A DNA stretch of 64,000 bases from contig NZ_QKMF01000014.1 in NCBI RefSeq assembly GCF_003208435.1, positions 1-64,000 on the forward strand. The letters run 5' to 3'. This DNA is from Pelagimonas varians (GTDB taxonomy: Bacteria; Pseudomonadota; Alphaproteobacteria; Rhodobacterales; Rhodobacteraceae). The notes under the pieces were generated by a model, which was not told the origin of the DNA, searched no databases, and saw only the letters and a program-made list of their open reading frames with translations. Both the position numbers and the translations under genes were made by a program. Positions 1 to 64,000 of this stretch are shown here, piece after piece; position 1 is the stretch's first letter, and every line of letters starts with the position of its first letter.

Positions 1-175
1 TTATCTGACGCACACCGTAAAATGGGATCTCCAGAAACGGCTTGTCGATCAGGCGCATCAGATCGAGGTTCACCTCACTCTCGCCCTTCGGCTCAAAGAA
101 AAACGAGGACCATGAGATCGACAGCAAGGCACATTGCTTGCCAACCGACAGGCCTGGCAGGTTCGGTTCAATCAT
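1..175 (-). CDS. IS3-family transposase orfB, N-terminal part only
   Basis: The frame begins MIEPNLPGLSVGKQ and carries SFFFEPKGE and PFYGVRQ, the N-terminal signatures of IS3-family OrfB (HTH_21 region, before the rve integrase core). It continues past position 1, so the DDE catalytic core cannot be seen. It overlaps orfA as expected for the programmed frameshift arrangement of IS3 elements. Whether the rest is intact is unknown. Confidence 0.7.
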   Translation of the reverse strand, partial: MIEPNLPGLSVGKQCALLSISWSSFFFEPKGESEVNLDLMRLIDKPFLEIPFYGVRQI

Positions 176-302
176 CTTGCGCCTAACTTGCCGGTCCAGG
201 GCTTGAGATATCTAGCCAGTTCGCTGACCGGTTCCTCGCCCTTCAGCGCTTCCAATGCGACCTTGGCCTTAAACTCAGGGTGATGTTTTTCCGTTTCGAC
301 AT
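172..302 (-). pseudogene. IS3-family transposase orfA, internally deleted
   Basis: The frame starts at ATG (300-302) and encodes about 43 residues: a normal IS3 orfA N-terminus (SKRKKHHPEFKAKVALEAL), then after ELARY it jumps straight to the usual C-terminal LKPWTGKLGAR. The helix-turn-helix and leucine-zipper parts of OrfA are therefore missing. The stop overlaps the orfB start (ATGA at 172-175). Confidence 0.7.
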
Positions 303-355
303 ATCTCATCTCCTTCGTATTGAAGATCAGCAGACTACAAATCGCAGCTTACGGC

Positions 356-825
356 AGTGTCCGAATTTCGGGGGGTAGCTCAGTGTGAAGATGTGCTGGA
401 TGTCGCAACACATCTGTACCCCGCCAAGGCGGGCAGTGCGCCTGTGATCGCCGCATGTACTTGCTCCAAGGTGTCGCCAAGGGCCACCATCAATATCGAT
501 GCACATGAGGGCGGGTTCCCCTTCGCACGGCAGGTCAGCAACGGTGCGCCGGATGTATGGGTTCCCATTTGCGTCATGGGTGGCCTGCGGATCGTATCCG
601 ATACCCGTTGCCACATAGTGCTTGCTTACGCCGGACGTCATGAAATTGAGGCTGGTCGCCAGCGGCAACCATGCGGCCAGATCGATCAGCGATCGGGAAA
701 TCGACGGTCTGATAGTTGCCAGACACAAATGACCCATTGGTCGCCTTTTGTAACTGGCCCTGGTCCAACCAAAATTGCTTCCCGCAAGGGGCTATGTCAG
801 TGTTCGTGAAGATGCCGATTTTCAT
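356..825 (-). pseudogene. Decayed phage/satellite-type primase-like replication gene
   Basis: The reading starts at ATG 825 behind a GGAG (protein begins MKIGIFTNTDIAPCGKQFWLDQGQ). Sensible protein continues only if the frame is changed twice: near 690 (LAAWLPLATSLNFMTSGVSKH, NGNPYIRRTVADLPCEGEP, CIDIDG) and near 500 (EQVHAAITGALPALAGYRCVATSSTSSH). This resembles the N-terminal part of large phage or element primase/replication proteins. It then stops close to the IS3 remnant. Seen: three frames with continuous coding sense. Inferred: one ancestral gene with two frameshifts, cut off at its 3' end. The primase assignment is tentative. Confidence 0.5.
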
Positions 826-945
826 ATCGGTAAGACTCCTATTTCTTTCGAAGTCCATCCGATTTCTCTATTGTCCCGGTATCGACTATTTAGCCGTAGT
901 CAAGTGATTTGGCTGTCCCTCATGCAGATGCATTGGCACGGTTTT

Positions 946-1545
946 TTATGTGCGCCGCACCAGTTGGTAGTGCGGCAGGTGTTTCTCCAACGCCTGTTCC
1001 ATGCCCTCAACAGTCGGTTCCACCTGTACTTTGCGCTTGCGGGATCTGGCTTCAATCGCCGCTGCATTCAGACTCATTTCGCCATCACGAACCAACTGTG
1101 CGAGGTCTGTCCGATCACGGTTCAACCGGCGCATTGCCTTCTCATTGGTATCAGCGATCAAAGGCATATTATGACCTTGATATTCCTCTGACTTGCGATC
1201 ACGACCAGCGGGCGCAGCAACACCCACGCCTGTCTCGAAACGCCGTGCCAGATCATCCTGACCAACACTCTTGAGCCAGAAGATCGCGCGGTCCTGCATC
1301 CCCGCCGTGACCTCGGTCAACCACTGCATCTCTGAGCGGTCTGGGTCATCGTTGGGCCAGCGTTTGTGGGTGCCCGCGTCCAGAGCCATTTGTAGGGTTT
1401 CAGCAAAACCACGAGCCGTACTGCCAGCATTTGTTTCACATCTGCTCAAGTCGAGCGTTGCGGAGTCTGCCATACTGCGGTGCCATTGCGCGCTATCCGG
1501 CTCACTGTCCATGAACGGGCGGGGGATACCCTTGAGCGGTCTCAT
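946..1545 (-). CDS. Hypothetical integrative-element protein (199 aa)
   Basis: This 199-residue frame is intact. It is soluble, with no signal peptide or membrane segment, and has a basic C-terminal third (NEKAMRRLNRDRTDLAQLVRDGEMS, then EARSRKRKVQVEP), a composition common in small phage or integrative-element proteins. Its ATG overlaps the stop of the damaged upstream gene by ATGA (1542-1545), so it belongs to the same element operon running from alpA towards the primase-like gene. The function is unknown; the basic segment suggests, but does not prove, nucleic-acid contact. It is the longest undamaged frame in the island. Confidence 0.6.
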   Translation of the reverse strand: MRPLKGIPRPFMDSEPDSAQWHRSMADSATLDLSRCETNAGSTARGFAETLQMALDAGTHKRWPNDDPDRSEMQWLTEVTAGMQDRAIFWLKSVGQDDLARRFETGVGVAAPAGRDRKSEEYQGHNMPLIADTNEKAMRRLNRDRTDLAQLVRDGEMSLNAAAIEARSRKRKVQVEPTVEGMEQALEKHLPHYQLVRRT

Positions 1546-2019
1546 TGGACACTCTCCAGAACGGCCTGCAAGTCACGGCTCGCATCTGCCACGCGGGCCA
1601 CGGTCAAGAGGTATTTTATCACCAGCAAATTCAGGAACATTGCGCGGCTATGTTCGTGCTGGCACCACTCGCAATAAGCGGCATAGCGGCTGTCTGGCAT
1701 TGGCACTGGAAGAGGTTTGACCGGCGGTGCCAGCAACTCACCCATACTGACAAGCGCAGGCTCATAGGCCCGCTGTGCGACCTTTTTCGGCTACCGCCTC
1801 CAGATGCAATCGAGCATGGTCAACCGCGCCAGTTACGATCAGCAAACGAACCGCTGCCAAATCCCAAACAAACGAAGATGCATGGCAACGGTCAACCGTC
1901 TCTTCATACGCGTCTTGTACCCGCGCGGCCTCGGTTTAGACAAACTCAGGCAGGGCCACGCGCATGGTTGTGCGGGTGTAAAGCCAGCCGTCGCGCTGGA
2001 TCAGTGCGGGCGGCTTCAT
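1542..2019 (-). pseudogene. Broken element gene with an in-frame stop and a frameshift
   Basis: ATG at 2017-2019 overlaps the alpA stop (ATGA). After 27 codons (ends RVALPEFV) there is a TAA, but the same frame then continues with clear coding sense (TEAARVQDAYEETVDRCHASS to EAVAEKG). A frameshift near 1770 leads into VAQRAYEPALVSMGELLAPP and an open frame ending SRDLQAVLESVQ at 1542. Joined, it would be about 155 residues with no recognised domain. The last 67 codons could be translated alone from ATG 1745, but the continuity upstream argues for a decayed gene. Confidence 0.55.
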
Positions 2020-2279
2020 AGCGCACCGCCTGTCACGCGCGGGCACTTATTGATACACCCAACAATCTCGCTTTGACGCCATCCGTTCGTGGCCTCTGTA
2101 ATTGCTACAGGCGATGGAAACTCATTGGCCCGCATAAGCTGGTCAAGCGCCGACCGTCTCAAACCAGTTATGCGCAATACATCGGGGCGGCACAGGAAAG
2201 GATCAATGCGGGTTGAGAGGTCAATGTATGCAGATTGATGCGCTGTTTTATCAAGCGCAGTCCGATCTGGTTTGGGCAT
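2016..2279 (-). CDS. AlpA-family transcriptional regulator
   Basis: 87 residues with the AlpA/MerR-like helix-turn-helix: RPDVLRITGLRRSALDQLM (about residues 31-49), then EFPSPVAI and the WRQSEI wing. AlpA proteins of prophages and satellites activate or control the adjacent integrase and excision genes. A strong AAGGAG lies upstream of the ATG. It sits between the integrase and the element replication genes, the normal place in P4-like and satellite-type elements. The frame is intact although its neighbours are damaged. Confidence 0.8.
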   Translation of the reverse strand: MPKPDRTALDKTAHQSAYIDLSTRIDPFLCRPDVLRITGLRRSALDQLMRANEFPSPVAITEATNGWRQSEIVGCINKCPRVTGGAL

Positions 2280-2352
2280 GTCAGGCTCCTTTTGGTTCGT
2301 CCTGACACCCGATTAAGAGCATGAAGACGCGCCAAAACACCCACCCGATCCT

Positions 2353-2598
2353 TTATTCGCGTTTTAGTTCAGATTCGCCCCGTTTATATGCCTTTCGCAA
2401 CCCATCCTTTGTCAATCCAGCCAACCCACCAAACCGCACAGGATCAGCAGCAATCGCAGCATGACAACGCGCGGCAATCCTACCCTTGTTCCCCTTCGCT
2501 GCCCGATAAGGGGCGACATCATGCGCCCTCCGGTTTGGCCTGCCATCGGTGCTTGGTCGTGTAGTCAGCTTGCGCAAGTTACCGGCTGGCAATGGCAT
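2353..2598 (-). CDS. Hypothetical small element protein (81 aa)
   Basis: This is an 81-codon open frame, strongly basic, with a central NKGRIAARCHAAIAADP segment and a charged C-terminus (RKAYKRGESELKRE). I recognise no domain. It begins inside the end of the decayed gene 2565-2813 and may itself be the 3' part of a longer, damaged gene. No good ribosome binding site precedes ATG 2598, so expression is doubtful. Confidence 0.35.
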   Translation of the reverse strand: MPLPAGNLRKLTTRPSTDGRPNRRAHDVAPYRAAKGNKGRIAARCHAAIAADPVRFGGLAGLTKDGLRKAYKRGESELKRE

Positions 2599-2813
2599 TG
2601 TGAGCGCACGTGACCATGCTGCTTATGCCTCAACAACAATGCGGCCCGTGCCTCGCTTCCTACATCAAACGCTTTTGCGCCGCGTCCAAGGCTGTTTGGC
2701 AGGTCATCACATCAACCCGGCCTGCCTCAAAAAAAAACACTCAACCGCAACCAATCGCGGGGCAAACTGTCCACCTGTTCAGGCAGCGTGTCGATGAGCG
2801 TAGCGAGTGGCAT
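2565..2813 (-). pseudogene. Small element gene with homopolymer frameshift
   Basis: The start overlaps the integrase stop (TGATG at 2811-2815). The frame reads MPLATLIDTLPEQVDSLPRD and then runs into a nine-base homopolymer (A on +, 2729-2737) that puts a TGA in frame. With one base fewer the protein continues (EAGRVDVMTCQTALDAAQ). A second shift leads to EARAALLLRHKQHGHVRSQ and a Cys/His-rich end. Seen: coding sense across three frames. Inferred: one small ancestral gene. The function is unknown. Confidence 0.4.
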
Positions 2814-3854
2814 CATAGCGCTGACACCAGATAAACGGTCCAAGCACAGATGAGCGCGCGCCGCCGTTCCAAATAATCACCGCGCCGGTAAGCACGCTCA
2901 ACATCATTGCCGATTTGGTGTGCAAGCTGATCTTCAATCAATTCACGCGGCCATCCTGCACCATATGCCCAATCGCTAAATGTCGAGCGCCAGCCATGTG
3001 GAGTCGCGTTTGCATATCAAGCGTTGCGGAGCGCCTTTGCCAATGCAATGTCGCTCATTGGCCTGCCCCCCCTACCGTCATGTATGAGCGCGCAACCTGC
3101 CACCCTCGGCAACTCTGCCAACCAAAGTGCCAGCGGCAATGTCAGCGGTACGCGATGCTGCTTACGTGCTTTCATGCGCTCTGCTGACAAGGCGATCAAT
3201 GCGCCGCCTGCGTCAATGTCGCCCCATTCCATGTGCCGTACTTCGCCAGATCGGCAGGCGTCAGGTAGAGCGTCACATGCCCACCATATCCAATGCCTGC
3301 GTGACGCTTGGCCCATACCGCTGCAAATGCGGCGGGGGCGTCTGCTACCTCAATGGCGGCGTGATGCTTCACTACCCGCACCTTCTTTTGAGCGGGCAAA
3401 ATGTGTTCTAAATTGTCGCGCCACCCAGCGGGGTTCGGTCCATCTCTGTCACCTCGCGCGATTGAGGCGCACAAGATACGTTCAATCCGTTGCCGGACAC
3501 ATCGCGCCGCATTGGGACGCTGGCGTGACGTGTGAGTGAGGTCTCCCATTGGGCGCTATGTTTTGCGTTTGACCATGTTGCGTGATGGGATGTGATAAAA
3601 GTGTGCATGGCCTGCTCAATGGTAAGTGACTTGCGGGTCACTGCTTGCACCTGCGGCTTTGCGGCATCACGCGGGTTGATCCCCTGCCCTAACTGTTCAC
3701 GCGCCGCCGCTGCCTTTGCTCGGGCTGCGGCCAAAAAGCCTGTGCTACCTGAGCCAAGTCCCGTTTCCTGCTTTTTCCCTTCCCGAGTGCATCGTATTGC
3801 CAGCGGCCTTGACCGCTTTGGCATACAACTCGTGAAGCGTTCCGACTCTCATTT
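2813..3854 (-). pseudogene. int: Tyrosine recombinase/integrase, multiply frameshifted
   Basis: Integrase signatures occur in order but in different frames. The N-terminal arm region starts at ATG 3854. Next come the core-binding part (LTIEQAMHTFITSHHATWSNAKH, about 3560-3620), the catalytic domain start (ACRSGEVRHMEWGDID, about 3200-3260, with the first catalytic Arg), and the C-terminal block with HGWR (HxxR), LAHQIGN and the nucleophile context VERAYRRGD (about 2860-3010). At least three frame changes are needed, so no functional enzyme can be made. Family: P4-like tRNA-targeting integrases. It lies about 120 bp from the 3' end of tRNA-Ser, the usual position of such an int next to its attachment site. 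Confidence 0.85.
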
Positions 3855-3976
3855 CCTACCCACCTGTAACCCACCTGAAGCGCGGTGCGTTATGGTTACA
3901 CATGGCAATGCATGGCATACGCCAAGACACAAAATTCTTGATTTACAGGGGTTTGTAGATTTTTGGGAAGGGTGTT

Positions 3977-4010
3977 TGGCGGAGACTCAGGGATTCGAAC
4001 CCTGGGGACG
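3977..4010. other. Presumed attachment site (3' end of tRNA-Ser)
   Basis: tRNA-targeting tyrosine integrases recombine at the 3' part of the gene, and the element regenerates it. Here the integrase remnant lies immediately beyond this end. No second copy of the tRNA 3' end was seen in the window, so the other junction should lie to the left of position 1 or has been lost. This is inferred from gene layout, not from a visible direct repeat. Confidence 0.35.
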
Positions 4011-4066
4011 CTCTCACGCCCAACGGTTTTCAAGACCGCCGCATTCGACCACTCTGCCAAATCTCC
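3977..4066 (-). tRNA. tRNA-Ser (anticodon UGA)
   Basis: The reverse strand folds as a class II tRNA of 90 nt. The acceptor stem GGAGATT pairs with AGTCTCC (one G-U), followed by discriminator G and an encoded CCA. The D-arm holds GGCAGAGTGGTCGAATGC, the anticodon loop CTTGAAA gives UGA, there is a long variable arm (GGGCGTGAGAGCGTCC), and the T-loop is GTTCGAATC. The UGA anticodon reads UCA/UCG serine codons. Its 3' end faces the broken integrase, which marks it as the integration target of the element at 1-3976. Confidence 0.95.
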
Positions 4067-4277
4067 GGTTCGGCCACCTTTATATCGCCCTTTTCGATTC
4101 TTAAAGTCCATAAAGTCGAAAAACTGCGCATTCTTGAACTGCAGGCTTTTCATATGGCCCTCAACACGTTACTCTGACCGAAAACGGGCCTGCAAGTGCC
4201 CGACTGAGGCGGTATCGACCGGAAAATCCGGCAAATTGCGCGGCAACGTTCGCGCTGACACAGGCATGAGGCATGGC

Positions 4278-5156
4278 ATGAGCGTTATTATTTCGCCCAA
4301 TCGAAACAGGATTCAGCGTACGGCGGTTGCGCTAACCAGCTTTTTGATGCTTTCGGCATGCGCCGACGTCCAAATGCCCGGGTTTCTTCAACCTTCGGCC
4401 GGAAGCGAAGACGTTGTGGCCCGCGCCGCATCCTCTGGTGCGACCGAGGAACGCGATGTTGAGGCCCCCGAAATTTTTCAAGCGACCGAAGCCGGCCTGT
4501 GGGACGGACGCCCATCTCTTGGCGGTGTCTGGATCGCTCACCCAGATGTTACGGATCCAGAGCGCGCGATTGTCCGCAATGAATCCAACGGTAAGTTTGT
4601 AATCGGGGCATTGTTTCGCCGCGAACGCGAATCCCCCGGTCCGCGCCTTCAGATCTCCTCCGAAGCTGCCGCCGCGCTTGGCATCCTTGCTGGGCAGCCC
4701 ACAAACCTGAATGTTGTTGCCCTGCGCCGCGAAGAAGTTGCCGCTCCGGAACCGGCGGCACTAATGACTGATTCAGCCGCATTGCCCGCCGCACCCGACG
4801 TTAGCGAAGCTGCCTTGGATCCGGTGCTGGATGGCGCAGAAAAGGCCATTGAAACTGCGTCACTTGCACCCGCCGTCGCTGCGCCCGCCCCTGTAGCCAG
4901 CCCCGCCCCCGCAAGTTCAGGCTTGGCGAAACCATACGTACAGCTCGGGATTTTTAGCGTTGAGCAGAACGCCAACAACACTGCGACTGCGATGCGTCAG
5001 GCCGGTATGGTGCCATCCGTCAAAAAACAAAGTTCAAACGGCAAAACCTTTTGGCGCGTGGTTGTGGGACCAGCCCAGACCAAGCCAGAATTGAATACCT
5101 TGCTCACCACGATCAAGGGGTCCGGCTTTTCAGATGCTTATGCGGTTTCCAACTAG
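4278..5156 (+). CDS. SPOR-domain lipoprotein
   Basis: 292 residues. A lipoprotein signal with lipobox LSAC (Cys28) anchors it to a membrane. The middle (about 150-215) is an Ala/Pro-rich linker and the last 75 residues (about 218-292, starting KPYVQLGIFSVEQNA) form a SPOR domain. SPOR domains bind glycan strands stripped of stem peptides, typically at division sites. ATG 4278 has GAGG 7-10 bases upstream; ATG 4266 in the same frame is an alternative, and the open frame continues upstream through the tRNA by chance. It lies ahead of the D,D-carboxypeptidase gene, consistent with a cell-wall role. An RlpA-like N-terminal domain is possible but not clear. Confidence 0.8.
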   Translation: MSVIISPNRNRIQRTAVALTSFLMLSACADVQMPGFLQPSAGSEDVVARAASSGATEERDVEAPEIFQATEAGLWDGRPSLGGVWIAHPDVTDPERAIVRNESNGKFVIGALFRRERESPGPRLQISSEAAAALGILAGQPTNLNVVALRREEVAAPEPAALMTDSAALPAAPDVSEAALDPVLDGAEKAIETASLAPAVAAPAPVASPAPASSGLAKPYVQLGIFSVEQNANNTATAMRQAGMVPSVKKQSSNGKTFWRVVVGPAQTKPELNTLLTTIKGSGFSDAYAVSN

Positions 5157-5298
5157 GGCCTAATAATCAAAAGACCGTCAAATAGGCGGAAAAACGCAAG
5201 CTTGTGGGGCGCAAAGGGATGACAGCCCCGCCCTTTCCAGCGATAAACGGGGAAACGGCCCCTGCTTTGGGCCAGACCTTTTGGACAGGAGCGCTTTC

Positions 5299-6468
5299 AT
5301 GAGCTTTTTGCCCCGTCGCCTTTTGGCCAGTGCCGCGGTTTTCGCAGTGCTCGCCCTGCCCGCTTCGGCCTTTGACACCCGCGCCAAAGCGGCTTTTGTG
5401 CTTGACCAGACCACTGGAACGGTGCTGCTTGCCAAACGCGCGGATGAGGCATTGCCTCCTGCTTCGATGTCAAAGCTGATGACGCTCTATATTGCCTTCG
5501 AAGCTATCCGTGACGGGCGTCTGAAACTGGACGAAAAACTGCGAGTGTCCAGTCATGCCATGTCTTATGGCGGCTCGACCATGTTTTTGGACACCACCGA
5601 TCGGGTCAAAGTCCAAGATTTGTTGCGCGGGATCATTGTTCTTTCGGGCAATGACGCCTGTGCAGTTCTGGCTGAAACCCTATCGCCAGATGGCACCGAA
5701 AAGGGCTTTGCCAAGCTGATGACGCAGCGCGCCCAGCAATTGGGTATGACCAGTTCCAGTTTTAGAAATGCATCGGGCTGGCCTGCCCAAGGACATGTCA
5801 TGTCGATGCGCGATTTGGTTCTTTTGGCGACCAAACTGATTCAGGACTTTCCCGAACACTATTCGATCTTTTCGGAAAAGACCTTTGAGTTTGATGGCCG
5901 TGCGCCCGGCAACGTCAAGAACCGCAACCCCTTGCTGGCACTTGGTATTGGCGCGGACGGTTTGAAAACCGGCCATACCAGCGAGGCTGGCTATGGTCTG
6001 GTCGGATCCGCCCGAAACGACGACCGTCGGATTGTCTTTGCGATCACCGGACTTGAGAGCGAACGCGCCCGCGCGGAGGAATCCGAAGCCATTGTTAACT
6101 GGGCCTTTCGCCAATTTGCCGAACAAACCATTGTAACCAAAGATAAAGCTGTCGCCGAAGCCGACATTTGGCTGGGGGCAGAAGAAAAAGTCGGGCTTGT
6201 CTCGGACAAGGATGTCCGGCTTTTGCTGCCGGTGAATACATTGGGCGGCGTCAAGGCCGAAGTTGTTTATACCGGCCCCATCGAAGCACCGGTTGCACAG
6301 GGGCAAAAACTGGCCGAGCTGATCATCAGTCCGGAAGGGCTGCCGGAAACTCGCGTGCCGCTACTGGCCGAAAAAGCCGTGCCAGGTGGTGGTTTTGTTG
6401 ACCGTATGATGACCGTGAGCCAAGTTCTTTTGAAGCGGCTTCAAGATGGCCCAAAGGAAACTATGTGA
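5299..6468 (+). CDS. dacC: D-alanyl-D-alanine carboxypeptidase (PBP5/6 type)
   Basis: 389 residues with a signal peptide (cleavage after about ALPASA, residue 24). All three penicillin-binding motifs are present: SxxK as SMSK (56-59), SGN (116-118) and KTG (223-225), giving the S11 peptidase fold, followed by a C-terminal beta domain. Such enzymes trim the terminal D-Ala of peptidoglycan pentapeptides in the periplasm. ATG 5299 is chosen for its AGGAG at 7 bases; the in-frame TTG 18 bases upstream is not needed. The stop overlaps the tmk start (ATGTGA). The subtype (dacA or dacC) is not certain. Confidence 0.92.
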   Translation: MSFLPRRLLASAAVFAVLALPASAFDTRAKAAFVLDQTTGTVLLAKRADEALPPASMSKLMTLYIAFEAIRDGRLKLDEKLRVSSHAMSYGGSTMFLDTTDRVKVQDLLRGIIVLSGNDACAVLAETLSPDGTEKGFAKLMTQRAQQLGMTSSSFRNASGWPAQGHVMSMRDLVLLATKLIQDFPEHYSIFSEKTFEFDGRAPGNVKNRNPLLALGIGADGLKTGHTSEAGYGLVGSARNDDRRIVFAITGLESERARAEESEAIVNWAFRQFAEQTIVTKDKAVAEADIWLGAEEKVGLVSDKDVRLLLPVNTLGGVKAEVVYTGPIEAPVAQGQKLAELIISPEGLPETRVPLLAEKAVPGGGFVDRMMTVSQVLLKRLQDGPKETM

Positions 6469-7103
6469 CCGATAAAAACGGCGCGAAGGGGCTATTTATC
6501 AGCTTCGAAGGTATTGACGGATCCGGGAAATCAACTCAGGCGAGGATGCTTGCGCAGGCCCTGCGCGCCGAAGGGCGCGATGTCGTTTTGACACGGGAAC
6601 CCGGCGGCAGTCCCGGTGCCGAAGAAATTCGCGCGCTGGTTTTGCAGGGCGATCCCGATCGCTGGTCAGCGGAAACCGAACTGCTGTTGTTTACAGCAGC
6701 GCGCCGCGATCATTTGGAACGCACCATTCGCCCTGCCTTGGCAGCAGGCAAGGTGGTGATCTGTGATCGCTTTGCCGACAGCACCCGCATGTATCAAGGG
6801 TTGTCGCGTGGAAATCTGCGCGCTCAGGTGGATGCGCTGCATGACTTGATGATCGGCGTTGAACCCGATTTGACTTTGCTATTTGACATGGACCCCAGCG
6901 CCGGTTTGGCGCGCGCGAAATCCCGCGCAACGGTTGAAGAGCGGTTCGAAGATTTTGGCCTTGGACTACAAGAAAAAATGCGCGCGGGGTTTTTGGCACT
7001 GGCTGATGAATTCAAAGATCGCTTTCGCATTATTAATGGTAACCGCGACATCGACGTCGTCGCGGCTGATGTTCAAGCCTGTGTTTTGGCCAAACTTGCA
7101 TGA
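6465..7103 (+). CDS. tmk: Thymidylate kinase
   Basis: 212 residues. P-loop GIDGSGKST (16-24), dTMP-site DRF motif (CDRFADST, about residue 100) and REPGG (about 45-49) are all present. It phosphorylates dTMP to dTDP for DNA synthesis. The start is GTG at 6465, overlapping the dac stop by three bases, so translation is probably coupled. The stop overlaps the holB start (ATGA). The dac-tmk-holB order is common in Rhodobacteraceae. Confidence 0.95.
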   Translation: MTDKNGAKGLFISFEGIDGSGKSTQARMLAQALRAEGRDVVLTREPGGSPGAEEIRALVLQGDPDRWSAETELLLFTAARRDHLERTIRPALAAGKVVICDRFADSTRMYQGLSRGNLRAQVDALHDLMIGVEPDLTLLFDMDPSAGLARAKSRATVEERFEDFGLGLQEKMRAGFLALADEFKDRFRIINGNRDIDVVAADVQACVLAKLA

Positions 7104-8206
7104 GTGACGCCCTTCCAGAACCCGACCGGATCGAAGGGGCCCCGCACCCGCGCGAAACCTTGCAGCTGTTTGGACAGTCCCGCGCTGAACAGGACTTCTT
7201 GACCGCCTATAACACCGGGCGGCTGCATCATGGCTGGCTGATCACCGGACCGCGCGGTGTGGGAAAGGCAACACTGGCCTGGCGTATTGCCCGATTTCTT
7301 TTGGCTTCCCCGCCCGCCGACGATGGATTGTTTGGTGCCCCACCTGAACCAACAGACCTGAACATCAGCCCCGAACATCCAGTGTCACATCGGATGATGG
7401 CGCTGTCCGAACCCGGATTGTTTTTGCTACGTCGCGGCCCGAACAAGAAGGGCGACAAACTGGCGACAGAAATTTTGGTGGATGAGGTGCGCAAACTTGG
7501 CCATTTCTTTTCACTGTCTGCTGCGGATGGCGGCCGCAGGGTGGTCATTATCGACAGTGCGGATGAGCTGAACACCCAAGCTGCCAATGCCATCTTGAAA
7601 ATGCTAGAAGAGCCGCCTGCCAAAACAACCTTGCTGATGATCAGCCATCAACCTGCCGGTTTGTTGCCGACCATCCGGTCGCGGTGCCGTGAATTGCGCC
7701 TTTCACCGCTTGCGCCTCAGGCCATGACAGAAGCACTGGCCCAAGCCGAGGCTGATATTGATCCAGCCCATGCCCCCGCTTTGACGGAATTGTCCCAAGG
7801 GTCGGTGGGCGAAGCATTGCGATTGACCAATTTGGGCGGGTTGCAGCTTTATTCAGATATCGTGACAGTACTTGGCAGTCTTCCACAGTTTGACCGCCCA
7901 AGAATGCTGGCGCTGGCTGACAGTTGTGCGGGCAAGGGCAAGGAAGCCCGGTTGGATCTGCTTTTGGCTTTGGTCGATCAGGTGACGGCGCGTTTGGCCC
8001 GAACCGGTGTCACAGGGCAGCCCCCAGTGCATGAGGCCGCCCCGCACGAGGCAGGCATCCTGGCCCGCCTGTCCCCGGATGCACATACCGGTCGCCACTG
8101 GGCAACCCTTGCGAGCCAAGCCAGCGATCGTGCCCGCCACGCCCGCGGTGTAAATGTCGATCCGGCCGCCTTGGTCACGGACCTTTTCTTGCAGTTGAAG
8201 TCTTAG
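7100..8206 (+). CDS. holB: DNA polymerase III subunit delta'
   Basis: 368 residues of the AAA+ clamp-loader family. Walker A GPRGVGKAT (50-58), a Walker-B-like region VVIIDSADELN, sensor-type LEEPPAKTTLLMISH and the SRC motif (IRSRCREL) are visible. Delta' is the stator of the clamp loader that places the beta sliding clamp on DNA. The zinc-binding cysteines usual after Walker A in E. coli delta' are absent. It overlaps tmk by four bases and ends at a strong hairpin shared with convergent mrp. Confidence 0.92.
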   Translation: MSDALPEPDRIEGAPHPRETLQLFGQSRAEQDFLTAYNTGRLHHGWLITGPRGVGKATLAWRIARFLLASPPADDGLFGAPPEPTDLNISPEHPVSHRMMALSEPGLFLLRRGPNKKGDKLATEILVDEVRKLGHFFSLSAADGGRRVVIIDSADELNTQAANAILKMLEEPPAKTTLLMISHQPAGLLPTIRSRCRELRLSPLAPQAMTEALAQAEADIDPAHAPALTELSQGSVGEALRLTNLGGLQLYSDIVTVLGSLPQFDRPRMLALADSCAGKGKEARLDLLLALVDQVTARLARTGVTGQPPVHEAAPHEAGILARLSPDAHTGRHWATLASQASDRARHARGVNVDPAALVTDLFLQLKS

Positions 8207-8226
8207 ACCCCAGCCCAAGAGTTTGC

Positions 8227-8257
8227 GGCATGCAGGGGATACAGGCCCCTGCATGCC
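8227..8257. terminator. Bidirectional hairpin between holB and mrp
   Basis: A perfect 12-bp inverted repeat (GGCATGCAGGGG / CCCCTGCATGCC) with a 7-nt loop lies between the two convergent stops. No T-run follows on either strand, so factor-independent termination may be weak; position and symmetry still suggest it insulates both genes. Confidence 0.6.
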
Positions 8258-8264
8258 GGACACA

Positions 8265-9326
8265 TTAAACGACGCCGCCCTGGATCAAACGGTCCGCCAA
8301 TGTTGCGTAGGACTGCGCCATCGCACTTCCGCTGGTGGCAATTGGCACACCGCTGTCGCCGCCAAGACGGGTATCAAGATCAATGGGCAATTGGGCCAAT
8401 AGCGGGATCCCCAGCTTCTGGGCTTCATCCGCGACACCGCCGTGGCCAAAGATATGGCTGTCCTTGCCGCAATGCGGGCAGGTGAAGACGGCCATGTTTT
8501 CAATCAGCCCCAGAACGGGCGTTTTTAGGGTCGCGAAGGCATCCAGTGCTTTACGCGCGTCCAAAAGTGCCACGTCTTGAGGCGTACTAACGACAATTGC
8601 GCCTGCAACATCCGATTTCTGACACAGCGACAATTGCACATCCCCGGTTCCGGGCGGCAGATCGACAATCAGCACGTCCAGATCGCCCCATTCGACCTGC
8701 ATCAACATTTGCTGAAGCGCGCCCATAAGCATAGGGCCACGCCAGACAACGGCTTTGTCTTCGGCCAACATCGACCCGATGGACATAACAGTGACGCCAT
8801 GTGCCTTGAGTGGAATGATCGTCTTGCCATCAGGACTGGCCGGTTTGCCGGTCAGGCCGAACATACGTGGCTGCGACGGGCCGTGAATATCGGCATCCAA
8901 CAGGCCAACTTTTTTACCCGCGCGAACCAATGCAACCGCCAGATTTGACGAAACCGTGGATTTGCCGACGCCGCCCTTGCCCGACCCGATCGCCAAAATT
9001 GTTTTTACGCCCTTCGGGTTCATCGCGCCCTCTTGCGGTTTGGGATGCCCGCCCATTTTCAACTGCGGCGGAGGAGACTTGGCTTCAGCTGTTAGAACCG
9101 CACTGGCCGAGGTCACACCGGCCACCTGTGCCGCGGCAGCTTCGGCAGCCAGCCGCAAAGGCTCCATGTGTTTGGCGATTTCGGCGCTCGGGGCCTCGAT
9201 AACAAAGCGCACTGCACCGCCCTCAACCGTCAATGCACGAATCATGTCTCTGGAAATCAGGTTTCCGCCATCGGGCAATTCAAGCCGGGCAAGCGCGTCT
9301 CGAATCGCGTCCTTTGTCTGTGTCAT
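8265..9326 (-). CDS. mrp: Mrp/NBP35-family iron-sulfur carrier ATPase
   Basis: 353 residues. An N-terminal MIP18/DUF59-type domain (about 1-85) is followed by the P-loop ATPase with the deviant Walker A GSGKGGVGKST (about 113-123) and a C-terminal CPHC pair (about 275-278) used to bind a bridging Fe-S cluster. Mrp/ApbC proteins deliver Fe-S clusters to apoproteins in the cytoplasm. It is a single gene, divergent from the DUF1127/sRNA locus and convergent with holB. Confidence 0.9.
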   Translation of the reverse strand: MTQTKDAIRDALARLELPDGGNLISRDMIRALTVEGGAVRFVIEAPSAEIAKHMEPLRLAAEAAAAQVAGVTSASAVLTAEAKSPPPQLKMGGHPKPQEGAMNPKGVKTILAIGSGKGGVGKSTVSSNLAVALVRAGKKVGLLDADIHGPSQPRMFGLTGKPASPDGKTIIPLKAHGVTVMSIGSMLAEDKAVVWRGPMLMGALQQMLMQVEWGDLDVLIVDLPPGTGDVQLSLCQKSDVAGAIVVSTPQDVALLDARKALDAFATLKTPVLGLIENMAVFTCPHCGKDSHIFGHGGVADEAQKLGIPLLAQLPIDLDTRLGGDSGVPIATSGSAMAQSYATLADRLIQGGVV

Positions 9327-9447
9327 TTAAAAACTCCATCTGATTTACACCAATAACTGGTGATGACCGAACGGCACTGCAACCCAGATCGACATTTTGC
9401 ACAAATTCAGAGCGTTTTGAGAATGTTCCGCTGCGTTTCGCATGCAC

Positions 9448-9464
9448 ATGCTGCATAGCAGCAT
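9448..9464. promoter_or_regulatory. Inverted repeat upstream of the DUF1127/sRNA operon
   Basis: ATGCTGC-ATA-GCAGCAT is a perfect 7+7 inverted repeat about 83 bp before the DUF1127 start, in the divergent mrp/DUF1127 spacer. It could be an operator or just a hairpin. I could not confidently place the promoter; related loci in Rhodobacter use RpoHI/RpoHII, but no clear matching -35/-10 pair is asserted here. Confidence 0.3.
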
Positions 9465-9546
9465 TGCTTTGGCAGCCATTGTGCACCCGCAGCAATTACC
9501 TCATGTTTAGGGCAAGCAACAACACAGCCACCGAGGCAAGACGATC

Positions 9547-9765
9547 ATGGCATACGCAACACAGATTACTACCGGATCCCACAGCGGTTTGAGCGCACGT
9601 TTCTCTTTGCTGCTCACCAACTTTCGGGCCGGCATCGCACGTCGCAAAGTCTACACCCAGACGCTGCGCGAACTGGGCAGCCTGTCGAACCGCGAATTGG
9701 CGGATCTGGGTCTGAACCGTTCGATCATCCGCCGTGTAGCCTATCAGGCTGCTTACGAAGCTTAA
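9547..9765 (+). CDS. Small DUF1127 protein (CcaF1-like)
   Basis: 72 residues with the Arg-rich DUF1127 core in the C-terminal half (RTLREL-like QTLRELGSLSNRELADLGLNR). The homologous layout in Rhodobacter sphaeroides is RSP_6037 (CcaF1), an RNA-binding DUF1127 protein co-transcribed with, and involved in maturation of, the CcsR1-4 sRNAs that follow it. The same order holds here, with the first sRNA hairpin 11 bases after the stop. A GAGG precedes the ATG. The role here is inferred from family and synteny. Confidence 0.88.
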   Translation: MAYATQITTGSHSGLSARFSLLLTNFRAGIARRKVYTQTLRELGSLSNRELADLGLNRSIIRRVAYQAAYEA

Positions 9766-9776
9766 ACATAGAACGC

Positions 9777-9851
9777 CGCAAGGGGCTCTCCTCCTCCCTG
9801 TCTCTTGCGACTTCGGCGACGGTATCGCTTCTCCTCCCAGATACCGCCGCC
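9777..9851 (+). ncRNA. CcsR-like sRNA unit 1
   Basis: First hairpin: CGCAAG/CTTGCG stem (9777-9782 with 9804-9809) around CTCTCCTCCTCCCTG. Second: GGCGACGGTATC/GATACCGCCGCC (9815-9826 with 9840-9851, one A-C mismatch) with loop GCTTCTCCTCCCA. This is the most divergent unit and probably oldest. Confidence 0.75.
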
Positions 9852-9885
9852 GCCTAATTCGGGCAAAAGCCCACACAGCATGACG

Positions 9886-9953
9886 GACCCTTTCCTCCTC
9901 CCTGGGTCTCTCATCACAGCGGTGCCTCCTCTCCTCCTCCCTGGGGGCACCGC
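9886..9953 (+). ncRNA. CcsR-like sRNA unit 2
   Basis: Short hairpin GACCC/GGGTC (9886-9890 with 9904-9908) with loop TTTCCTCCTCCCT. Long hairpin 9919-9953, 11 bp including one U-G, loop TCTCCTCCTCCCT. It is preceded by a GGGC-AAAA-GCCC linker hairpin. Confidence 0.75.
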
Positions 9954-9989
9954 AGCAAGTTTCGGGCCAAATGGTCCATCAGAATGACG

Positions 9990-10057
9990 GGCCCTCTCCT
10001 CCTCCCTGGGCCTCTCATGATCGCGGCGGCTCCTCTCCTCCTCCCTGGAGCCGCCGC
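9990..10057 (+). ncRNA. CcsR-like sRNA unit 3
   Basis: Short hairpin GGCCC/GGGCC (9990-10012) and long hairpin GCGGCGGCTCC/GGAGCCGCCGC (10023-10057), both with loop TCTCCTCCTCCCT. It is repeated 211 bp downstream as unit 5 and in changed form as unit 7. Confidence 0.8.
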
Positions 10058-10092
10058 ACCTCATTCGGACCAATAGGTCCAACCGCCTTGCT

Positions 10093-10162
10093 GGGTCCTC
10101 TCCTCCTCCCTGGACCCTTCAAAGCCCGCGGTGATGCCTCTCCTCCTCCCTGGCATCACCGC
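10093..10162 (+). ncRNA. CcsR-like sRNA unit 4
   Basis: Short hairpin GGGTCC/GGACCC (10093-10117) and long hairpin GCGGTGATGCC/GGCATCACCGC (10128-10162), both with loop TCTCCTCCTCCCT. Unit 6 is an identical copy 211 bp downstream. Confidence 0.8.
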
Positions 10163-10200
10163 AACGCTATTTCGGGCCAACCGGCCCACACGTGATGACG

Positions 10201-10268
10201 GGCCCTCTCCTCCTCCCTGGGCCTCTCATGATCGCGGCGGCTCCTCTCCTCCTCCCTGGAGCTGCCGC
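10201..10268 (+). ncRNA. CcsR-like sRNA unit 5 (copy of unit 3)
   Basis: Same as unit 3 except for one base in the right arm of the long stem (GGAGCTGCCGC), which replaces a G-C pair by G-U and so keeps the fold. Confidence 0.8.
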
Positions 10269-10303
10269 ACCTCATTCGGACCAATAGGTCCAACCGCCTT
10301 GCT

Positions 10304-10373
10304 GGGTCCTCTCCTCCTCCCTGGACCCTTCAAAGCCCGCGGTGATGCCTCTCCTCCTCCCTGGCATCACCGC
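10304..10373 (+). ncRNA. CcsR-like sRNA unit 6 (copy of unit 4)
   Basis: Hairpins at 10304-10328 and 10339-10373 are identical to unit 4. The linker after it differs from the unit 4 linker by one base (AACTGG instead of AACCGG). Confidence 0.8.
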
Positions 10374-10411
10374 AACGCTATTTCGGGCCAACTGGCCCAC
10401 ACGTGATGACT

Positions 10412-10479
10412 GGCCCTCTCCTCCTCCCTGGGCCTCTCATGATCGCGGTGGCTCCTCTCCTCCTCCCTGGAGCCACCGC
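10412..10479 (+). ncRNA. CcsR-like sRNA unit 7
   Basis: Short hairpin GGCCC/GGGCC (10412-10434) and long hairpin GCGGTGGCTCC/GGAGCCACCGC (10445-10479). Compared with unit 3, a C-G pair is replaced by T-A on both arms (GGTGG/CCACC), a compensatory change that supports selection on the stem. Confidence 0.8.
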
Positions 10480-10516
10480 AACAAAATTCGGGGCCGCATG
10501 GCTCGTATGATTTGGA

Positions 10517-10596
10517 GTCCCTCTCCTCCTCCCTGGGGCGTCAAAAACTGGAAACGGCGCTGCTCACCTCCCTGAGCAGCGCCGTTTTGTTTTTTG
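10517..10596 (+). ncRNA. CcsR-like sRNA unit 8 with terminator
   Basis: Short hairpin GTCCC/GGGGC (10517-10539) with the standard loop, then the terminal hairpin with a 15-bp stem around loop CCTCCC, followed by a T-rich tail. The transcript of the whole array should end here. Confidence 0.75.
10552..10596 (+). terminator. Rho-independent terminator of the sRNA array
   Basis: A stem of about 15 bp (AAACGGCGCTGCTCA / TGAGCAGCGCCGTTT) with loop CCTCCC is followed by TTTTGTTTTTT. The loop keeps a short version of the array motif, so the terminator doubles as the last sRNA hairpin. Confidence 0.9.
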
Positions 10597-10946
10597 ATGG
10601 GCAATCGTGACCTTTGCATACGCCATGAAAGTGCCCTCTCGGTTTGGGCACTACTTTCCCTGCCACCTCCAGTGCCGTTCATGCCTTTTGACACGCAAAG
10701 AATAGAAAAATGGCCGCTGATGACACTTGGGGTTTCACAAATTACAATCACACTTGGGCTGTATCAGATGTGATGAGGCTGCCTTTGGGGAGGCAAGAAA
10801 CGACTGACTAAAGGCGGCTGTTATTCGATCCGCACTAGTCCGATACCAGAGCCAGTGTATCGCACCAATAGCGTTACTCCAAAATGATTGTGCAACGGTC
10901 TGGGCTGGGGTAGCTTGAACATCCTAGCAACAAGACCGGACAGCAC
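10597..10946. other. Gene-free stretch after the sRNA array
   Basis: About 350 bp without a supported gene. It holds one hairpin, AGTGCCC-TCTCGGTTT-GGGCACT (10630-10652), just beyond the terminator, which may be a backup terminator. The rest should carry the promoter of the Sel1-type gene; I see no clear consensus. Confidence 0.5.
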
Positions 10947-11324
10947 ATGAAAAAGCTACTACAAGTCGCAATCATTGCTGCGTTGTTCACCCCGTCACTT
11001 GCTGTAGCGCAGGACTATGAGGCTGCTGTCGCCGCGTTCGACGCTAACGACTATATACCCGCAATAATAGTATTCAGGCCACTCGCGAAACAGGGCCATG
11101 TCGGTGCCCAGCTTTACTTGGGCTTCATGTCTGAATTCGGGTATGGGACTATTCAAGACATTCAAACCGCTCATATGTGGTATAATTTGGCTTCAGCCGG
11201 AGGGTCTTCAAAAGCCGGTGGATATAGGGACGAGCTTGTCCAACAAATGACGCTCGAAGATGTCTCAACGGCCCAAGAGCGCGCACGCGTTTGCAAAGCC
11301 TCACGCTTTCAAAATTGTGACTAA
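10947..11324 (+). CDS. Secreted Sel1-repeat protein
   Basis: 125 residues with a clear signal peptide (MKKLLQVAIIAALFTPSLAVAQ). The mature part is mostly one or two Sel1-like repeats (GHVGAQLYLGFMSEFGYG, then HMWYNLASAGG), the TPR-related helical hairpins that mediate protein contacts. It probably acts in the periplasm; no partner is evident. It stands alone between the sRNA array and a convergent unknown gene, and base composition looks lower in GC than its neighbours. Confidence 0.75.
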   Translation: MKKLLQVAIIAALFTPSLAVAQDYEAAVAAFDANDYIPAIIVFRPLAKQGHVGAQLYLGFMSEFGYGTIQDIQTAHMWYNLASAGGSSKAGGYRDELVQQMTLEDVSTAQERARVCKASRFQNCD

Positions 11325-11354
11325 CCGCACGGATCAACCCGCCATGGTGTCAGA

Positions 11355-11380
11355 TTTCCGCGGTAAAGAGACCGCGAAAA
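11355..11380. terminator. Hairpin between convergent genes
   Basis: CGCGGT-AAAGAG-ACCGCG, flanked by TTTC on one side and AAAA on the other, lies between the convergent Sel1-type gene and the unknown gene at 11390. It has weak T-runs on both strands and probably terminates both transcripts. Confidence 0.5.
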
Positions 11381-11389
11381 CCATCCAAA

Positions 11390-11788
11390 CTAACTGCAGT
11401 ATTCATAGAAAAGACCTTGGATCATCTCTCCGTCCGTGAGCGTATGTTGAAGATTATTAGCAGACAAGGATCGAGTGTTAATCACAACAGTACGGTTATC
11501 TCCGCGACACTGGGAAGCCGCCTTGTCTAGGGTCTCGACCGCTCTTCGAAAACTGTAGCTGGCCTCGCTGTAAAACTTCCTAATATCGGTGATATGCGCG
11601 CAATATTGGCTGCTACTGAGGTCACTGTCGTTGTCTGTCACCCATTGGTACAGCTTCGAAGCCTCATTGTTATTTGCCACGCCTTGATTGTGGAAAGCCT
11701 TCCCTTCGTTAAAATCATCGATACAGGCGGCCGCAAAGCTGGCCATACCGGTCAAGAATACAGTCAAAATGAGCGTTTTCGAAATCAT
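11390..11788 (-). CDS. Secreted hypothetical protein (132 aa)
   Basis: ATG 11788 has GGAGG six bases upstream and is preferred over ATG 11803. A signal peptide (ISKTLILTVFLTGMASFAAA) is followed by a soluble, helix-prone domain with four cysteines in the mature part (near ACIDD, QYCAH, SQCRG and at the end YEYCS), suggesting two disulfides in the periplasm. I recognise no family. It is convergent with the Sel1-type gene; both look like accessory genes. Confidence 0.65.
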   Translation of the reverse strand: MISKTLILTVFLTGMASFAAACIDDFNEGKAFHNQGVANNNEASKLYQWVTDNDSDLSSSQYCAHITDIRKFYSEASYSFRRAVETLDKAASQCRGDNRTVVINTRSLSANNLQHTLTDGEMIQGLFYEYCS

Positions 11789-12210
11789 GAGATGCCTCCA
11801 CATCAGCTGAAACTCAACACTGTCGGAAAGCGTCTATCATCCTTCTAACCGGCTTAGCGGGTATTTCGAAGCTTTTTCACTACGGCACATTCTGGGCGTG
11901 GTTCGTCCATCGATTAATGAGAACGCGGCCAGCCTCGGCGAATAAGTTGGAAGAGGCCCCGTCTTGGATTGGGAGCGCCCCCATCGGGCACCGTGACGTC
12001 ACCTATATATTCGGATGACACTGATGCAAATCCAAGACTCGCCAAGAGAGCGTCCGGCCACCGGAGACGGATTTGACCAGATCGTTTTCCAGCAAAGACA
12101 TGCAAAGCCCCTTGCTTTGGTAGAGAAACCCGCTTGCAACGACCCAGTGCACCTTCCCCTTTGCACCTAGATTCGTTAGACGATCTGCAACCCAAGACGA
12201 GGAATTTCCG
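11789..12210. other. Gene-free stretch upstream of valS
   Basis: About 420 bp with no gene I can support. It should hold the promoters of valS (+) and of the secreted protein (-). A minus-strand open frame ends at 12003, but it lies mostly inside valS and has no start signal. Nothing else stands out. Confidence 0.45.
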
Positions 12211-15200
12211 ATGCCCATGGAAAAGACGTTCAATGCCGCAGAGGCGGAACCGCGGATCACCCAGAAATGGCTGGACCAAAAGGCCTTTGCCGCTGGAGCC
12301 AATAAGTCGCGCGACGAAAGCTTTTGCGTGATGATCCCGCCACCCAATGTGACGGGTGCGCTACATGTGGGCCACGCGTTCAACAACACGCTGCAAGATA
12401 TTCTGACACGCTGGCACCGGATGCGCGGCTTTGACACGCTCTGGCAGCCCGGTCAGGACCATGCGGGTATCGCCACCCAGCTGATGGTTGAAAAAGAGTT
12501 GGCCAAAACCGGCCAGCCGACCCGCGCTGAACTGGGCCGCGAGGCCTTTCTCGACAAAGTTTGGGAATGGAAGGGCCAATACGGCGGTACTATCGTCGAG
12601 CAGCTCAAACGTCTTGGCTGTTCGTGTGATTGGGATCGCAACGCCTTTACCATGGCGGGTGCCTCGGGCGACCCGCGCGTGGGCCACGAAAATTCGCCGA
12701 ATTTTCACGACGCGGTCATCAAGGTCTTTGTTGATATGTTCAACAAGGGCCTGATCTATCGCGGCAAGCGTTTGGTCAACTGGGATCCGCATTTTGAAAC
12801 CGCGATTTCCGATCTTGAGGTCGAAAACATCGAAGTCGCCGGTCATATGTGGCACTTCAAATACCCGCTCGCGGGCAGTGCAACCTATACCTACATCGAA
12901 AAAGACGAAGACGGGAACGTCACGCTTGAAGAAGAGCGCGACTATATCTCGATCGCGACCACCCGCCCCGAAACCATGCTGGGCGATGGTGCGGTTGCGG
13001 TGCATCCTGATGATGAACGCTATGCTCCGATTGTGGGCAAGCTGTGCGAAATTCCGGTTGGTCCCAAAGAGCATCGCCGCTTGATCCCGATCATCACCGA
13101 CGAATATCCGGATATGGATTTCGGCTCGGGCGCGGTGAAAATCACCGGTGCGCATGATTTCAACGATTACCAAGTGGCAAAGCGCAACGGCATTCCGATG
13201 TACCGCCTGATGGACACCCGCGGCGCGATGCGGGCCGATGGGGCCGACTACGACAACGACGCAGCGATTTCCGGCGAGGTCGCCAATGGCAAACGCACTT
13301 TGGGTGAAGCCGAAGCAGACGCCATCAACCTCGTCCCAACGCACTTGCGCGGACTGGATCGTTTCGACGCCCGCGAAAAGGTTGTTGCCGAAATCACCGC
13401 CGAAGGTCTGGCCGTCATGACTCTGTCAGACGATCCCCGCCTTGGTGCCCCGAAAAAGCTGAAAAAGGGCGAAGAAGCCCCTGAGGTTGTTGCGGTTCCG
13501 CTGGTTGAATCCAAACCGATTATGCAGCCCTTTGGGGACCGGTCCAAAGTTGTGATCGAGCCGATGCACACCGATCAGTGGTATGTCGATGCGGCCAAGA
13601 TCGTTGGCCCTGCACTGGACGCCGTGCGCGATGGTGACATCAAGATCATGCCCGAGAGCGGCGAGAAAGTGTATTATCACTGGCTGGAAAACATCGAACC
13701 TTGGTGCATTTCGCGCCAACTTTGGTGGGGTCACCAGATTCCCGTTTGGTATGTGCCGGGCGAAGAAGACTGGTACGCCATCTGCGCGGCCAACGAAGAA
13801 GAAGCCTTGAAAGAGGCTGCTCTTCGGTTCCCGGATGGCACTGATTTCCGCATCGTTGCAGATGCCCAAGAGGCCGCAACCGTGTTGCAAGCCGACATCG
13901 AGTTGATGGACACCAGAGACGAAGGCGCAATCCGCCAGTTCGAAGGCCCGATGGTTATTCCGATGTTCCGTGATGCCGATGTTCTCGACACGTGGTTCTC
14001 TTCGGGACTGTGGCCAATCGGGACGCTCGGCTGGCCCGAAGACACAGATGAGATGCAGCGGTTCTTCCCCACTAGCACCTTGATCACCGGTCAGGATATC
14101 TTGTTCTTCTGGGTTGCGCGCATGATCATGATGCAGCTGGCTGTGGTTGGCCAAGTGCCCTTTGACACCGTTTATTTGCACCAGCTCGTCCGCGACGAGA
14201 AGGGCAAGAAAATGTCCAAGACCACCGGAAACGTCATTGATCCACTGGAGATTGTTGACGAATACGGGGCGGATGCACTGCGCTTTACCAACTCTGCCAT
14301 GGCTTCCATCGGCGGTGTTTTGAAACTGTCCACCGACCGTATCGCAGGCTACCGCAACTTTGGCACCAAGATCTGGAACGCCACGCGCTTTGCCGAAATG
14401 AACGGCGCTGTGGGGGCGGATATGGCTGCAAAACCCATGCCCGTGGATCCGCAAGCAACACTCAACAAGTGGATCATTGGCGAAACCGCCAAGGTCCGCG
14501 AAAGCACTGACAAAGCGCTGTCCGAATACCGCTTCAACGACGCGGCGCTTGGGTTGTATGCTTTTGTCTGGGGCAAGGTCTGCGACTGGTATGTCGAATT
14601 CTCCAAGCCGCTTTATGGCTCGAACGACGCGGCGGTTGCGCAAGAAACCCGTGACACCATGGCGTGGGTGCTGGATCAATGTATGATCATGCTGCACCCC
14701 ATTATGCCCTTCATCACCGAAGAGCTGTGGGACAACACCGCCAAGCGCGACAAGATGCTGGTTCACGGCGACTGGCCCGAATATGGCACCGATTTGGTCG
14801 ACCCACAGGCCGAGGCGGAAATGTCTTGGGTGATAAGCTTGATCGAAGGCGTGCGCTCTGCCCGCGCCCAGATGAACGTACCTGCCGGACTGTTTGTACC
14901 GCTTCTGGTCACCGGTTTTGGCGACACTGAAAGGGCTGCGTGGGGCCGCAACGAGGCGATCATCAAGCGCATGGCGCGGATTGAAACCCTTGGTGAGGTC
15001 GACAGCTTTCCCAAAGGCTGCGTGACCGTTCCAGTGGGCGGCGCGACCTTTGGAATGCCGCTGGCTGACATCATCGACGTCAGCGCTGAAAAAGCCCGTC
15101 TTGAAAAGTCACTTGGCAAGCTGGCCAAGGAACTTGGAGGTCTGCGCGGACGCTTGAACAACCCCAAATTCGCGGCGTCGGCTCCGGCAGAAGTCGTTGA

Positions 15201-15285
15201 AGAGGCACAAGCCAACCTTGCGGCCCGTGAAGGCGAGGAAGCCAAACTGAACGAAGCGCTTGCCCGTCTAGCCGAAATCGGTTGA
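12211..15285 (+). CDS. valS: Valine--tRNA ligase
   Basis: 1024 residues of a class Ia aminoacyl-tRNA synthetase. The HIGH motif is present as HVGH (in [12 protein letters not shown], about 48-59) and KMSKS as KMSKT (about 670). The CP1 editing domain lies between them ([15 protein letters not shown]). The anticodon-binding part contains [10 protein letters not shown], and a C-terminal coiled coil ([19 protein letters not shown]) matches the tRNA-binding arm. It charges tRNA-Val in the cytoplasm. The ATG follows GAGGAA at 6-7 bases. Length is slightly above the E. coli enzyme, normal for the family. Confidence 0.97.
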
Positions 15286-15339
15286 AAACGATGACACTGC
15301 GTGTGCCCGACTAAAGGGTGCCGCATAATAGTCAAAACG

Positions 15340-15380
15340 AAGGCCCCCGATTGCTAACAAGCAATAGGGGGCCTTTTTTT
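15340..15380 (+). terminator. Rho-independent terminator of valS
   Basis: AAGGCCCCCGATTGCT pairs with AGCAATAGGGGGCCTT across a short loop (one bulge) and is followed by a run of T. It lies about 55 bp after the valS stop. Confidence 0.92.
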
Positions 15381-15452
15381 GTACCTGATGGTCCCAACCT
15401 ACGCGACTGTTCCGGGCTGATGTGACGAAAGGGACTGGCCTCCTCGACCCAA

Positions 15453-17042
15453 CTACAAATCCATCTGCGGCGTCACACGGATCACGGTTGGAACCGGAGC
15501 ATCAAATGCAGCCAGAACAGCGGCTTGCATGTCTCGAGCCGTTTTCGGCTCCACCGCTTCGGCCCCATAGGCCCGTGCCAAAGCAAGGAAATCCGGATTT
15601 CGCGCCACCACCGCGTTGGGGGCAATCTGGCTTTGGATCATGCTGGCTTCGATTTCGCCCAATTTTCCATTATCCCAAACAAATATTGGCAGGCTGAGCC
15701 CAAGTTCCACAGCGGTTCCAAGATCTTGGACGGTGTATTGAAACCCATAATCCCCCAAAATCGCCAGCGTCGGCAACCCTCGCCGCGCCACAGCCCCGCC
15801 GATTGCAGCAGGCAGGGCGTAGCCAAGCGTCCCGAACCCCGAGGGGTGATGCCAATGACCGGGGCGCGACATGTCCCACACCTCATTTGCCGCATATGCA
15901 AATTGGGTCATGTCCGAATAGATCATGCAATCATCCGGCAAAATCGCTTTCAACGCATCTGCGACTTCGACAATGCCGGGGCGTTCCGTCATCACTTCGC
16001 TCCGCCAGCGGGATTTGGCTGTAGCAACCTTTTGGGCATCCCACTTGGACGTTTGATCTTCAACACGCGCGGGAATGGCCACTGCCATCGCCTGTAAAAT
16101 CGCACCGGCGTCCCCTAGCACCGCCGTATCACCGGCCCGCAATTGCGCCAGCATCAACGGGTCAATGTCCACGCGGATCATCGGGGCTGTCTGCCCCAAC
16201 TCATCCCGCCAGATATCACATTCAGATAGTTCCGTCCCCAAAGCGACAACCAAATCTGCTTCGGCAAGGGCTGACGCGCTGTCTGGCCGCGCTAAAAAAG
16301 ATCCGAAATGCAGTGGATATTCCGGAGCTACGATTCCGCGTCCGGCATAGGTGCAAAACGAGGCCGCTCCGGTCATGCGCAGCACATCCGTTGCAACATC
16401 CGCGCCACCAAGAGCACCGCCGCCAAAGATAAAGATAGGTTTTTGCGCCGCCAGTACACGGTCTACGATCATCCGCAGATCATCGCTGCTTGCCTTGGGT
16501 AAACTAGGCAAAGGCACCGCCTCAGGTGCAGGATCCGCAAAGGCCCCAAGGCTGGCGATCGGCACCTGAATGTGGCACGACCGCTTGCGTTTGGATTTAA
16601 ACCCAACCAAAGCCCGATCGACCAAATGATAGGCGGTTGCCGGATCACGCGCCTCTTCTGACCATTCGCAAACCGTCGCCGCCGCCGCACGTTGATCCAG
16701 CATCTGGTGCAACTGCCCCCGCTTGCCGGTGACATTGTCCAGACACGACGTGACAGCCAGCACAGAAACGCTATCGCTATAGGCTTGCCCCAGCGGAGTC
16801 ATTGCATTGCACAGCCCCGGACCCGTGATCAAATAGCACACACCCGGTTTGCCTGTGGCCCGCGAATACCCGTCGGCCATAAAACCGGCACCTTGTTCGT
16901 GGCGCGCCAATACATGGGCAATCCCCGCCTCTTCGATGCCGCGATACATTTCGACATTGTGCACACCGGGGATGCCAAAGATGACATCCACCCCCCGCGC
17001 TTTCAACATGTGTGAAATCTGCGATCCCAATGGTCTTTGCAT
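15453..17042 (-). CDS. Thiamine-diphosphate-dependent acetolactate synthase-like enzyme
   Basis: 529 residues of the ThDP enzyme family (AHAS/POX/decarboxylase). The N-terminal Pyr domain has the catalytic Glu in ARHEQGAGFMADGYSRA (about residues 48-63); a central nucleotide-fold domain follows; the C-terminal PP domain has GDYGFQYTVQDL. Subfamily candidates include 5-guanidino-2-oxopentanoate decarboxylase (AruI-like) or another 2-oxoacid decarboxylase; a true acetolactate synthase in branched-chain synthesis is less likely because no ilvH follows. ATG 17042 with GGAGG five bases upstream is chosen over an in-frame TTG at 17054. The start overlaps the trkH stop (TGATG), an odd pairing. Confidence 0.82.
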   Translation of the reverse strand: MQRPLGSQISHMLKARGVDVIFGIPGVHNVEMYRGIEEAGIAHVLARHEQGAGFMADGYSRATGKPGVCYLITGPGLCNAMTPLGQAYSDSVSVLAVTSCLDNVTGKRGQLHQMLDQRAAAATVCEWSEEARDPATAYHLVDRALVGFKSKRKRSCHIQVPIASLGAFADPAPEAVPLPSLPKASSDDLRMIVDRVLAAQKPIFIFGGGALGGADVATDVLRMTGAASFCTYAGRGIVAPEYPLHFGSFLARPDSASALAEADLVVALGTELSECDIWRDELGQTAPMIRVDIDPLMLAQLRAGDTAVLGDAGAILQAMAVAIPARVEDQTSKWDAQKVATAKSRWRSEVMTERPGIVEVADALKAILPDDCMIYSDMTQFAYAANEVWDMSRPGHWHHPSGFGTLGYALPAAIGGAVARRGLPTLAILGDYGFQYTVQDLGTAVELGLSLPIFVWDNGKLGEIEASMIQSQIAPNAVVARNPDFLALARAYGAEAVEPKTARDMQAAVLAAFDAPVPTVIRVTPQMDL

Positions 17043-18493
17043 CACGCCCTCCAAAAGCGAGTGGTGAAAATGGCGTAGACTGCCAACAATTCCAGACGCC
17101 CTGCCAGCATGGCAAAACTAAGCATCCACTTTGCCGTCTCCCCCAGCCCTGCGAAATTGCCCGCAGGGCCGATCTGGTCCCCCAACCCCGGTCCGACATT
17201 GGCCAAGGCGGTGGCTGCGCCAGAAACCGACGTGATAAAATCAAGTCCGGTCAGGCTGAGCGCAACAGACAAAACCCCCATCGAAACGATGAAGAATACG
17301 AAGAACGACATGACAGAAGACATAACTTCGCTCGTGACCGGAACTCCGGCATAACGCGGCGTGAAAACGCCCGAAGGCGAACGGATACGCTTCAACTGGG
17401 TTTTGATGGATGCAAACAACAGTTGGTAGCGGAAGATTTTGACTGAGCATGCTGTCGAACCCGCGCAGCCTCCGATCAGGCCGACAAAGAAAAACAGCGC
17501 CACTGCAAAGCCGCCCCAAAGACCGTAATCCTGACTGGCATAGCCCGTCCCGGTCAGGATCGAGACGACGTTGAAAAGTACCTTGCGAAAGGCCGGTTCG
17601 CCTGATGCGTCGCCGGTCGAAAACCGCCAAATCGTGACCAATGCGACAATGGCCACGGCGGTCATGAAAAACGTGCGCACCTGACTGTCCAAGGCCAAAG
17701 GCCGGACATCGCGCAGAGCCGTCACCTGGACAAACCGCACAAATGGCAAGGCTGCCAGCATCATAAACACCACGCAGACATATTCTGCCCCTGCCGAAAA
17801 TGCACCGAAGCTGGCGTCATAATTTGCAAATCCGCCGGTTGCGACCGTGGTCATCGCATGCACGGTGGCGTCAAACGGATCCATCCCCGCCACGATATAT
17901 GCCCCTGCGCAGACCAAGGTAAGAGAAACATAAATCGTTGAAATAGAGGATGAAATCTGCGTTGCTCGCGGCAGGATTTTCCCGAAGGTATCAAAGCCTT
18001 CGGATCGGAAGATTTGCATCCCGCCGACCCGCAGTTCAGGCAAAAACACCATGGCCACAACAATGATACCGATCCCGCCGATCCATTGCAGCAACCCGCG
18101 CCACAACAATAACCCCTTGGGCAAGGTGTCCAAGCCGGACAAAACGGTGGAACCCGTTGTTGTAAGGCCAGACATTGCTTCAAAAAAGGCGTCGGTATAG
18201 GTGCTTTGGGTTTCCCCCAATACAAACGGCAGAGCACCAAAAATCGGCAGGGCAACCCAGACGCCGGTTGTCAGCAAAAAGGTTTGCTGGATCGACAATC
18301 CCTGTTTGACCGCATTGGCACAAGCCAGTGCAATCAAGCCGCCGGTCAACATGGTAATCAGCGCGCTTTCCAAAAACACATGCCATTCACCCCTGCCTTC
18401 TGCCAGATCAACCAGCATCGGCAAAAGCATTGTGGCTCCGAGACATGCAACAAGCAGGCCAATGACGTAGGCGACGGGGCGAATATCAAACAT
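17042..18493 (-). CDS. trkH: TrkH-family potassium uptake protein
   Basis: About 483 residues, polytopic, with the four-fold pore-loop arrangement of TrkH/KtrB channels. Selectivity-filter-like segments include SGLTTTGSTVLSGLD and MTTVATGGFANYDAS, and GCAGSTACSVKIFRY is the conserved third repeat. It takes up K+ across the inner membrane together with a cytosolic TrkA/KtrA regulator, not encoded here. The frame is open further upstream, but MFDIRPVAY at 18493 fits the family N-terminus; its ribosome binding site is weak. It lies upstream of and overlaps the ThDP enzyme by one base. Confidence 0.9.
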   Translation of the reverse strand: MFDIRPVAYVIGLLVACLGATMLLPMLVDLAEGRGEWHVFLESALITMLTGGLIALACANAVKQGLSIQQTFLLTTGVWVALPIFGALPFVLGETQSTYTDAFFEAMSGLTTTGSTVLSGLDTLPKGLLLWRGLLQWIGGIGIIVVAMVFLPELRVGGMQIFRSEGFDTFGKILPRATQISSSISTIYVSLTLVCAGAYIVAGMDPFDATVHAMTTVATGGFANYDASFGAFSAGAEYVCVVFMMLAALPFVRFVQVTALRDVRPLALDSQVRTFFMTAVAIVALVTIWRFSTGDASGEPAFRKVLFNVVSILTGTGYASQDYGLWGGFAVALFFFVGLIGGCAGSTACSVKIFRYQLLFASIKTQLKRIRSPSGVFTPRYAGVPVTSEVMSSVMSFFVFFIVSMGVLSVALSLTGLDFITSVSGAATALANVGPGLGDQIGPAGNFAGLGETAKWMLSFAMLAGRLELLAVYAIFTTRFWRA

Positions 18494-18551
18494 GAACGCA
18501 GGGTTGGATGCAGCGGCCCGCCATGTCAAGTTGGCGCGACCGTTTGGTGAA

Positions 18552-18779
18552 CTAGCTGTGCAAAATGTCCCTGAAAACATGTGGTAGAATGCCGTCCCGG
18601 GTTAGACCAAGACGTGCCAAATCGCCGTCGCTTTGCGATTCCAATTGAATGATTTGTCGCAATCTGGCGCGCCGCAATCCATAGGGGTTCATTCCCATGC
18701 CCTGCGCTGCAAAAAAACTATCGATCTTCAAGCCGAGGGAGACATGCCCCATGGCCAATTGAACATTATTGCTTGGCAT
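18552..18779 (-). CDS. Small DUF1127-like protein (second copy type)
   Basis: 75 residues. The C-terminal half (RARLRQIIQLESQSDGDLARLGL) follows the DUF1127 pattern of an Arg-rich helix, then a D/E-L-A-x-L-G-L turn. A function is not known for this member; CcaF1-type relatives bind RNA. The 5' leader has an unusual hairpin and a stretch complementary to the CcsR loops (see the regulatory entry). It is upstream of trkH, same direction, with a 58-bp gap. Confidence 0.65.
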   Translation of the reverse strand: MPSNNVQLAMGHVSLGLKIDSFFAAQGMGMNPYGLRRARLRQIIQLESQSDGDLARLGLTRDGILPHVFRDILHS

Positions 18780-18781
18780 TT

Positions 18782-18817
18782 AGGAAACCTTTCAAAACTC
18801 AAATGGTTTCCTCCCTG
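18782..18817 (-). promoter_or_regulatory. Structured leader with CcsR-complementary site
   Basis: In the mRNA sense the leader reads CAGGGAGGAAACC, an AT-rich loop, then GGTTTCC and ATG four bases on. GGAAACC and GGTTTCC can pair, which would bury both possible Shine-Dalgarno stretches (GGAGG and AAAGG). CAGGGAGGA (18809-18817) is perfectly complementary to nine bases of the CcsR hairpins (TCCTCCCTG). A regulated start (sRNA or temperature) is inferred, not shown. Confidence 0.35.
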
Positions 18818-18937
18818 TCGTTTAGTCTGCCACACTGGGGATGTAATTTGTGTGAAGGCGGCACCAACCGAACAAGTATTTAGTCCAATGCTCAAATTTG
18901 AGGCAATTTTCGCGCCTTCCACGGCTATCGCCGTGTA

Positions 18938-20014
18938 TCACCCGACATGAAACAGCGTAGAGAATAGTTTTGGATCCAGACTTTGATCCGCGAACAACGT
19001 CCCTTCGGTCAAAACGGACACGGCATCATGGCTATGCAGGCTTTCCTGGTGACTGGCGACAACGCGAAAATCTCCAACGCGGGCATCATCTTCCAGCACT
19101 TGTGCAAACAGGCGCGCGGCGTCTTCGACAAATATCGGGTTGGCGGCATTCAATTCGGCAAAGGCTTGTTCGTCTTCGCGTTTGACCATGACCTGCGTTT
19201 CGGTCGGAACCGCGCGGCGGCACATATCGATAAGATCTTCGAACCACAGGCATTTTCCGGGCAAAACTTCGACTGATACACGCGCGACAGAGCGTTGCGA
19301 ATGCGGCGTTGCCAACTGGCCGCGTGTCTGGCGGGCATGTTCAGACAGCTCAAGCGAACAAGGACAGGTCGAGCTGTAGACATAATCCAGATGCACGATT
19401 TCGCGGCGCGTGCCGGCGGTTTCAACCAGCTCCAGAGCAATGTCGTAATACTGAAAGCCGGTGAGGCCAGATCGCAGGCTTTGCACCTTCATCGGAAAGC
19501 TGAACCGCATCTGGATGCGGGCATCAAAGCTGTCTAGATCTGTTTTGTAATCATCGAGCGCCGCTTCCATGACCTCAAAACTAAATGTTTTTTCAGCATG
19601 TGTGTAAAACGACCGCATGATGCGGCTCATGTTGATGCCTTTTTTATCAGCCTCAAGGCTGACAGTCCCCGTGACCGAGGTTTCAAGCGTCAAATCCCCG
19701 TTGTCGCGGGTGTGATAGGGGATCGGCAGCCGAAAGTTGGAAATTCCAACATGCTGAATCACCCGCTGAGCCCCGCGGATCAGCGAGGCCGGGCCATTTT
19801 GCAGATCGGGTAAAGTGTCTTTGTAAGCTGGATCAACGATGAAATTATCAGGGTAGATATTGTGCAGATCGGGATAGGCACCCGTCAATTCAGCCAAGGC
19901 CGCCTCACTGCCCGCGTAGTTGCGCAACAGCGCAAGCGCTTGTTCGGCCTCCTCGCGGCTGGGCTTTTGTGCAATATCAACTTGAATATTCATGGGCTTG
20001 GCCCCCTTATTCAT
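18938..20014 (-). CDS. folE2: GTP cyclohydrolase I, FolE2 type
   Basis: 358 residues of the FolE2 (GCYH-IB) family, recognised from SSTCPCSLELSEHAR (about 220), which carries the metal-binding cysteine, and from the HEKTFSFEVM-like YTHAEKTFSFE region. It converts GTP to 7,8-dihydroneopterin triphosphate, first step of folate and related pathways; FolE2 can use metals other than zinc. ATG 20014 is chosen for its AGGAGG at 7 bases; a second in-frame ATG at 19993 has a poorer site. It lies 87 bp downstream of metZ on the same strand. Confidence 0.93.
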   Translation of the reverse strand: MNKGAKPMNIQVDIAQKPSREEAEQALALLRNYAGSEAALAELTGAYPDLHNIYPDNFIVDPAYKDTLPDLQNGPASLIRGAQRVIQHVGISNFRLPIPYHTRDNGDLTLETSVTGTVSLEADKKGINMSRIMRSFYTHAEKTFSFEVMEAALDDYKTDLDSFDARIQMRFSFPMKVQSLRSGLTGFQYYDIALELVETAGTRREIVHLDYVYSSTCPCSLELSEHARQTRGQLATPHSQRSVARVSVEVLPGKCLWFEDLIDMCRRAVPTETQVMVKREDEQAFAELNAANPIFVEDAARLFAQVLEDDARVGDFRVVASHQESLHSHDAVSVLTEGTLFADQSLDPKLFSTLFHVG

Positions 20015-20101
20015 CCCTGTTCCTCCTATATTTAGGTGGATGCCACGCGAAGTCCATTCGCGCAGCATAGATTGATAATTACGACAAGGGCGCCTTTTTC
20101 G

Positions 20102-21280
20102 TTAAACCGCGTCCAAAGCCTGCAATACATCTGCAACCAGGTCCGCCGGATCTTCGATCCCGACCGAGAACCGGACCAACCCGTCACTGATACCCAAATC
20201 AGCACGTGTTTCATCCGAAAGACGTTGGTGGGTTGTGGTCGCAGGATGGGTGACGATGGATTTCGCATCCCCAAGGTTGTTGGAAATGATCGCGATTTCC
20301 AGTGCATTCAGGAACCGGAACGCGGCTTCTTTGCCGCCTTTCAGAACAAGCGACAGCATTGTGCCCCCCGCTCCAAGCTGGCGCATGGCCAGATCGTATT
20401 GCGGATGGCTTTTCAGGCCGGGATAGATGAAGCGCTCAAGCTTCGGGTGGCCTTCGCAGGCCTTTGCAATGGCGACGGCCCCTTCGGTCTGGGCCCTCAC
20501 ACGCAACGCAACGGTTTCCAAACCCTTGAGCATGACCCATGCGTTGAACGGGCTAAGCGAACCACCGGTATGCTTCATGTAGGGTTCGACCACACCGCGG
20601 ATATGGTCTTTGGTGCCCAGAATAATTCCGCCCAAGCACCGCCCCTGCCCGTCCACATGTTTGGTGGTGGAATAGACAACGACGTCTGCGCCCTGCTCGA
20701 TGGCTTTGGAATAAACCGGTGTCGAAAACACGTTGTCCACCACAACCAAAGCGCCAACTTCATGGGCAATGGCGGCCACACCCGCAATATCAATCACCTC
20801 AAGCGTCGGGTTGGACATGGATTCAAAGAACACCGCTTTGGTGTCCGGGCGCATCGCTGCGCGCCATTCGTCCAAATTCGCTCCATCGACAAAGGTGACA
20901 TCAACGCCAAACCGGCCCAGCACATCCTCGAGGATGTACAAACACGACCCGAACAGCGCCTTAGCCGAGACAACATGGTCTCCGGCTTTCAGCATGGATG
21001 TCAATGCGCCGTTGACCGCCGCCATGCCGGATGCACAGGCAAACCCGTCTTCTGCGCCTTCCAGCAGCGCCATGCGTTCTTCGAACATCGCGACCGTTGG
21101 GTTGCCATAACGCGCATAGATATATTCATCCGGGCCTGTGTTCAAAAACCGCGCTTCGGCGGCCTCGGCGTTGTCATAGACAAAGCCCTGGGTCAGGAAG
21201 ATCGCTTCGCTGACTTCGTTCCACTGGCTGCGTTTTGTTCCGCCATGCACCAGATTGGTGCGTTTTCCACGTTCCGACAT
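20102..21280 (-). CDS. metZ: O-succinylhomoserine sulfhydrylase
   Basis: 392 residues of the Cys/Met-metabolism PLP family. The PLP lysine lies in YSTTKHVDGQGR (about residue 205), with ARYGNPT (about 57) and VVDNVFSTP also conserved. MetZ makes homocysteine directly from O-succinylhomoserine and sulfide. ATG 21280 is chosen because GGAG lies just upstream and the protein begins like other MetZ; the extra 13 codons upstream would be in the terminator region. A SAM-II riboswitch and terminator lie in the leader, so expression should fall when S-adenosylmethionine is abundant. Confidence 0.95.
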   Translation of the reverse strand: MSERGKRTNLVHGGTKRSQWNEVSEAIFLTQGFVYDNAEAAEARFLNTGPDEYIYARYGNPTVAMFEERMALLEGAEDGFACASGMAAVNGALTSMLKAGDHVVSAKALFGSCLYILEDVLGRFGVDVTFVDGANLDEWRAAMRPDTKAVFFESMSNPTLEVIDIAGVAAIAHEVGALVVVDNVFSTPVYSKAIEQGADVVVYSTTKHVDGQGRCLGGIILGTKDHIRGVVEPYMKHTGGSLSPFNAWVMLKGLETVALRVRAQTEGAVAIAKACEGHPKLERFIYPGLKSHPQYDLAMRQLGAGGTMLSLVLKGGKEAAFRFLNALEIAIISNNLGDAKSIVTHPATTTHQRLSDETRADLGISDGLVRFSVGIEDPADLVADVLQALDAV

Positions 21281-21296
21281 GTGTGTTCTCCACAAC

Positions 21297-21330
21297 AAAA
21301 AAGCCCCGTTCGCGGTCAAGCGAAAGGAGC
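21297..21330 (-). terminator. Attenuator terminator of the metZ riboswitch
   Basis: In transcript sense GCTCCTTTCGC pairs with GCGAACGGGGC (10 of 11 including a G-U) and is followed by six T, immediately between the SAM-II aptamer and the metZ start. This indicates control by transcription termination. Confidence 0.85.
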
Positions 21331-21341
21331 CCTTCGTCTGA

Positions 21342-21397
21342 CCTCTTTAGCGGTGTGTTTAACGTGGCCCGCAATCAGGTAACAAATCGCCACGAGC
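21342..21397 (-). promoter_or_regulatory. SAM-II riboswitch
   Basis: The reverse strand reads CTCGTGGCGATTTG, a variable loop, then GGCCACGTTAAA and CGCTAAAGAGG. These are the conserved blocks of the SAM-II aptamer: the P1 stem CGTGG/CCACG, GATTTG, CACGTTAAA, and the GCTAAA pseudoknot partner. SAM-II controls methionine genes in alphaproteobacteria. Here it lies about 60 bp before metZ. Confidence 0.92.
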
Positions 21398-21516
21398 TGC
21401 CAATTACGCCTGTTGCGCGCGCCGGTCAAGGGCGTCACGCATGTGTAACAAAGCGTTCACGAATCCGTCGCACCCTTGGATTAGGCCCAAACCAACGGAT
21501 ATTGTGGATCGCTGCC

Positions 21517-22461
21517 ATGCCCATGCTGCGCATTTCTGTCGAAGACGATCACCCCCGGCTACACGGGTCCTCGACCCCTTTGGGACCGACATTGCGCCAT
21601 GCCCTGAGCTGCGACCCCGGCCCTGTCAAAATCATGATCCACGGATATAAATACCTGCCGGGTCACCCGATTTTTTGCCCCCATGACGGGATTTTGTCGC
21701 GCGCGCCCCGGCGCGAAGGCCCACGCGTCGTAAGCTGGCCCCGACATTTGGGATTGCGCGGACAACAAGGCGAAGGGTTAGGGATTTCCTTTGGATGGGC
21801 TGCGCGCGGCAAGATTTGGGCAGCCTACGATCAGGCCGACTCTGCCGGCAACGCATTGGCCCTGTTGCTGGCCGACATTCAGCGCATTGCACCGGGGCGC
21901 TGCGTGCAATTGATTGCCCATTCTTTGGGCGGCCGTGTTGCATTAAAAGCCGTAAAGCAAAGCCAACCCGGTGATGTCAGCCACGCCATTCTATTGGCTG
22001 CAGCCGAATTTGGCAGTGTCGCCAAGGCTGCACTGACCACAAAAGCCGGTCAGCAAGTCGCGGTTTTAAACGTGACGAGCCGCGAAAATGATCTGTATGA
22101 TTTTATGCTAGAGCGGTTGGTACGCGGCGAAGGGCCAAATCGGCGCACCTTGGGCCATGGCTGTACGCGGCTGCCCAATATGGCCACGCTGCAACTCGAT
22201 GATTTGCGCAGCATTGCGGCGTTGCGACAGGCCGGTTATCCGATCGCCCCACCGCAGCGCCGCGTGTGCCATTGGTCGCCTTATCTGCGTCCGGGTGTGT
22301 TTCCGCTGTATCGCGCTTTTCTAACCGGCAAGCTGCCTGTGCCGCATCTACGCGCAGTGCTTCCCACCGAGATTGAACCGAGATGGGCGCGTTTCTCGCT
22401 TCGGTCCGGTCTGTTTGGTCCCCCTCGCGGCGGAACCGGCGGGCGTTTGCTCAGCCAATAG
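21517..22461 (+). CDS. Alpha/beta-fold hydrolase
   Basis: About 314 residues. The nucleophile elbow is AHSLGG (about residue 137), and VKIMIHGYKYLPG near the N-terminus fits the oxyanion-hole strand. The enzyme is probably an esterase or lipase-like cytosolic hydrolase; the substrate is not deducible. The open frame extends upstream to 21235 through the riboswitch antisense, so an internal start is needed: ATG 21517 or ATG 21523, both with weak ribosome binding sites. It is divergent from metZ and precedes the antiporter gene by 85 bp. Confidence 0.75.
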   Translation: MPMLRISVEDDHPRLHGSSTPLGPTLRHALSCDPGPVKIMIHGYKYLPGHPIFCPHDGILSRAPRREGPRVVSWPRHLGLRGQQGEGLGISFGWAARGKIWAAYDQADSAGNALALLLADIQRIAPGRCVQLIAHSLGGRVALKAVKQSQPGDVSHAILLAAAEFGSVAKAALTTKAGQQVAVLNVTSRENDLYDFMLERLVRGEGPNRRTLGHGCTRLPNMATLQLDDLRSIAALRQAGYPIAPPQRRVCHWSPYLRPGVFPLYRAFLTGKLPVPHLRAVLPTEIEPRWARFSLRSGLFGPPRGGTGGRLLSQ

Positions 22462-22546
22462 AATCCTATGCCATCGGGTATGAGACGTGTTGCATCTGGC
22501 CCCTCCGCCCCCCATCATAGGGTATCCAAAATAAGGCCCCCCAAAT

Positions 22547-24424
22547 ATGGAATCCTTCCTTTTTCAAGCGTCCATTTTTTTGGCCGCCGCAGTTATTGCG
22601 GTGCCTTTTGCATCCCGGATGGGGCTTGGGTCGGTCTTGGGGTATTTGTTTGCCGGATTGATCATTGGTCCTGGTCTTGGACTGGTTGAAAACAATGCGG
22701 ATATTCAGCATTTCGCCGAATTTGGCGTTGCTATGATGTTGTTTCTGATCGGGCTTGAGCTGGAACCGCGTGCCCTTTGGGACATGCGCCATCGCTTGAT
22801 TGGTCTTGGCGGATTGCAGATCGTCGGAACAACCGCCGCAATCACCTTGATTGCCATGGCGATGGATTTACCATGGCAAACAGCCTTGGCGGTCGGGATG
22901 ATCTTATCGCTGTCGTCCACTGCGATTGTTTTGCAAACCCTCAATGAAAAACAGCTGATGCAATCCAATGGCGGGCGGGCTTCTTTTTCCGTGCTATTGA
23001 CCCAAGACATCGCCGTTATTCCCATGCTGGTTGTGATGCCTTTGCTGGCCATTGGCCCACTGGTTTTCCCCTCGGTGCCCGAGCTTGCACAGGCCGCCGG
23101 TGAACACGCCGACAAAGCACACCAAGCCATGTCTTTGGTCGAAGGATTGCCGGGCTGGGGGGCCGCACTGGTCACATTCAGTGTGATTATCGGGATTGTT
23201 TTGGCAGGCGTCTACGGTGCGCGGCCGCTGTTTCACTACATCCATTCTGCCCATTTGCCGGAAATGTTCACAGCAGTGTCATTGCTGATCGTGGTTGGAA
23301 TCGGTTTTTTGATGATGATGTTGGGTTTGTCTCCCGCTTTGGGTACCTTTCTAGCCGGAGTGGTCCTGGCCAACTCTGAATTCCGGCATGAGCTGGAATC
23401 CGATATTGCCCCGTTCAAGGGGCTGCTTTTAGGCCTGTTCTTTATCACTGTCGGTGCTGGAATTAACGTCGAGCGGCTTTTGCAAGAACCCGCAAACGTG
23501 CTGGCACTGACGGTGTTGTTAATCAGTGTTAAGGCCATAATCCTGTACGGAATTGGCCGGTTCTTCAACCTCACGAAACGTGGGCAGTGGCTGTTTACCT
23601 TGGGGTTGGCGCAGTCTGGCGAATTTGGCTTTGTTCTGATCTCTTTTGCCTTTCAACAAAAGGTTCTGCCAGAGCCGCTGGGCGAACAGCTGCTCCTGAT
23701 CATTGCGCTTTCGATGCTGATCACACCCTTGCTGTACCTGATCTATGAGTGGCTGTCGCAGCGGGTCAAAGACACCACAGAGACCGTTGAATCCGACGTC
23801 ATAGATACGACTGGCCCGGTCATCATCGCCGGAATTGGGCGTTTTGGCCAAATCGTCAATCGTCTTGTTCAAAACTCGGGCTACCGCACCGTTGTATTGG
23901 ACCACGACATGCAAACGATTCAACTGATGCGCCGGTTTGGCTACAAAGGCTTCTTTGGCGATCCAACCCGCCCCGAATTGCTGCATGCAGCGGGTATCGA
24001 ATCTGCGCAGGTTCTGGTGGCAGCTTTGGATGATCCAAAAGCGAACCTGAAGCTGATATCTTATGCGCGGCGTTTGCGCCCAGACTTGCATATCGTCGCA
24101 AGGGCACGTGACCGCACCAGCGTTTTCATGCTCTATCAAGCCGGAGCCAACGACATCGTCCGCGAAATGTTCGACAGTTCTTTGCGCGCAGGGCGCTATG
24201 TGCTCGAAAATGTCGGGATGAGCGAATACGAGGCCGCCATCGCCGAAGAAACATTCTACCACCACGACCGCCACACCATCCACGAACTGGCGCAATTGTG
24301 GGATCCAACAATCGCCCCTGCCGACAATCACGCCTATATTGAACGGGCGCAAGAACTGGAAAAAGAGCTGGAAACCGCATTGTTCTCCGCTTTGGAAGCC
24401 CGCGGAAACGACGACGCGGCCTAG
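22547..24424 (+). CDS. CPA2-family cation:proton antiporter with RCK domain (KefC-like)
   Basis: 625 residues. The first about 390 form 12 or so transmembrane helices of the Na+/H+ exchanger (CPA2) fold, with FLIGLELEP and LSLSSTAIVLQTL signatures. A TrkA-N/RCK domain follows with a Rossmann glycine motif GIGRFGQIVNRLV (about 425-437) and ends in an acidic tail. Relatives (KefB/KefC/YbaL) export K+ in exchange for H+, gated by nucleotide or glutathione adducts. Substrate is inferred. A terminator shared with convergent carD follows. Confidence 0.88.
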   Translation: MESFLFQASIFLAAAVIAVPFASRMGLGSVLGYLFAGLIIGPGLGLVENNADIQHFAEFGVAMMLFLIGLELEPRALWDMRHRLIGLGGLQIVGTTAAITLIAMAMDLPWQTALAVGMILSLSSTAIVLQTLNEKQLMQSNGGRASFSVLLTQDIAVIPMLVVMPLLAIGPLVFPSVPELAQAAGEHADKAHQAMSLVEGLPGWGAALVTFSVIIGIVLAGVYGARPLFHYIHSAHLPEMFTAVSLLIVVGIGFLMMMLGLSPALGTFLAGVVLANSEFRHELESDIAPFKGLLLGLFFITVGAGINVERLLQEPANVLALTVLLISVKAIILYGIGRFFNLTKRGQWLFTLGLAQSGEFGFVLISFAFQQKVLPEPLGEQLLLIIALSMLITPLLYLIYEWLSQRVKDTTETVESDVIDTTGPVIIAGIGRFGQIVNRLVQNSGYRTVVLDHDMQTIQLMRRFGYKGFFGDPTRPELLHAAGIESAQVLVAALDDPKANLKLISYARRLRPDLHIVARARDRTSVFMLYQAGANDIVREMFDSSLRAGRYVLENVGMSEYEAAIAEETFYHHDRHTIHELAQLWDPTIAPADNHAYIERAQELEKELETALFSALEARGNDDAA

Positions 24425-24435
24425 GAATTCGCCAC

Positions 24436-24472
24436 AAAAAAAGGCGCGCCCCAATCAGGTGGCACGCCTTTT
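24436..24472. terminator. Bidirectional terminator between antiporter gene and carD
   Basis: AAAAAGGCGCGCC and GGCACGCCTTTT pair with one bulge or mismatch across CCAATCAGGT. Runs of A on one side and T on the other serve both convergent genes. Confidence 0.85.
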
Positions 24473-24489
24473 GTCTGTTTGATCCGGTA

Positions 24490-25002
24490 TTAGGCCGCGA
24501 CGCGTAGGCTCAGCACATCACCAACCTGCTTCGCAGCCGCAACTTCGTCGCCGCCAGCCACAGCGGCCACTTCACGGGTCAGACGTTCAAGCGCCGCTTC
24601 ATAAAGCTGACGTTCCGAATAGGATTGTTCGCGCTGATCATCGGCACGGTGCAAATCGCGGACCACTTCGGCAATCGCGATCAAATCGCCCGAATTGATC
24701 TTTTGCTCATATTCCTGAGCACGGCGCGACCACATGGCGCGCTTCACTTTGGCCTTACCGCGCAGAGTTTTCATCGCCGCGTCGATGACGTCGGGCGAAC
24801 TGAGCGAACGCATACCAATTTCCGTGGCTTTGTGAGTGGGCACCCGCAAAGTCATCTTGTCCTTTTCGAAAGAGATCACGAAAAGCTCCAGCACAATGCC
24901 GGCAATTTCCTGTTCTTCGATATTAACGATCTGGCCCACACCATGTGCAGGATAGACAACATATTCATCTGGACGGAAATCTGGTTTCTTCGCTTTGGTC
25001 AT
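24490..25002 (-). CDS. carD: CarD-family transcriptional regulator
   Basis: 170 residues. The N-terminal RNA-polymerase-interacting (RID/Tudor-like) domain starts EYVVYPAHGVGQIVNIEEQ (about residues 13-31); the C-terminal helical DNA-binding domain includes RAMWSRRAQEYEQKINSGD. CarD proteins bind the RNA polymerase beta subunit at promoters and stabilise open complexes; in Rhodobacter they affect many promoters, including rRNA. Single gene, own promoter. Confidence 0.94.
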   Translation of the reverse strand: MTKAKKPDFRPDEYVVYPAHGVGQIVNIEEQEIAGIVLELFVISFEKDKMTLRVPTHKATEIGMRSLSSPDVIDAAMKTLRGKAKVKRAMWSRRAQEYEQKINSGDLIAIAEVVRDLHRADDQREQSYSERQLYEAALERLTREVAAVAGGDEVAAAKQVGDVLSLRVAA

Positions 25003-25162
25003 TTAAGTCTCATTCCTTGCAAGCCAATTCCAGTGGGCGACAAAAAAACAGGCGGAGGCCAACTTGGCTCCCGACCATCTGATTAGACGATAGCGGCGCG
25101 CTGAGGTGTCGCGCCGAAATTCCCATAACGAAATGACGTATTGTGAACCCATAGTGTAACAC

Positions 25163-25205
25163 AAAAAAGCGCCCTTTCCCATAGGCTGTGGAAAAGGCGC
25201 TTTTA
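25163..25205 (-). terminator. Rho-independent terminator after fdxA
   Basis: In minus-strand sense AAAAGCGCCTTTTCCACA pairs with TGGGAAAGGGCGCTTTT and is followed by further T. It is placed 65 bp beyond the ferredoxin stop. Confidence 0.85.
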
Positions 25206-25269
25206 ACAATATCTTTCAATGCTCTAGGGCCGAACCCTCGAAGCCATGATATTGACAAAACTGATTCGT

Positions 25270-25608
25270 TTAGCTGCCTTCGCCCGGCGCTTCCGAGAAG
25301 TATTTAGTCAATTTGTCAGCCTCACCGTCTTTGGCTTCGTAGTCCGGCAACGGATCTTTTTTCTCGATGATTACGGGCCAAGCTTCGGAATATTTACGGT
25401 TGAATTCAACCCATTTTTCCATGTCTGGCTCTGTGTCCGGACGGATCGCATCCGCCGGGCATTCCGGTTCACAAACCCCGCAGTCGATGCACTCATCGGG
25501 GTGGATCACCAGCATATTTTCCCCCTCGTAGAAGCAATCTACAGGGCACACCTCGACGCAGTCGGTGTATTTGCAGGCGATGCAATTGTCGATCACCACG
25601 TAGGTCAT
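25270..25608 (-). CDS. fdxA: Seven-iron ferredoxin (FdxA type)
   Basis: 112 residues with two cluster motifs. The first is [18 protein letters not shown] (residues 9-26), giving a 3Fe-4S and part of a 4Fe-4S site; the second is [12 protein letters not shown] (about 40-51), a full 4Fe-4S CxxCxxCxxxCP. The C-terminal extension ([15 protein letters not shown]) is typical of the FdxA family in proteobacteria. It is a cytosolic electron carrier; the partner is unknown. AAGGA precedes the ATG. Confidence 0.94.
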
Positions 25609-25659
25609 GAATCTCGATCCTTCAAAAAGCTTGACGCGTGACTAGACCACGACGCGCCA

Positions 25660-26040
25660 TCATTCAAGCACATCCCTGCGCAACTGTTCCAGAGCCCGAC
25701 GATCACGTTTGCTTGGTCGCCCACCTCCATCAAATTTGGGGGCGCTTGGCGGTCGTTCGCGGGGCTGAGGTGGGGCAAGGTCTTCGTACAGCGTCTGTGC
25801 TTCTACCGCAGGGCCGCGGCGTGTGCCCAAGGCCAGCACTTTGATAACACGAACATCGTCTTCTTTGGAAAAGGTCAGCACGTCGCCTGTGCTGACCCCA
25901 TAGGCCGGCTTCGAAACCGGCATACTGTTGACGCGGCAATGTCCCCCGGAAACGAGCTTGGCGGACAGGCTGCGTGTCTTGAAAAACCGCGCCTGCCACA
26001 ACCATTTGTCGATTCGGATTCGTTCTGGCGTCTCAGCCAC
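25660..26040 (-). CDS. S4-domain RNA-binding protein (Hsp15-like)
   Basis: 126 residues. The S4 fold spans about residues 9-65 (RIDKWLWQARFFKTRSLSAK is the hallmark start) and is followed by a basic, Arg/Pro-rich tail. Relatives such as Hsp15 (HslR) bind free 50S subunits with nascent chain after heat stress. The ATG lies directly after the stop of the Suv3-like helicase gene (26041), so both are translated from one RNA. Confidence 0.9.
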   Translation of the reverse strand: MAETPERIRIDKWLWQARFFKTRSLSAKLVSGGHCRVNSMPVSKPAYGVSTGDVLTFSKEDDVRVIKVLALGTRRGPAVEAQTLYEDLAPPQPRERPPSAPKFDGGGRPSKRDRRALEQLRRDVLE

Positions 26041-28881
26041 TTAGGTCTTGTCCTTCAACCCCATCAGCGCTGCTGCAAAGGGATTATCGGGATCAATCGG
26101 CTTTTCACGCTTGGGAGGGCGCGCCTGGAAGGTTTTTGCGCCGCGATCACCGCCCGGTTTCGGGCCGCCCTTACCGCGGGGTTTACCTTTGCCGCCGCGA
26201 GGACGATCACCGCGCTCGTTGCGGTTTTCGCCGCCACCGTCACGCGCGTTGCGCTGCGGTTTCCCGCCGCCGCCACGACGCTGACCACCGCGGTTTCCGC
26301 CCCAAGTAAAGGTATAGAAAACCTCAACTTCTGGCTCTGGAGCCGCGGATTCAGCCGGTGCCTCGGATGTTTCAGCTTCACCTTCTGCGACCAATGTCTC
26401 AGCCGGAGTTTCCGCCGTTGTCTCCGATTCAGACGGCGTTTCGGCCTCTGAGGTGGAGTCGGCGGGGGCCACTTCGGCTGCGGCTTCGACGACTGCAGAT
26501 GGCTTGACCTTAGGGCGCTCACCTTTTTCGGCTTTATAGCCCAAACCGCCCATAAGGTCGGCGAACTGTTCCAGCGTCATGCCAGTGATCGACAACATGT
26601 CGGCCTTGCCTTCAAATCCGGCACGGCTGTCTTCGGTGCGCAGCATATCCGCAAGACGTTCCAGCATATCAATGCGGATCGCACGGGTGCCTGCCTTGCG
26701 GTAACCTGCCAATGAATAGTGGCGAGCAGGCACGGCTTCGACGTTTGGTACGGTCACAAGGCCCGGAGGCGGTGCTTCAGGGAATTCTTGCAGATCGTTT
26801 GCGAGGCTCCATAGAACCAAACGCAGGCGGGTCGGCGCAGGTTTCAAAAGCAACGGCATAAAGATCGTATACTGACCAAAGCGAACCCCATGCTTGCGCA
26901 GGGCCCCGCGTGAATCCTGGTCCAGCGCTTTTACGTCGTCGGCCACGTCAGACCGCTGCACGATACCCATCGATTCGACCAATTGGAACGCGAATCCGCG
27001 TGACAATCCTGTCAGCGCCTCGTCGTCCCGCATTTTGATCAGCGGCTCGAACTGAGCGGCGATCTTGCGATCCATGAAATGCTGCAAACGGCGTTCTACC
27101 TTTTGCGCCACATCGGCACCGGCCTCATCGTCTACAAAGACAACAACGCGCGGCTTCAGGGGATCATCCCCTTTGGCCAGCTTGCCCACTGCCTGATCGC
27201 CCCACATAAGGCCACCCTGCTCGGTGAAATCAATTTCACTGTCTGGTGCATTGTAGAACCGGTCCGCCCGCAGGTGGAAATGCGGAGTCAAAGCCTGAAG
27301 CGACGCCTGTCGCAGCGTTTTGGCTTCTTGCCCAGTTGCATCCTTATCCTGACGGAACCGGAAACCCTCAAGTCGCCCGACGAATTCGCCTTCGACGGTG
27401 ACTTCACCTTGATCGTTTACTTCGGCCAAAAGGGCCTCCTTCTGTTTCAACCGGCGCAGCAATACACTTGTGCGCCGATCAACAAATCTTTGCGTCAGGC
27501 GCGTGTGTAGCGCATCTGACAGGCTGTCTTCAACTGTGCGCGTTGCGTCGCGCCAATAGTCTTGGTCTTTTACCCAGCCATTTCGCTGAGCGACATATGT
27601 CCAGGTGCGAATATACGCCAGACGTTTCGATAATGTGTCAATATCGCCATCTGTTCGGTCAATACGATTGACCTGTCTGGCAAGAAAATCGTCCGGAACG
27701 TGGCCTTTTTCATGCAAATGCTGGAAAATCACCTGCAAAAGCCCCGCATGTTCGTTCGGCGAGATCCCCCGAAAGTCCGGTATCCGACAGACATTCCACA
27801 ACAACTGCACAGATTGCCCATCCGAGGCCCGTGCGCGGATTTCCGCCTCCGACGCCAGATTTCGGAGCGCACGCAGGTCATCTGCCTCGCGAGCTTTTAG
27901 AAAAAGCGCGTCATTTGGGGCCATATCAAGGCTGCGTTCCAAGGCATCAATCGACCCGAACTGTAGTTTTGAGTTGCGCCAGTTCAGTTTTTTCAGCGGA
28001 GTAAACTGGTGGTTACAGATCGCTTCGGCCCAGTCATCCGGGATTTGGCCCGCGTCGCCAGTGACACCAAAAGTGCCATCCGACATGCCGCGCCCTGCCC
28101 GTCCGGCAATTTGCGCCAGCTCATTGGGTTGCAGCGGTCGCATGCGGTGCCCGTCGTATTTGGTCAGCGACGAAAACGCCACGTGGTCAATATCAAGGTT
28201 CAGCCCCATGCCGATGGCATCTGTGGCCACCAGATAATCCACCTCGCGGTTTTGATACATTTCAACCTGCGCATTGCGGGTACGCGGGCTAAGCGCCCCC
28301 ATCACCACGGCTGCACCGCCTTTTTGCCGCTTGAGCAATTCCGCGATTGCGTAAACATTATCGACGGAAAAACCGACAATTGCGGTGCGTGGTTGCAACC
28401 TGCTGATTTTCTTTGACCCGGAATAGGCCAGTTGGCTCATCCGGTCACGCTGGACATATTCGGCTTCGGGAATCAATTCGCGGATCGGGCCGCGCATGGT
28501 GTCCGACCCTAAAAACAATGTCTCGTGGGTGCCGCGCATCCGCATCAAACGGTCTGTGAAAACATGTCCGCGTTCGGGATCTGCACACAGCTGGATTTCA
28601 TCCACCGCGACAAAATCCGCCCCCATCCCTTCAGGCATCGCTTCGACCGTGCAGATCCAGTACTTCGCACGCGGCGGCACGATGCGTTCTTCTCCGGTGA
28701 CCAGCGCCACCACAGACGGGCCGCGCAAATCTACCACGCGATCATAGACTTCGCGCGCAAGCAAACGCAGCGGCAATCCGATCAAACCTGATCGATAGCT
28801 GAGCATCCGTTCGATTGCGTAGGTGGTTTTGCCGGTGTTCGTCGGGCCCAGAACGGCCGCGATCCGTGCATTCATGTCCAT
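26041..28881 (-). CDS. Suv3-like DEAD/H-box RNA helicase
   Basis: 946 residues. Walker A GPTNTGKTT (about 12-20), Walker B as DEIQ (VAVDEIQLCAD, about 93), motif III-like LFLGSDTM, and helicase C-terminal motifs ATDAIGMGLNLDI and QIAGRAGRG match the SUV3 family, the RNA helicase of mitochondrial degradosomes, of which alphaproteobacterial proteins are the bacterial relatives. The part about 800-930 is acidic (Ser/Glu/Thr-rich), then Gly/Arg-rich (GGNRGGQRRGGGG), likely an RNA-binding tail. Directly upstream of the S4-domain gene in one operon, suggesting an RNA-related task. Start ATG 28881; ATG 28875 also possible. Confidence 0.88.
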   Translation of the reverse strand: MDMNARIAAVLGPTNTGKTTYAIERMLSYRSGLIGLPLRLLAREVYDRVVDLRGPSVVALVTGEERIVPPRAKYWICTVEAMPEGMGADFVAVDEIQLCADPERGHVFTDRLMRMRGTHETLFLGSDTMRGPIRELIPEAEYVQRDRMSQLAYSGSKKISRLQPRTAIVGFSVDNVYAIAELLKRQKGGAAVVMGALSPRTRNAQVEMYQNREVDYLVATDAIGMGLNLDIDHVAFSSLTKYDGHRMRPLQPNELAQIAGRAGRGMSDGTFGVTGDAGQIPDDWAEAICNHQFTPLKKLNWRNSKLQFGSIDALERSLDMAPNDALFLKAREADDLRALRNLASEAEIRARASDGQSVQLLWNVCRIPDFRGISPNEHAGLLQVIFQHLHEKGHVPDDFLARQVNRIDRTDGDIDTLSKRLAYIRTWTYVAQRNGWVKDQDYWRDATRTVEDSLSDALHTRLTQRFVDRRTSVLLRRLKQKEALLAEVNDQGEVTVEGEFVGRLEGFRFRQDKDATGQEAKTLRQASLQALTPHFHLRADRFYNAPDSEIDFTEQGGLMWGDQAVGKLAKGDDPLKPRVVVFVDDEAGADVAQKVERRLQHFMDRKIAAQFEPLIKMRDDEALTGLSRGFAFQLVESMGIVQRSDVADDVKALDQDSRGALRKHGVRFGQYTIFMPLLLKPAPTRLRLVLWSLANDLQEFPEAPPPGLVTVPNVEAVPARHYSLAGYRKAGTRAIRIDMLERLADMLRTEDSRAGFEGKADMLSITGMTLEQFADLMGGLGYKAEKGERPKVKPSAVVEAAAEVAPADSTSEAETPSESETTAETPAETLVAEGEAETSEAPAESAAPEPEVEVFYTFTWGGNRGGQRRGGGGKPQRNARDGGGENRNERGDRPRGGKGKPRGKGGPKPGGDRGAKTFQARPPKREKPIDPDNPFAAALMGLKDKT

Positions 28882-28897
28882 AGGGACGCCTTTATTA

Positions 28898-29449
28898 TCA
28901 GAGCTCTACGCCCTTAACTTCACGTTCCAGCCGCGCCATTGCGCTTATTACATCAGCATCATGTGGTCGCAGTTCAAGTACACGGGCATAGGCGTCATAG
29001 GCAAGGGCAGCTTTGCCCAGCTGTTCGTGAATTGCGCCGACACCGCGCAGCGCACCGAAATGATCCGGATTAATCGCCAGTGTCCGCTCCAATGCATCCA
29101 TAGCGACGCCAAATTGGTTGGCTTGGTAATAGGCCATGGCCAAACCCTGCCAGCCTTGGGCGAAATCGGGGGCATGATCCGTCAAAGCGCGAAAATGCTC
29201 GATCGCGGCCTCGGTTTTTCCAACCTCGAGCGCATCTTCACCTCGTTTCAGCAAAAGATCCATAGCCGCGGAGCCGGATTTCGACCATTCTCCAACGACT
29301 TGCGTCTCCAAACGGTGCGCGGCAGCAGCGTCTTGCGCTTGGGCAAGTTCGTCTAAAAGTTTTTCCGCGCGACTTCCCGCCCATAAACCGGAAGGTAGGG
29401 AAATCATTACTACGGTGCAAAGTGCCGTGAGGGTAGATTTGAAAAGCAT
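28898..29449 (-). CDS. Periplasmic TPR protein
   Basis: 183 residues with a signal peptide (ends about SLPSGLWAGS). The rest contains about three tetratricopeptide repeats (for example AQGWQGLAMAYYQANQFGVAMDALERTL), which serve protein-protein contacts. Partner unknown. It ends 16 bp before the helicase start on the same strand, so it may lead that operon. It is divergent from the SCP2-domain gene. Confidence 0.82.
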   Translation of the reverse strand: MLFKSTLTALCTVVMISLPSGLWAGSRAEKLLDELAQAQDAAAAHRLETQVVGEWSKSGSAAMDLLLKRGEDALEVGKTEAAIEHFRALTDHAPDFAQGWQGLAMAYYQANQFGVAMDALERTLAINPDHFGALRGVGAIHEQLGKAALAYDAYARVLELRPHDADVISAMARLEREVKGVEL

Positions 29450-29534
29450 GATAACCCGTGTTCATAACTCTACCTGAGTTTAGCGCTGGTGCGCAAGATT
29501 TCCAGAGCGACTTGGATGTAGAAGAGGAAAATAA

Positions 29535-29825
29535 ATGAGCGACACTATTGATGCTGCTGTAGCAGCCCTGTCTGACAAGCTTGGCGGCGACGGTTTTGAT
29601 GCCACTGCAAAATTTGTTGTGGCCGACAAAGGCAGCTTGATCATCGATGAAAACGGCGTGCGCGCCGGCGATGACGACGCCGATGTCACCTTGACGGCAG
29701 ATGCGGATACCTTCGAACAAATCTTGAGCGGAGAAATGAATCCAACCGGCGCATTTATGTCCGGCAAACTGACAATTGACGGCGATATGTCAGCTGCCAT
29801 GCGTTTGGCAGCGGTGCTCGCCTAA
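29535..29825 (+). CDS. SCP2 sterol-binding-domain protein
   Basis: 96 residues making up a single SCP2 lipid-binding domain (GSLIIDENGVRAGDDDADVTLTAD, then GEMNPTGAFMSGKLTIDGD). Such small bacterial proteins are thought to bind fatty acyl or hydrophobic ligands in the cytosol. GAGGAA precedes the ATG. The stop overlaps the start of the following hydrolase (TAATG), suggesting the two act on the same lipid-like substrate. Confidence 0.92.
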   Translation: MSDTIDAAVAALSDKLGGDGFDATAKFVVADKGSLIIDENGVRAGDDDADVTLTADADTFEQILSGEMNPTGAFMSGKLTIDGDMSAAMRLAAVLA

Positions 29826-30787
29826 TGAGTTTGTCCCCCGCGCCATTTCACGCCGAATTGTCCGAAGGACCCGCTGGCAGCTCTGCCTGGTGGGTCAAAA
29901 CTGACGATGGCCTCCGTATCAGAGTGGCTCATTTCCCGGCTGAGCAGGCGCGGGGCACAGTTTTGCTGTTTCCCGGTAGAACAGAATATGTCGAAAAATA
30001 TGGCCGTACAGCTGTAGATCTAGCCGCACGCGGGTATCATGTCCTGTCCATCGACTGGCGTGGCCAAGGGCTGGCAGACAGGATGCTGGACGAACCTATG
30101 GCTGGCCATGTGCATGTCTTTCAGGACTACCAGCAAGACGTTGCCGCCATGCTGACCTGCATAGACGAGCTTGAATTGCCACAACCTTTGCATCTGATTG
30201 GCCATTCCATGGGCGGGTGCATTGGATTGCACGCTGTTATGGATGGGCTGCCGGTTGAATCATGTGTCTTTAGTGGCCCGATGTGGGGCATTCGGATTTC
30301 CGACAGCCTGCGACCCGCCGCTTGGGCCCTGTCCTGGGGCGGCAAGCAAATAGGCCTTGGTCATCATTTTGCACCCGGCACCAAACCCAAAAGCTATATC
30401 TTGTCTTCCGAATTTGAAGGAAACTTGCTGACCCGCGATCAAGAAATGTGGGATTATATGCGCCGTCAGGTTTTGAAGGTGCCGGAATTACAACTAGGGG
30501 GCCCATCGCTCAACTGGTTACACGAAGCATTGGTCGAAACCCGAGATCTGGCCCGTAGGGCGTCTCCGAACCTGCCCTGCCTCACGTTTATGGGCACCAA
30601 TGAACGGATTGTTGATCAGGCCCGTGTCATATCACGGATGCAGCACTGGCCCGGCGGCGAATTGGTACAGGTCCCCGGCGGCGAACATGAACTTTTGATG
30701 GACGATGTGACAACCCGCAGCGGAGTCACCAATCAAATCTGCGCCTTTTTTGATCAAGCAGGCTCGGCCTTTGCCATGCGGGCCTAA
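29825..30787 (+). CDS. Alpha/beta hydrolase, lysophospholipase/monoacylglycerol lipase-like
   Basis: 320 residues. Nucleophile elbow GHSMGG (about residue 121-126), an early LLFPGRTEYVEKYG and DWRGQG (about 75-80) match Hydrolase_4/PldB-type lipases; the C-terminal GGEHELLMD carries the likely catalytic His. It probably cleaves acyl esters of lysolipids or monoglycerides. Translationally coupled to the SCP2 protein (one-base overlap). Confidence 0.87.
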   Translation: MSLSPAPFHAELSEGPAGSSAWWVKTDDGLRIRVAHFPAEQARGTVLLFPGRTEYVEKYGRTAVDLAARGYHVLSIDWRGQGLADRMLDEPMAGHVHVFQDYQQDVAAMLTCIDELELPQPLHLIGHSMGGCIGLHAVMDGLPVESCVFSGPMWGIRISDSLRPAAWALSWGGKQIGLGHHFAPGTKPKSYILSSEFEGNLLTRDQEMWDYMRRQVLKVPELQLGGPSLNWLHEALVETRDLARRASPNLPCLTFMGTNERIVDQARVISRMQHWPGGELVQVPGGEHELLMDDVTTRSGVTNQICAFFDQAGSAFAMRA

Positions 30788-30926
30788 GAAACGTCCCGCC
30801 TCCCAAACCTGAGAGACCGCTGTTTCGTGTGGAATTCCGGACTTTCCACAGGATAAATCGCTCCCCCCCTTGAACCTTGCGCCATGGCACGATTACCTCT
30901 GGCGCAAGTCACCAAGGAGAGACGCG

Positions 30927-32741
30927 ATGCAGATCAAGCCGCTATATGATATCAATGCCTCACACGGAGGTGAGGCGCTTGGTCCTTTGCCGGAATGGGA
31001 TCTTAGCGATCTTTATACGGCCGATGACGCCCCGGAGCTGAAACGCGATCTGGACTGGCTCGAATCAGCCTGCCTGAAATTCGCGGATGATTACGAGGGT
31101 AAACTGGCCACCTTGGATGCCAAAGGCATGCTTGACGCGGTCATTCGCCAAGAACGCATCGACAGTGTGGCAGGCCGGATCATGTCCTATGCCGGTCTGC
31201 GCTATTACCAGCTGACCACCGATGCGGAGCGTGCGAAATTCCTGTCTGATTGTCAGGAACGGATCACCAATTTCTCAACCCCCTTGGTGTTCTTCACGCT
31301 TGAGCTGAACCGGCTTGAGGACAACGCACTGGACGCGCTTTTTGCTGAAAACATGGATTTGGCCCGCTACAAGCCGATCTTTGACAAAATCCGCAAAATG
31401 AAGCCGCATCAGCTCAGCGACGAGTTGGAAAAATTCCTGCATGATCTTGGCGTTGTTGGCGACGCGTGGGAACGTCTGTTTGATGAAACCATCGCGGGCC
31501 TGACCTTTGACATCGAAGGCGAAGATCTCAACATCGAAGCGACGTTGAACTTCTTGACGGATCAGGACCGTAGCAAACGTGAAAACGCAGCGCGCGAACT
31601 GGCACGGGTGTTTGCAGACAATGTCAAAACCTTTGCCCGTGTTCACAACACGCAAGCCAAGGAAAAAGAAATCGTGGACCGGTGGCGCGGCATGCCAAGC
31701 GCGCAAGCCGGCCGGCATTTGGCCAATGACGTCGAACCCGAGGTTGTCGAAGCGCTTCGCAATGCCGTTGTGGCCGCCTACCCGCGCCTCAGCCATCGGT
31801 ATTATGAGCTTAAACGCAAGTGGCTTGGCCTTGATGTCATGCAGGTTTGGGATCGCAATGCCCCTTTACCAATGGAATCAGAAACCATTGTCGGCTGGGA
31901 AGACGCCCGAAAAACGGTGATGGACGCCTATACCGGATTTGATCCGCGCATGGGTGAATTGGCCGAACCCTTTTTCACAAAGGGATGGATTGATGCTGCC
32001 GTCAAACCCGGCAAGGCCCCCGGTGCCTTTGCCCACCCCACTGTCGTCGATGTGCACCCCTATGTGATGCTCAACTACCTCGGAAAACCGCGTGATGTGA
32101 TGACATTGGCGCATGAGCTGGGTCACGGAGTGCATCAGGTTCTGGCCGCCGGTCAGGGCGAAATGCTGTCTTCGACACCGCTGACCTTGGCAGAAACAGC
32201 GTCCGTCTTTGGCGAAATGCTGACCTTCCGCAAGATGCTGGACGGGGCCAAGGACCAAGCCGAGCGCAAGATCATGTTGGCCGGTAAAGTCGAAGACATG
32301 ATCAACACCGTGGTGCGGCAGATCGCGTTTTATGACTTTGAATGCAAACTGCATGACGCCCGCCGTGGAGGCGAGCTGACCCCCGATGATATCAATGCGC
32401 TCTGGATGTCCGTTCAGGCCCAAAGCCTTGGGCCTGCCTTTGAATTCATGGAAGGCTATGAAACCTTCTGGGCCTACATCCCGCATTTCGTGCATTCGCC
32501 GTTCTATGTGTATGCCTATGCCTTTGGCGATGGCTTGGTGAACGCGCTATATGCAGCCTACCAAGAACAGCCCGACGGGTTTCAGGACAAGTACTTTGAA
32601 ATGCTGCGCGCTGGCGGGTCAAAACACCATTCTGAATTGCTGGCTCCATTCGGTCTGGATGCATCCGACCCAAGCTTCTGGGACAAAGGGTTGTCGATGA
32701 TTGAAGGCTTCATCGACGAGCTGGAAGCCATGGAAGACTGA
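30927..32741 (+). CDS. pepF: M3-family oligoendopeptidase F
   Basis: 604 residues. The zinc site HExxH is seen as LAHELGHGVHQ (about residues 395-405) with the downstream Glu in TLAETASVFGEML, which marks the M3B (PepF) family. N-terminal oligopeptidase-F domain starts about residue 95. It cleaves short peptides in the cytosol. ATG 30927 follows AAGGAG at 7 bases; an in-frame upstream start at 30870 is not supported. A terminator follows immediately. Confidence 0.94.
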   Translation: MQIKPLYDINASHGGEALGPLPEWDLSDLYTADDAPELKRDLDWLESACLKFADDYEGKLATLDAKGMLDAVIRQERIDSVAGRIMSYAGLRYYQLTTDAERAKFLSDCQERITNFSTPLVFFTLELNRLEDNALDALFAENMDLARYKPIFDKIRKMKPHQLSDELEKFLHDLGVVGDAWERLFDETIAGLTFDIEGEDLNIEATLNFLTDQDRSKRENAARELARVFADNVKTFARVHNTQAKEKEIVDRWRGMPSAQAGRHLANDVEPEVVEALRNAVVAAYPRLSHRYYELKRKWLGLDVMQVWDRNAPLPMESETIVGWEDARKTVMDAYTGFDPRMGELAEPFFTKGWIDAAVKPGKAPGAFAHPTVVDVHPYVMLNYLGKPRDVMTLAHELGHGVHQVLAAGQGEMLSSTPLTLAETASVFGEMLTFRKMLDGAKDQAERKIMLAGKVEDMINTVVRQIAFYDFECKLHDARRGGELTPDDINALWMSVQAQSLGPAFEFMEGYETFWAYIPHFVHSPFYVYAYAFGDGLVNALYAAYQEQPDGFQDKYFEMLRAGGSKHHSELLAPFGLDASDPSFWDKGLSMIEGFIDELEAMED

Positions 32742-32746
32742 ATTGG

Positions 32747-32773
32747 AAAAGGCCGCGAAAGCGGCCTTTTTTC
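32747..32773 (+). terminator. Rho-independent terminator of pepF
   Basis: AAAAGGCCGC-GAAA-GCGGCCTTTT with a following TT. A compact 10-bp stem with GNRA-type loop, six bases after the stop. Confidence 0.93.
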
Positions 32774-32811
32774 CATTGCGGTCCCCCACCATGCCGCATT
32801 CCCTTGGTAGG

Positions 32812-32862
32812 GTCGAAAAAGAAAAAGACCGGCAGGGCAACACCCGACCGGCCTTTCCAAAA
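32812..32862 (-). terminator. Probable terminator of the DUF465 gene
   Basis: In minus sense GCCGG(TC)GGG pairs with CCC(TG)CCGG around an internal loop and is followed by TCTTTTTCTTTTTC. It sits just beyond the convergent DUF465 stop. Confidence 0.55.
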
Positions 32863-32875
32863 TCTCAAAGCTGTT

Positions 32876-33112
32876 TTACGCGTTGAGCATACTATAAATT
32901 TCGTCTTTGAGAGAGGACCGCTGTTTGCGCAGCTCAACCTCGGCCTGCTCACTCATTGGTTCTACGTTGGTTTCTGCACGGTGCACCTGACGATTAACAT
33001 CATGGTACTCATCAGCCAGTTTGGCAAAATGTGCGTCGGATTGCTTAAGATCGCTCATCTTTTCGACGAATTCCGGGAATTCTTCGGCCAGCTCATGCGG
33101 TGTATGGGACAT
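32876..33112 (-). CDS. DUF465 (YdcH-family) small protein
   Basis: 78 residues, nearly all helical and charged, with ELAEEFPEFVEKMSDLKQSDAHFAKLADEYHDVNRQVHR-type pattern split by the family helix-turn; the end LRKQRSSLKDEIYSML is characteristic of DUF465. Function unknown, cytosolic. ATG 33112 is preceded by AAGGAG; the frame is open further upstream but only this start fits the family length. Confidence 0.9.
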   Translation of the reverse strand: MSHTPHELAEEFPEFVEKMSDLKQSDAHFAKLADEYHDVNRQVHRAETNVEPMSEQAEVELRKQRSSLKDEIYSMLNA

Positions 33113-33212
33113 GTTTGTCTCCTTCCTGTTCGTTTCACGAAGAAGGTGACATAGCGCGGCGGTTGTCACTTTGACTCGGATCAAGCCGCGTGAATTCCTG
33201 TCTCTTTTTGTC

Positions 33213-33890
33213 TTATTTTTTCGCTGGACGCCAACCGGCGCTTCTGGCTTGGTCCGCCGTACAAAACCAGCGTTCCTTTTTGTCGGCTCGAATGGTCGTG
33301 ACATTGTACCACGCCTGCCCCGGCATATGAAAAATCCGCTCGCCAGAGCCCGAGATATTCCCCTTGATCACGCAGCCGTCCGGCGCATTGTTCAGCGACC
33401 ATTTCGCCCGTGCATCGCGGCCCTGCGCCCTGTATTCAGCAGGGTTTACCACGCCGGTCCCGTGCAATCCCCGTCCTGAAACCGCTGCGCCTTTTTCATC
33501 GAGATCATAATCCCAGCCGTATTTGCGATAGGCAAAGGCCAATCCCTGACTGACCAAAACCTGCCCCATATCCTGCCCATTGACCAAACAGCGCGCCACC
33601 ATGCGCCCATATCGGTCGGTCTCCAGCGCCTCACATTGGGCAAACTGACCTTCGAACAATTCTTGAGCGCGGGTTTTGACCCAAATGCCACAGGCCCAAA
33701 CAGGTTGCCCCGGACCGCCACAATGCTGTTTGACTTCAGGGGCATCAATCGCATGCAGCCTTATCGACTGACCATGAACCTTGATCGTATCTGCATCGAC
33801 CACATGCACCGGACCCGACAAATCGGCGCTGGCACTGTGGCCAAGAATTAGAGCTGCGATCAGAACAATACAGAAACGATTGATTAACAT
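33213..33890 (-). CDS. Secreted thermonuclease-family (SNase) protein
   Basis: 225 residues with a signal peptide (ends about GHSASA). An SNase domain follows (about 27-140) with HVVDADTIKV, RLHAIDAPE and DRYGRMVARC, the calcium and phosphate-binding signatures of staphylococcal nuclease. Conserved Cys residues and a C-terminal domain (GERIFHMPGQAWYNVTTI) extend it, as in many roseobacter homologues. Predicted periplasmic nuclease. Confidence 0.88.
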   Translation of the reverse strand: MLINRFCIVLIAALILGHSASADLSGPVHVVDADTIKVHGQSIRLHAIDAPEVKQHCGGPGQPVWACGIWVKTRAQELFEGQFAQCEALETDRYGRMVARCLVNGQDMGQVLVSQGLAFAYRKYGWDYDLDEKGAAVSGRGLHGTGVVNPAEYRAQGRDARAKWSLNNAPDGCVIKGNISGSGERIFHMPGQAWYNVTTIRADKKERWFCTADQARSAGWRPAKK

Positions 33891-33944
33891 TTGGTTAATA
33901 TCGGGATGCCAGCCCCCAATATCAACCGATTCTGATCACCTTCG

Positions 33945-35597
33945 TTAACGCTGAGCGGTTTGCCACTCAGGGTGGATCCAAGGCTCGGCATTGTCCGCAG
34001 GCAGACTGCGCCCCAAGACGTGATCGGATATCTTTTCGCCAACCATAATTGACGGTGCATTCAGATTTCCGTTGGTAATTTGAGGAAAGATCGAGCTGTC
34101 GGCAACACGTAACCCGTCTACCCCGATCACCCGCCCATGCGGGTCCACAACTGCCATCGGATCATCGACCGCCCCCATCTTGCATGTTCCGCAAGGGTGA
34201 TAAGCGCTCTCGACGTGCTCTTTGATGAACCCGTTCAGGTCCTCATCGCTTTGCAAGGCATCACCCGGCTGGATTTCGTGCCCGCGATAAGGTGCAAACG
34301 CCTCTTGGCCAAAGATTTCGCGGGTCAGACGAATCCCTGTGCGGAAATCCTCCCAGTCTTTTTCATGGCTCATATAGTTGAACAGAATATTCGGGGCCGC
34401 CTCGGGGTCGCTGGATTTCAAGGTAATTTCACCGCGCGACGGGGATCGCATGGGGCCAACATGGGCTTGAAAGCCATGCCCTTCCGATGCAACTTTGCCG
34501 TCATAGCGCACAGCAATTGGCAAAAAGTGGTATTGGATATCCGGGTATTGCACTCCGGCTTTTGACCGGATGAATCCGGCGCTTTCAAATTGGTTCGACG
34601 CCCCTGGCCCCGACCGGCCAAACAGCCAGCGCGCGCCCACATAGCCCTTACCCAGCAAGTTCCAGTATTTGGCCAGTGTCACAGGTTGCGTCGCCGCCTG
34701 TTGAATATACAGTTCCAGATGGTCTTGCAGGTTTTGCCCGACGCCCGGCCTATCCGCGACGACCTGGATGCCATGCTCGGTCAGTTGCGCTGCGGGTCCA
34801 ATGCCGGAATGCATCAGCAGTTTCGGTGAATTGATGGCGCTCGAGGCAATGATCACTTCGCAATTTGCTTCGATCTCTTCGATCTGACCTTGGCGGCGCA
34901 CCTCAACGCCGACAGCGCGGCCATCGCGGATCACAACTTTGCGGGCCAATCCACGCACCACCTGCGCACCCAGTTTTTCTGCCGGACGAAGATAAGCCTT
35001 GGCTGCAGACCAACGCGCGCCCTTCCAAACCGTCATATCGAACGGGCCGAAACCTTCTTGCTGATGACCGTTGTAGTCATCGGTCACCGGATATCCGGCC
35101 TGTCGACCAGCCTCAACAAAAGCCGGAACCAAAGGGTTGTCACGTTTGCCGCGCGTCACATGAAGTGGTCCGCCCTGTCCGCGCCATGAAGCGTCGCCAC
35201 CATGGCCGCCGGAATGCCAGTCTTCTTGGCGTTTGTAATAGGGCAGCACATCGGCATATCCCCAGCCGCTGGCCCCCATTTCACGCCAAGTGTCAAAATC
35301 CAAGGCATGGCCGCGCACGTAAATCATTCCGTTGATTGAAGATGACCCGCCGATGACTTTTCCGCGCGGGCAGGCCAACCGGCGCCCGTCCAAATGCGGC
35401 TCTGGTGCGCTTTCAAACCCCCAATCATAGGTTTTCATGCTCATCGGATAGCTCAGCGCGCCGGGCATATTGATAAAGGGGCCCCAATCACTGCCACCAT
35501 GTTCTATCACAATGACCGATTTGCCCGCCTCGGCCAGCCGAAACGCCATCGCACACCCGGCGCTGCCCGCGCCAACAACTACATAATCCGCCTTCAT
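33945..35597 (-). CDS. betA: Choline dehydrogenase
   Basis: 550 residues of the GMC oxidoreductase family. FAD-binding [20 protein letters not shown] (residues 5-24), GMC signature [13 protein letters not shown] (about 75-88) and the C-terminal GTCKMG and active-site His regions ([12 protein letters not shown]) are present. It oxidises choline to betaine aldehyde at the membrane. ATG 35597 is the family start; the frame reaches 35651 with no good signal. Last gene of betI-betC-betB-betA. Confidence 0.95.
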
Positions 35598-35734
35598 GGC
35601 ATCCCATCCTTCAAGACATCCTACGGGCTCCAAACACACCCAAAGGGTCAACGCACCTCAAAAGAGGCGAGCAAAAAATCCAGTGCGCTCAAAGCGCTCC
35701 GTAACCGCGTCACTACAAACGTTTGTTTTCATCT

Positions 35735-35788
35735 CCACGGCCCCGGCGAGACGGGGGTGGGCGGGTGGGCCGCTCGCCGGGGCCGTGG
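35735..35788. repeat. Strong hairpin between betB and betA with G-rich 17-nt loop motif
   Basis: A perfect 16-bp stem (CCACGGCCCCGGCGAG / CTCGCCGGGGCCGTGG) encloses 22 nt containing GGGGTGGGCGGGTGGGC (35754-35770) on the + strand, so C-rich in the bet transcript. The same 17-mer lies in the loop of the betC-betB hairpin. The + strand loop fits a G-quadruplex pattern. No T-run follows, so it may stabilise or process mRNA rather than terminate. Confidence 0.75.
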
Positions 35789-35809
35789 CCCACAAGCAAT
35801 CAACCAATC

Positions 35810-37267
35810 CTAGAACGGCGATTCCACATCGCCCATACGCACGTAGACCGACTTCACTTGGGAATAATGCTCGATGGCAACCTTGGCATTTTCACGTCCG
35901 ACGCCGGACATTTTTGATCCGCCAAACGGCATCTCCACAGGCGCGTCATTATAGGAATTGAGAAAACAGCTGCCCGCTTCCATCAACCCGATCACGCGAT
36001 GACCGCGCGTCAGATCACTGGTGAAAACACCGGCCGACAATCCAAATTCGGTATCATTTGCGCGAGCGATCACATCCTCTTCATCTTCGAAATCCAGAAC
36101 GGCCATCACGGGGCCAAAAATCTCTTCGCGCGCGATCACCATGTCGTCTTTGACATCAGCAAAAACCGTCGGCTGAATAAAAAACCCATCACCTTCGATT
36201 TTCGCCCCGCCAAAGACCAGACGCGCGCCCTCTTCTTTGCCCTTGGCAATGTAGGACATCACAATCTCTCGCTGGTGCTGGCTGGTCATAGGGCCAAAGT
36301 TGACAGTTTCATCCATTGGATCGCCAATCTTGGCAGTCGCCAAACGCTCGGCCAACCGCTTCAAGAAGGCTTCCTTGATACCCTTTTGCACAAAGACCCG
36401 TGTGCCATTGGAACAGACCTGACCAGACGAATAGAAGTTCGCCAAAATTGCACCACCGACGGCGTTCTCCAGGTCCGCATCGTCAAAGATGATCAGCGGA
36501 CTTTTCCCGCCCAGCTCCATGGTGACATGTTTCATGCTGTCAGCCGCCGCCGCATAGACCTTACGACCAGTCGGCACAGAGCCGGTCAAAGACACCTTGT
36601 CGACATCAGGGTCCGTCACCAAAGCCGCCCCAACTGCGCCGGCTCCTTGGATCACGTTGTACAACCCCGCTGGCAGCCCCGCCTCGACCAAAATCTCAGC
36701 CACTTTCAAGGCACATAACGGAGTGGTTTCACTGGGTTTGAATATCATCGCATTGCCACAAGCCAACGCTGGCGCGCCTTTCCAGCAAGCGATCTGCGTT
36801 GGATAATTCCACGCGCCAATCCCAACGCAGACGCCCAGCGCTTCGCGGACGGTATATCCCCAGTCCCCACCCAAATTGACATGCTCACCGGTCAAAGCCC
36901 CTGCCAAACCGCCAAAGTATTCAAGCGCATCAGCCCCCGAAGTCGCATCCACATACAGCGTTTCCGACATCGGTTTTCCGGTGTCATAGGTCTCAAGCTG
37001 CGACAAAGCATGGTTGCGTTCGCGCATGATGTCCGCCGCACGGCGCAATACCCGGCCCCGTTCTGTTCCGGATTTGGTAGCCCACTCTTTTTGCGCGGCT
37101 TTGGCAGACGAAATCGCGGCCGCGACCACGGCGGGGGTTGCGGCGTGAACACGGGCGATTACAGCCCCAGTCGCCGGATATACCACTTCGATCAACTCGC
37201 CGTCGGTGTCTTCAAGGTAGGTGCCATTTACAAAATGGCTGGCAGTGGGCTGCGTATTATACGCCAT
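35810..37267 (-). CDS. betB: Betaine-aldehyde dehydrogenase
   Basis: 485 residues of the ALDH superfamily. Catalytic Glu in [10 protein letters not shown] (about 250-259), catalytic Cys in [11 protein letters not shown] (about 284-294), and cofactor segments GAWNYP and GSVPTG are all present. It oxidises betaine aldehyde to glycine betaine with NAD(P)+. ATG 37267 has GGAG at 7 bases; the extra upstream codons of the frame are not needed. Flanked on both sides by hairpins sharing the same loop sequence. Confidence 0.95.
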
Positions 37268-37299
37268 GTGTCGTCTCCAAAATCTCAGGTCGCGTGACA

Positions 37300-37350
37300 C
37301 GCCGGTTTGACGCGTCGGGGTGGGCGGGTGGGCGGCGTGTCAAACCGGCG
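37300..37350. repeat. Strong hairpin between betC and betB with the same G-rich loop
   Basis: A 15-bp stem (CGCCGGTTTGACGCG / CGTGTCAAACCGGCG, one G-U) encloses 21 nt containing GGGGTGGGCGGGTGGGC (37317-37333). The stem sequence is unrelated to that at 35735-35788, while the loop 17-mer is identical. It lies 33 bp upstream of the betB start. Confidence 0.75.
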
Positions 37351-37369
37351 GCCCGATCCCATCCAAGTG

Positions 37370-38875
37370 TTATTCCCCGCGCGGAAAGCGCTGGTTGTCT
37401 TCCAAGTCGTTCAAATCCATGTGGTTGCGCATGTAACGTTCCGATGCCTTTTGCAGCGGCTGATAGTCCCACGGGAAATAACCGCCTTGGCGCAAGGCCT
37501 CATAGACCACCAGACGCCGCGCCTGAGATTGGCGAATTTCACCGTCAAACCGGCCCAGATCCCAGCGTTTCTCGGCTTTGGCACGCATGGCTTCCAGCGT
37601 TCCGGCGTGCACCGGAGTGTCCGCCAAATTGGTCAGCTCATGTGGATCAGCGTCCAGATCGAACAACTGCTCGGGATCGAGGCTACAGGCAATATATTTC
37701 CACTTGCCATAGCGCAGACAAACAAGCGGCGCATACGATGCCTCGGCGGTGTATTCCATCGCAACGGGTGACGTACGTTCAGCGCCATTCATCACCGGCA
37801 GCAGGCTTTCCCCCGCAGTCCAAGGCGCAACTTCTCCCATGTCAATTCCGGCCAGATCGGTCAGCGTCGGACACAGATCGATGGTCGAAACAGGTGCCTC
37901 AACTTTTGCACCCTGCCCGTCCGGCACAGCAATCATCAACGGAACCCGCGCCGATCCTTCAAAGAACGACATTTTGTACCAAAGCCCGCGTTCACCCAGC
38001 ATATCACCGTGATCCGACACAAAAACCACCACGGCCTCTTGCCGCGTTTCTTCCAAGACTGCCAACAGTTCGCCGACCTTGTCATCCAGATAGGAAATAT
38101 TGGCAAAATAGGCACGGCGGGCCCGCCGGATGTTGTCAGCCGTCACATCAAAGGACCGCCAATCATTGGCATCAAAAATCCGCTTCGAATGCGGGTCATG
38201 ATCCTTGTAATCCATGGCCGGAACCTCGGGCTCCAAATGCTGGCAATCCTCGTAAAGGTCCCAGTATTTCTTGCGGGCCACATAGGGATCATGCGGATGG
38301 GTGAAGCTGGCAGTTACGCACCAAGGGCGATCATCCTTACCGCGCGCAAGATCGTACAGCTTCATTTTAGCATGATGCGCGACCTCGTCATCATACTCCA
38401 TCTGGTTGGAAATCTCGGCCACGCCGGCCCCGGTGACCGACCCCATATTGTGATACCACCAGTCAATCCGTTCACCCGGTTTGCGGTAGTCCGGTGTCCA
38501 GCCAAAATCAGCCGGATAGATGTCCGTGGTCAGACGTTCTTCGAAACCATGCAACTGGTCGGGACCAACAAAATGCATTTTTCCGGACAGACAGGTATAG
38601 TATCCGGCCCGCCGCAGATGATGCGCATAAGTTGGAATATCGCTCGCGAACTCAGCGGCATTGTCATAGACGCGCGTCTGGCTTGGAAGTTGACCAGACA
38701 TAAAGCTGGCACGCCCCGGCGCGCATAGCGGGCTGGCAGTATAGCTATTGGCAAAGCGGGTTGAACGCGCTGCCAGTTTTTTGAGGTTGGGAACGTGCAA
38801 CCAGTCCACAGGGCCATCCGGAAACAATGTCCCGTTGAGCTGGTCGACCATAATGATCAAAATATTGGGTTTCAT
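37370..38875 (-). CDS. betC: Choline-sulfatase
   Basis: 501 residues. The sulfatase signature with the cysteine converted to formylglycine is CAPGR (SPLCAPGRASFMSGQ, about residues 50-64); metal ligands lie in IIMVDQLNG near the N-terminus and SDHGDMLGE (about 290-298). The C-terminal DUF/choline-sulfatase extension is present. It hydrolyses choline-O-sulfate to choline and sulfate. Its ATG overlaps the betI stop (ATGA). Choline sulfate is an osmolyte of marine algae and fungi, so the operon feeds an external source into betaine. Confidence 0.95.
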   Translation of the reverse strand: MKPNILIIMVDQLNGTLFPDGPVDWLHVPNLKKLAARSTRFANSYTASPLCAPGRASFMSGQLPSQTRVYDNAAEFASDIPTYAHHLRRAGYYTCLSGKMHFVGPDQLHGFEERLTTDIYPADFGWTPDYRKPGERIDWWYHNMGSVTGAGVAEISNQMEYDDEVAHHAKMKLYDLARGKDDRPWCVTASFTHPHDPYVARKKYWDLYEDCQHLEPEVPAMDYKDHDPHSKRIFDANDWRSFDVTADNIRRARRAYFANISYLDDKVGELLAVLEETRQEAVVVFVSDHGDMLGERGLWYKMSFFEGSARVPLMIAVPDGQGAKVEAPVSTIDLCPTLTDLAGIDMGEVAPWTAGESLLPVMNGAERTSPVAMEYTAEASYAPLVCLRYGKWKYIACSLDPEQLFDLDADPHELTNLADTPVHAGTLEAMRAKAEKRWDLGRFDGEIRQSQARRLVVYEALRQGGYFPWDYQPLQKASERYMRNHMDLNDLEDNQRFPRGE

Positions 38876-39444
38876 ACTGCGCCCTCTCCCGTCAAGGCAT
38901 GAGCAACGGCCCGAACCTGCGCGGCAGCGCTCGCCATGTCGCGCTTGTCCAAAGCCGAGCGCAAATACACACCATCAATTTGCGCAGCCACAATCACAGC
39001 CACGGTTTCGGGATCCGCGCAGCGGCCCCGCAAGGCGTGGGTCAGGTTGCTGTTCAAGCGGCGTTGGTAGATGTTGAGCAAACGGGCTGCTTCGGCATCG
39101 CGCTGTGCCAAAACATAAAAATTCAGCCAGGCTGAAATCGCCGCCGGATCAAAGCAATTGGGGTCAAAGCTGCCGTCGATGATCGCCTCAAGCCGTTTGC
39201 CGGGCGCAGCCCCGTCCAAGGCTGCACGGACATCGCGCGAATATTCGGTCATGATATGGCGCATGGCCGCCAGAAAAATCTGCGCTTTTCCGCCGAAATA
39301 GTGATGCGCCAGCGCGCTCGACATTCCTGCACGTTTGGCGATCTGGCCCACGGTCACATCAAGTGAACCAGCGGCTCCGATTTCTTCGACTGTAGCGGCC
39401 ACAAGGGCAGCGCGTCGTTTTGGTTCTTGTCCAATCTTAGGCAT
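38872..39444 (-). CDS. betI: Transcriptional repressor BetI
   Basis: 190 residues of the TetR family. The N-terminal helix-turn-helix (LDVTVGQIAKRAGMSSALAHHYFGGK, split by the recognition helix about 33-55) and start MPKIGQEPKRRAALVAAT match BetI. BetI represses bet genes until choline is present. ATG 39444 is chosen by family start; the frame extends to 39480 over the operator. First gene of the operon; a matching palindrome lies 20 bp upstream. Confidence 0.92.
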   Translation of the reverse strand: MPKIGQEPKRRAALVAATVEEIGAAGSLDVTVGQIAKRAGMSSALAHHYFGGKAQIFLAAMRHIMTEYSRDVRAALDGAAPGKRLEAIIDGSFDPNCFDPAAISAWLNFYVLAQRDAEAARLLNIYQRRLNSNLTHALRGRCADPETVAVIVAAQIDGVYLRSALDKRDMASAAAQVRAVAHALTGEGAV

Positions 39445-39463
39445 ACAAGAATTGCTGCCGGTT

Positions 39464-39481
39464 ATTGACTGACAAGTCAAT
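39464..39481. promoter_or_regulatory. BetI-type operator
   Basis: ATTGACT-GACA-AGTCAAT is a perfect 7+7 palindrome directly upstream of betI. It resembles the TTGATTGA/TCAAT-type palindrome bound by BetI in enterobacteria, and its position predicts autoregulation of the bet operon. Binding is inferred. Confidence 0.7.
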
Positions 39482-39688
39482 CAAAATCAGACACACCGCG
39501 AAATGCCGTTAAGCTCCGTCCACTTTGAGTGGCTCATCCCCCTAGTCGAGGCCTGCCAAACCGTCTGCATTCTGAAATGTTCCGTTGCCCGCCAAGTTGC
39601 GGTGCCAAATCGGGCCCCGGTTTGTGATGCGACGTTCTTAAGCCTTTGCGGCCTGCACATCCAAAGCGCGGATCACACGCCCACCGGA

Positions 39689-39868
39689 TCAAATTTCCAG
39701 CAAGCCCAACACCTGGTTTTGCGGCAGGCGGGCCACTTCGACCCCCACATCAGTCCGGCGCAGATTGTAGCCGTAGCCCCGCATACGGAACCGCCATTCG
39801 GCTTCGGACAACACTTTGGCACGTTCTTTTAGCAAGAAGGCCACGATCTCGGTCATATTTTCGGTCAT
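39689..39868 (-). CDS. Small conserved hypothetical protein (59 aa)
   Basis: ATG 39868 has GGAG six bases upstream. The protein begins MTENMTEIVAFLLKERAKVL and has a basic aromatic middle (WRFRMRGYGYNLRR). No signal peptide or membrane segment. I recall similar short roseobacter proteins of unknown role but cannot name a family. It is monocistronic between betI and the EamA transporter, all facing the same way except betI divergence of function. Confidence 0.6.
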   Translation of the reverse strand: MTENMTEIVAFLLKERAKVLSEAEWRFRMRGYGYNLRRTDVGVEVARLPQNQVLGLLEI

Positions 39869-39999
39869 TTTAGTCTCCGCAAACATCCTACTCTCCATCA
39901 ATCACACTAAGCGGTGATGGTTGATAAATTGCTTAGCGAATGCGGCTAGATCAGGGCCCTTCAAAGGGATTTTAGCGAAGTGGACGGTTCCAGAGCAGC

Positions 40000-40893
40000 C
40001 TAGTGTTTGGTCTCCATGACGCCCGGCGTGACGCGCCGGTTCAACACTGCCTCACGCCAAGTGATAAAGACAACCGCCGCCATGATCAGACCGCCGCCCG
40101 CAATCACCCAAGGGTCAATCGCCTCGTTGAAAACCAGTGCGCCCAAGGCCACAGACCAAACCAGCTGCAGAAATGTCACCGGTTGCGTCACTGTCAAAGG
40201 CGCGGCCTTGAAGGCCAAAGTCATCGCGTAGTGACCGCCTGTTGCAAAGCACGCCACACCAAACAAAACAAACAAGTCCCACCAGCTGGGCCAGACCCAA
40301 ACTGCCAGCGCCATAGGGGCAAGACCTATGGTCACGGTAATCGACATACTGGCCACCACCATGGCAGGGCTGGTCTCGCCCGACAGGATTTTGGCAATCA
40401 GGTAGGACGCGGCAAAACAGCTGGCGGTGATCAACATGGCAAAGTGGCCGGGGTCCAATTCTCGAAAACCCGGCCGCAAGATGATCAGCGCCCCGACTAT
40501 AGCTGCCACAATGGCCAATATCCTGCGCAGGGCCAAACGTTCCCCCAGCAACAAGACCGCCAGCAAAGTCACAAAAATAGGGTTGAGATAATTCATCGAG
40601 GTGACTTCAGCCAATGGGATGCGCGTCATGGCGTAGAACCAGAACGCAACGCCCAGCGATTGAAACACACCGCGCACGCAGACCAGTTTCCATTGACGCG
40701 AGGTTGGCCGGACATCGCGCAATTCGCGCCACATCGGGATCAAAAACACCAAGCCAAGAACATAGCGTAAAAACGCCGCCTCAGGTGCGGGCACCCGCCC
40801 ATGCATGGTTTTCACCAGCGCGGTGACCGCGACAAAGCATAGCCCTGTCACAACCATCCAGAAAATTCCGATACCGGGGCGCGCTTGTTCCAT
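40000..40893 (-). CDS. DMT-superfamily (EamA) transporter
   Basis: 297 residues with ten predicted transmembrane helices in two EamA repeats (about 10-140 and 150-280); PxAEVTSMNYLNPIF-like segment near residue 95-110 is typical. Exports or imports small metabolites across the inner membrane; substrate unknown. Starts ATG 40893; it lies downstream of argO on the same strand with a 56-bp gap. Confidence 0.87.
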   Translation of the reverse strand: MEQARPGIGIFWMVVTGLCFVAVTALVKTMHGRVPAPEAAFLRYVLGLVFLIPMWRELRDVRPTSRQWKLVCVRGVFQSLGVAFWFYAMTRIPLAEVTSMNYLNPIFVTLLAVLLLGERLALRRILAIVAAIVGALIILRPGFRELDPGHFAMLITASCFAASYLIAKILSGETSPAMVVASMSITVTIGLAPMALAVWVWPSWWDLFVLFGVACFATGGHYAMTLAFKAAPLTVTQPVTFLQLVWSVALGALVFNEAIDPWVIAGGGLIMAAVVFITWREAVLNRRVTPGVMETKH

Positions 40894-40949
40894 CCCTAGA
40901 TGCTTAACTTATTTACCACTGGGGGCAAGACCCCTTCCGCCGATCCCGA

Positions 40950-41543
40950 TCACCCCATCAAAAGGCTGGCCGCGATCAGCAGCATTGTCAGACCGATCAT
41001 CAGGTCCAGCACCCGCCAGGCAACAGCTTTTTCAAACAGTGGAGCCAACAGCCTTGCGCCATAGCCCAGCGTGAAAAAGAAAGCAAAACTGGCGCTCATC
41101 GCCCCAAAGGCAAAATTCAAACGGTCTTCATATTGGCCAGACACCGCCCCCAGCAACACAACTGTATCAAGGTAGACATGCGGGTTAAGCCATGTCAGTG
41201 CCAAACATGTCAGCACGGCCGCCTTCAGGCCGCCAGCTTGCGGCCCTGCACGCATCACCTGCCCGCCCCGCCATGCCGCCAACAATGTGCGCAGCCCATA
41301 CCACACCAAAAATGCAGCCCCAAACAGGCGCATTCCCCATTCCAACCCCGGCACCGCTTGGGTCAAAGCCCCAAAGCCTGCAACTCCGGCAGCAATCAGC
41401 AGGGCGTCGGAAAGGGCGCAGACCAAAACCACCGGCAGCACATGTTCACGCAACAGCCCTTGGCGTAAAACAAAGGCATTTTGTGCTCCGATTGCTAAAA
41501 TCAAACTGAACCCAAGGGCAAAGCCGGCAAAATATGCGGTCAT
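40950..41543 (-). CDS. argO: LysE/ArgO-family amino-acid exporter
   Basis: 197 residues with about six transmembrane helices. Conserved LysE motif LAIGAQNAFVLRQGL (about 15-29) and TWLNPHVYLDT (about 120-130) are characteristic of ArgO. It exports basic amino acids (arginine/lysine). ATG 41543 follows GGAG. Divergent from the LysR gene that is its probable activator (87 bp apart). Confidence 0.9.
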   Translation of the reverse strand: MTAYFAGFALGFSLILAIGAQNAFVLRQGLLREHVLPVVLVCALSDALLIAAGVAGFGALTQAVPGLEWGMRLFGAAFLVWYGLRTLLAAWRGGQVMRAGPQAGGLKAAVLTCLALTWLNPHVYLDTVVLLGAVSGQYEDRLNFAFGAMSASFAFFFTLGYGARLLAPLFEKAVAWRVLDLMIGLTMLLIAASLLMG

Positions 41544-41630
41544 CTGTGTTTCTCCTATTCGCGACGCTTGACTACCGCGCCAGCCGTCTGCAATCAAATT
41601 AAAGAGACTACACCGACATTAGGCAGGCTA

Positions 41631-42521
41631 ATGAATTTTGACCCCCACCATCTTGCGGCCCTTGCAGCGGTTTTGCGCCATGGCAGCTTTGACGCTGCCG
41701 CCTCTGCGCTCCATGTCACGCCCTCTGCGATTTCGCAGCGGATCAAAGCATTGGAAGAACGGGTGGGGTCAGCGCTGGTCAACCGAACCACGCCCTGTTC
41801 AGGCACCCCGCATGGACTGCGGATTGCCAAGCACGCCGAAGACATCGGCCTGCTGGAAACTGCGCTGACACGCGATTTACATCTGGACGGAGGCGATCTG
41901 GCCCAACATGTGCGCGTGGCCATCAATGCCGACAGTTTGGCAACATGGTTTGTTCCGGCAATGGCGCAAGTGCCAGACATCTTGTTTGACCTCGAACTTG
42001 ACGATCAAGATCACAGTGCAGACTGGTTGAAACGCGGCGCTGTCAGTGCGGCGGTCACAACAGCTCTCGCCATTCCCGGCTGCGCGGCCTATCCGCTCGG
42101 ATCGCTTCGCTATATCGCAACGGCATCGCCTGCGTTTGTGCAGCGCTGGTTTCCAAAGGGCGTCACCACTGCCGGACTGAACGCAGCCCCCAATCTGGTC
42201 TTTAACGCCAAAGACGGGTTGCAACGGCAATGGCTGACCCGCCAGTCAGCTGCGCGTGCTGCGCCGCCAAGCCACTACCTGCCGTCGACGCAGGCCTTTG
42301 TAGATGCGGCTATTGCGGGCATAGGCTGGGGCATGAACCCTGAAATTCTTGTGCGGAGCGCGATCCGGCAGGGCACATTGGTGCCGCTGGTCAATGACGC
42401 CGCGCTGGACGTGCCTTTGGTCTGGCAAGTCAGCCGGATTTTGGCACCGGCGCTCAAACCGTTGACCGCAGCGGTTGTGAAAACCGCCCGTGCCAGCTTG
42501 GTTCAGTCCCCCGCATCCTGA
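41631..42521 (+). CDS. argP: LysR-family regulator ArgP
   Basis: 296 residues. N-terminal HTH (HLAALAAVLRHGSFDAAASALHV, then SAISQRIKALEERVG; residues about 6-50) and a periplasmic-binding-like effector domain. Its sequence and divergent placement beside argO match ArgP/IciA, which activates argO in response to arginine or lysine. ATG 41631 has a weak AGG. Its 3' end overlaps the convergent membrane-protein gene by 19 bp. Confidence 0.9.
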   Translation: MNFDPHHLAALAAVLRHGSFDAAASALHVTPSAISQRIKALEERVGSALVNRTTPCSGTPHGLRIAKHAEDIGLLETALTRDLHLDGGDLAQHVRVAINADSLATWFVPAMAQVPDILFDLELDDQDHSADWLKRGAVSAAVTTALAIPGCAAYPLGSLRYIATASPAFVQRWFPKGVTTAGLNAAPNLVFNAKDGLQRQWLTRQSAARAAPPSHYLPSTQAFVDAAIAGIGWGMNPEILVRSAIRQGTLVPLVNDAALDVPLVWQVSRILAPALKPLTAAVVKTARASLVQSPAS

Positions 42522-43327
42522 CTGCGCCCGAACAGGTAATCCACCAGCAAGCCCATACGAAATGGCAAGCTGTCCTTGTTTTCAGCCAGTTGCCGAACCG
42601 TCATCCGCCGTTTGCGGATCACAGCGCGGGCGACTTTGTAGTCAAATGCCCGTTTCCGTTTAAGCAGCGCAGATGGCATCAGTTTTTGCAGCCCCTTCCA
42701 CAGCAATCCAAGCTGCAAAAACGCCACGGCCTTGAAGGTGGATTTTTGCACTGTCACCCAGATCATCCGGCCCAGAGCGGCCCCGGCGGCGATGATCCAA
42801 AGCGGCAATTTGACAGTAAACAAGATCACCCACAGCCCAAAGGAGCTGATCGACAAAGCGATCGACGCAAACAGCAAAATCAGACCCGACACGACCTTTT
42901 CCGCCGTTGACAGCTGTCCGTACCACAGCATCATCCGCGCATATTGCGCCCGAACGGCTTCGATATATCGGGTAAAGACGCCCGCCAACCGCCGCAGCAA
43001 GGCCTTGCCCAAGACCATCGGCATCAAGGTCGTCATCAGCCATTTCTTGATCAGCTCGATCTTGAAAAAAGCCGATCCTTGCATTTTCAGCCAGACCAGT
43101 AAGACCGGCCATTCCAAGCTGGCAGTCTTTTTCAAGATAATTTTGAGTTGCACAAAAATCAGACCGCCAGCGATCAAAGCGTCCTTGCCAAAATAGTGCA
43201 AGGCGACGGCGGACAGCCCGACAACCACGATCAAAAGAAGAAGAGCGCGAAACAACATGTGACGTGCATAGGACAGCCCCAAAGCCAGAGCAAGCATCCG
43301 AACGCCGTCCGACCGGCCCTTCTGCAT
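42503..43327 (-). CDS. Hypothetical membrane protein
   Basis: About 274 residues. Four hydrophobic segments can be seen: MLFRALLLLIVVVGLSAVAL and the following GGLIFVQL near the N-terminus, VVSGLILLFASIALSISSF and WVILFTVKLPLWIIAAGAAL in the middle. The C-terminus is strongly basic (LLKRKRAFDYKVARAVIRKRR) and probably cytosolic. No family recognised. ATG 43327 is chosen over the TTG at 43333; an internal ATG at 43297 is possible, none has a good ribosome binding site. It overlaps argP tail to tail by 19 bp. Confidence 0.6.
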   Translation of the reverse strand: MQKGRSDGVRMLALALGLSYARHMLFRALLLLIVVVGLSAVALHYFGKDALIAGGLIFVQLKIILKKTASLEWPVLLVWLKMQGSAFFKIELIKKWLMTTLMPMVLGKALLRRLAGVFTRYIEAVRAQYARMMLWYGQLSTAEKVVSGLILLFASIALSISSFGLWVILFTVKLPLWIIAAGAALGRMIWVTVQKSTFKAVAFLQLGLLWKGLQKLMPSALLKRKRAFDYKVARAVIRKRRMTVRQLAENKDSLPFRMGLLVDYLFGRSQDAGD

Positions 43328-43443
43328 CAGCAATCGTGATCCAGATCAACGTCAACATAAGACTTTTAGAATATGATACCAAATGTCGGAAGAGAGGCCT
43401 CCGGCCCTGCCGACAGCCAACCGGATAAGGGGAGGAAAGACCC

Positions 43444-43788
43444 ATGAAACACGTCATCACACTGGCCGCTGCCGGATTGCTGGCCTTGGCCGCGCAGACC
43501 GCTGTTGCGGGTGATTGTACGGGCTATGTGACTGGCTTGCGTCCAATCAGCCAATACAACCACGCCAAAGGCAACGGCTTTTTAGCAGTGCGAACGGGGC
43601 CCAGTTCCAACTATCGTCAGATCAGTGAGCTATATGGCGGTGATGAGGTTTCGGTCTGGGACCGGTCCGGCAATTGGTACCGTGTGCAATGCATGTCAGG
43701 TCGCTGCGAAAACCCGCTCTGGGGGCAACCAAACCCCAATGGCTGGGTCTACGGCAAGTACCTGAACATCGGCGGCGTTTGCCCTTAG
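43444..43788 (+). CDS. Secreted bacterial SH3-domain protein
   Basis: 114 residues with a signal peptide (ends about TAVAG). The mature part is a single SH3_3-type domain (FLAVRTGPSSNYRQISELYGGDEV, then GNWYRVQC), with Cys pairs in CTGY, CMSGRC and the C-terminal CP that probably form disulfides. Such domains bind peptidoglycan or partner proteins in the periplasm. GGGGAGG precedes the ATG. Followed by a strong hairpin. Confidence 0.85.
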   Translation: MKHVITLAAAGLLALAAQTAVAGDCTGYVTGLRPISQYNHAKGNGFLAVRTGPSSNYRQISELYGGDEVSVWDRSGNWYRVQCMSGRCENPLWGQPNPNGWVYGKYLNIGGVCP

Positions 43789-43819
43789 GCATTCCAGCCC
43801 CGGCACGCGACACCAAATA

Positions 43820-43848
43820 GGGCCTGACAGAGGGGAGCTGTCAGGCCC
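43820..43848 (+). terminator. Terminator hairpin after the SH3 gene
   Basis: A perfect 11-bp stem GGGCCTGACAG / CTGTCAGGCCC with a 7-nt loop, followed by GCTTTGGTTT (weak T-run). Confidence 0.75.
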
Positions 43849-43943
43849 GCTTTGGTTTCAACTTCCCCCTTGGACGTCTCGCTTGTTCCTTGCCAAGCCT
43901 CGGTGCCGGTGCAACCCTGCCCTAGGCCATGGGGAGTAGTGCG

Positions 43944-44831
43944 ATGCTGAACGGATTTGATGATCACCGGATATGCCTGCCATCGGGTGTCACGCTGCGT
44001 GTCCGCAAAGCGGGGGATGGCCCTGCTTTGTTGTTGCTACACGGTTATCCTCAGACCCACCTGTGTTGGCACAAAGTTGCGCCTCAGTTGGTTTCAGCCG
44101 GTTTCACTGTCGTTTTACCCGACCTGCGCGGCTACGGTGATAGCGACAAACCGCCGTCTGACGACAATCACACCCCCTATTCCAAACGGGCCATGGCCAC
44201 GGATCAGGCGCAGTTGATGGCGAAACTTGGATATGACCGCTACGGCGTCGCAGGCCATGACCGCGGCGCGCGGGTCGCACATCGGTTGGCCCGCGATTAT
44301 GCAGGCCGGATAGCGGCAGTGTCCTTTTTGGATATCGCCCCGACAGAGCACATGTATGCCCAAACAGATCAAAGTTTTGCCACCGCCTATTATCACTGGT
44401 TCTTTTTGATTCAGGCGGCACCGTTTCCCGAAACACTGATCGGGCATGATCCCGACTACTATCTGACGTCCAAACTCAAAGCATGGAGCAAGGACATTCC
44501 CGATGCCTTTACCGCCGAGGCGGTCGCAGAGTATCAGCGCTGTTACCGTGATCCAGATTGCATTCACGCCACCTGTGAGGATTACCGCGCCTCGGCGGGG
44601 ATCGATCTGACCCATGACGCGGCTGATGCGGGCACCAAGCTGGCGATGCCGGTGCAAACACTTTGGGGGGATCGCGGAGTGGTTGGCAGGCTATATGATG
44701 TGCCCGAAGTTTGGGGGCGCTATGCCGAGACGCTGGATGCAAATGCCCTGCCTTGCGGTCATTTCCTTCCAGAAGAGGCACCTGATGAAACCGCCGCTCA
44801 TCTGATCCGCTTTTTCAAGTCAAACCCATGA
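43944..44831 (+). CDS. Alpha/beta hydrolase, predicted fluoroacetate/haloacetate dehalogenase
   Basis: 295 residues. The nucleophile motif is GHDRGARV with Asp106 instead of Ser, flanked by Arg107 and Arg110; the acid is in FLDIAP (Asp130), the base in CGHFLPE, and His151-Trp152 (YYHWFF) match the halide pocket of fluoroacetate dehalogenases. RGYGDSDKP (about 62-70) is also typical. Family enzymes cleave C-F or C-Cl bonds of haloacetates to glycolate. ATG 43944 is chosen because GGGGAG lies 7 bases upstream; ATG 43929 is in frame. Substrate is inferred from residues only. Confidence 0.85.
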   Translation: MLNGFDDHRICLPSGVTLRVRKAGDGPALLLLHGYPQTHLCWHKVAPQLVSAGFTVVLPDLRGYGDSDKPPSDDNHTPYSKRAMATDQAQLMAKLGYDRYGVAGHDRGARVAHRLARDYAGRIAAVSFLDIAPTEHMYAQTDQSFATAYYHWFFLIQAAPFPETLIGHDPDYYLTSKLKAWSKDIPDAFTAEAVAEYQRCYRDPDCIHATCEDYRASAGIDLTHDAADAGTKLAMPVQTLWGDRGVVGRLYDVPEVWGRYAETLDANALPCGHFLPEEAPDETAAHLIRFFKSNP

Positions 44832-44867
44832 AGCCAGGCCGCCGTTGAACGATCCACCAAAACACAA

Positions 44868-44906
44868 AGGCCCCGCGCCATCTGAAATGACACGGGGCCC
44901 CTTTCG
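44868..44906. terminator. Hairpin between dehalogenase gene and yebC
   Basis: AAAGGCCCCG pairs with CGGGGCC(CC)TTT with a small bulge; it lies between convergent genes and has A/T runs on both sides, so it can serve both. Confidence 0.75.
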
Positions 44907-44919
44907 TACCTGAAAAAGC

Positions 44920-45660
44920 TTAAAGCTGTTCCATCACCTCGTCAGAGGCTTCAAAATTAGCGGTAACGCGCTGCACGTCATCGTCATCTTCCAACGCATC
45001 AATCAGGCGCATCAGCTTTTCCATACCCTCAAGATCCATCTCGGTGGTTGTGGTCGGCTTCCAGATCAGCTTGGTGGACTGGCTTTCGCCGAGCGCCGCT
45101 TCCAAAGCATTTGAAACATCGTTCAGATCAGTGTCGCCGCAAATAATCACGTGACCATCTTCGCTGCTGTCCACGTCTTCGGCACCCGCCTCAATTGCGG
45201 CTTCCATGACGGTGTCACTGTCGCCGACTTCGGCGGGGTAGACGATTTCGCCAACCCGGTCGAACATAAAGCCAACCGACCCGGTTTCGCCAAGGTTTCC
45301 ACCGTGTTTGCCAAAGGTCGACCGCACGGTCGAGGCGGTGCGGTTGCGGTTGTCTGTCAATGTTTCGACGATCACCGCGATGCCGTTGGGGCCGTAGCCC
45401 TCATAGCGAATTTCTTCGTAGTCATCGCCTTCTCCGGCCACAGACTTTTTGATCGCGCGATCAATGTTGTCCTTGGGCATCGATTGCCCTTTGGCTTCTT
45501 TGATGGCCAAGCGCAGACGCGGGTTTTTGTCCGGATCCGGGTCGCCCATCTTCGCAGCGATGGTGATTTCTTTAGAGAATTTCGAAAACAGCTTGGCCCG
45601 CAATTTGTCCTGACGGCCTTTGCGGTGCTGAATATTTGCCCATTTGGAATGGCCGGCCAT
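44920..45660 (-). CDS. yebC: YebC/PmpR-family regulator
   Basis: 246 residues, family-typical length. Start [18 protein letters not shown] and the following [10 protein letters not shown] are the hallmark of the YebC/TACO1 family, which acts in transcription or translation of difficult sequences. Acidic middle and C-terminal domains follow ([21 protein letters not shown]). ATG 45660 has GAGG upstream; longer frame upstream is not real. Confidence 0.95.
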
Positions 45661-45787
45661 GGTCTTGCCTCGTTTTGGTATCTGACGTGTCTGGCGCACT
45701 CTATAGGCCATTGAACCGGCTATTCCAAGACCAGTCCAAGCTCTTGTAGGCTTGGCAAGACATGGGGGCTGTTTTAAGCACGGTGCC

Positions 45788-46522
45788 ATGAGCAAATTTC
45801 TACTTCTGCAACTGCGCCCCGAACCCGAAGTCAGCGATAGCGAATATCGCGCCATCTTGGACAAAAGCGGGCTGGACGGCGCGCAAGTGCATCGCATTTG
45901 CCTTGACCGCGAAGACCTGCCGGACGGTTTGGACCCCCGCGATTATGCCGGGGTGATAGTTGGCGGCGGCCCGGGCTGTGTCTCTGACGCGCCCGAAAAG
46001 AAAACCGCCGTCGAAGCGCGGATCGAAGCCGCCTGTCTGTCCTTGATGCCAGCCGTTACTTCGGCAGATGTGCCGTTTATGGGCTGCTGTTATGGTATCG
46101 GCATTTTGGGTCATCATCTGGGGGCCGTTGTGTCTAAGGACCAGTTTGGCGAAGCGGTTGGTCCCACCACCTGCATCAAAACCCAAGATGGCGCGAAAGA
46201 CTCGATGCTGGCCGGAATGCCCGCACAGTTTGATGCCTTTGTTGGCCACAAAGAGGCATTGCAAAACCTGCCCAATGGCGCGGTGCACTTGCTGTCATCC
46301 GGTCCCTGCCCGTTTCAAATGATCCGCTACGGGCAAAACGTTTACGCCACGCAATTCCACCCCGAAGCGGATGGCGCGGAATTTGAGACCCGGATCAAGT
46401 TCTATCGCCACAAAGGCTATTTCGCCCCCGAAGACGCGGATCAACTGATAGACATGTGCCATTCTGCCGATGTCACTTGGCCGCAGCAAATCCTGTCAAA
46501 TTTCGTCCAGCAGTATCGGTAA
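45788..46522 (+). CDS. Class I glutamine amidotransferase (GuaA-like)
   Basis: 244 residues. Nucleophile in [14 protein letters not shown] (about 97-110), and the His-Glu pair in ATQFHPEAD (about 191-199), giving a complete GATase1 triad. Only the glutaminase part is present, as in stand-alone 'GMP synthase-like' proteins; relatives hydrolyse gamma-glutamyl compounds or work with unknown partners. ATG 45788 is chosen by family start. Convergent with the SLC13 gene with a 3-bp gap. Confidence 0.85.
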
Positions 46523-46525
46523 CGC

Positions 46526-48304
46526 CTAGAGTGGCCAGAATACCGGAATAAGCAAAGAAGCCAGCAGGCCTATGCTGATGTTCAGCGGCAAGCCCACTTT
46601 GACAAAATCGGTGAATTTATAACCACCGGGACCATAAACCAATGTGTTGGTCTGGTAGCCGATGGGCGTGGCAAAGCTGCATGATGCCGCCACCATAACC
46701 GCCACAACCAAAGGCCGGGGGTCAACACCAATCGCGCTGGCAAGGCTGATGGCGATCGGCGTCACCACCACAGCAACCGCATTGTTACTGACCGCCTCTG
46801 TCAGGGCAGACGTCATAAGATACACCGCCCAAAGCAATACAAACCCCGGCAACCCCATCAAATGCGGCGCGATTGCTTCGACGATCATTTGTACCGCGCC
46901 TGACGCCTGTAGTGCTGCGCCAATCCCCAGCATTGCAAAGATCAGGGCCAACAAACGGCCTTCGATAAAGGAGAATGCCTCTTCGGCATCAATGCATCGG
47001 GCCAGCAAAACAACTGCAACGGCGATGATTGTCAGCGGCAAGATATCCGCGACCCCCAAGGCGGACAAGATGACAATCGCAGCCAAGGCCAACAGGGCCA
47101 CAGGGGCATGTCCCCGACGAAACGCTCTGGCCGAAGGATGAGACACATCCACAAGCGCCATGTCCTCGGCCAGACGTTGGATGTCTTCGGGGTTACCTTC
47201 CAGCAACAAGGTATCCCCAATCCGCACAACGAGTTGATCCAATTGGCGTCCGATATTCTGGTTCCGGCGATGCACAGCCAAAGGATACACGCCATAGCGG
47301 CGGCGCAAACGCAGCGCGCCCAGACTGCGGCCAATCATTTTACACCCCGGCGAAATCAGCACCTCGACCGTAGTGGTTTCTTTGGCGGAAACCTGATCCA
47401 CGCGTTTGAGAGATTTGTCCCGCTGCAGGGACAAAAGTTCGGTCATCTGTGTGCGTAGAACCACCCGATCCCCGACCTGAAGAACAACAGATTTCAGATC
47501 ACGGCGCAGCGATTCATCCCCGCGAATAACGTCAATAAGGCGCACACCTTCGCGTTTGAACAGCTGAACGCTCTGCACATCGCGGCCAATCAGGTTTGAC
47601 TCCGGGGGCACGACAGCCTCGGTAAAGAACTTCATTTGGCTTCTGTCCGATAGCATGCCCGCCATCGAAGTCCGGTCCGGTAGTAAATAGCGCCCCACAA
47701 CGGCCAAATAGGCCAGACCAAAGATGATCAAGATGATCGCAAGCGGCGTGACCTCGAAAATCGTGAACGGCTCAATCCCTTGCGCCCTGGCAACACCGTC
47801 AACCAGCAGGTTGGTCGACGTTCCGATCAGCGTCAGTGTTCCGCCCAAAATCGCAGCATAGCTAAGCGGGATCAATAGCTTGGACGGGGAAACGCCCAAG
47901 GCTTTTGCCAATTGCACAAAGACTGGCAGCATGACAACCACAACCGGCGTGTTGTTCATAAACGCCGAGGCAACCACAACAACTGCTAGAATCGCCGCCA
48001 TTGCAGCGCGTGGCCGGATCAGGACCTGCGCCTGTGCAACGTTGGTAAAGGCATCTAACGCGCCGGTTCGCACCAGCGCACCCATGACAATAAACATACC
48101 TGCAATGGTCCATGGTGCCGGATTGGAAAACACATCCACCGCAACGTCACTGGGCAGCACGCCAGTCAACAGCAGCACCGCGACTCCGCCAATGGCCGTA
48201 ACCTCGGTCGGATAGGTTTCACGCACAAACAACGCAAACATCACAAATACAACCGTGATTGCGACGCCGGCTTGACCGGATTGACTTAACTCAATGAAAT
48301 GCAT
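46526..48304 (-). CDS. SLC13-family (CitT/TrkA-C) permease
   Basis: 592 residues. N-terminal and C-terminal membrane halves of the DASS/ion-transporter superfamily (SAFMNNTPVVVVMLPVF and GTSTNLLVDG in the first half, SNNAVAVVVTPIA in the second) flank two soluble TrkA-C (RCK_C) domains (about 215-385). Such proteins are often annotated as sodium/sulfate or dicarboxylate symporters. Substrate not deducible. Operon relation to the following EamA gene is likely (18-bp gap). Confidence 0.87.
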   Translation of the reverse strand: MHFIELSQSGQAGVAITVVFVMFALFVRETYPTEVTAIGGVAVLLLTGVLPSDVAVDVFSNPAPWTIAGMFIVMGALVRTGALDAFTNVAQAQVLIRPRAAMAAILAVVVVASAFMNNTPVVVVMLPVFVQLAKALGVSPSKLLIPLSYAAILGGTLTLIGTSTNLLVDGVARAQGIEPFTIFEVTPLAIILIIFGLAYLAVVGRYLLPDRTSMAGMLSDRSQMKFFTEAVVPPESNLIGRDVQSVQLFKREGVRLIDVIRGDESLRRDLKSVVLQVGDRVVLRTQMTELLSLQRDKSLKRVDQVSAKETTTVEVLISPGCKMIGRSLGALRLRRRYGVYPLAVHRRNQNIGRQLDQLVVRIGDTLLLEGNPEDIQRLAEDMALVDVSHPSARAFRRGHAPVALLALAAIVILSALGVADILPLTIIAVAVVLLARCIDAEEAFSFIEGRLLALIFAMLGIGAALQASGAVQMIVEAIAPHLMGLPGFVLLWAVYLMTSALTEAVSNNAVAVVVTPIAISLASAIGVDPRPLVVAVMVAASCSFATPIGYQTNTLVYGPGGYKFTDFVKVGLPLNISIGLLASLLIPVFWPL

Positions 48305-48322
48305 GGTGTGCCCAATAGTTCC

Positions 48323-49243
48323 TTAAACGGTCGTAGTTTGCCGGACAGCCCTGTCCTGCACAAGACCGCGACGGCGCGGCATAACCAACGAAACCCCCGC
48401 CATCATGACCGTCAAAGCTGCCCAAATCCAACCAGAATACCCTTCGCCCAAAAATATCATCGCCCAGGTGACGCCAAACAATGTCACTAAATAGCTGACT
48501 TGCGCCGCAAACACTGAGCCGGCAAGCCCAACCAACCAGACATACCCACTATACGCCCCTGCATGCAAAATCGCCGCCGCCACAAGCGCGTAGTCAGGGC
48601 CCTGCCACGGCCCGAGTGGGTTGATAAATTGACCGGTGTAAATCGCCAGTGGCGCGCTGATCACAATACCGACCAACGATGCACCGGCCAAGACCTGCAT
48701 GGCATCCAATCCAATGGTGCCCCATTTCGCTATCACATTGCCTTCAAGCGCATAAAAAATGGACGACAAAAGCGCGACACCGATCCAAAAAACGGGCACG
48801 CCGTCAGGTAGGCTGGCCTGTGGCAATACCAAAAGGGCAACGCCAACCAAACCAAGGGCCAAGCCCCAAAACCGGCGCCGGCTAAACCCTTCGAGGCCCA
48901 TCGCCAAGGCGATTGGTAGAGAAAGCATCGGGACCGAACTAAGCAAAATGGACAAAACGCCAGAGGGCAGGTGGATGGCCGCCGAATAGCTGGCAATGCC
49001 CGGCAGCACTGTTCCGATAACGGCTACAAAGACATACAAGCCAATCTGGGCGCGGCCCCAAACAACCGGTTTTCCACGCAGCAGACACAAAGGAACCAAC
49101 AAAGCGCCGCCAATCACCAATTGCCAAAAAATGAGGCCGAAATGGCGATAGCCGTCCGAGACCGCAATTTTGGCCAAGGGTTGCGTTGCCCCCCAAGCGG
49201 CCCCAATGGCTATCAAGGCCAAAAAGGGCAGCACTGATTTCAT
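48323..49243 (-). CDS. DMT-superfamily (EamA) transporter
   Basis: 306 residues with ten predicted membrane helices in two EamA repeats (first about 5-135, second about 150-290). IGAAWGATQPLAKIAV at the N-terminus and GEGYSGWIWAAL at the C-terminus are typical. Substrate unknown. Its start overlaps the ymdB stop by four bases (49240-49243), so it is translated from the same mRNA. Confidence 0.86.
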   Translation of the reverse strand: MKSVLPFLALIAIGAAWGATQPLAKIAVSDGYRHFGLIFWQLVIGGALLVPLCLLRGKPVVWGRAQIGLYVFVAVIGTVLPGIASYSAAIHLPSGVLSILLSSVPMLSLPIALAMGLEGFSRRRFWGLALGLVGVALLVLPQASLPDGVPVFWIGVALLSSIFYALEGNVIAKWGTIGLDAMQVLAGASLVGIVISAPLAIYTGQFINPLGPWQGPDYALVAAAILHAGAYSGYVWLVGLAGSVFAAQVSYLVTLFGVTWAMIFLGEGYSGWIWAALTVMMAGVSLVMPRRRGLVQDRAVRQTTTV

Positions 49244-50052
49244 AGACCAGCCTGTTGCAATCGGCCGCCATGGCGCACGGCTGTTATTTTGGTCGCCTTG
49301 CCGGTCCTGTCGTCGGTTTCGACCACCACCCCGGACAAGGTTGCCTCGCCCGTAGCAGGGGTAAAGCGTCCCTTGACCATTCCGGTGACAAAGCGGCGCA
49401 TCGGTTCCGCCTTTTCCATGCCAATGACCGAATTATAGTCACCGCACATGCCCGCGTCGGTCATATAACCGGTGCCGCTGGGCAATATTTGTGCATCGCC
49501 GGTTGGCACATGCGTATGGGTGCCGACAACCAGACTGGCTTTTCCATCACAGAAATGGCCCATGCCCATCTTTTCCGACGTGGCTTCGCAATGCATGTCC
49601 ACCAAGATCGCCTGCGCCTGACCGCCCAAGGGATGCCGGCGAAACACATCATCCATGGCCGAAAACGGATCGTCAAAGGCGCGCTTCATAAACACTTGCC
49701 CCAGAACCTGAGACACCAGGACTTTGCGCCCGCGCCGGTCATTAAACAAACCGACCCCGCGCCCCGGTGCCCCTTTGGCAAAGTTGATCGGGCGCAGAAC
49801 ACGCGGCTCGCTTTCGATAAAGCTGAGCATGTCCTTTTGGTCAAAGGCGTGATCCCCCAACGTGACCACATCGGCCCCCGCATCCAGAATCAATCGGGCA
49901 TGTTCGCCCGACAGGCCCATCCCGTTCGAGGCGTTTTCGCCATTGACCACAACGAAATCCAGCCGCCATTCATCGCGCAGCTTGGAAAGATTATCGGTGA
50001 TAGCGGCGCGCCCTGCGCGGCCCATCACATCGCCTAGAAAGAGAATACGCAT
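49240..50052 (-). CDS. ymdB: YmdB-family metallophosphoesterase
   Basis: 270 residues. Metal-binding motifs: FLGDVMGRAG (5-14), NGENASNGMG (about 38-47), TLGDHAFD (about 64-71), DMHCEATSEKMG and VGTHTHVPTGD. This matches the TIGR00282 (YmdB) phosphodiesterase family, which hydrolyses 2',3'- or 3',5'-cyclic nucleotides. Cytosolic. Overlaps the EamA gene downstream. Confidence 0.92.
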   Translation of the reverse strand: MRILFLGDVMGRAGRAAITDNLSKLRDEWRLDFVVVNGENASNGMGLSGEHARLILDAGADVVTLGDHAFDQKDMLSFIESEPRVLRPINFAKGAPGRGVGLFNDRRGRKVLVSQVLGQVFMKRAFDDPFSAMDDVFRRHPLGGQAQAILVDMHCEATSEKMGMGHFCDGKASLVVGTHTHVPTGDAQILPSGTGYMTDAGMCGDYNSVIGMEKAEPMRRFVTGMVKGRFTPATGEATLSGVVVETDDRTGKATKITAVRHGGRLQQAGL

Positions 50053-50175
50053 AAGCGCCGAATTAGTCCGCTCGACAGCAAATGCAAAGCCCTATTCGAC
50101 AAGCTGCGACAGCCGCACCCCCGCACAGACGTGTAAGGCCGGGCACTCGGTGATACATAAAACCCGAAAAACGCG

Positions 50176-50967
50176 CTATTTCGGGCAGCTCATCGCTTGG
50201 GTTATAGCCTTTGGACTGTAGCGTGACAGTGTCTTGCTTTGCAATTGTCCGGCCTCGAAACGGACCGCCATCACGTTTTGCCAATCGCCGCTTGCCACGA
50301 TCATCTCGTGCCCCAGGCCGCAATCGCGGATACCGCCTTGGATGTAGTCCCATCCGATCTGATGATTGCTGAACCCCGGTTCCGACGCCACTTCCGAAAG
50401 ATTGCCGTCTTTGAAACGCCAGACCCGCAGGGTTTTGGCCAGATGGGGGCGATCCACATAAGCGATCTCGACATGGCCGTCGCCATCCAGATCAGCCGCA
50501 CCTATCGGGGCAAGCCAACGGTTGCGGCGGCCGATAAAGGGCGTTGAAGCAACGCGGCCCCCTTCATTCCAAACAGCCAGTCGCGCGCCTTTGTCCTGAT
50601 GGGATTCGACCACCACAATTTCCGGCCCACTGGCGCCATCAACGTCGACAAGACGTGGTGCTATATCTTCAAACACGAGGCTTTGTGGCAGTGTAAACGT
50701 GATGGTCTTGCCTTTGACACCAACCTTCAATGCCCCCCACTCAACCGCATCTCCCAAAACGCCGTGCTGATATCGCGTGGTCGGATCGGCAAATCGCGCC
50801 GTTGAGATTTCGGCCGCGACAGCCCCGGCCAGACACAGGCTCACCACCAGACTTGCGCCGCCTGTCAGACCTACCAAAGGGCGCAGCGGCAGACGCGGCG
50901 CCCTTTTCAAAACCCGTTTTGCGCGCCTCGCCAAAGGCATTGCCGCCCAAATCCGAAACGCGTCCAT
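50176..50967 (-). CDS. Secreted or anchored FG-GAP/VCBS-repeat protein
   Basis: About 263 residues. A basic N-terminus is followed by a long hydrophobic segment (PLVGLTGGASLVVSLCLAGAVAA, shown here as the signal anchor, about 31-53). The rest holds FG-GAP-like repeats: DVDGASGPEIVVVES and ADLDGDGHVEIAYVD with the calcium-binding DxDGDG pattern. It is predicted periplasmic with a beta-propeller-like fold; role unknown. ATG 50967 lies three bases from the ferredoxin stop, suggesting coupling. Confidence 0.78.
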   Translation of the reverse strand: MDAFRIWAAMPLARRAKRVLKRAPRLPLRPLVGLTGGASLVVSLCLAGAVAAEISTARFADPTTRYQHGVLGDAVEWGALKVGVKGKTITFTLPQSLVFEDIAPRLVDVDGASGPEIVVVESHQDKGARLAVWNEGGRVASTPFIGRRNRWLAPIGAADLDGDGHVEIAYVDRPHLAKTLRVWRFKDGNLSEVASEPGFSNHQIGWDYIQGGIRDCGLGHEMIVASGDWQNVMAVRFEAGQLQSKTLSRYSPKAITQAMSCPK

Positions 50968-50969
50968 CA

Positions 50970-51326
<357 letters not shown>

Positions 51327-51411
51327 CTAGTCTGCCGCCCCGCGCTCTGCCAGCCCCTTTTGTGCCCTTCCAGGGGAACACTGCACAGGAAACTTGCCTA
51401 ATCTCACACAT

Positions 51412-51426
51412 GTTCTATATTTGTTC
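51412..51426 (+). promoter_or_regulatory. LexA (SOS) box, GTTC-N7-GTTC
   Basis: GTTC-TATATTT-GTTC is an exact match to the alphaproteobacterial LexA direct repeat. It ends two bases before the ATG of the orphan DnaE2 OB-domain gene, so LexA would cover its start region. In intact cassettes such a box controls imuA-imuB-dnaE2. Confidence 0.75.
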
Positions 51427-51428
51427 CC

Positions 51429-51797
51429 ATGCGACATTCACCTCCCTGGCCCCTCCCCCCATCTGCATTGCAAGCCGTTCGTTTGGTTGAACCACCAAAT
51501 GGTGCCCGTATCACCGTGGCTGGCTTGGTCATTTTGCGCCAACGTCCCGGCACCGCCAAAGGCGTGATCTTCTTAACGCTTGAGGATGAGACCGGTGTCG
51601 TCAACGTTATTGTCTGGCGAAAGATATACGAAGCCTTTCGCCGTGCTGTCATCGCTGGCCGGATGCTGCGCGTCACCGGGCGTATTCAGCGCGACAATGG
51701 TGTCACCCATGTCATTGCAGACACAATCGAAGATATTTCCGACATGCTAGACCTGCTTTTGGACCCAACGCTTGGCGAAACCAACCAAACCGGTTAA
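51429..51797 (+). CDS. Orphan C-terminal OB domain of error-prone polymerase DnaE2
   Basis: 122 residues. From about residue 28 the sequence follows the C-terminal OB fold of DnaE2/ImuC: ITVAGLVILRQRPGTAKGVI, LEDETGVVNVIVW, then GRMLRVTGRIQRDNGVTHVIADTIEDI. The polymerase, PHP and most other parts (about 950 residues) are absent; the first 25 residues are Pro/Leu-rich and not clearly DnaE2. It has its own ATG just after a SOS box. Either a pseudogene left by deletion of imuA-imuB-dnaE2 or a domain kept under SOS control. The frame is undamaged, which favours function or recent origin. Confidence 0.75.
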   Translation: MRHSPPWPLPPSALQAVRLVEPPNGARITVAGLVILRQRPGTAKGVIFLTLEDETGVVNVIVWRKIYEAFRRAVIAGRMLRVTGRIQRDNGVTHVIADTIEDISDMLDLLLDPTLGETNQTG

Positions 51798-51836
51798 TCT
51801 GTGCTCAACAAAGGCACGACACGAGGCCCGAGCAGA

Positions 51837-52352
51837 ATGACCCATTTCACCGCCCCGCTTGTCGCGTTGGCGCTATTGGCTGCATGCACCGCATCGCAGC
51901 CTGCAACGCGTGCTGCCACCCCGATCGGCCCGCCCCCCCTAGCTGAACCCGACAAAGATGGCCGGTGCTGGGCGCGCGAAATCACCCCTGCGGTCTATGA
52001 TCAGGTCATGGGCGAACTGCAGGTTGTACAGGCCGAAATTGCCGAAGACGGCACAGTCATCCGCCCGCCAATCTACCGCAAGGCCCCAGTCGCCCGCGTC
52101 GTCACGCCGCGCGGCGAGCTAAAATTTGAAGCCCCCTGCGGCTATCAAATGACCCCGGACTTCGTGGCTTCGACTCAACGAGCCCTCGCAGCGCGCGGTT
52201 ATTTTTCAGGCAATGTCACCGGTGAGATAGATGCCCCGACAACCGCCGCAATCCGCAAGTTCCAAAAAGAGCGCGGGTTGGAAAGCGGGCAAATGTCATT
52301 GGAAACCGCACGCAGTTTAGGTTTGGTCGCCATCGACCGCACCAACCTCTAA
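51837..52352 (+). CDS. Peptidoglycan-binding (PG_binding_1) lipoprotein
   Basis: 171 residues. Lipobox LLAAC (Cys17) after a short hydrophobic signal; a PG_binding_1 domain occupies about residues 110-165 (FVASTQRALAARGYFSGNVTG, then PTTAAIRKFQKERGL). A Cys-containing middle part (DGRCWAREI, APCGYQM) is typical of roseobacter homologues. Anchored in the membrane, it should contact peptidoglycan. ATG 51837 chosen over the upstream GTG 51801 since it places the lipoprotein signal at the N-terminus. Confidence 0.85.
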   Translation: MTHFTAPLVALALLAACTASQPATRAATPIGPPPLAEPDKDGRCWAREITPAVYDQVMGELQVVQAEIAEDGTVIRPPIYRKAPVARVVTPRGELKFEAPCGYQMTPDFVASTQRALAARGYFSGNVTGEIDAPTTAAIRKFQKERGLESGQMSLETARSLGLVAIDRTNL

Positions 52353-52429
52353 GCTCCAAGGCCATACAGCCCTGCGCCACAACAACCGGCCAACGCAGCC
52401 CGCAATCCAAACATGGACCTACGGCCAAC

Positions 52430-52454
52430 AAAAAAGGCACCCCGAAGGGTGCCT
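52430..52454 (-). terminator. Rho-independent terminator of degP
   Basis: In minus sense AGGCACCC-TTCG-GGGTGCCT followed by TTTTTTGTTG. UUCG tetraloop hairpin about 25 bases after the stop. Confidence 0.92.
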
Positions 52455-52478
52455 GATATTTTGATCTGGTGGAAGAGG

Positions 52479-53948
52479 TTACTCTTGCAGGCTCAGCGCA
52501 ACAAATCGCGGATCGCCCGCACGGCGCACCAGCAGAAGAATAGACTTGCGTCCACCTTCTTTGGCCGCGTCAATCTGGGCTTGAAGATCTTCGATCGACT
52601 TCACCGGGCTTTGACCCGCTTCGGTGATCAGATCGCCGGTCCGCAACCCTTTTTCAAAGGCTGCAGAGGTCTCGTCAACCGCAACCACGGCCAAACCGGT
52701 TGCGTTTTCGTCCAGTTGCAATTCTCCGCGGATCGCATCGGTCAGAGGGCTAAGTGTCAGCCCCATCAGCTCAAGCTTCGACGGCTCTTCTTCTGGCTCA
52801 TCAACCGCAGCAGGCGTTGCGCCTTCGGCTTCTTCGCGCCGTCCAAGCGTCACTTTCAGGGTCTGCGTCTCGCCGCCCCTGTTCACAACCACACGCACGG
52901 TTTGCCCGACGGGCGCATTGGCCACAACACGCACCAATTGGCGGGTATCTTCAACCGCAACACCGTCAAAAGAAACGATCACGTCACCGGCCAGAATGCC
53001 GCCATCCTTGGCAGGACCATCGGGAACGTCAGAGACAAGCGCCCCTTTGGCATCTTCAAGACCCAAAGCTTCGGCAACGTCATCGGTGACGTCCTGAATA
53101 CGCACACCCAACCAACCGCGGCGGGTTTCGCCGAACTCTTTTAGCTGATCCACAACCTTGGAAACCACATTCGACGCCATCGAGAAGCCAATCCCGATTG
53201 ACCCGCCATTGGGCGACAAAATCGCGGTGTTCACGCCGATCACTTTGCCTTCCATATCGAACAAGGGACCGCCCGAGTTACCCCGGTTGATCGCTGCATC
53301 CGTCTGGATGTAGTCGTCATAAGACCCACTCAGGGCGCGATTGCGGGCGGAAATAATGCCGGCAGACACCGAGAAACCCTGACCTAGCGGGTTGCCCATG
53401 GCCATAACCCAATCGCCAACGCGGCCATTATCGCTATTGCCAAAGCTGACAAATTTCAGCGGCTCTTCCGCTTCCACTTTCAAAAGCGCAATGTCGGTGT
53501 TCGGATCGGTCCCGATCAACTTGGCAGGCAGCTCAAATCCTTCGAAAAACTCGATCAGGATTTCATCTGCGCCTTCGATCACGTGATTATTGGTGACCAC
53601 ATAGCCATCTTCGGAAATCACAAAACCCGAACCCAATGCAGAACTGCGCTGCGGAGGGGCACCGTTTTCGCCGCCACGGTCTTGAAATTCGCGAAAGAAA
53701 TCTTCGAAAGGCGAGCCTTCGGGCACAATGCCCTGCGGCCCTGTCCGGCCCGGCACCACTGTCGAGGTGGTGATGTTCACAACCGATGGGCTGATGCGTT
53801 CGGCTAAATCGGCAAAGCTTTCGGGGGCACCGCGCGCACTGGCCATCAAAGATTGCGACAAGATCAAAACCATGGATAGCGTCGTGAGCCAAAACAGGCG
53901 CAGAGGTGTCACATCGTCCTTTATCATAGCGAAGGTTTGGGGTTTCAA
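52479..53948 (-). CDS. degP: Do-family serine protease (DegP/DegQ)
   Basis: 489 residues. An N-terminal hydrophobic signal (LFWLTTLSMVLILSQSLM) is followed by the trypsin-like domain with catalytic His in VTNNHVIEG, Asp in NTDIALLKV and Ser in RGNSGGPLFD, then two PDZ domains (about 280-370 and 400-480). A periplasmic protease/chaperone for damaged proteins. TTG 53948 is proposed as start because AAGGAG lies exactly 7 bases upstream; the first ATG (53927) has no ribosome binding site. Confidence 0.93.
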   Translation of the reverse strand: MKPQTFAMIKDDVTPLRLFWLTTLSMVLILSQSLMASARGAPESFADLAERISPSVVNITTSTVVPGRTGPQGIVPEGSPFEDFFREFQDRGGENGAPPQRSSALGSGFVISEDGYVVTNNHVIEGADEILIEFFEGFELPAKLIGTDPNTDIALLKVEAEEPLKFVSFGNSDNGRVGDWVMAMGNPLGQGFSVSAGIISARNRALSGSYDDYIQTDAAINRGNSGGPLFDMEGKVIGVNTAILSPNGGSIGIGFSMASNVVSKVVDQLKEFGETRRGWLGVRIQDVTDDVAEALGLEDAKGALVSDVPDGPAKDGGILAGDVIVSFDGVAVEDTRQLVRVVANAPVGQTVRVVVNRGGETQTLKVTLGRREEAEGATPAAVDEPEEEPSKLELMGLTLSPLTDAIRGELQLDENATGLAVVAVDETSAAFEKGLRTGDLITEAGQSPVKSIEDLQAQIDAAKEGGRKSILLLVRRAGDPRFVALSLQE

Positions 53949-54260
53949 CTTGGCACTCCTTGTCGTTGTCAGGTCTTCGTACACGTCTTGCGTGCATTAC
54001 CTGCCTTTAATCACTGTGACAAAGATAGGGGTTATTGCGCAACACCAAAGGCCGGAAAACCTGACCTCAAGCGATTGTGAAGCACGCGCCAATGCCCGCT
54101 CACCTGGTTTCCCACCCCGCAAGACGCACTGTTTCGGGATTTTTGTCGTAAATGACGTGTTCGCTACTAGAAATTTGCGATTTTTCAAGACTAGGGAAAA
54201 ATTCACCCCCTGCCCTACGATCATTGGACTAGTCAAAACTATTTTTTTGGAGATTTTGGA
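53949..54260. other. Spacer between divergent degP and the unknown coiled-coil gene
   Basis: About 310 bp, AT-rich on the right half. It must hold the degP promoter (-) and the promoter of the + gene; I see no confident consensus. No gene supported. Confidence 0.4.
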
Positions 54261-55137
54261 ATGACAACATCAAAGGAACTGCCGAAATATCATTGATATT
54301 CAGCCCAGAAGTGCCGCAGCGGGAACAGTGGCGGTTGCTGTCCTTGCCTCGGCTGCATTCACGATTTTAGCCATCAGAAGTTCAACCAGTCATCTGCAGG
54401 ATCAAATCAATATACTTCAGGACCAAATAAATGACTTGAGAGCTGAAATGCGCGCCATGCGCTCTGAATTTCTAGCCCTGCTTGGAAATCACACGTTGGC
54501 TGAACTGTCGGCCGATGTGCAAGGTATCGTCGATCACATTGCCGTCTGGGGAAACGACGGGAAACCAGAGGGGCTCATAGATGCCTTTCCAGCGTCCCGA
54601 AGCGCCCACGCAAAGCTGGTCCACTACCTGACCGAGCAACCAGATTACGTATCGGATGAAATCTACCTGCAACTGGAAACCCTTTTGCATGTCAATTTGT
54701 TGGCGCAAGAGGCCATTTTCATCTCTCAGTCTAGGGCAAACCCGTTTGTCGCTGAGATGGCTAAAGACCTTCAAAAAATTTCAGTGATTGGCGATGCTCG
54801 TGCCAAGTCATTATTCAAAGAAGGGATTCAAGCATGCCAAGGTCCTGTTCACATTGATGGGGAAGAAGAGCGCACTTACGCTCGTATGCAAGGCATTGGT
54901 ATCGCTGAGTTTGGCGGACGATGTGAAATATTAGAAACGGTTTTCATTCACGGCCGAAACAGCAGTCAATTTGGTCGTGCTGTGCATTTGGCCAAAGCCC
55001 GACGAAACGCTGAAATTACCCTACGTAAGGAAACTATGTGGCTAGATGCCAGAGAGCCCGTTCACGGCTTCGTAGAGACAATGCTTAACGTTTACTTTGG
55101 CAAGACCCAGTCCGATCTTGGCATTGCCAACAACTAA
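54261..55137 (+). CDS. Unknown coiled-coil, membrane-anchored protein with a frameshift near its start
   Basis: ATG 54261 has GGAG 8 bases upstream and reads MTTSKELPKYH, then meets TGA. One base further (+1) the frame is open and sensible (DIQPRSAAAGTVAVAVLASAAF, a transmembrane segment) to the stop at 55137, about 290 residues. Next a coiled coil (LQDQINILQDQINDLRAEMR), then a soluble, helix-rich domain I do not recognise, with two cysteines (IQACQG, GRCEIL). It may start instead at GTG 54328 with a weak signal, or the shift is a mutation or programmed (CAT TGA T). Lower GC than neighbours suggests transfer. Confidence 0.55.
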
Positions 55138-55254
55138 TTTGGCAAAGGGAGGGCATTTTTTTGTAGGCTCAGCCTGACTGCATTATTGCGGCTACTGCGC
55201 CCCCCTGTCAGAATTTTGCCAATAGGCCCTGCCGCGTCATCGACTGGACCGGGC

Positions 55255-56259
55255 CTATTGTGCACCCGCCCCGTCAACAAATTCCCCAATGCGTTCGACG
55301 AACTCATCGCTATACAGAATGTCCAAGTGAGAAAGCCCCTCAAGCACGACATAGTTCCCTTTGTCCGATGCCGCTGACATCGTGGGCTCAAACTCATGCG
55401 CCAAAAATGCCTCGTCCTTTTCTCCCACCAAGAGCAAGAACCGCGGGAGTTTCGAGACGTCCAGCAAATAGTCCCCTCGAGGCGCAAAGGATTGGTTGAG
55501 CCGAAAGGAATAGCTTTGGGTGGCTGTGTGCCCCAGCGGCCCGTCCAAAATCTCCTGTGGAAAAGCAAAGTCGATCACTGGCAGATGGTTGAACAGGGTA
55601 ATTCCAACGGTATTCAACATCGACAACCCAACGATCCGCCGTGTCAGCGGTCTGGCCCAGCCACCGGAATTGGCGCGCATTGTCGGTGCATTGTATTTTA
55701 GAAACGGTGCCAAAAGCACTGTCTGCGCCACATCCGATGCGAATGCCCCACCCGCATAGCGGATCGCCAGCCCTCCACCGGAGGAATGACCGATCAAGGT
55801 AACTTTTTGCTCTGGTTGGCGCAGCTTAACGATCAGATCATGCACGTCTTGTTCGAACTGACCGATATAAGACAGGTCTCCGCGCACAGCGGGATCGCCC
55901 CCATGCCCTCTTAGATCGGGCACCACAACGGTTCCAACCCCGGCCTGACTTAGCCCCTTGGCCATCTGGTCAAAAGCAAGCCCATGCCAGCCAGAGCCGT
56001 GCAAAAGCACAATTAAATTGTCAGAGGCCTGCGCCGAAGAATACAGGCGATAGTGCAATTCTTGGCCGTCAGAGGCGGTATATCTGCTAAGCGGTTGCGG
56101 TTTTTCAACGTGCCGCACGGCCTGTTTCGAAAAATCGAGCGTTTCCTGCTTGGACGTCAAAACCTGTGGATCACTGGATTGCGACACGATCATTATCAGC
56201 GCAATGCACAAATACACCACTGCGATCGATCCGAACGTTACACCAATCGTAAAAGCCAA
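55255..56259 (-). CDS. Membrane-anchored alpha/beta hydrolase
   Basis: 334 residues. N-terminal membrane anchor (GSIAVVYLCIALIMIVS, about 10-26), then an alpha/beta hydrolase with LLHGSGWHG (oxyanion strand), PDLRGHG, nucleophile elbow GHSSGGG (about 158-164), and a C-terminal GLSHLD with the likely catalytic His. The lipase-like catalytic domain faces the periplasm or cytosol depending on topology. Its place between DUF2065 and degP breaks a gene order commonly kept in relatives. Confidence 0.82.
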   Translation of the reverse strand: MAFTIGVTFGSIAVVYLCIALIMIVSQSSDPQVLTSKQETLDFSKQAVRHVEKPQPLSRYTASDGQELHYRLYSSAQASDNLIVLLHGSGWHGLAFDQMAKGLSQAGVGTVVVPDLRGHGGDPAVRGDLSYIGQFEQDVHDLIVKLRQPEQKVTLIGHSSGGGLAIRYAGGAFASDVAQTVLLAPFLKYNAPTMRANSGGWARPLTRRIVGLSMLNTVGITLFNHLPVIDFAFPQEILDGPLGHTATQSYSFRLNQSFAPRGDYLLDVSKLPRFLLLVGEKDEAFLAHEFEPTMSAASDKGNYVVLEGLSHLDILYSDEFVERIGEFVDGAGAQ

Positions 56260-56301
56260 GCCACGCCACCTATTTCGAAAATCATGGACACTATGCGCCG
56301 A

Positions 56302-56493
56302 TCACCTTGTGGCAAACCAAAGCACGATAAGCCCCACAACAATGGACAATAAACCAAAGTTACGCCGCGCATCCAATGACATCTCGCGCAGCGCCTCTAA
56401 CAGGCGCTCGACAAGCGAAGGGGCCAGTGCGTACACCAGCCCCTCGATCACGAGGAGCATTCCGATCCCCGTTAGTATGTCTGCCCAGCTCAC
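56302..56493 (-). CDS. DUF2065 membrane protein
   Basis: 63 residues, two transmembrane helices (about 5-22 and 46-61) with the DUF2065 pattern GIGMLLVIEGLVYALAPS and a short polar loop. Regularly found next to hflC in proteobacteria (YjeT-like). Three bases after the hflC stop, so in the hflKC operon. Confidence 0.88.
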   Translation of the reverse strand: MSWADILTGIGMLLVIEGLVYALAPSLVERLLEALREMSLDARRNFGLLSIVVGLIVLWFATR

Positions 56494-56496
56494 AGC

Positions 56497-57381
56497 TTAT
56501 TCAGCCGGGGCTGCGGTTTCCCCGTTGAAGTAGTCAAAAAACTGACTGTCCGGAGTGATCACAAGCGACGTGTTGCTTCCATTCAATGCTTTCTCATAGG
56601 CCTGTAGGGACCGATAGAAGGCAAAGAATTCCTGATCCGCACCATAGGCTTCAGCAAAGACCCGGTTCCGCTCCGCATCCGCTTCACCGCGGATCACGTT
56701 GGCATCTTTATTTGCGACCGACAAAGTTTCCACCACAGTACGATCGGCAAGCGCGCGCACACGCTGTGCCGCTTCGTTACCGCGGGCGATTTCATCTGCT
56801 GCTTCGCGTTCACGCTCCGCACGCATCCGGGCAAAAGTTACTTCAAGGCTGGATGTTGGCAGGTTGGTTTGCTTGAGACGCACGTCAACCACGTCCAGAC
56901 CCAAAGACAGCGCCTGAACACGAGCACGGTCACGAATACGGTTGGTCAATTCGCGGCGATCCTCGGACAAAATCCGGTCGGATGTAACCTGATCGGCACC
57001 CAAGACTTCGCGGATCATTGAGTTGAGAATGCCAGACAGGCGATCCTCGGCAACCCGAATACCACCAACACCAACGGCCTGACGGAACTTGACCACATCG
57101 GCAATCCGGTAGCGGGCAAAGGCGTCAACCACAAGACGGCGGTCATCCGCCGGTGTGACCTCGATTTCATCGGTATCAAGCGACAAGATCCGGTCATCGT
57201 AGAACACGACTTCTTGGATCAGCGGCACTTTGAATGCCAAACCGGGATCTTCCTTAACGGCTTTAATCTGACCAAACTGCAGAACCAGCGCTTTTTGCCG
57301 TTCGTCGACCACGAAAATCGACGACAAAAACACCACCAAAAGGATCACAAATACGGGCAATAGATATGCTGTTTTACGCAT
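56497..57381 (-). CDS. hflC: HflC, FtsH-modulating SPFH protein
   Basis: 294 residues. One N-terminal transmembrane helix (LLPVFVILLVVFLSSIFVV) and a band-7/SPFH domain (VDERQKALVLQFGQIK onwards) followed by a helical EREREAADEIARGNEAAQR region. With HflK it forms the membrane complex that surrounds and restrains the FtsH protease. The start overlaps the hflK stop (TGATG). Confidence 0.95.
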   Translation of the reverse strand: MRKTAYLLPVFVILLVVFLSSIFVVDERQKALVLQFGQIKAVKEDPGLAFKVPLIQEVVFYDDRILSLDTDEIEVTPADDRRLVVDAFARYRIADVVKFRQAVGVGGIRVAEDRLSGILNSMIREVLGADQVTSDRILSEDRRELTNRIRDRARVQALSLGLDVVDVRLKQTNLPTSSLEVTFARMRAEREREAADEIARGNEAAQRVRALADRTVVETLSVANKDANVIRGEADAERNRVFAEAYGADQEFFAFYRSLQAYEKALNGSNTSLVITPDSQFFDYFNGETAAPAE

Positions 57382-58535
57382 CAGTTGTTCCCTCCCGAAG
57401 ACCGGTTCAACTCATTCAGAGGCAAATATGGCACAACGCCACCCTCCCCTGTCAGACTGGGATCGAGAATCATCTTGTCGACCCCCCCCAACACGTTTTC
57501 CATCGTTTCAAGATAGAGACGCTTACGAGTCACTTCCGGGGCCTTTACGTATTCGTCACGAACAGAGACGAAACGAGCGGCTTCACCCAAGGCTTCGTTG
57601 ACCACGCGGGCGCGGTAACCTTCAGCTTGCTCACCAACTTGCGCGGCAGAACCACGGGCCTCGGCGACCACTTTGTTCGCATAGGCATCCGCTTGGCGCT
57701 CCAAACGGTCACGTTCCTGTTCGGCTTCTTGTACCTTGCGGAACGCATCAATAACGCCCTCTGGTGGGTCAGCTTTGGCAAGGTTAACCCGCACAATAGA
57801 GATACCGGATTCATATTCATCCAATGTCGCCTGCACGTTTTCCTTGGCCGAATCCGCAATCGCACCACGGTCACGGTTCAAAATCGGAGCCAATGTGGAC
57901 GCTGCGATAATCTCGCGCATCACCGCTTCGGACACCGCTTGAACGGTCAGCTGAGCATCGCTGATGTTAAACAGGTATTTCGCCGGATCGTTGATTTTCC
58001 AAACAACTTGGAAATCGATGTCGACGATATTTGCGTCAGTGGTCAGCATCAAGCCATCCACAGAGCGGCCTGAACCGATGGTTTCGGAACGCTCCGACGT
58101 CACATTGACCACTTCGGCTGTTACAAACGGCCATGGGGCAAAGTTCAGACCGGGCTCGCCGGTGGCCGAGTATTCACCAAGGAACAGCTCAACTGACTGC
58201 TCTTCCGGTTTTACGGTGTAAAAGCTGCCAAACGCCCAAAGCGCCGCAAGTCCCAGCACACCCAAAACGGCAGTGCCCTTGGTAAAGGCCGGGCCGCTGC
58301 CGCCAGCGCCGCTGTTGCGATTACCGCCGCCTGTACCGTTAGAGCCGCCGCGACCGCCCATCAGGACGCGCAGTTGCTCTTGGCCTTTTTTCATCAGCTC
58401 ATCGATTTCGGGGATCTGGCCATCCTGAGGGCGTTTACCGCCACCACCCTGAGGGCCGCGACCGTTATTGCCGCCGCCATCGCTGCCGCCGTTATTTCCG
58501 CCGCCCCCCCAGGGGCCGCCACTGTTTCCTGCCAT
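57381..58535 (-). CDS. hflK: HflK, FtsH-modulating SPFH protein
   Basis: 384 residues. Gly/Asn-rich cytosolic N-terminus (GGPWGGGGNNGGSDGGGNN), one transmembrane helix (AVLGVLGLAALWAFGSFY, about 102-119), SPFH domain (VKPEEQSVELFLGEY on) and C-terminal helices (EAEQERDRLERQADAYANK). Partner of HflC. ATG 58535 begins MAGNSGGPW as in relatives and has GAAGGA upstream. Confidence 0.95.
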   Translation of the reverse strand: MAGNSGGPWGGGGNNGGSDGGGNNGRGPQGGGGKRPQDGQIPEIDELMKKGQEQLRVLMGGRGGSNGTGGGNRNSGAGGSGPAFTKGTAVLGVLGLAALWAFGSFYTVKPEEQSVELFLGEYSATGEPGLNFAPWPFVTAEVVNVTSERSETIGSGRSVDGLMLTTDANIVDIDFQVVWKINDPAKYLFNISDAQLTVQAVSEAVMREIIAASTLAPILNRDRGAIADSAKENVQATLDEYESGISIVRVNLAKADPPEGVIDAFRKVQEAEQERDRLERQADAYANKVVAEARGSAAQVGEQAEGYRARVVNEALGEAARFVSVRDEYVKAPEVTRKRLYLETMENVLGGVDKMILDPSLTGEGGVVPYLPLNELNRSSGGNN

Positions 58536-58605
58536 GAAGTGTCGTCCTTCTTTGGTCGTTTGGCGTCTTATGTACACGGTAACTTGTGTGCACGACGGGT
58601 AATAT

Positions 58606-59967
58606 TCAACCCGTCCGTGTCGGGTTCCGCATTGTGACAAGTTCTTCGGCCATTACGGGGTGAACCGCAACCACCCGATCAAAATCTTCCTTGGTCGCAC
58701 CCATTTTTACGGCAATCCCGGCCATTTGGATCATCTCGCCAGCCGCAGGTGCGACAATATGCACACCCAGCACCTTGCGATTGGCTTGGGACACGATCAA
58801 TTTCATCATAACCCGATCAGGGCGGCCCGCAAAACTGGACTGCATCGGTTTGAACGACGTGCAATAGACTTCGATCGGCTCTTGGGCACGCGCGTCTTCC
58901 TCGGACAGGCCGACAGTGCCGTATTCCGGCTGAGTGAAAACCGCGCTTGGGATCAGATCGTGATCCACCGGGGTTGGATTGCCTTTGAATACGGTTTCGA
59001 CAAAGGCCATGCCTTCGCGGATCGCGACAGGCGTCAGGTTCACCCGGTCCGTGGCATCCCCAATCGCATAAATCGACGGCACTGCTGTCTGGCTGTACTC
59101 ATCGACCAAGACTTCGCCCTTGCGGCCCAGTTTCACCCCGACCTCTTCGAGGCCCATCTCGTCAGTGTTGGGTTTGCGGCCGGTGGCGAACATGACGTGG
59201 TCAAACACATGTTCGGTGCCGTTTGTGGCTTTGACCCAAATGCCGTCTTCGACCTGCTTCATTTCCAAAACGTTGGTGCCAAGATGCAGGTCAACGCCCT
59301 TTTGAATCATCTCTTCCGCGATCAATCCACGCGCTTCGTCATCAAAGCCGCGCAAGATTTGCGCCCCCCGGTAGAACTGTGTGGTTTTGACACCCAGACC
59401 GTTCATCACACCGGCGAACTCTGACGCGATATAGCCGCCGCCAACGATCAAGATATTCTTGGGCAGTTTCGGTAGGTGGAAAATCTCGTTTGACGTGATC
59501 GCCAGCTCTGCACCGGGGATATCAGGCGACACCGGACGCCCGCCCATCGCCAGCAAGATGTGCTTGGCTGTTTTGCGTTCACCCGTCGACAGTTCAACCG
59601 TATGTGCATCAACCACTTTGGCGCGGGCATCAAAGGTTTCAACACCCGAACCCGCCAGCAGTTTGCGGTAGATCGCTTCGAGCCGGTCCAGCTCTGCCGC
59701 CAGTTTGCCGTGGAAGTGATCCCAGTTAAAATCGCCAACCGTCATATCCCAGCCATAGGCTTGGGCTTCGGCTGCCATTTCGGGATAGCCTGAGGCGAAA
59801 ACCATCAGTTTTTTTGGCACACAGCCGCGAATAACACAGGTGCCGCCGTAGCGGTCTTCTTCGGCCAGCGCCACTTTGGCTCCGGTTTCCCCGGCAGCAA
59901 CCCGCGCCGCACGCACGCCGCCAGAGCCGCCGCCAATAACAAATAGGTCGAAATCAAAATCGCTCAT
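58606..59967 (-). CDS. gor: Glutathione-disulfide reductase
   Basis: 453 residues. FAD-binding FVIGGGSGGVRAARVAA (9-25), redox-active disulfide in GGTCVIRGCVPKK (Cys44 and Cys49), NAD(P)-binding ILIVGGGYIASEFAGV (about 168-183) and C-terminal HPVMAEE active-site motif on the dimer partner. Keeps cytosolic glutathione reduced with NADPH. Upstream of hflK on the same strand, 70-bp gap. Confidence 0.95.
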   Translation of the reverse strand: MSDFDFDLFVIGGGSGGVRAARVAAGETGAKVALAEEDRYGGTCVIRGCVPKKLMVFASGYPEMAAEAQAYGWDMTVGDFNWDHFHGKLAAELDRLEAIYRKLLAGSGVETFDARAKVVDAHTVELSTGERKTAKHILLAMGGRPVSPDIPGAELAITSNEIFHLPKLPKNILIVGGGYIASEFAGVMNGLGVKTTQFYRGAQILRGFDDEARGLIAEEMIQKGVDLHLGTNVLEMKQVEDGIWVKATNGTEHVFDHVMFATGRKPNTDEMGLEEVGVKLGRKGEVLVDEYSQTAVPSIYAIGDATDRVNLTPVAIREGMAFVETVFKGNPTPVDHDLIPSAVFTQPEYGTVGLSEEDARAQEPIEVYCTSFKPMQSSFAGRPDRVMMKLIVSQANRKVLGVHIVAPAAGEMIQMAGIAVKMGATKEDFDRVVAVHPVMAEELVTMRNPTRTG

Positions 59968-60137
59968 GGCTGTCCCCAGTATGTTTGTAGTCGCGCTGTC
60001 GGTGTTTGGCGCAAAGATATTTCATAGCGCAGATAGGAAAGCCAGAGCCGGATGTCACCGGTTGAATTCGCACGAGTTTGTCAAAAGCGTTACAACCGAG
60101 TGAGAGATCCAGCCCAGCCATCCCGCCGCCGCGACGA

Positions 60138-60920
60138 TCAGATATCGCTAAACAGGTTGTCAGTTTCGACAAAATCCAAGCGGTCTTCGGATACCGTGCC
60201 TTCGTTGATGTCACGGGTTTCAACACGGCCATCGCCGAAGCCGATCACAACCTTGTCGCAGATGTCGATAAACAGTCCGTTTTCCACAACGCCGGGGATC
60301 TGGTTCATCACCATCGCCAATTGGCGAGCATTGCCGATACGGCCCAGATGCAGGTCCAGTATATGATTGCCTTCATCGGTGACAAAGGGTGCCTCACCGT
60401 TCATACGCAATGTTGCCTGACGGCCCATGACGTCCATTGAAACCAGAGTTTCTTCAACCAACGCTTGCGTGGTTTGCCAGCCAAACGGGATCACCTCGAT
60501 CGGCAGGGGAAAGGCCCCCAGATGCTCGACCTCTTTGGCGGCATCCGCGATCACGATCATCTGGTCGGAGGCAGTGGCCACGATTTTTTCTTGCAGCAAG
60601 GCACCGCCGCCGCCCTTGATCAATGCCAGATCGGCATCAAATTCGTCAGCGCCGTCAATTGTCAGATCCAACCAGCGCGCTTCATCCAGAGAAATCACTT
60701 CGATGCCGACTTCGCGGGCCAATTCGGCTGTGCGGGTCGAGGTCGGCACACCGCGGATTTTCAATCCGTTGTCGCGCACACGTTCGCCCAAACAGCGCAC
60801 CAACCATGCCGCTGTTGACCCGGTTCCAAGACCAACACGCATGCCATCTTCTACAAAATCAGACGCTCGCTTGGCGGCTACAAATTTGGCCTTGTCGATG
60901 GGCGACAGCTCTCCGGTCAT
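60138..60920 (-). CDS. rpiA: Ribose-5-phosphate isomerase A
   Basis: 260 residues. Phosphate and sugar-binding GLGTGSTAAW (about 30-39), DGADEFD (about 93-99) and KGGGGALLQEK (about 105-115, with the catalytic Glu of DEF and Lys) match RpiA. It interconverts ribose 5-phosphate and ribulose 5-phosphate. Starts ATG 60920 and lies upstream of gor with a 170-bp gap. Confidence 0.95.
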   Translation of the reverse strand: MTGELSPIDKAKFVAAKRASDFVEDGMRVGLGTGSTAAWLVRCLGERVRDNGLKIRGVPTSTRTAELAREVGIEVISLDEARWLDLTIDGADEFDADLALIKGGGGALLQEKIVATASDQMIVIADAAKEVEHLGAFPLPIEVIPFGWQTTQALVEETLVSMDVMGRQATLRMNGEAPFVTDEGNHILDLHLGRIGNARQLAMVMNQIPGVVENGLFIDICDKVVIGFGDGRVETRDINEGTVSEDRLDFVETDNLFSDI

Positions 60921-61077
60921 GACAATTCCTCTGATTTTGATTGGTTAAAAGATGCGGACATTTGATTGGTAGGCTGGTTTATAAGGGGCAAGTCGTGTTG
61001 GCGCGATAGGGAATTGGACACATGGTTAGGCGAGGCTTTTGCCATCGATGATGCACGCCAGCCTCAATACATCAGCC

Positions 61078-61449
61078 TCAATGCACCGGCATCACACCGG
61101 AAGAAACTGCAATCCACGTCAGCACCGATCCTAACGCTGCACCGATGACATAAGGCAAGACCTGTTTCCAAAGCGCAGTGCGCGGGACCACCGACAGTTT
61201 GGATTCAATACGGTTGATCAGCTGCGGCGGCGGCGTCCGATCCTTGAAATCCTCGGCAAAGGTGGAAAAATACTGACGCCAGGCTGCCACATCTTGCTGC
61301 AAGTCCTGATCGCTTAGCAAAACACTTTCAAAAGCGCTGCGTTGCGCCGGCGGCAACAGGCCCAGCACATATTCTGCCGCCATTGCCTTGTCCTCGTCTT
61401 CAAACTTCGAGGGAGCGGCTGTTCCAGAAACCGTCATTGGCTGAGACAC
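61078..61449 (-). CDS. Anti-sigma factor, short RskA-like form
   Basis: 123 residues. The N-terminal cytosolic zinc-less anti-sigma domain pattern (AAEYVLGLLPPAQRSAFESVLL, about 25-46, and the following LQQDVAAWRQYF) fits RskA/ChrR-type anti-sigma proteins. One transmembrane helix (VLPYVIGAALGSVLTWIAVSSG) ends only about five residues before the stop, so the periplasmic sensor domain seen in the usual about 230-residue proteins is missing. It overlaps the sigma gene by 16 bases, the normal pairing. Short by design or truncated: not decidable here. Confidence 0.78.
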   Translation of the reverse strand: MSQPMTVSGTAAPSKFEDEDKAMAAEYVLGLLPPAQRSAFESVLLSDQDLQQDVAAWRQYFSTFAEDFKDRTPPPQLINRIESKLSVVPRTALWKQVLPYVIGAALGSVLTWIAVSSGVMPVH

Positions 61450-61979
61450 GCGCGTACCTGCAAGACACTGCGCCGGATTTCGGTCCGAAGCGCTGTTGCA
61501 TCTCCGCCGGTTAGCGCGGCCTGATCGTGATAGGTTAGCCCTTGCAGATAGGCCGCGCGCATCACCTCAACACGGTCCGGGGGCACATCTGCCAAGCATT
61601 GCCGGAATGCTGCGGCCTCATCCTCGCTTTGGGCCGTTGATCTTTTGGATCGGTGATACAGCCGCTCGGCAATATCAATAGGTTCATCGATCAAGCCCGC
61701 TTCGCGCATCTGCCGAAGACGCTCAACCGAGGCATCGCGCGTCAACGTTATCAACCAGGTTGTGCCAGTCGTTCCATTCGGGTGCATCTGTCCGGCCCAG
61801 TTCCAAATGCGGTCAAAGACCACGCAAAGCACCTCTTCGGCGATGGATTCGTCTTTGACGATGCCAAAGCACAGCCCGAACAATCGCGGAGAAATCTTAT
61901 CATACACCTTGCGAAAGGCCCGCCGGTCCCCCTTCGCAACCTGCGCCAACAAGGCACCAATTTCATCACCAACTGTCAT
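61434..61979 (-). CDS. ECF-type RNA polymerase sigma factor
   Basis: 181 residues. Region 2 (FRKVYDKISPRLFGLCFGIVK, then SIAEEVLCVVFDRIWNWA) and region 4 (DRVEVMRAAYLQGLTYHDQA) of a SigK-like ECF sigma. With the overlapping anti-sigma gene it forms a stress-response switch; the regulon is unknown. ATG 61979 begins the domain correctly; the longer frame upstream overlaps cobS antisense and is not real. Divergent from cobS. Confidence 0.9.
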   Translation of the reverse strand: MTVGDEIGALLAQVAKGDRRAFRKVYDKISPRLFGLCFGIVKDESIAEEVLCVVFDRIWNWAGQMHPNGTTGTTWLITLTRDASVERLRQMREAGLIDEPIDIAERLYHRSKRSTAQSEDEAAAFRQCLADVPPDRVEVMRAAYLQGLTYHDQAALTGGDATALRTEIRRSVLQVRACLSQ

Positions 61980-62075
61980 TGAGCCACTTCGCCCTCGCTT
62001 CCCCTTGCCCCTTCCGGCGAAATGTTGCACCACAGGGGCGCAGTTTCCGAGCCCGGATAAGAGGACATTATTACC

Positions 62076-63062
62076 ATGACGGACGGCCTGATCGATATCA
62101 ACGCGAAACCCACCGAAGAAATTTCCGTCCGTGACGTCTTTGGCATTGATACTGACATGATTGTGCATGGCTTCCCTGAGCGCACAAGCCGCGTGCCCGC
62201 GGAAGACAGCACTTATAAATTTGACCCGGACACCACGCTGGCGATTCTTGCGGGTTTTAACCGCAACCGCCGGGTGATGATTCAAGGTTATCACGGCACG
62301 GGTAAGTCGACTCATATCGAGCAAGTCGCCTCCCGGCTCAACTGGCCTGCCGTTCGTGTCAATCTGGACTCACATATTTCGCGGATCGACCTGATCGGCA
62401 AAGACGCGATCAAATTGATCGACGGCAAGCAAACAACCCAGTTCCAAGAAGGTATCCTGCCTTGGGCGCTGCGCAACCCGACTGCGATCGTGTTTGATGA
62501 ATATGATGCGGGCCGCGCGGACGTCATGTTCGTCATTCAGCGTGTTCTGGAAACCGACGGCAAACTGACACTTTTGGATCAAAACGAAGTGATCACCCCC
62601 CACCCTTATTTCCGCCTGTTTGCGACTGCGAACACCGTCGGACTGGGTGACACGACAGGTCTTTACCACGGCACGCAACAGATCAACCAAGGTCAGATGG
62701 ACCGTTGGTCACTGGTTGCGACGTTGAATTACCTGTCGATAGACGCAGAAACCCAGATCATTTTGTCCAAAGCCCCGCATTTCAACACCGAGGCGGGCCG
62801 CAAGACGATCAAACAGATGGTTACAGTCGCAGACTTTACCCGCCGCGCCTTTATGAATGGCGAATTGTCGACGGTGATGTCTCCGCGGACTGTGATTGCT
62901 TGGGCTCAAAATTCGGAAATCTTCCGCAACATCGGTTACGCTTTCCGCCTGTCTTTCTTGAACAAATGCGACGAACTGGAACGCCAGACAGTGGCTGAAT
63001 TCTACCAGCGCTGCTTTGACGAGGAACTACCGGAAAGCGCCGCAAGTGTTTCGCTGGGCTAA
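62076..63062 (+). CDS. cobS: Aerobic cobaltochelatase subunit CobS
   Basis: 328 residues of the AAA+ MoxR/CobS family. Walker [10 protein letters not shown] (71-79), Walker [10 protein letters not shown], sensor FATANTVG. CobS with CobT and CobN inserts cobalt into hydrogenobyrinate a,c-diamide in the aerobic cobalamin pathway. The partner cobT is not in the window; it may follow beyond 64000. AGAGGA lies upstream of the ATG and a terminator follows. Confidence 0.95.
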
Positions 63063-63083
63063 CCACACCCTGCATGCAAGTTT

Positions 63084-63113
63084 AAAAAGGGCGCATGGTT
63101 TTGCGCCTTTTTT
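63084..63113 (+). terminator. Rho-independent terminator after cobS
   Basis: AAAAAGGGCGC / GCGCC(T)TTTTT with an 8-nt loop (ATGGTTTT), 20 bases after the stop; T-run TTTTTT. Confidence 0.85.
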
Positions 63114-63226
63114 CTTGCGTAGCACTTTTTCTTTGTTCCGCATCACATCTACAGGCACACGGGGCCCTGTCCCCACGCTGCCTTAATGGTGCCCCCCAAA
63201 CAAACCAACTCCAAAGGCAGCACCAA

Positions 63227-63904
63227 ATGCATATCGGATTGATCGGCGGCATCGGCGTCGCCGCCACCATTGTTTATTATCAGAGACTTACAGCAGCTGT
63301 CGGTGGGCCGTTTGATCTAACGATTGAACACGCGGATGTTCAAACCCTGATCAAAAACAATCTTGCGGATGAGCGTGAGGCGCAAGCCGAGGTCTACGCC
63401 CGTCATATTGACCGTCTCAAAGCGGCGGGCTGTGATTGCGTGGCAATCACATCACTGGGCGGCCATTTTTGTTTTGAAGAAACCATCGCGCGATCTTCTT
63501 TGCCGCTGGTTTCGGCCGTGGCCCCGCTAGATGCGTTCTTTGTTAACCAAGGTATCAGCCGCATCGGCCTTTTAGGCACGCGCGTGGTGATGCACACCCG
63601 TCTGTTTGGTCAACTGGGCCAAACCCAAGCGGTCGCACCGGATGATGATATTGAACGAATCGGACAATCATATCAGGACATGGCGGTTTCCGGTGTCTGC
63701 ACGCCAGAGCAACGCGCTCTGTTTATCAAGGCAGGCCGCCGGATGATCGACACCATGGGGGCCCAAGCGGTTGTCTTGGCCGGCACCGATTTGAACCTCG
63801 CTTTTGACGGGCACTCAACCGGCTATCAGGTCATCGATGCTTTGGATGTGCATGTTGCCCAATTGGCAGCGCTTGCCACCGGGAAAAGCCAGCTTTTTCC
63901 CTAA
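63227..63904 (+). CDS. Aspartate/glutamate racemase-family protein lacking both usual catalytic cysteines
   Basis: 225 residues with the Asp/Glu racemase fold (IGLIGGIGVAAT at the N-terminus, GISRIGLLGTRVVMHTRLF in the middle). The usual first cysteine block (CNTxH) is AITSLGGHF and the second (GCTE) is AGTDLNL, so Ser and Gly replace the cysteines. It therefore probably has another activity, for example a decarboxylase-, isomerase- or hydantoin-racemase-like role. ATG 63227 is chosen by family start; the open frame upstream includes the cobS terminator. Confidence 0.8.
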   Translation: MHIGLIGGIGVAATIVYYQRLTAAVGGPFDLTIEHADVQTLIKNNLADEREAQAEVYARHIDRLKAAGCDCVAITSLGGHFCFEETIARSSLPLVSAVAPLDAFFVNQGISRIGLLGTRVVMHTRLFGQLGQTQAVAPDDDIERIGQSYQDMAVSGVCTPEQRALFIKAGRRMIDTMGAQAVVLAGTDLNLAFDGHSTGYQVIDALDVHVAQLAALATGKSQLFP

Positions 63905-64000
63905 ACACGCCCGGATGCAACTGAACAAAAATGTGACATTCGGGTAAAAGTTTTTAAAACGCACAACCTTTCATCAGTTTTTTGCGCGTAAACTCTGATT

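Follow-up and report, generated by a model that had tools for sequence, protein, structure and literature searches.

A 64-kb stretch of Pelagimonas varians DNA (the window) carries a long, otherwise typical CcsR/cuckoo array. We consider it highly probable that the locus is of CIN1 type, a DUF1127 gene followed by eight CcsR/cuckoo units that act unit by unit as anti-Shine-Dalgarno (anti-SD) RNAs. This judgement covers family membership and unit-wise anti-SD action; control of the array by PhaR lies outside it and is weighed separately below.

Read directly from the sequence, positions 9777–10588 of the forward strand hold 16 hairpins in tandem, short and long stems alternating, 3' of the DUF1127 gene (Table 1). 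The array comprises eight units of two hairpins each and starts about 12 nt 3' of the DUF1127 stop codon, with the first loop motif about 22 nt 3' of that codon. The motif YTCCTCCTCCC ([CT]TCCTCCTCCC) is found in 14 of the 16 hairpins, as is the exact 9-mer CCUCCUCCC. Two hairpins have shortened motifs: the loop of hairpin 2 has CTCCTCCC and that of the terminator hairpin has the six letters given in Table 1. All array loops are 13 nt long with the sole exception of the terminator loop (6 nt). The terminator is itself the long hairpin of unit 8, and is the last anti-SD hairpin of the array; in P. phthalicica the terminator loop bears the full motif. A TTT lies within 45 nt of the last exact-motif hairpin in 35 of 38 family arrays (the exceptions are L081, L084 and L098). 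A preliminary description of this DNA had listed the 16 alternating hairpins with their coordinates and loop counts, and direct reading of the sequence found that account accurate; the DUF1127 gene that it placed ahead of the array is borne out by a Pfam match.

Table 1. Features of the array locus in the P. varians window (forward strand; R1, covariance model of the two-hairpin unit)
Feature	Position	Strand	Details
Promoter box 1, CTGCATAGCAG	9451–9461	+	Putative operator; identical to CTGCNNNGCAG, which passages of PMC12542648 give as the PhaR binding sequence of R. sphaeroides
−35-like element TTGTGC	9479–9484	+	RpoH- or sigma70-like
Second TGC-rich element, GTGCACCCGCAG	9481–9492	+	Between −35 and −10
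−10-like element CATGTT	9502–9507	+	Found in 64 loci, in 55 of them at a distance of 23 bp 3' of TTG
DUF1127 gene, CcaF1-like, 72 aa	9547–9765	+	PF06568, E 5e-11
Unit 1	9777–9852	+	Hairpins 1 (motif 9788) and 2 (motif 9831); three-helix covariance model silent; without preceding mini-hairpin
Unit 2	9849–9954	+	R1 96.6 bits, E 2.6e-18, outside training set; mini-hairpin GGGCAAAAGCCC at 9861–9872 (by eye)
Unit 3	9956–10058	+	R1 105.2 bits, in training set; mini-hairpin 9964–9977, one G-U pair, under the Watson-Crick-only threshold
Unit 4	10059–10163	+	R1 97.8 bits, in training set; mini-hairpin 10067–10080
Unit 5	10164–10269	+	R1 99.6 bits, in training set; mini-hairpin 10174–10187
Unit 6	10270–10374	+	R1 97.8 bits, in training set; mini-hairpin 10278–10291
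Unit 7	10375–10480	+	R1 102.6 bits, in training set; mini-hairpin 10385–10398
Unit 8	10481–10586	+	R1 58.8 bits, E 1.4e-10, outside training set; mini-hairpin 10491–10504, one G-U pair, sub-threshold
Rho-independent terminator	10551 to about 10598	+	16-bp stem, CCTCCC loop (10567), T-rich tail

The loop motif is confined to the array. All 15 copies of CTCCTCCC in the window lie inside it, with none on the other strand, and across the 4.93-Mb genome CTCCTCCTCCC occurs 13 times on the forward strand and never on the reverse, every copy within the array; the reversed control word of CTCCTCCTCCC has two genome-wide occurrences. The 835-nt array RNA folds at −400.8 kcal/mol, compared with −273.7 kcal/mol (sd 6.8) for 20 shuffles (z −18.7). 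We also used an arm-swap test, in which arms are taken at fixed offsets from the motif with no fitting and the 3' arms are exchanged among hairpins. In the window, own-arm pairing reaches 91% of stem positions versus 66% with swapped 3' arms, and none of 200 swaps equalled it. On the motif counts in genome and window, together with the arm-swap test, we reject a chance occurrence of the loop motif. Of 39 arrays tested, 21 exceeded 95% of swaps in fixed-offset pairing; the remaining 18 did not, and many of these have loops of 10 or 16 nt, to which the fixed offset is unsuited. At the gathering score Rfam left the array unmatched, and its only matches in the window were a SAM_alpha riboswitch (21326–21403, reverse strand, 58.7 bits) and a tRNA.

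We built a covariance model (R1) from 33 units, five from the window and the rest from eight other genomes (training loci L071, L072, L080, L084, L086, L087, L095 and L098); these are 33 of 39 listed units, six of 116–120 nt having been left out. In the alignment 93.0% of cells are paired and double-sided changes occur at 17 of 21 pairs, with invariant loop columns between covarying stems. The covariation score is 0.528 versus 0.210 for shuffled alignments (0 of 500), and falls to 0.10–0.17 when the alignment is slid by one column. R1 recovers units 2–8 of the window, two of them outside training.

The same covariation supports RNA helices over a coding reading, in which the repeats would encode a proline-rich repeat protein (PSPPPW-type). 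Open frames of 60–91 aa on the forward strand do cross parts of the array, but among the listed forward frames none spans it, and loop spacings of 39, 65, 40 and 67 nt hold no frame. We reject this reading, whose probability is close to nil, as the frame is not kept.

In Cereibacter johrii, which is closely related to R. sphaeroides, eight exact loops lie 3' of a DUF1127 gene, amounting to four two-loop units, and R1 finds three units at this locus (L137, outside training; E 8.8e-12 to 2e-8). For R. sphaeroides, passages of the published accounts describe CcaF1 as a DUF1127 protein of 71 aa whose gene shares a transcript with four CcsRs (CcsR1–4), made from an RpoHI/RpoHII promoter (PMC10253847; PMC8307010; PMC8625941), at a locus of two-loop units with a terminator at the 3' end (PMC10253847; PMC8307010). 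The preliminary description had proposed about eight CcsR-type units, of two anti-SD hairpins each, behind a DUF1127 gene, to be abandoned if a covariance model did not fit the hairpin pairs. The pairs fit the model, units are found in relatives, and PF06568 confirms the gene, so that on this point the proposal holds.

The linkage to DUF1127 extends through the family. Among 38 fetched family arrays, a motif search placed a DUF1127 gene directly 5' of 36 and found none at L100 and L108; a Pfam scan of the array-linked proteins gave PF06568 in 37 of 37, the window's protein included. Pair-pattern matches in the window's genome are confined to the array. Elsewhere, a similar two-loop unit was seen away from an array at two loci (L109, G001:C7; L110, G099:C25; R1 52.5 and 53.8 bits), and a DUF1127 motif search of the 1.6 kb around each unit found none. 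Separately, the one mismatch-free copy of TTGCTGCATTGCAGCA in the genome (G000:C6:17400; L114, L327) sits 136 nt 5' of another DUF1127 gene, at which motif searches found no anti-SD array.

Between the units we observed a further element, which the preliminary description had overlooked, as it had the conserved promoter and a 211-bp duplication (see below). Spacers running from a long to a short hairpin (loop starts 58–72 nt apart; window plus 38 family arrays) contain a short GC-rich mini-hairpin in 64 of 71 cases, versus 9.3% of shuffled spacers. Four of the six scored spacers of the window pass the threshold; in the other two, one pair of the same 5-bp helix is G-U, which puts them below it because G-U pairs were disallowed in the scoring. 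The seventh mini-hairpin of the window (that of unit 2) is a 4-bp helix. Within the unit alignment this helix (helix 1) is paired in 88.3% of cells, with double-sided change at three of its four pairs. An A/U-rich unpaired stretch precedes the mini-hairpin, and RNase E favours such stretches according to passages of PMC6238624. The boundary mini-hairpin is likely to be a processing signal at the unit borders, and provides a concrete candidate for an RNase E/CcaF1 processing signal.

These boundaries bear on a different reading, in which the uncut 16-loop precursor would serve as one multivalent sponge or ribosome mimic and titrate SD-bearing mRNAs in general. Sixteen loops of the same motif do stand ahead of one strong terminator, and G167 has as many as 26 exact loops in one array; however, covarying boundary hairpins after A/U-rich unpaired bases suggest unit-wise cutting, and RNase E cuts the CcsR precursor of R. 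sphaeroides according to passages of PMC10253847 and PMC8625941. The single 16-loop sponge raised in the preliminary description is disfavoured by the mini-hairpins, which argue for cutting into units, and its role as a generic titrator is disfavoured by the duplex energies that follow. Overall we regard this reading as quite improbable.

Calculated with hairpin geometry ignored, the array loop forms a duplex of −17.5 kcal/mol with a GGGAGGAG leader and of −12.1 kcal/mol with a consensus SD. The 16S tail yields −11.8 and −17.7 kcal/mol, respectively. With the bare hexamers the same calculation gives −8.8 (loop) versus −9.2 kcal/mol (16S) for AGGAGG, and −10.2 versus −9.3 kcal/mol for GGAGGA. 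These modelled energies suggest that the array loops prefer G-rich SDs (GGGAGGAG) over a 16S-type SD, and the loop should compete well at the former and poorly at a consensus SD, a preference that speaks against a generic ribosome mimic.

We turn next to candidate target mRNAs of the units. The pattern GGGAGGAG-N3-11-ATG marks 25 starts in the genome, and its reversed control 5. At 24 of the 25 there is an ORF of 40 aa or more, and 20 were scanned with Pfam (L410, L411, L416, L417 and L418 were left out); the scanned products include six ABC solute-binding proteins (SBPs) and one ABC ATPase. When ten products were compared with NCBIfam, four exceeded the cut-off: PedF cytochrome c-550, XylF, a phosphate/phosphonate-type SBP and RhaD. 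A control pattern, TAAGGAGG-N2-10-ATG, marks 13 starts (3 reversed), whose products, judged by eye, include no SBP and one permease-like protein. Passages of PMC10746234 give ABC transporters as the majority of the predicted NfeR1 target candidates. ABC-transporter mRNAs as targets of the array are a suggestion only, drawn from these predicted starts.

The number of units varies across the family. In a family sample of 295 genomes (one per genus plus one congener), one or more pairs of CCTCCTCCC spaced as in an array occur in 218. Taking the larger strand count, at least 8 pair matches occur in 28 genomes and at least 12 in seven: the window's genome (12), G008 (15), G052 (15), G090 (13), G109 (14), G167 (25) and G273 (13), these being whole-genome counts that in some cases (G008, G041, G240) take in matches beyond the main array. 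The reversed control pattern also has matches, 1 to 4 per genome, in about 41 of these genomes, and lacks independence because CCCTCCTCC can itself occur within C-rich loops. The arrays of two sister Pelagimonas genomes comprise 12 and 14 hairpins, or six and seven units, and L186 has a single unit (by eye); in the genomes looked at, the smallest family arrays have 2 loops and the largest at least 26. Of the 80 named DUF1127 loci, taken as the best of 412, at least three exact loops are chained downstream in 70 (maximum 16) and none in six; of these six, three reach the end of the DNA 4–231 nt past the gene, two have hairpins with shorter loops and one has none. The preliminary description held that this genome had doubled the dose to about eight units. 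The eight units stand, but the doubling amounts to ordinary variation, given the six and seven units of the congeners and the range of the family: the window array belongs to the upper tail of copy number and is ordinary in kind.

The top count in the family sample is that of L073 (G167:C1:334949-336119), with 26 exact loops behind DUF1127; its loop spacings of 42-47-51 recur about every 140 bp, giving three loops per block as opposed to two-loop units. In the wider class, the pair pattern is matched by 14 of 380 genomes from outside the family, at most 2 times each (the class sample of 385 genomes includes five of the family, four of which match), and a class-wide spread of long arrays was rejected on this maximum. 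A phage or plasmid origin of the window array was also rejected, with no match in phage records and one weak 74-bp plasmid match. Viral contigs (IMG/VR; L305, L280, L458, L273 and others) contribute, among the matches listed, at least 27 of 162 kept loci with two or three anti-SD hairpins and a T-run, the loci being chosen by script criteria and some possibly representing one locus twice. Neighbours of L305 match an endonuclease and an endolysin, and those of L273 a DNA methyltransferase, an exonuclease and a helicase (PHROGs); a search of phage records gave no match to the L305 copy. Cuckoo-type sRNAs at these viral-contig loci probably sit on (pro)phages.

Within the window array, a 211-bp block of two units is repeated in tandem (forward strand, 9984–10194 and 10195–10405) with 2 mismatches, although near-identical copies of this kind might be mis-counted in a draft assembly of 56 contigs. 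So recent a duplication, the 6, 7 and 8 units of three congeners and the near-identical blocks repeated in the arrays of G053, G027, G240 and G167 would fit neutral gain and loss of repeat units through unequal crossing-over, with a unit number that has no meaning for dose. Against this we set the invariant loop columns with covarying stems, the paired loops kept in 218 of the 295 family genomes and the DUF1127 gene ahead of 36 of 38 arrays. These observations argue for selection on the units, with which a neutral copy number would be compatible; we hold a neutral number to be unlikely. Across this bacterial family the sRNA system is a copy-number-variable array, and its natural variants can therefore serve to test for an effect of dose.

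The promoter ahead of the DUF1127 gene is conserved. We compared 81 promoters, which are related in sequence (that of the window and those of the 80 named loci, which were the best of 412 relatives). TTGTGC followed by the second TGC element is kept in 79 of the 81, and a C[TC]GC-N3-GC[AGT]G-type box lies 28 or 29 bp 5' of the TTG in 76. The strict form CTGCNNNGCAG occurs in 54 of the 81 and a relaxed form in 78, compared with 7 of 1350 further 250-nt windows taken from these loci and 0.46% of shuffled sequences. The conserved TTG and CATNT-like letters are compatible with RpoH and with sigma70 alike.

In the passages available, PMC12542648 reports CTGCNNNGCAG as the R. sphaeroides PhaR binding sequence and states that S. 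meliloti PhaR represses the sRNA MmgR; a TGC-rich PhaR motif also appears in passages of PMC10888616. At phasin loci of 41 family genomes, CTGCNNNGCAG is present in 15 of 29 analysed upstream regions, versus 1.0% of shuffles; these represent 29 of 30 loci (L356 was dropped, with no suitable frame picked), and some regions may be misplaced, frames and starts having been chosen by a composition rule. Two boxes flank a CTTG −35 in 14 of the 30 phasin loci, with box 1 18–22 bp before the TTG as against 28–29 bp in the array promoters. The phasin promoter of the window's genome has two CTGCNNNGCAG boxes. The same genome has one PF05233 (PhaR-type) gene, and no strict CTGCNNNGCAG box was found in its phaR locus or promoter, which counts against a simple PhaR picture.

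From these promoter letters we reason, as a new prediction, that the array promoter might answer to the PHB-sensing repressor PhaR, in which case the output of the array would follow both stress and the state of carbon storage. We put this forward tentatively, at somewhat less than an even chance; another TGC-binding factor may possibly act at the box instead. PhaR control, if true, would link stress, C1/pyruvate-dehydrogenase control and PHB. Judged from passages and search listings of the literature, the boundary mini-hairpin and the PhaR-like operator both look new.

By analogy with R. sphaeroides, stress would induce the array transcript through an RpoH-type promoter, and RNase E would cut it, the cuts probably falling in the A/U-rich unpaired bases ahead of each mini-hairpin, with the DUF1127 protein modulating the cutting. 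Hfq binding and flhR mRNA as a target are further traits of CcsR RNAs. About eight sRNAs of ~105 nt would result, each with two 13-nt CCUCCUCCC loops that could mask G-rich SDs (GGGAGGAG), including those of ABC-transporter genes, and more units would mean more dose. The likely role of the array is repression of selected mRNAs, with ABC-transporter mRNAs as candidates, by about eight sRNAs released from one precursor. A wider and more speculative proposal, to which we give somewhat less credence than doubt, is that Rhodobacteraceae anti-SD arrays form a post-transcriptional arm of PhaR: TGC operators on both sides of the −35 and a stress-type promoter would release a multi-unit anti-SD burst when storage and stress coincide, shutting down uptake and oxidation genes with G-rich SDs, with copy number as the strength of the brake and the mini-hairpin as the cutting signal.

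Reinkensmeier and Giegerich are said to have described the cuckoo RNA family and its CIN1 loci in 2015. Like the window array, that family has a conserved loop motif, variable stems and a DUF1127 association, according to passages of PMC4504443 and PMC10253847; those passages describe 2–4 hairpins, whereas here 16 stand in tandem with boundary mini-hairpins. The rhizobial sRNAs alpha-r14/NfeR1 and SmelA075/SmelA099 have CCUCCUCCC anti-SD loops in common with the array (passages of PMC3927594 and PMC10746234) and are described there as sRNAs of three or four hairpins, in contrast to a long array behind DUF1127. An alpha-r14/NfeR1 three-hairpin identity was rejected for the window, which has sixteen hairpins in two-hairpin units behind DUF1127. 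With PhaR-controlled phasin promoters the array promoter shares a TGC palindrome 5' of the −35 and a second before the −10, at a different spacing, and the likeness to the PhaR-repressed S. meliloti sRNA MmgR is limited to promoter architecture. A close counterpart in organization is CcsR1–4/ccaF1 of Rhodobacter (Cereibacter) sphaeroides, which in the passages cited above likewise combines a DUF1127 gene, tandem two-hairpin CCUCCUCCC units and a 3' terminator. The window differs in having eight units instead of four and a terminator loop reduced to CCTCCC, and its promoter box 1 matches CTGCNNNGCAG exactly, whereas that of C. johrii (CCGCATGGCAG) is one base off.
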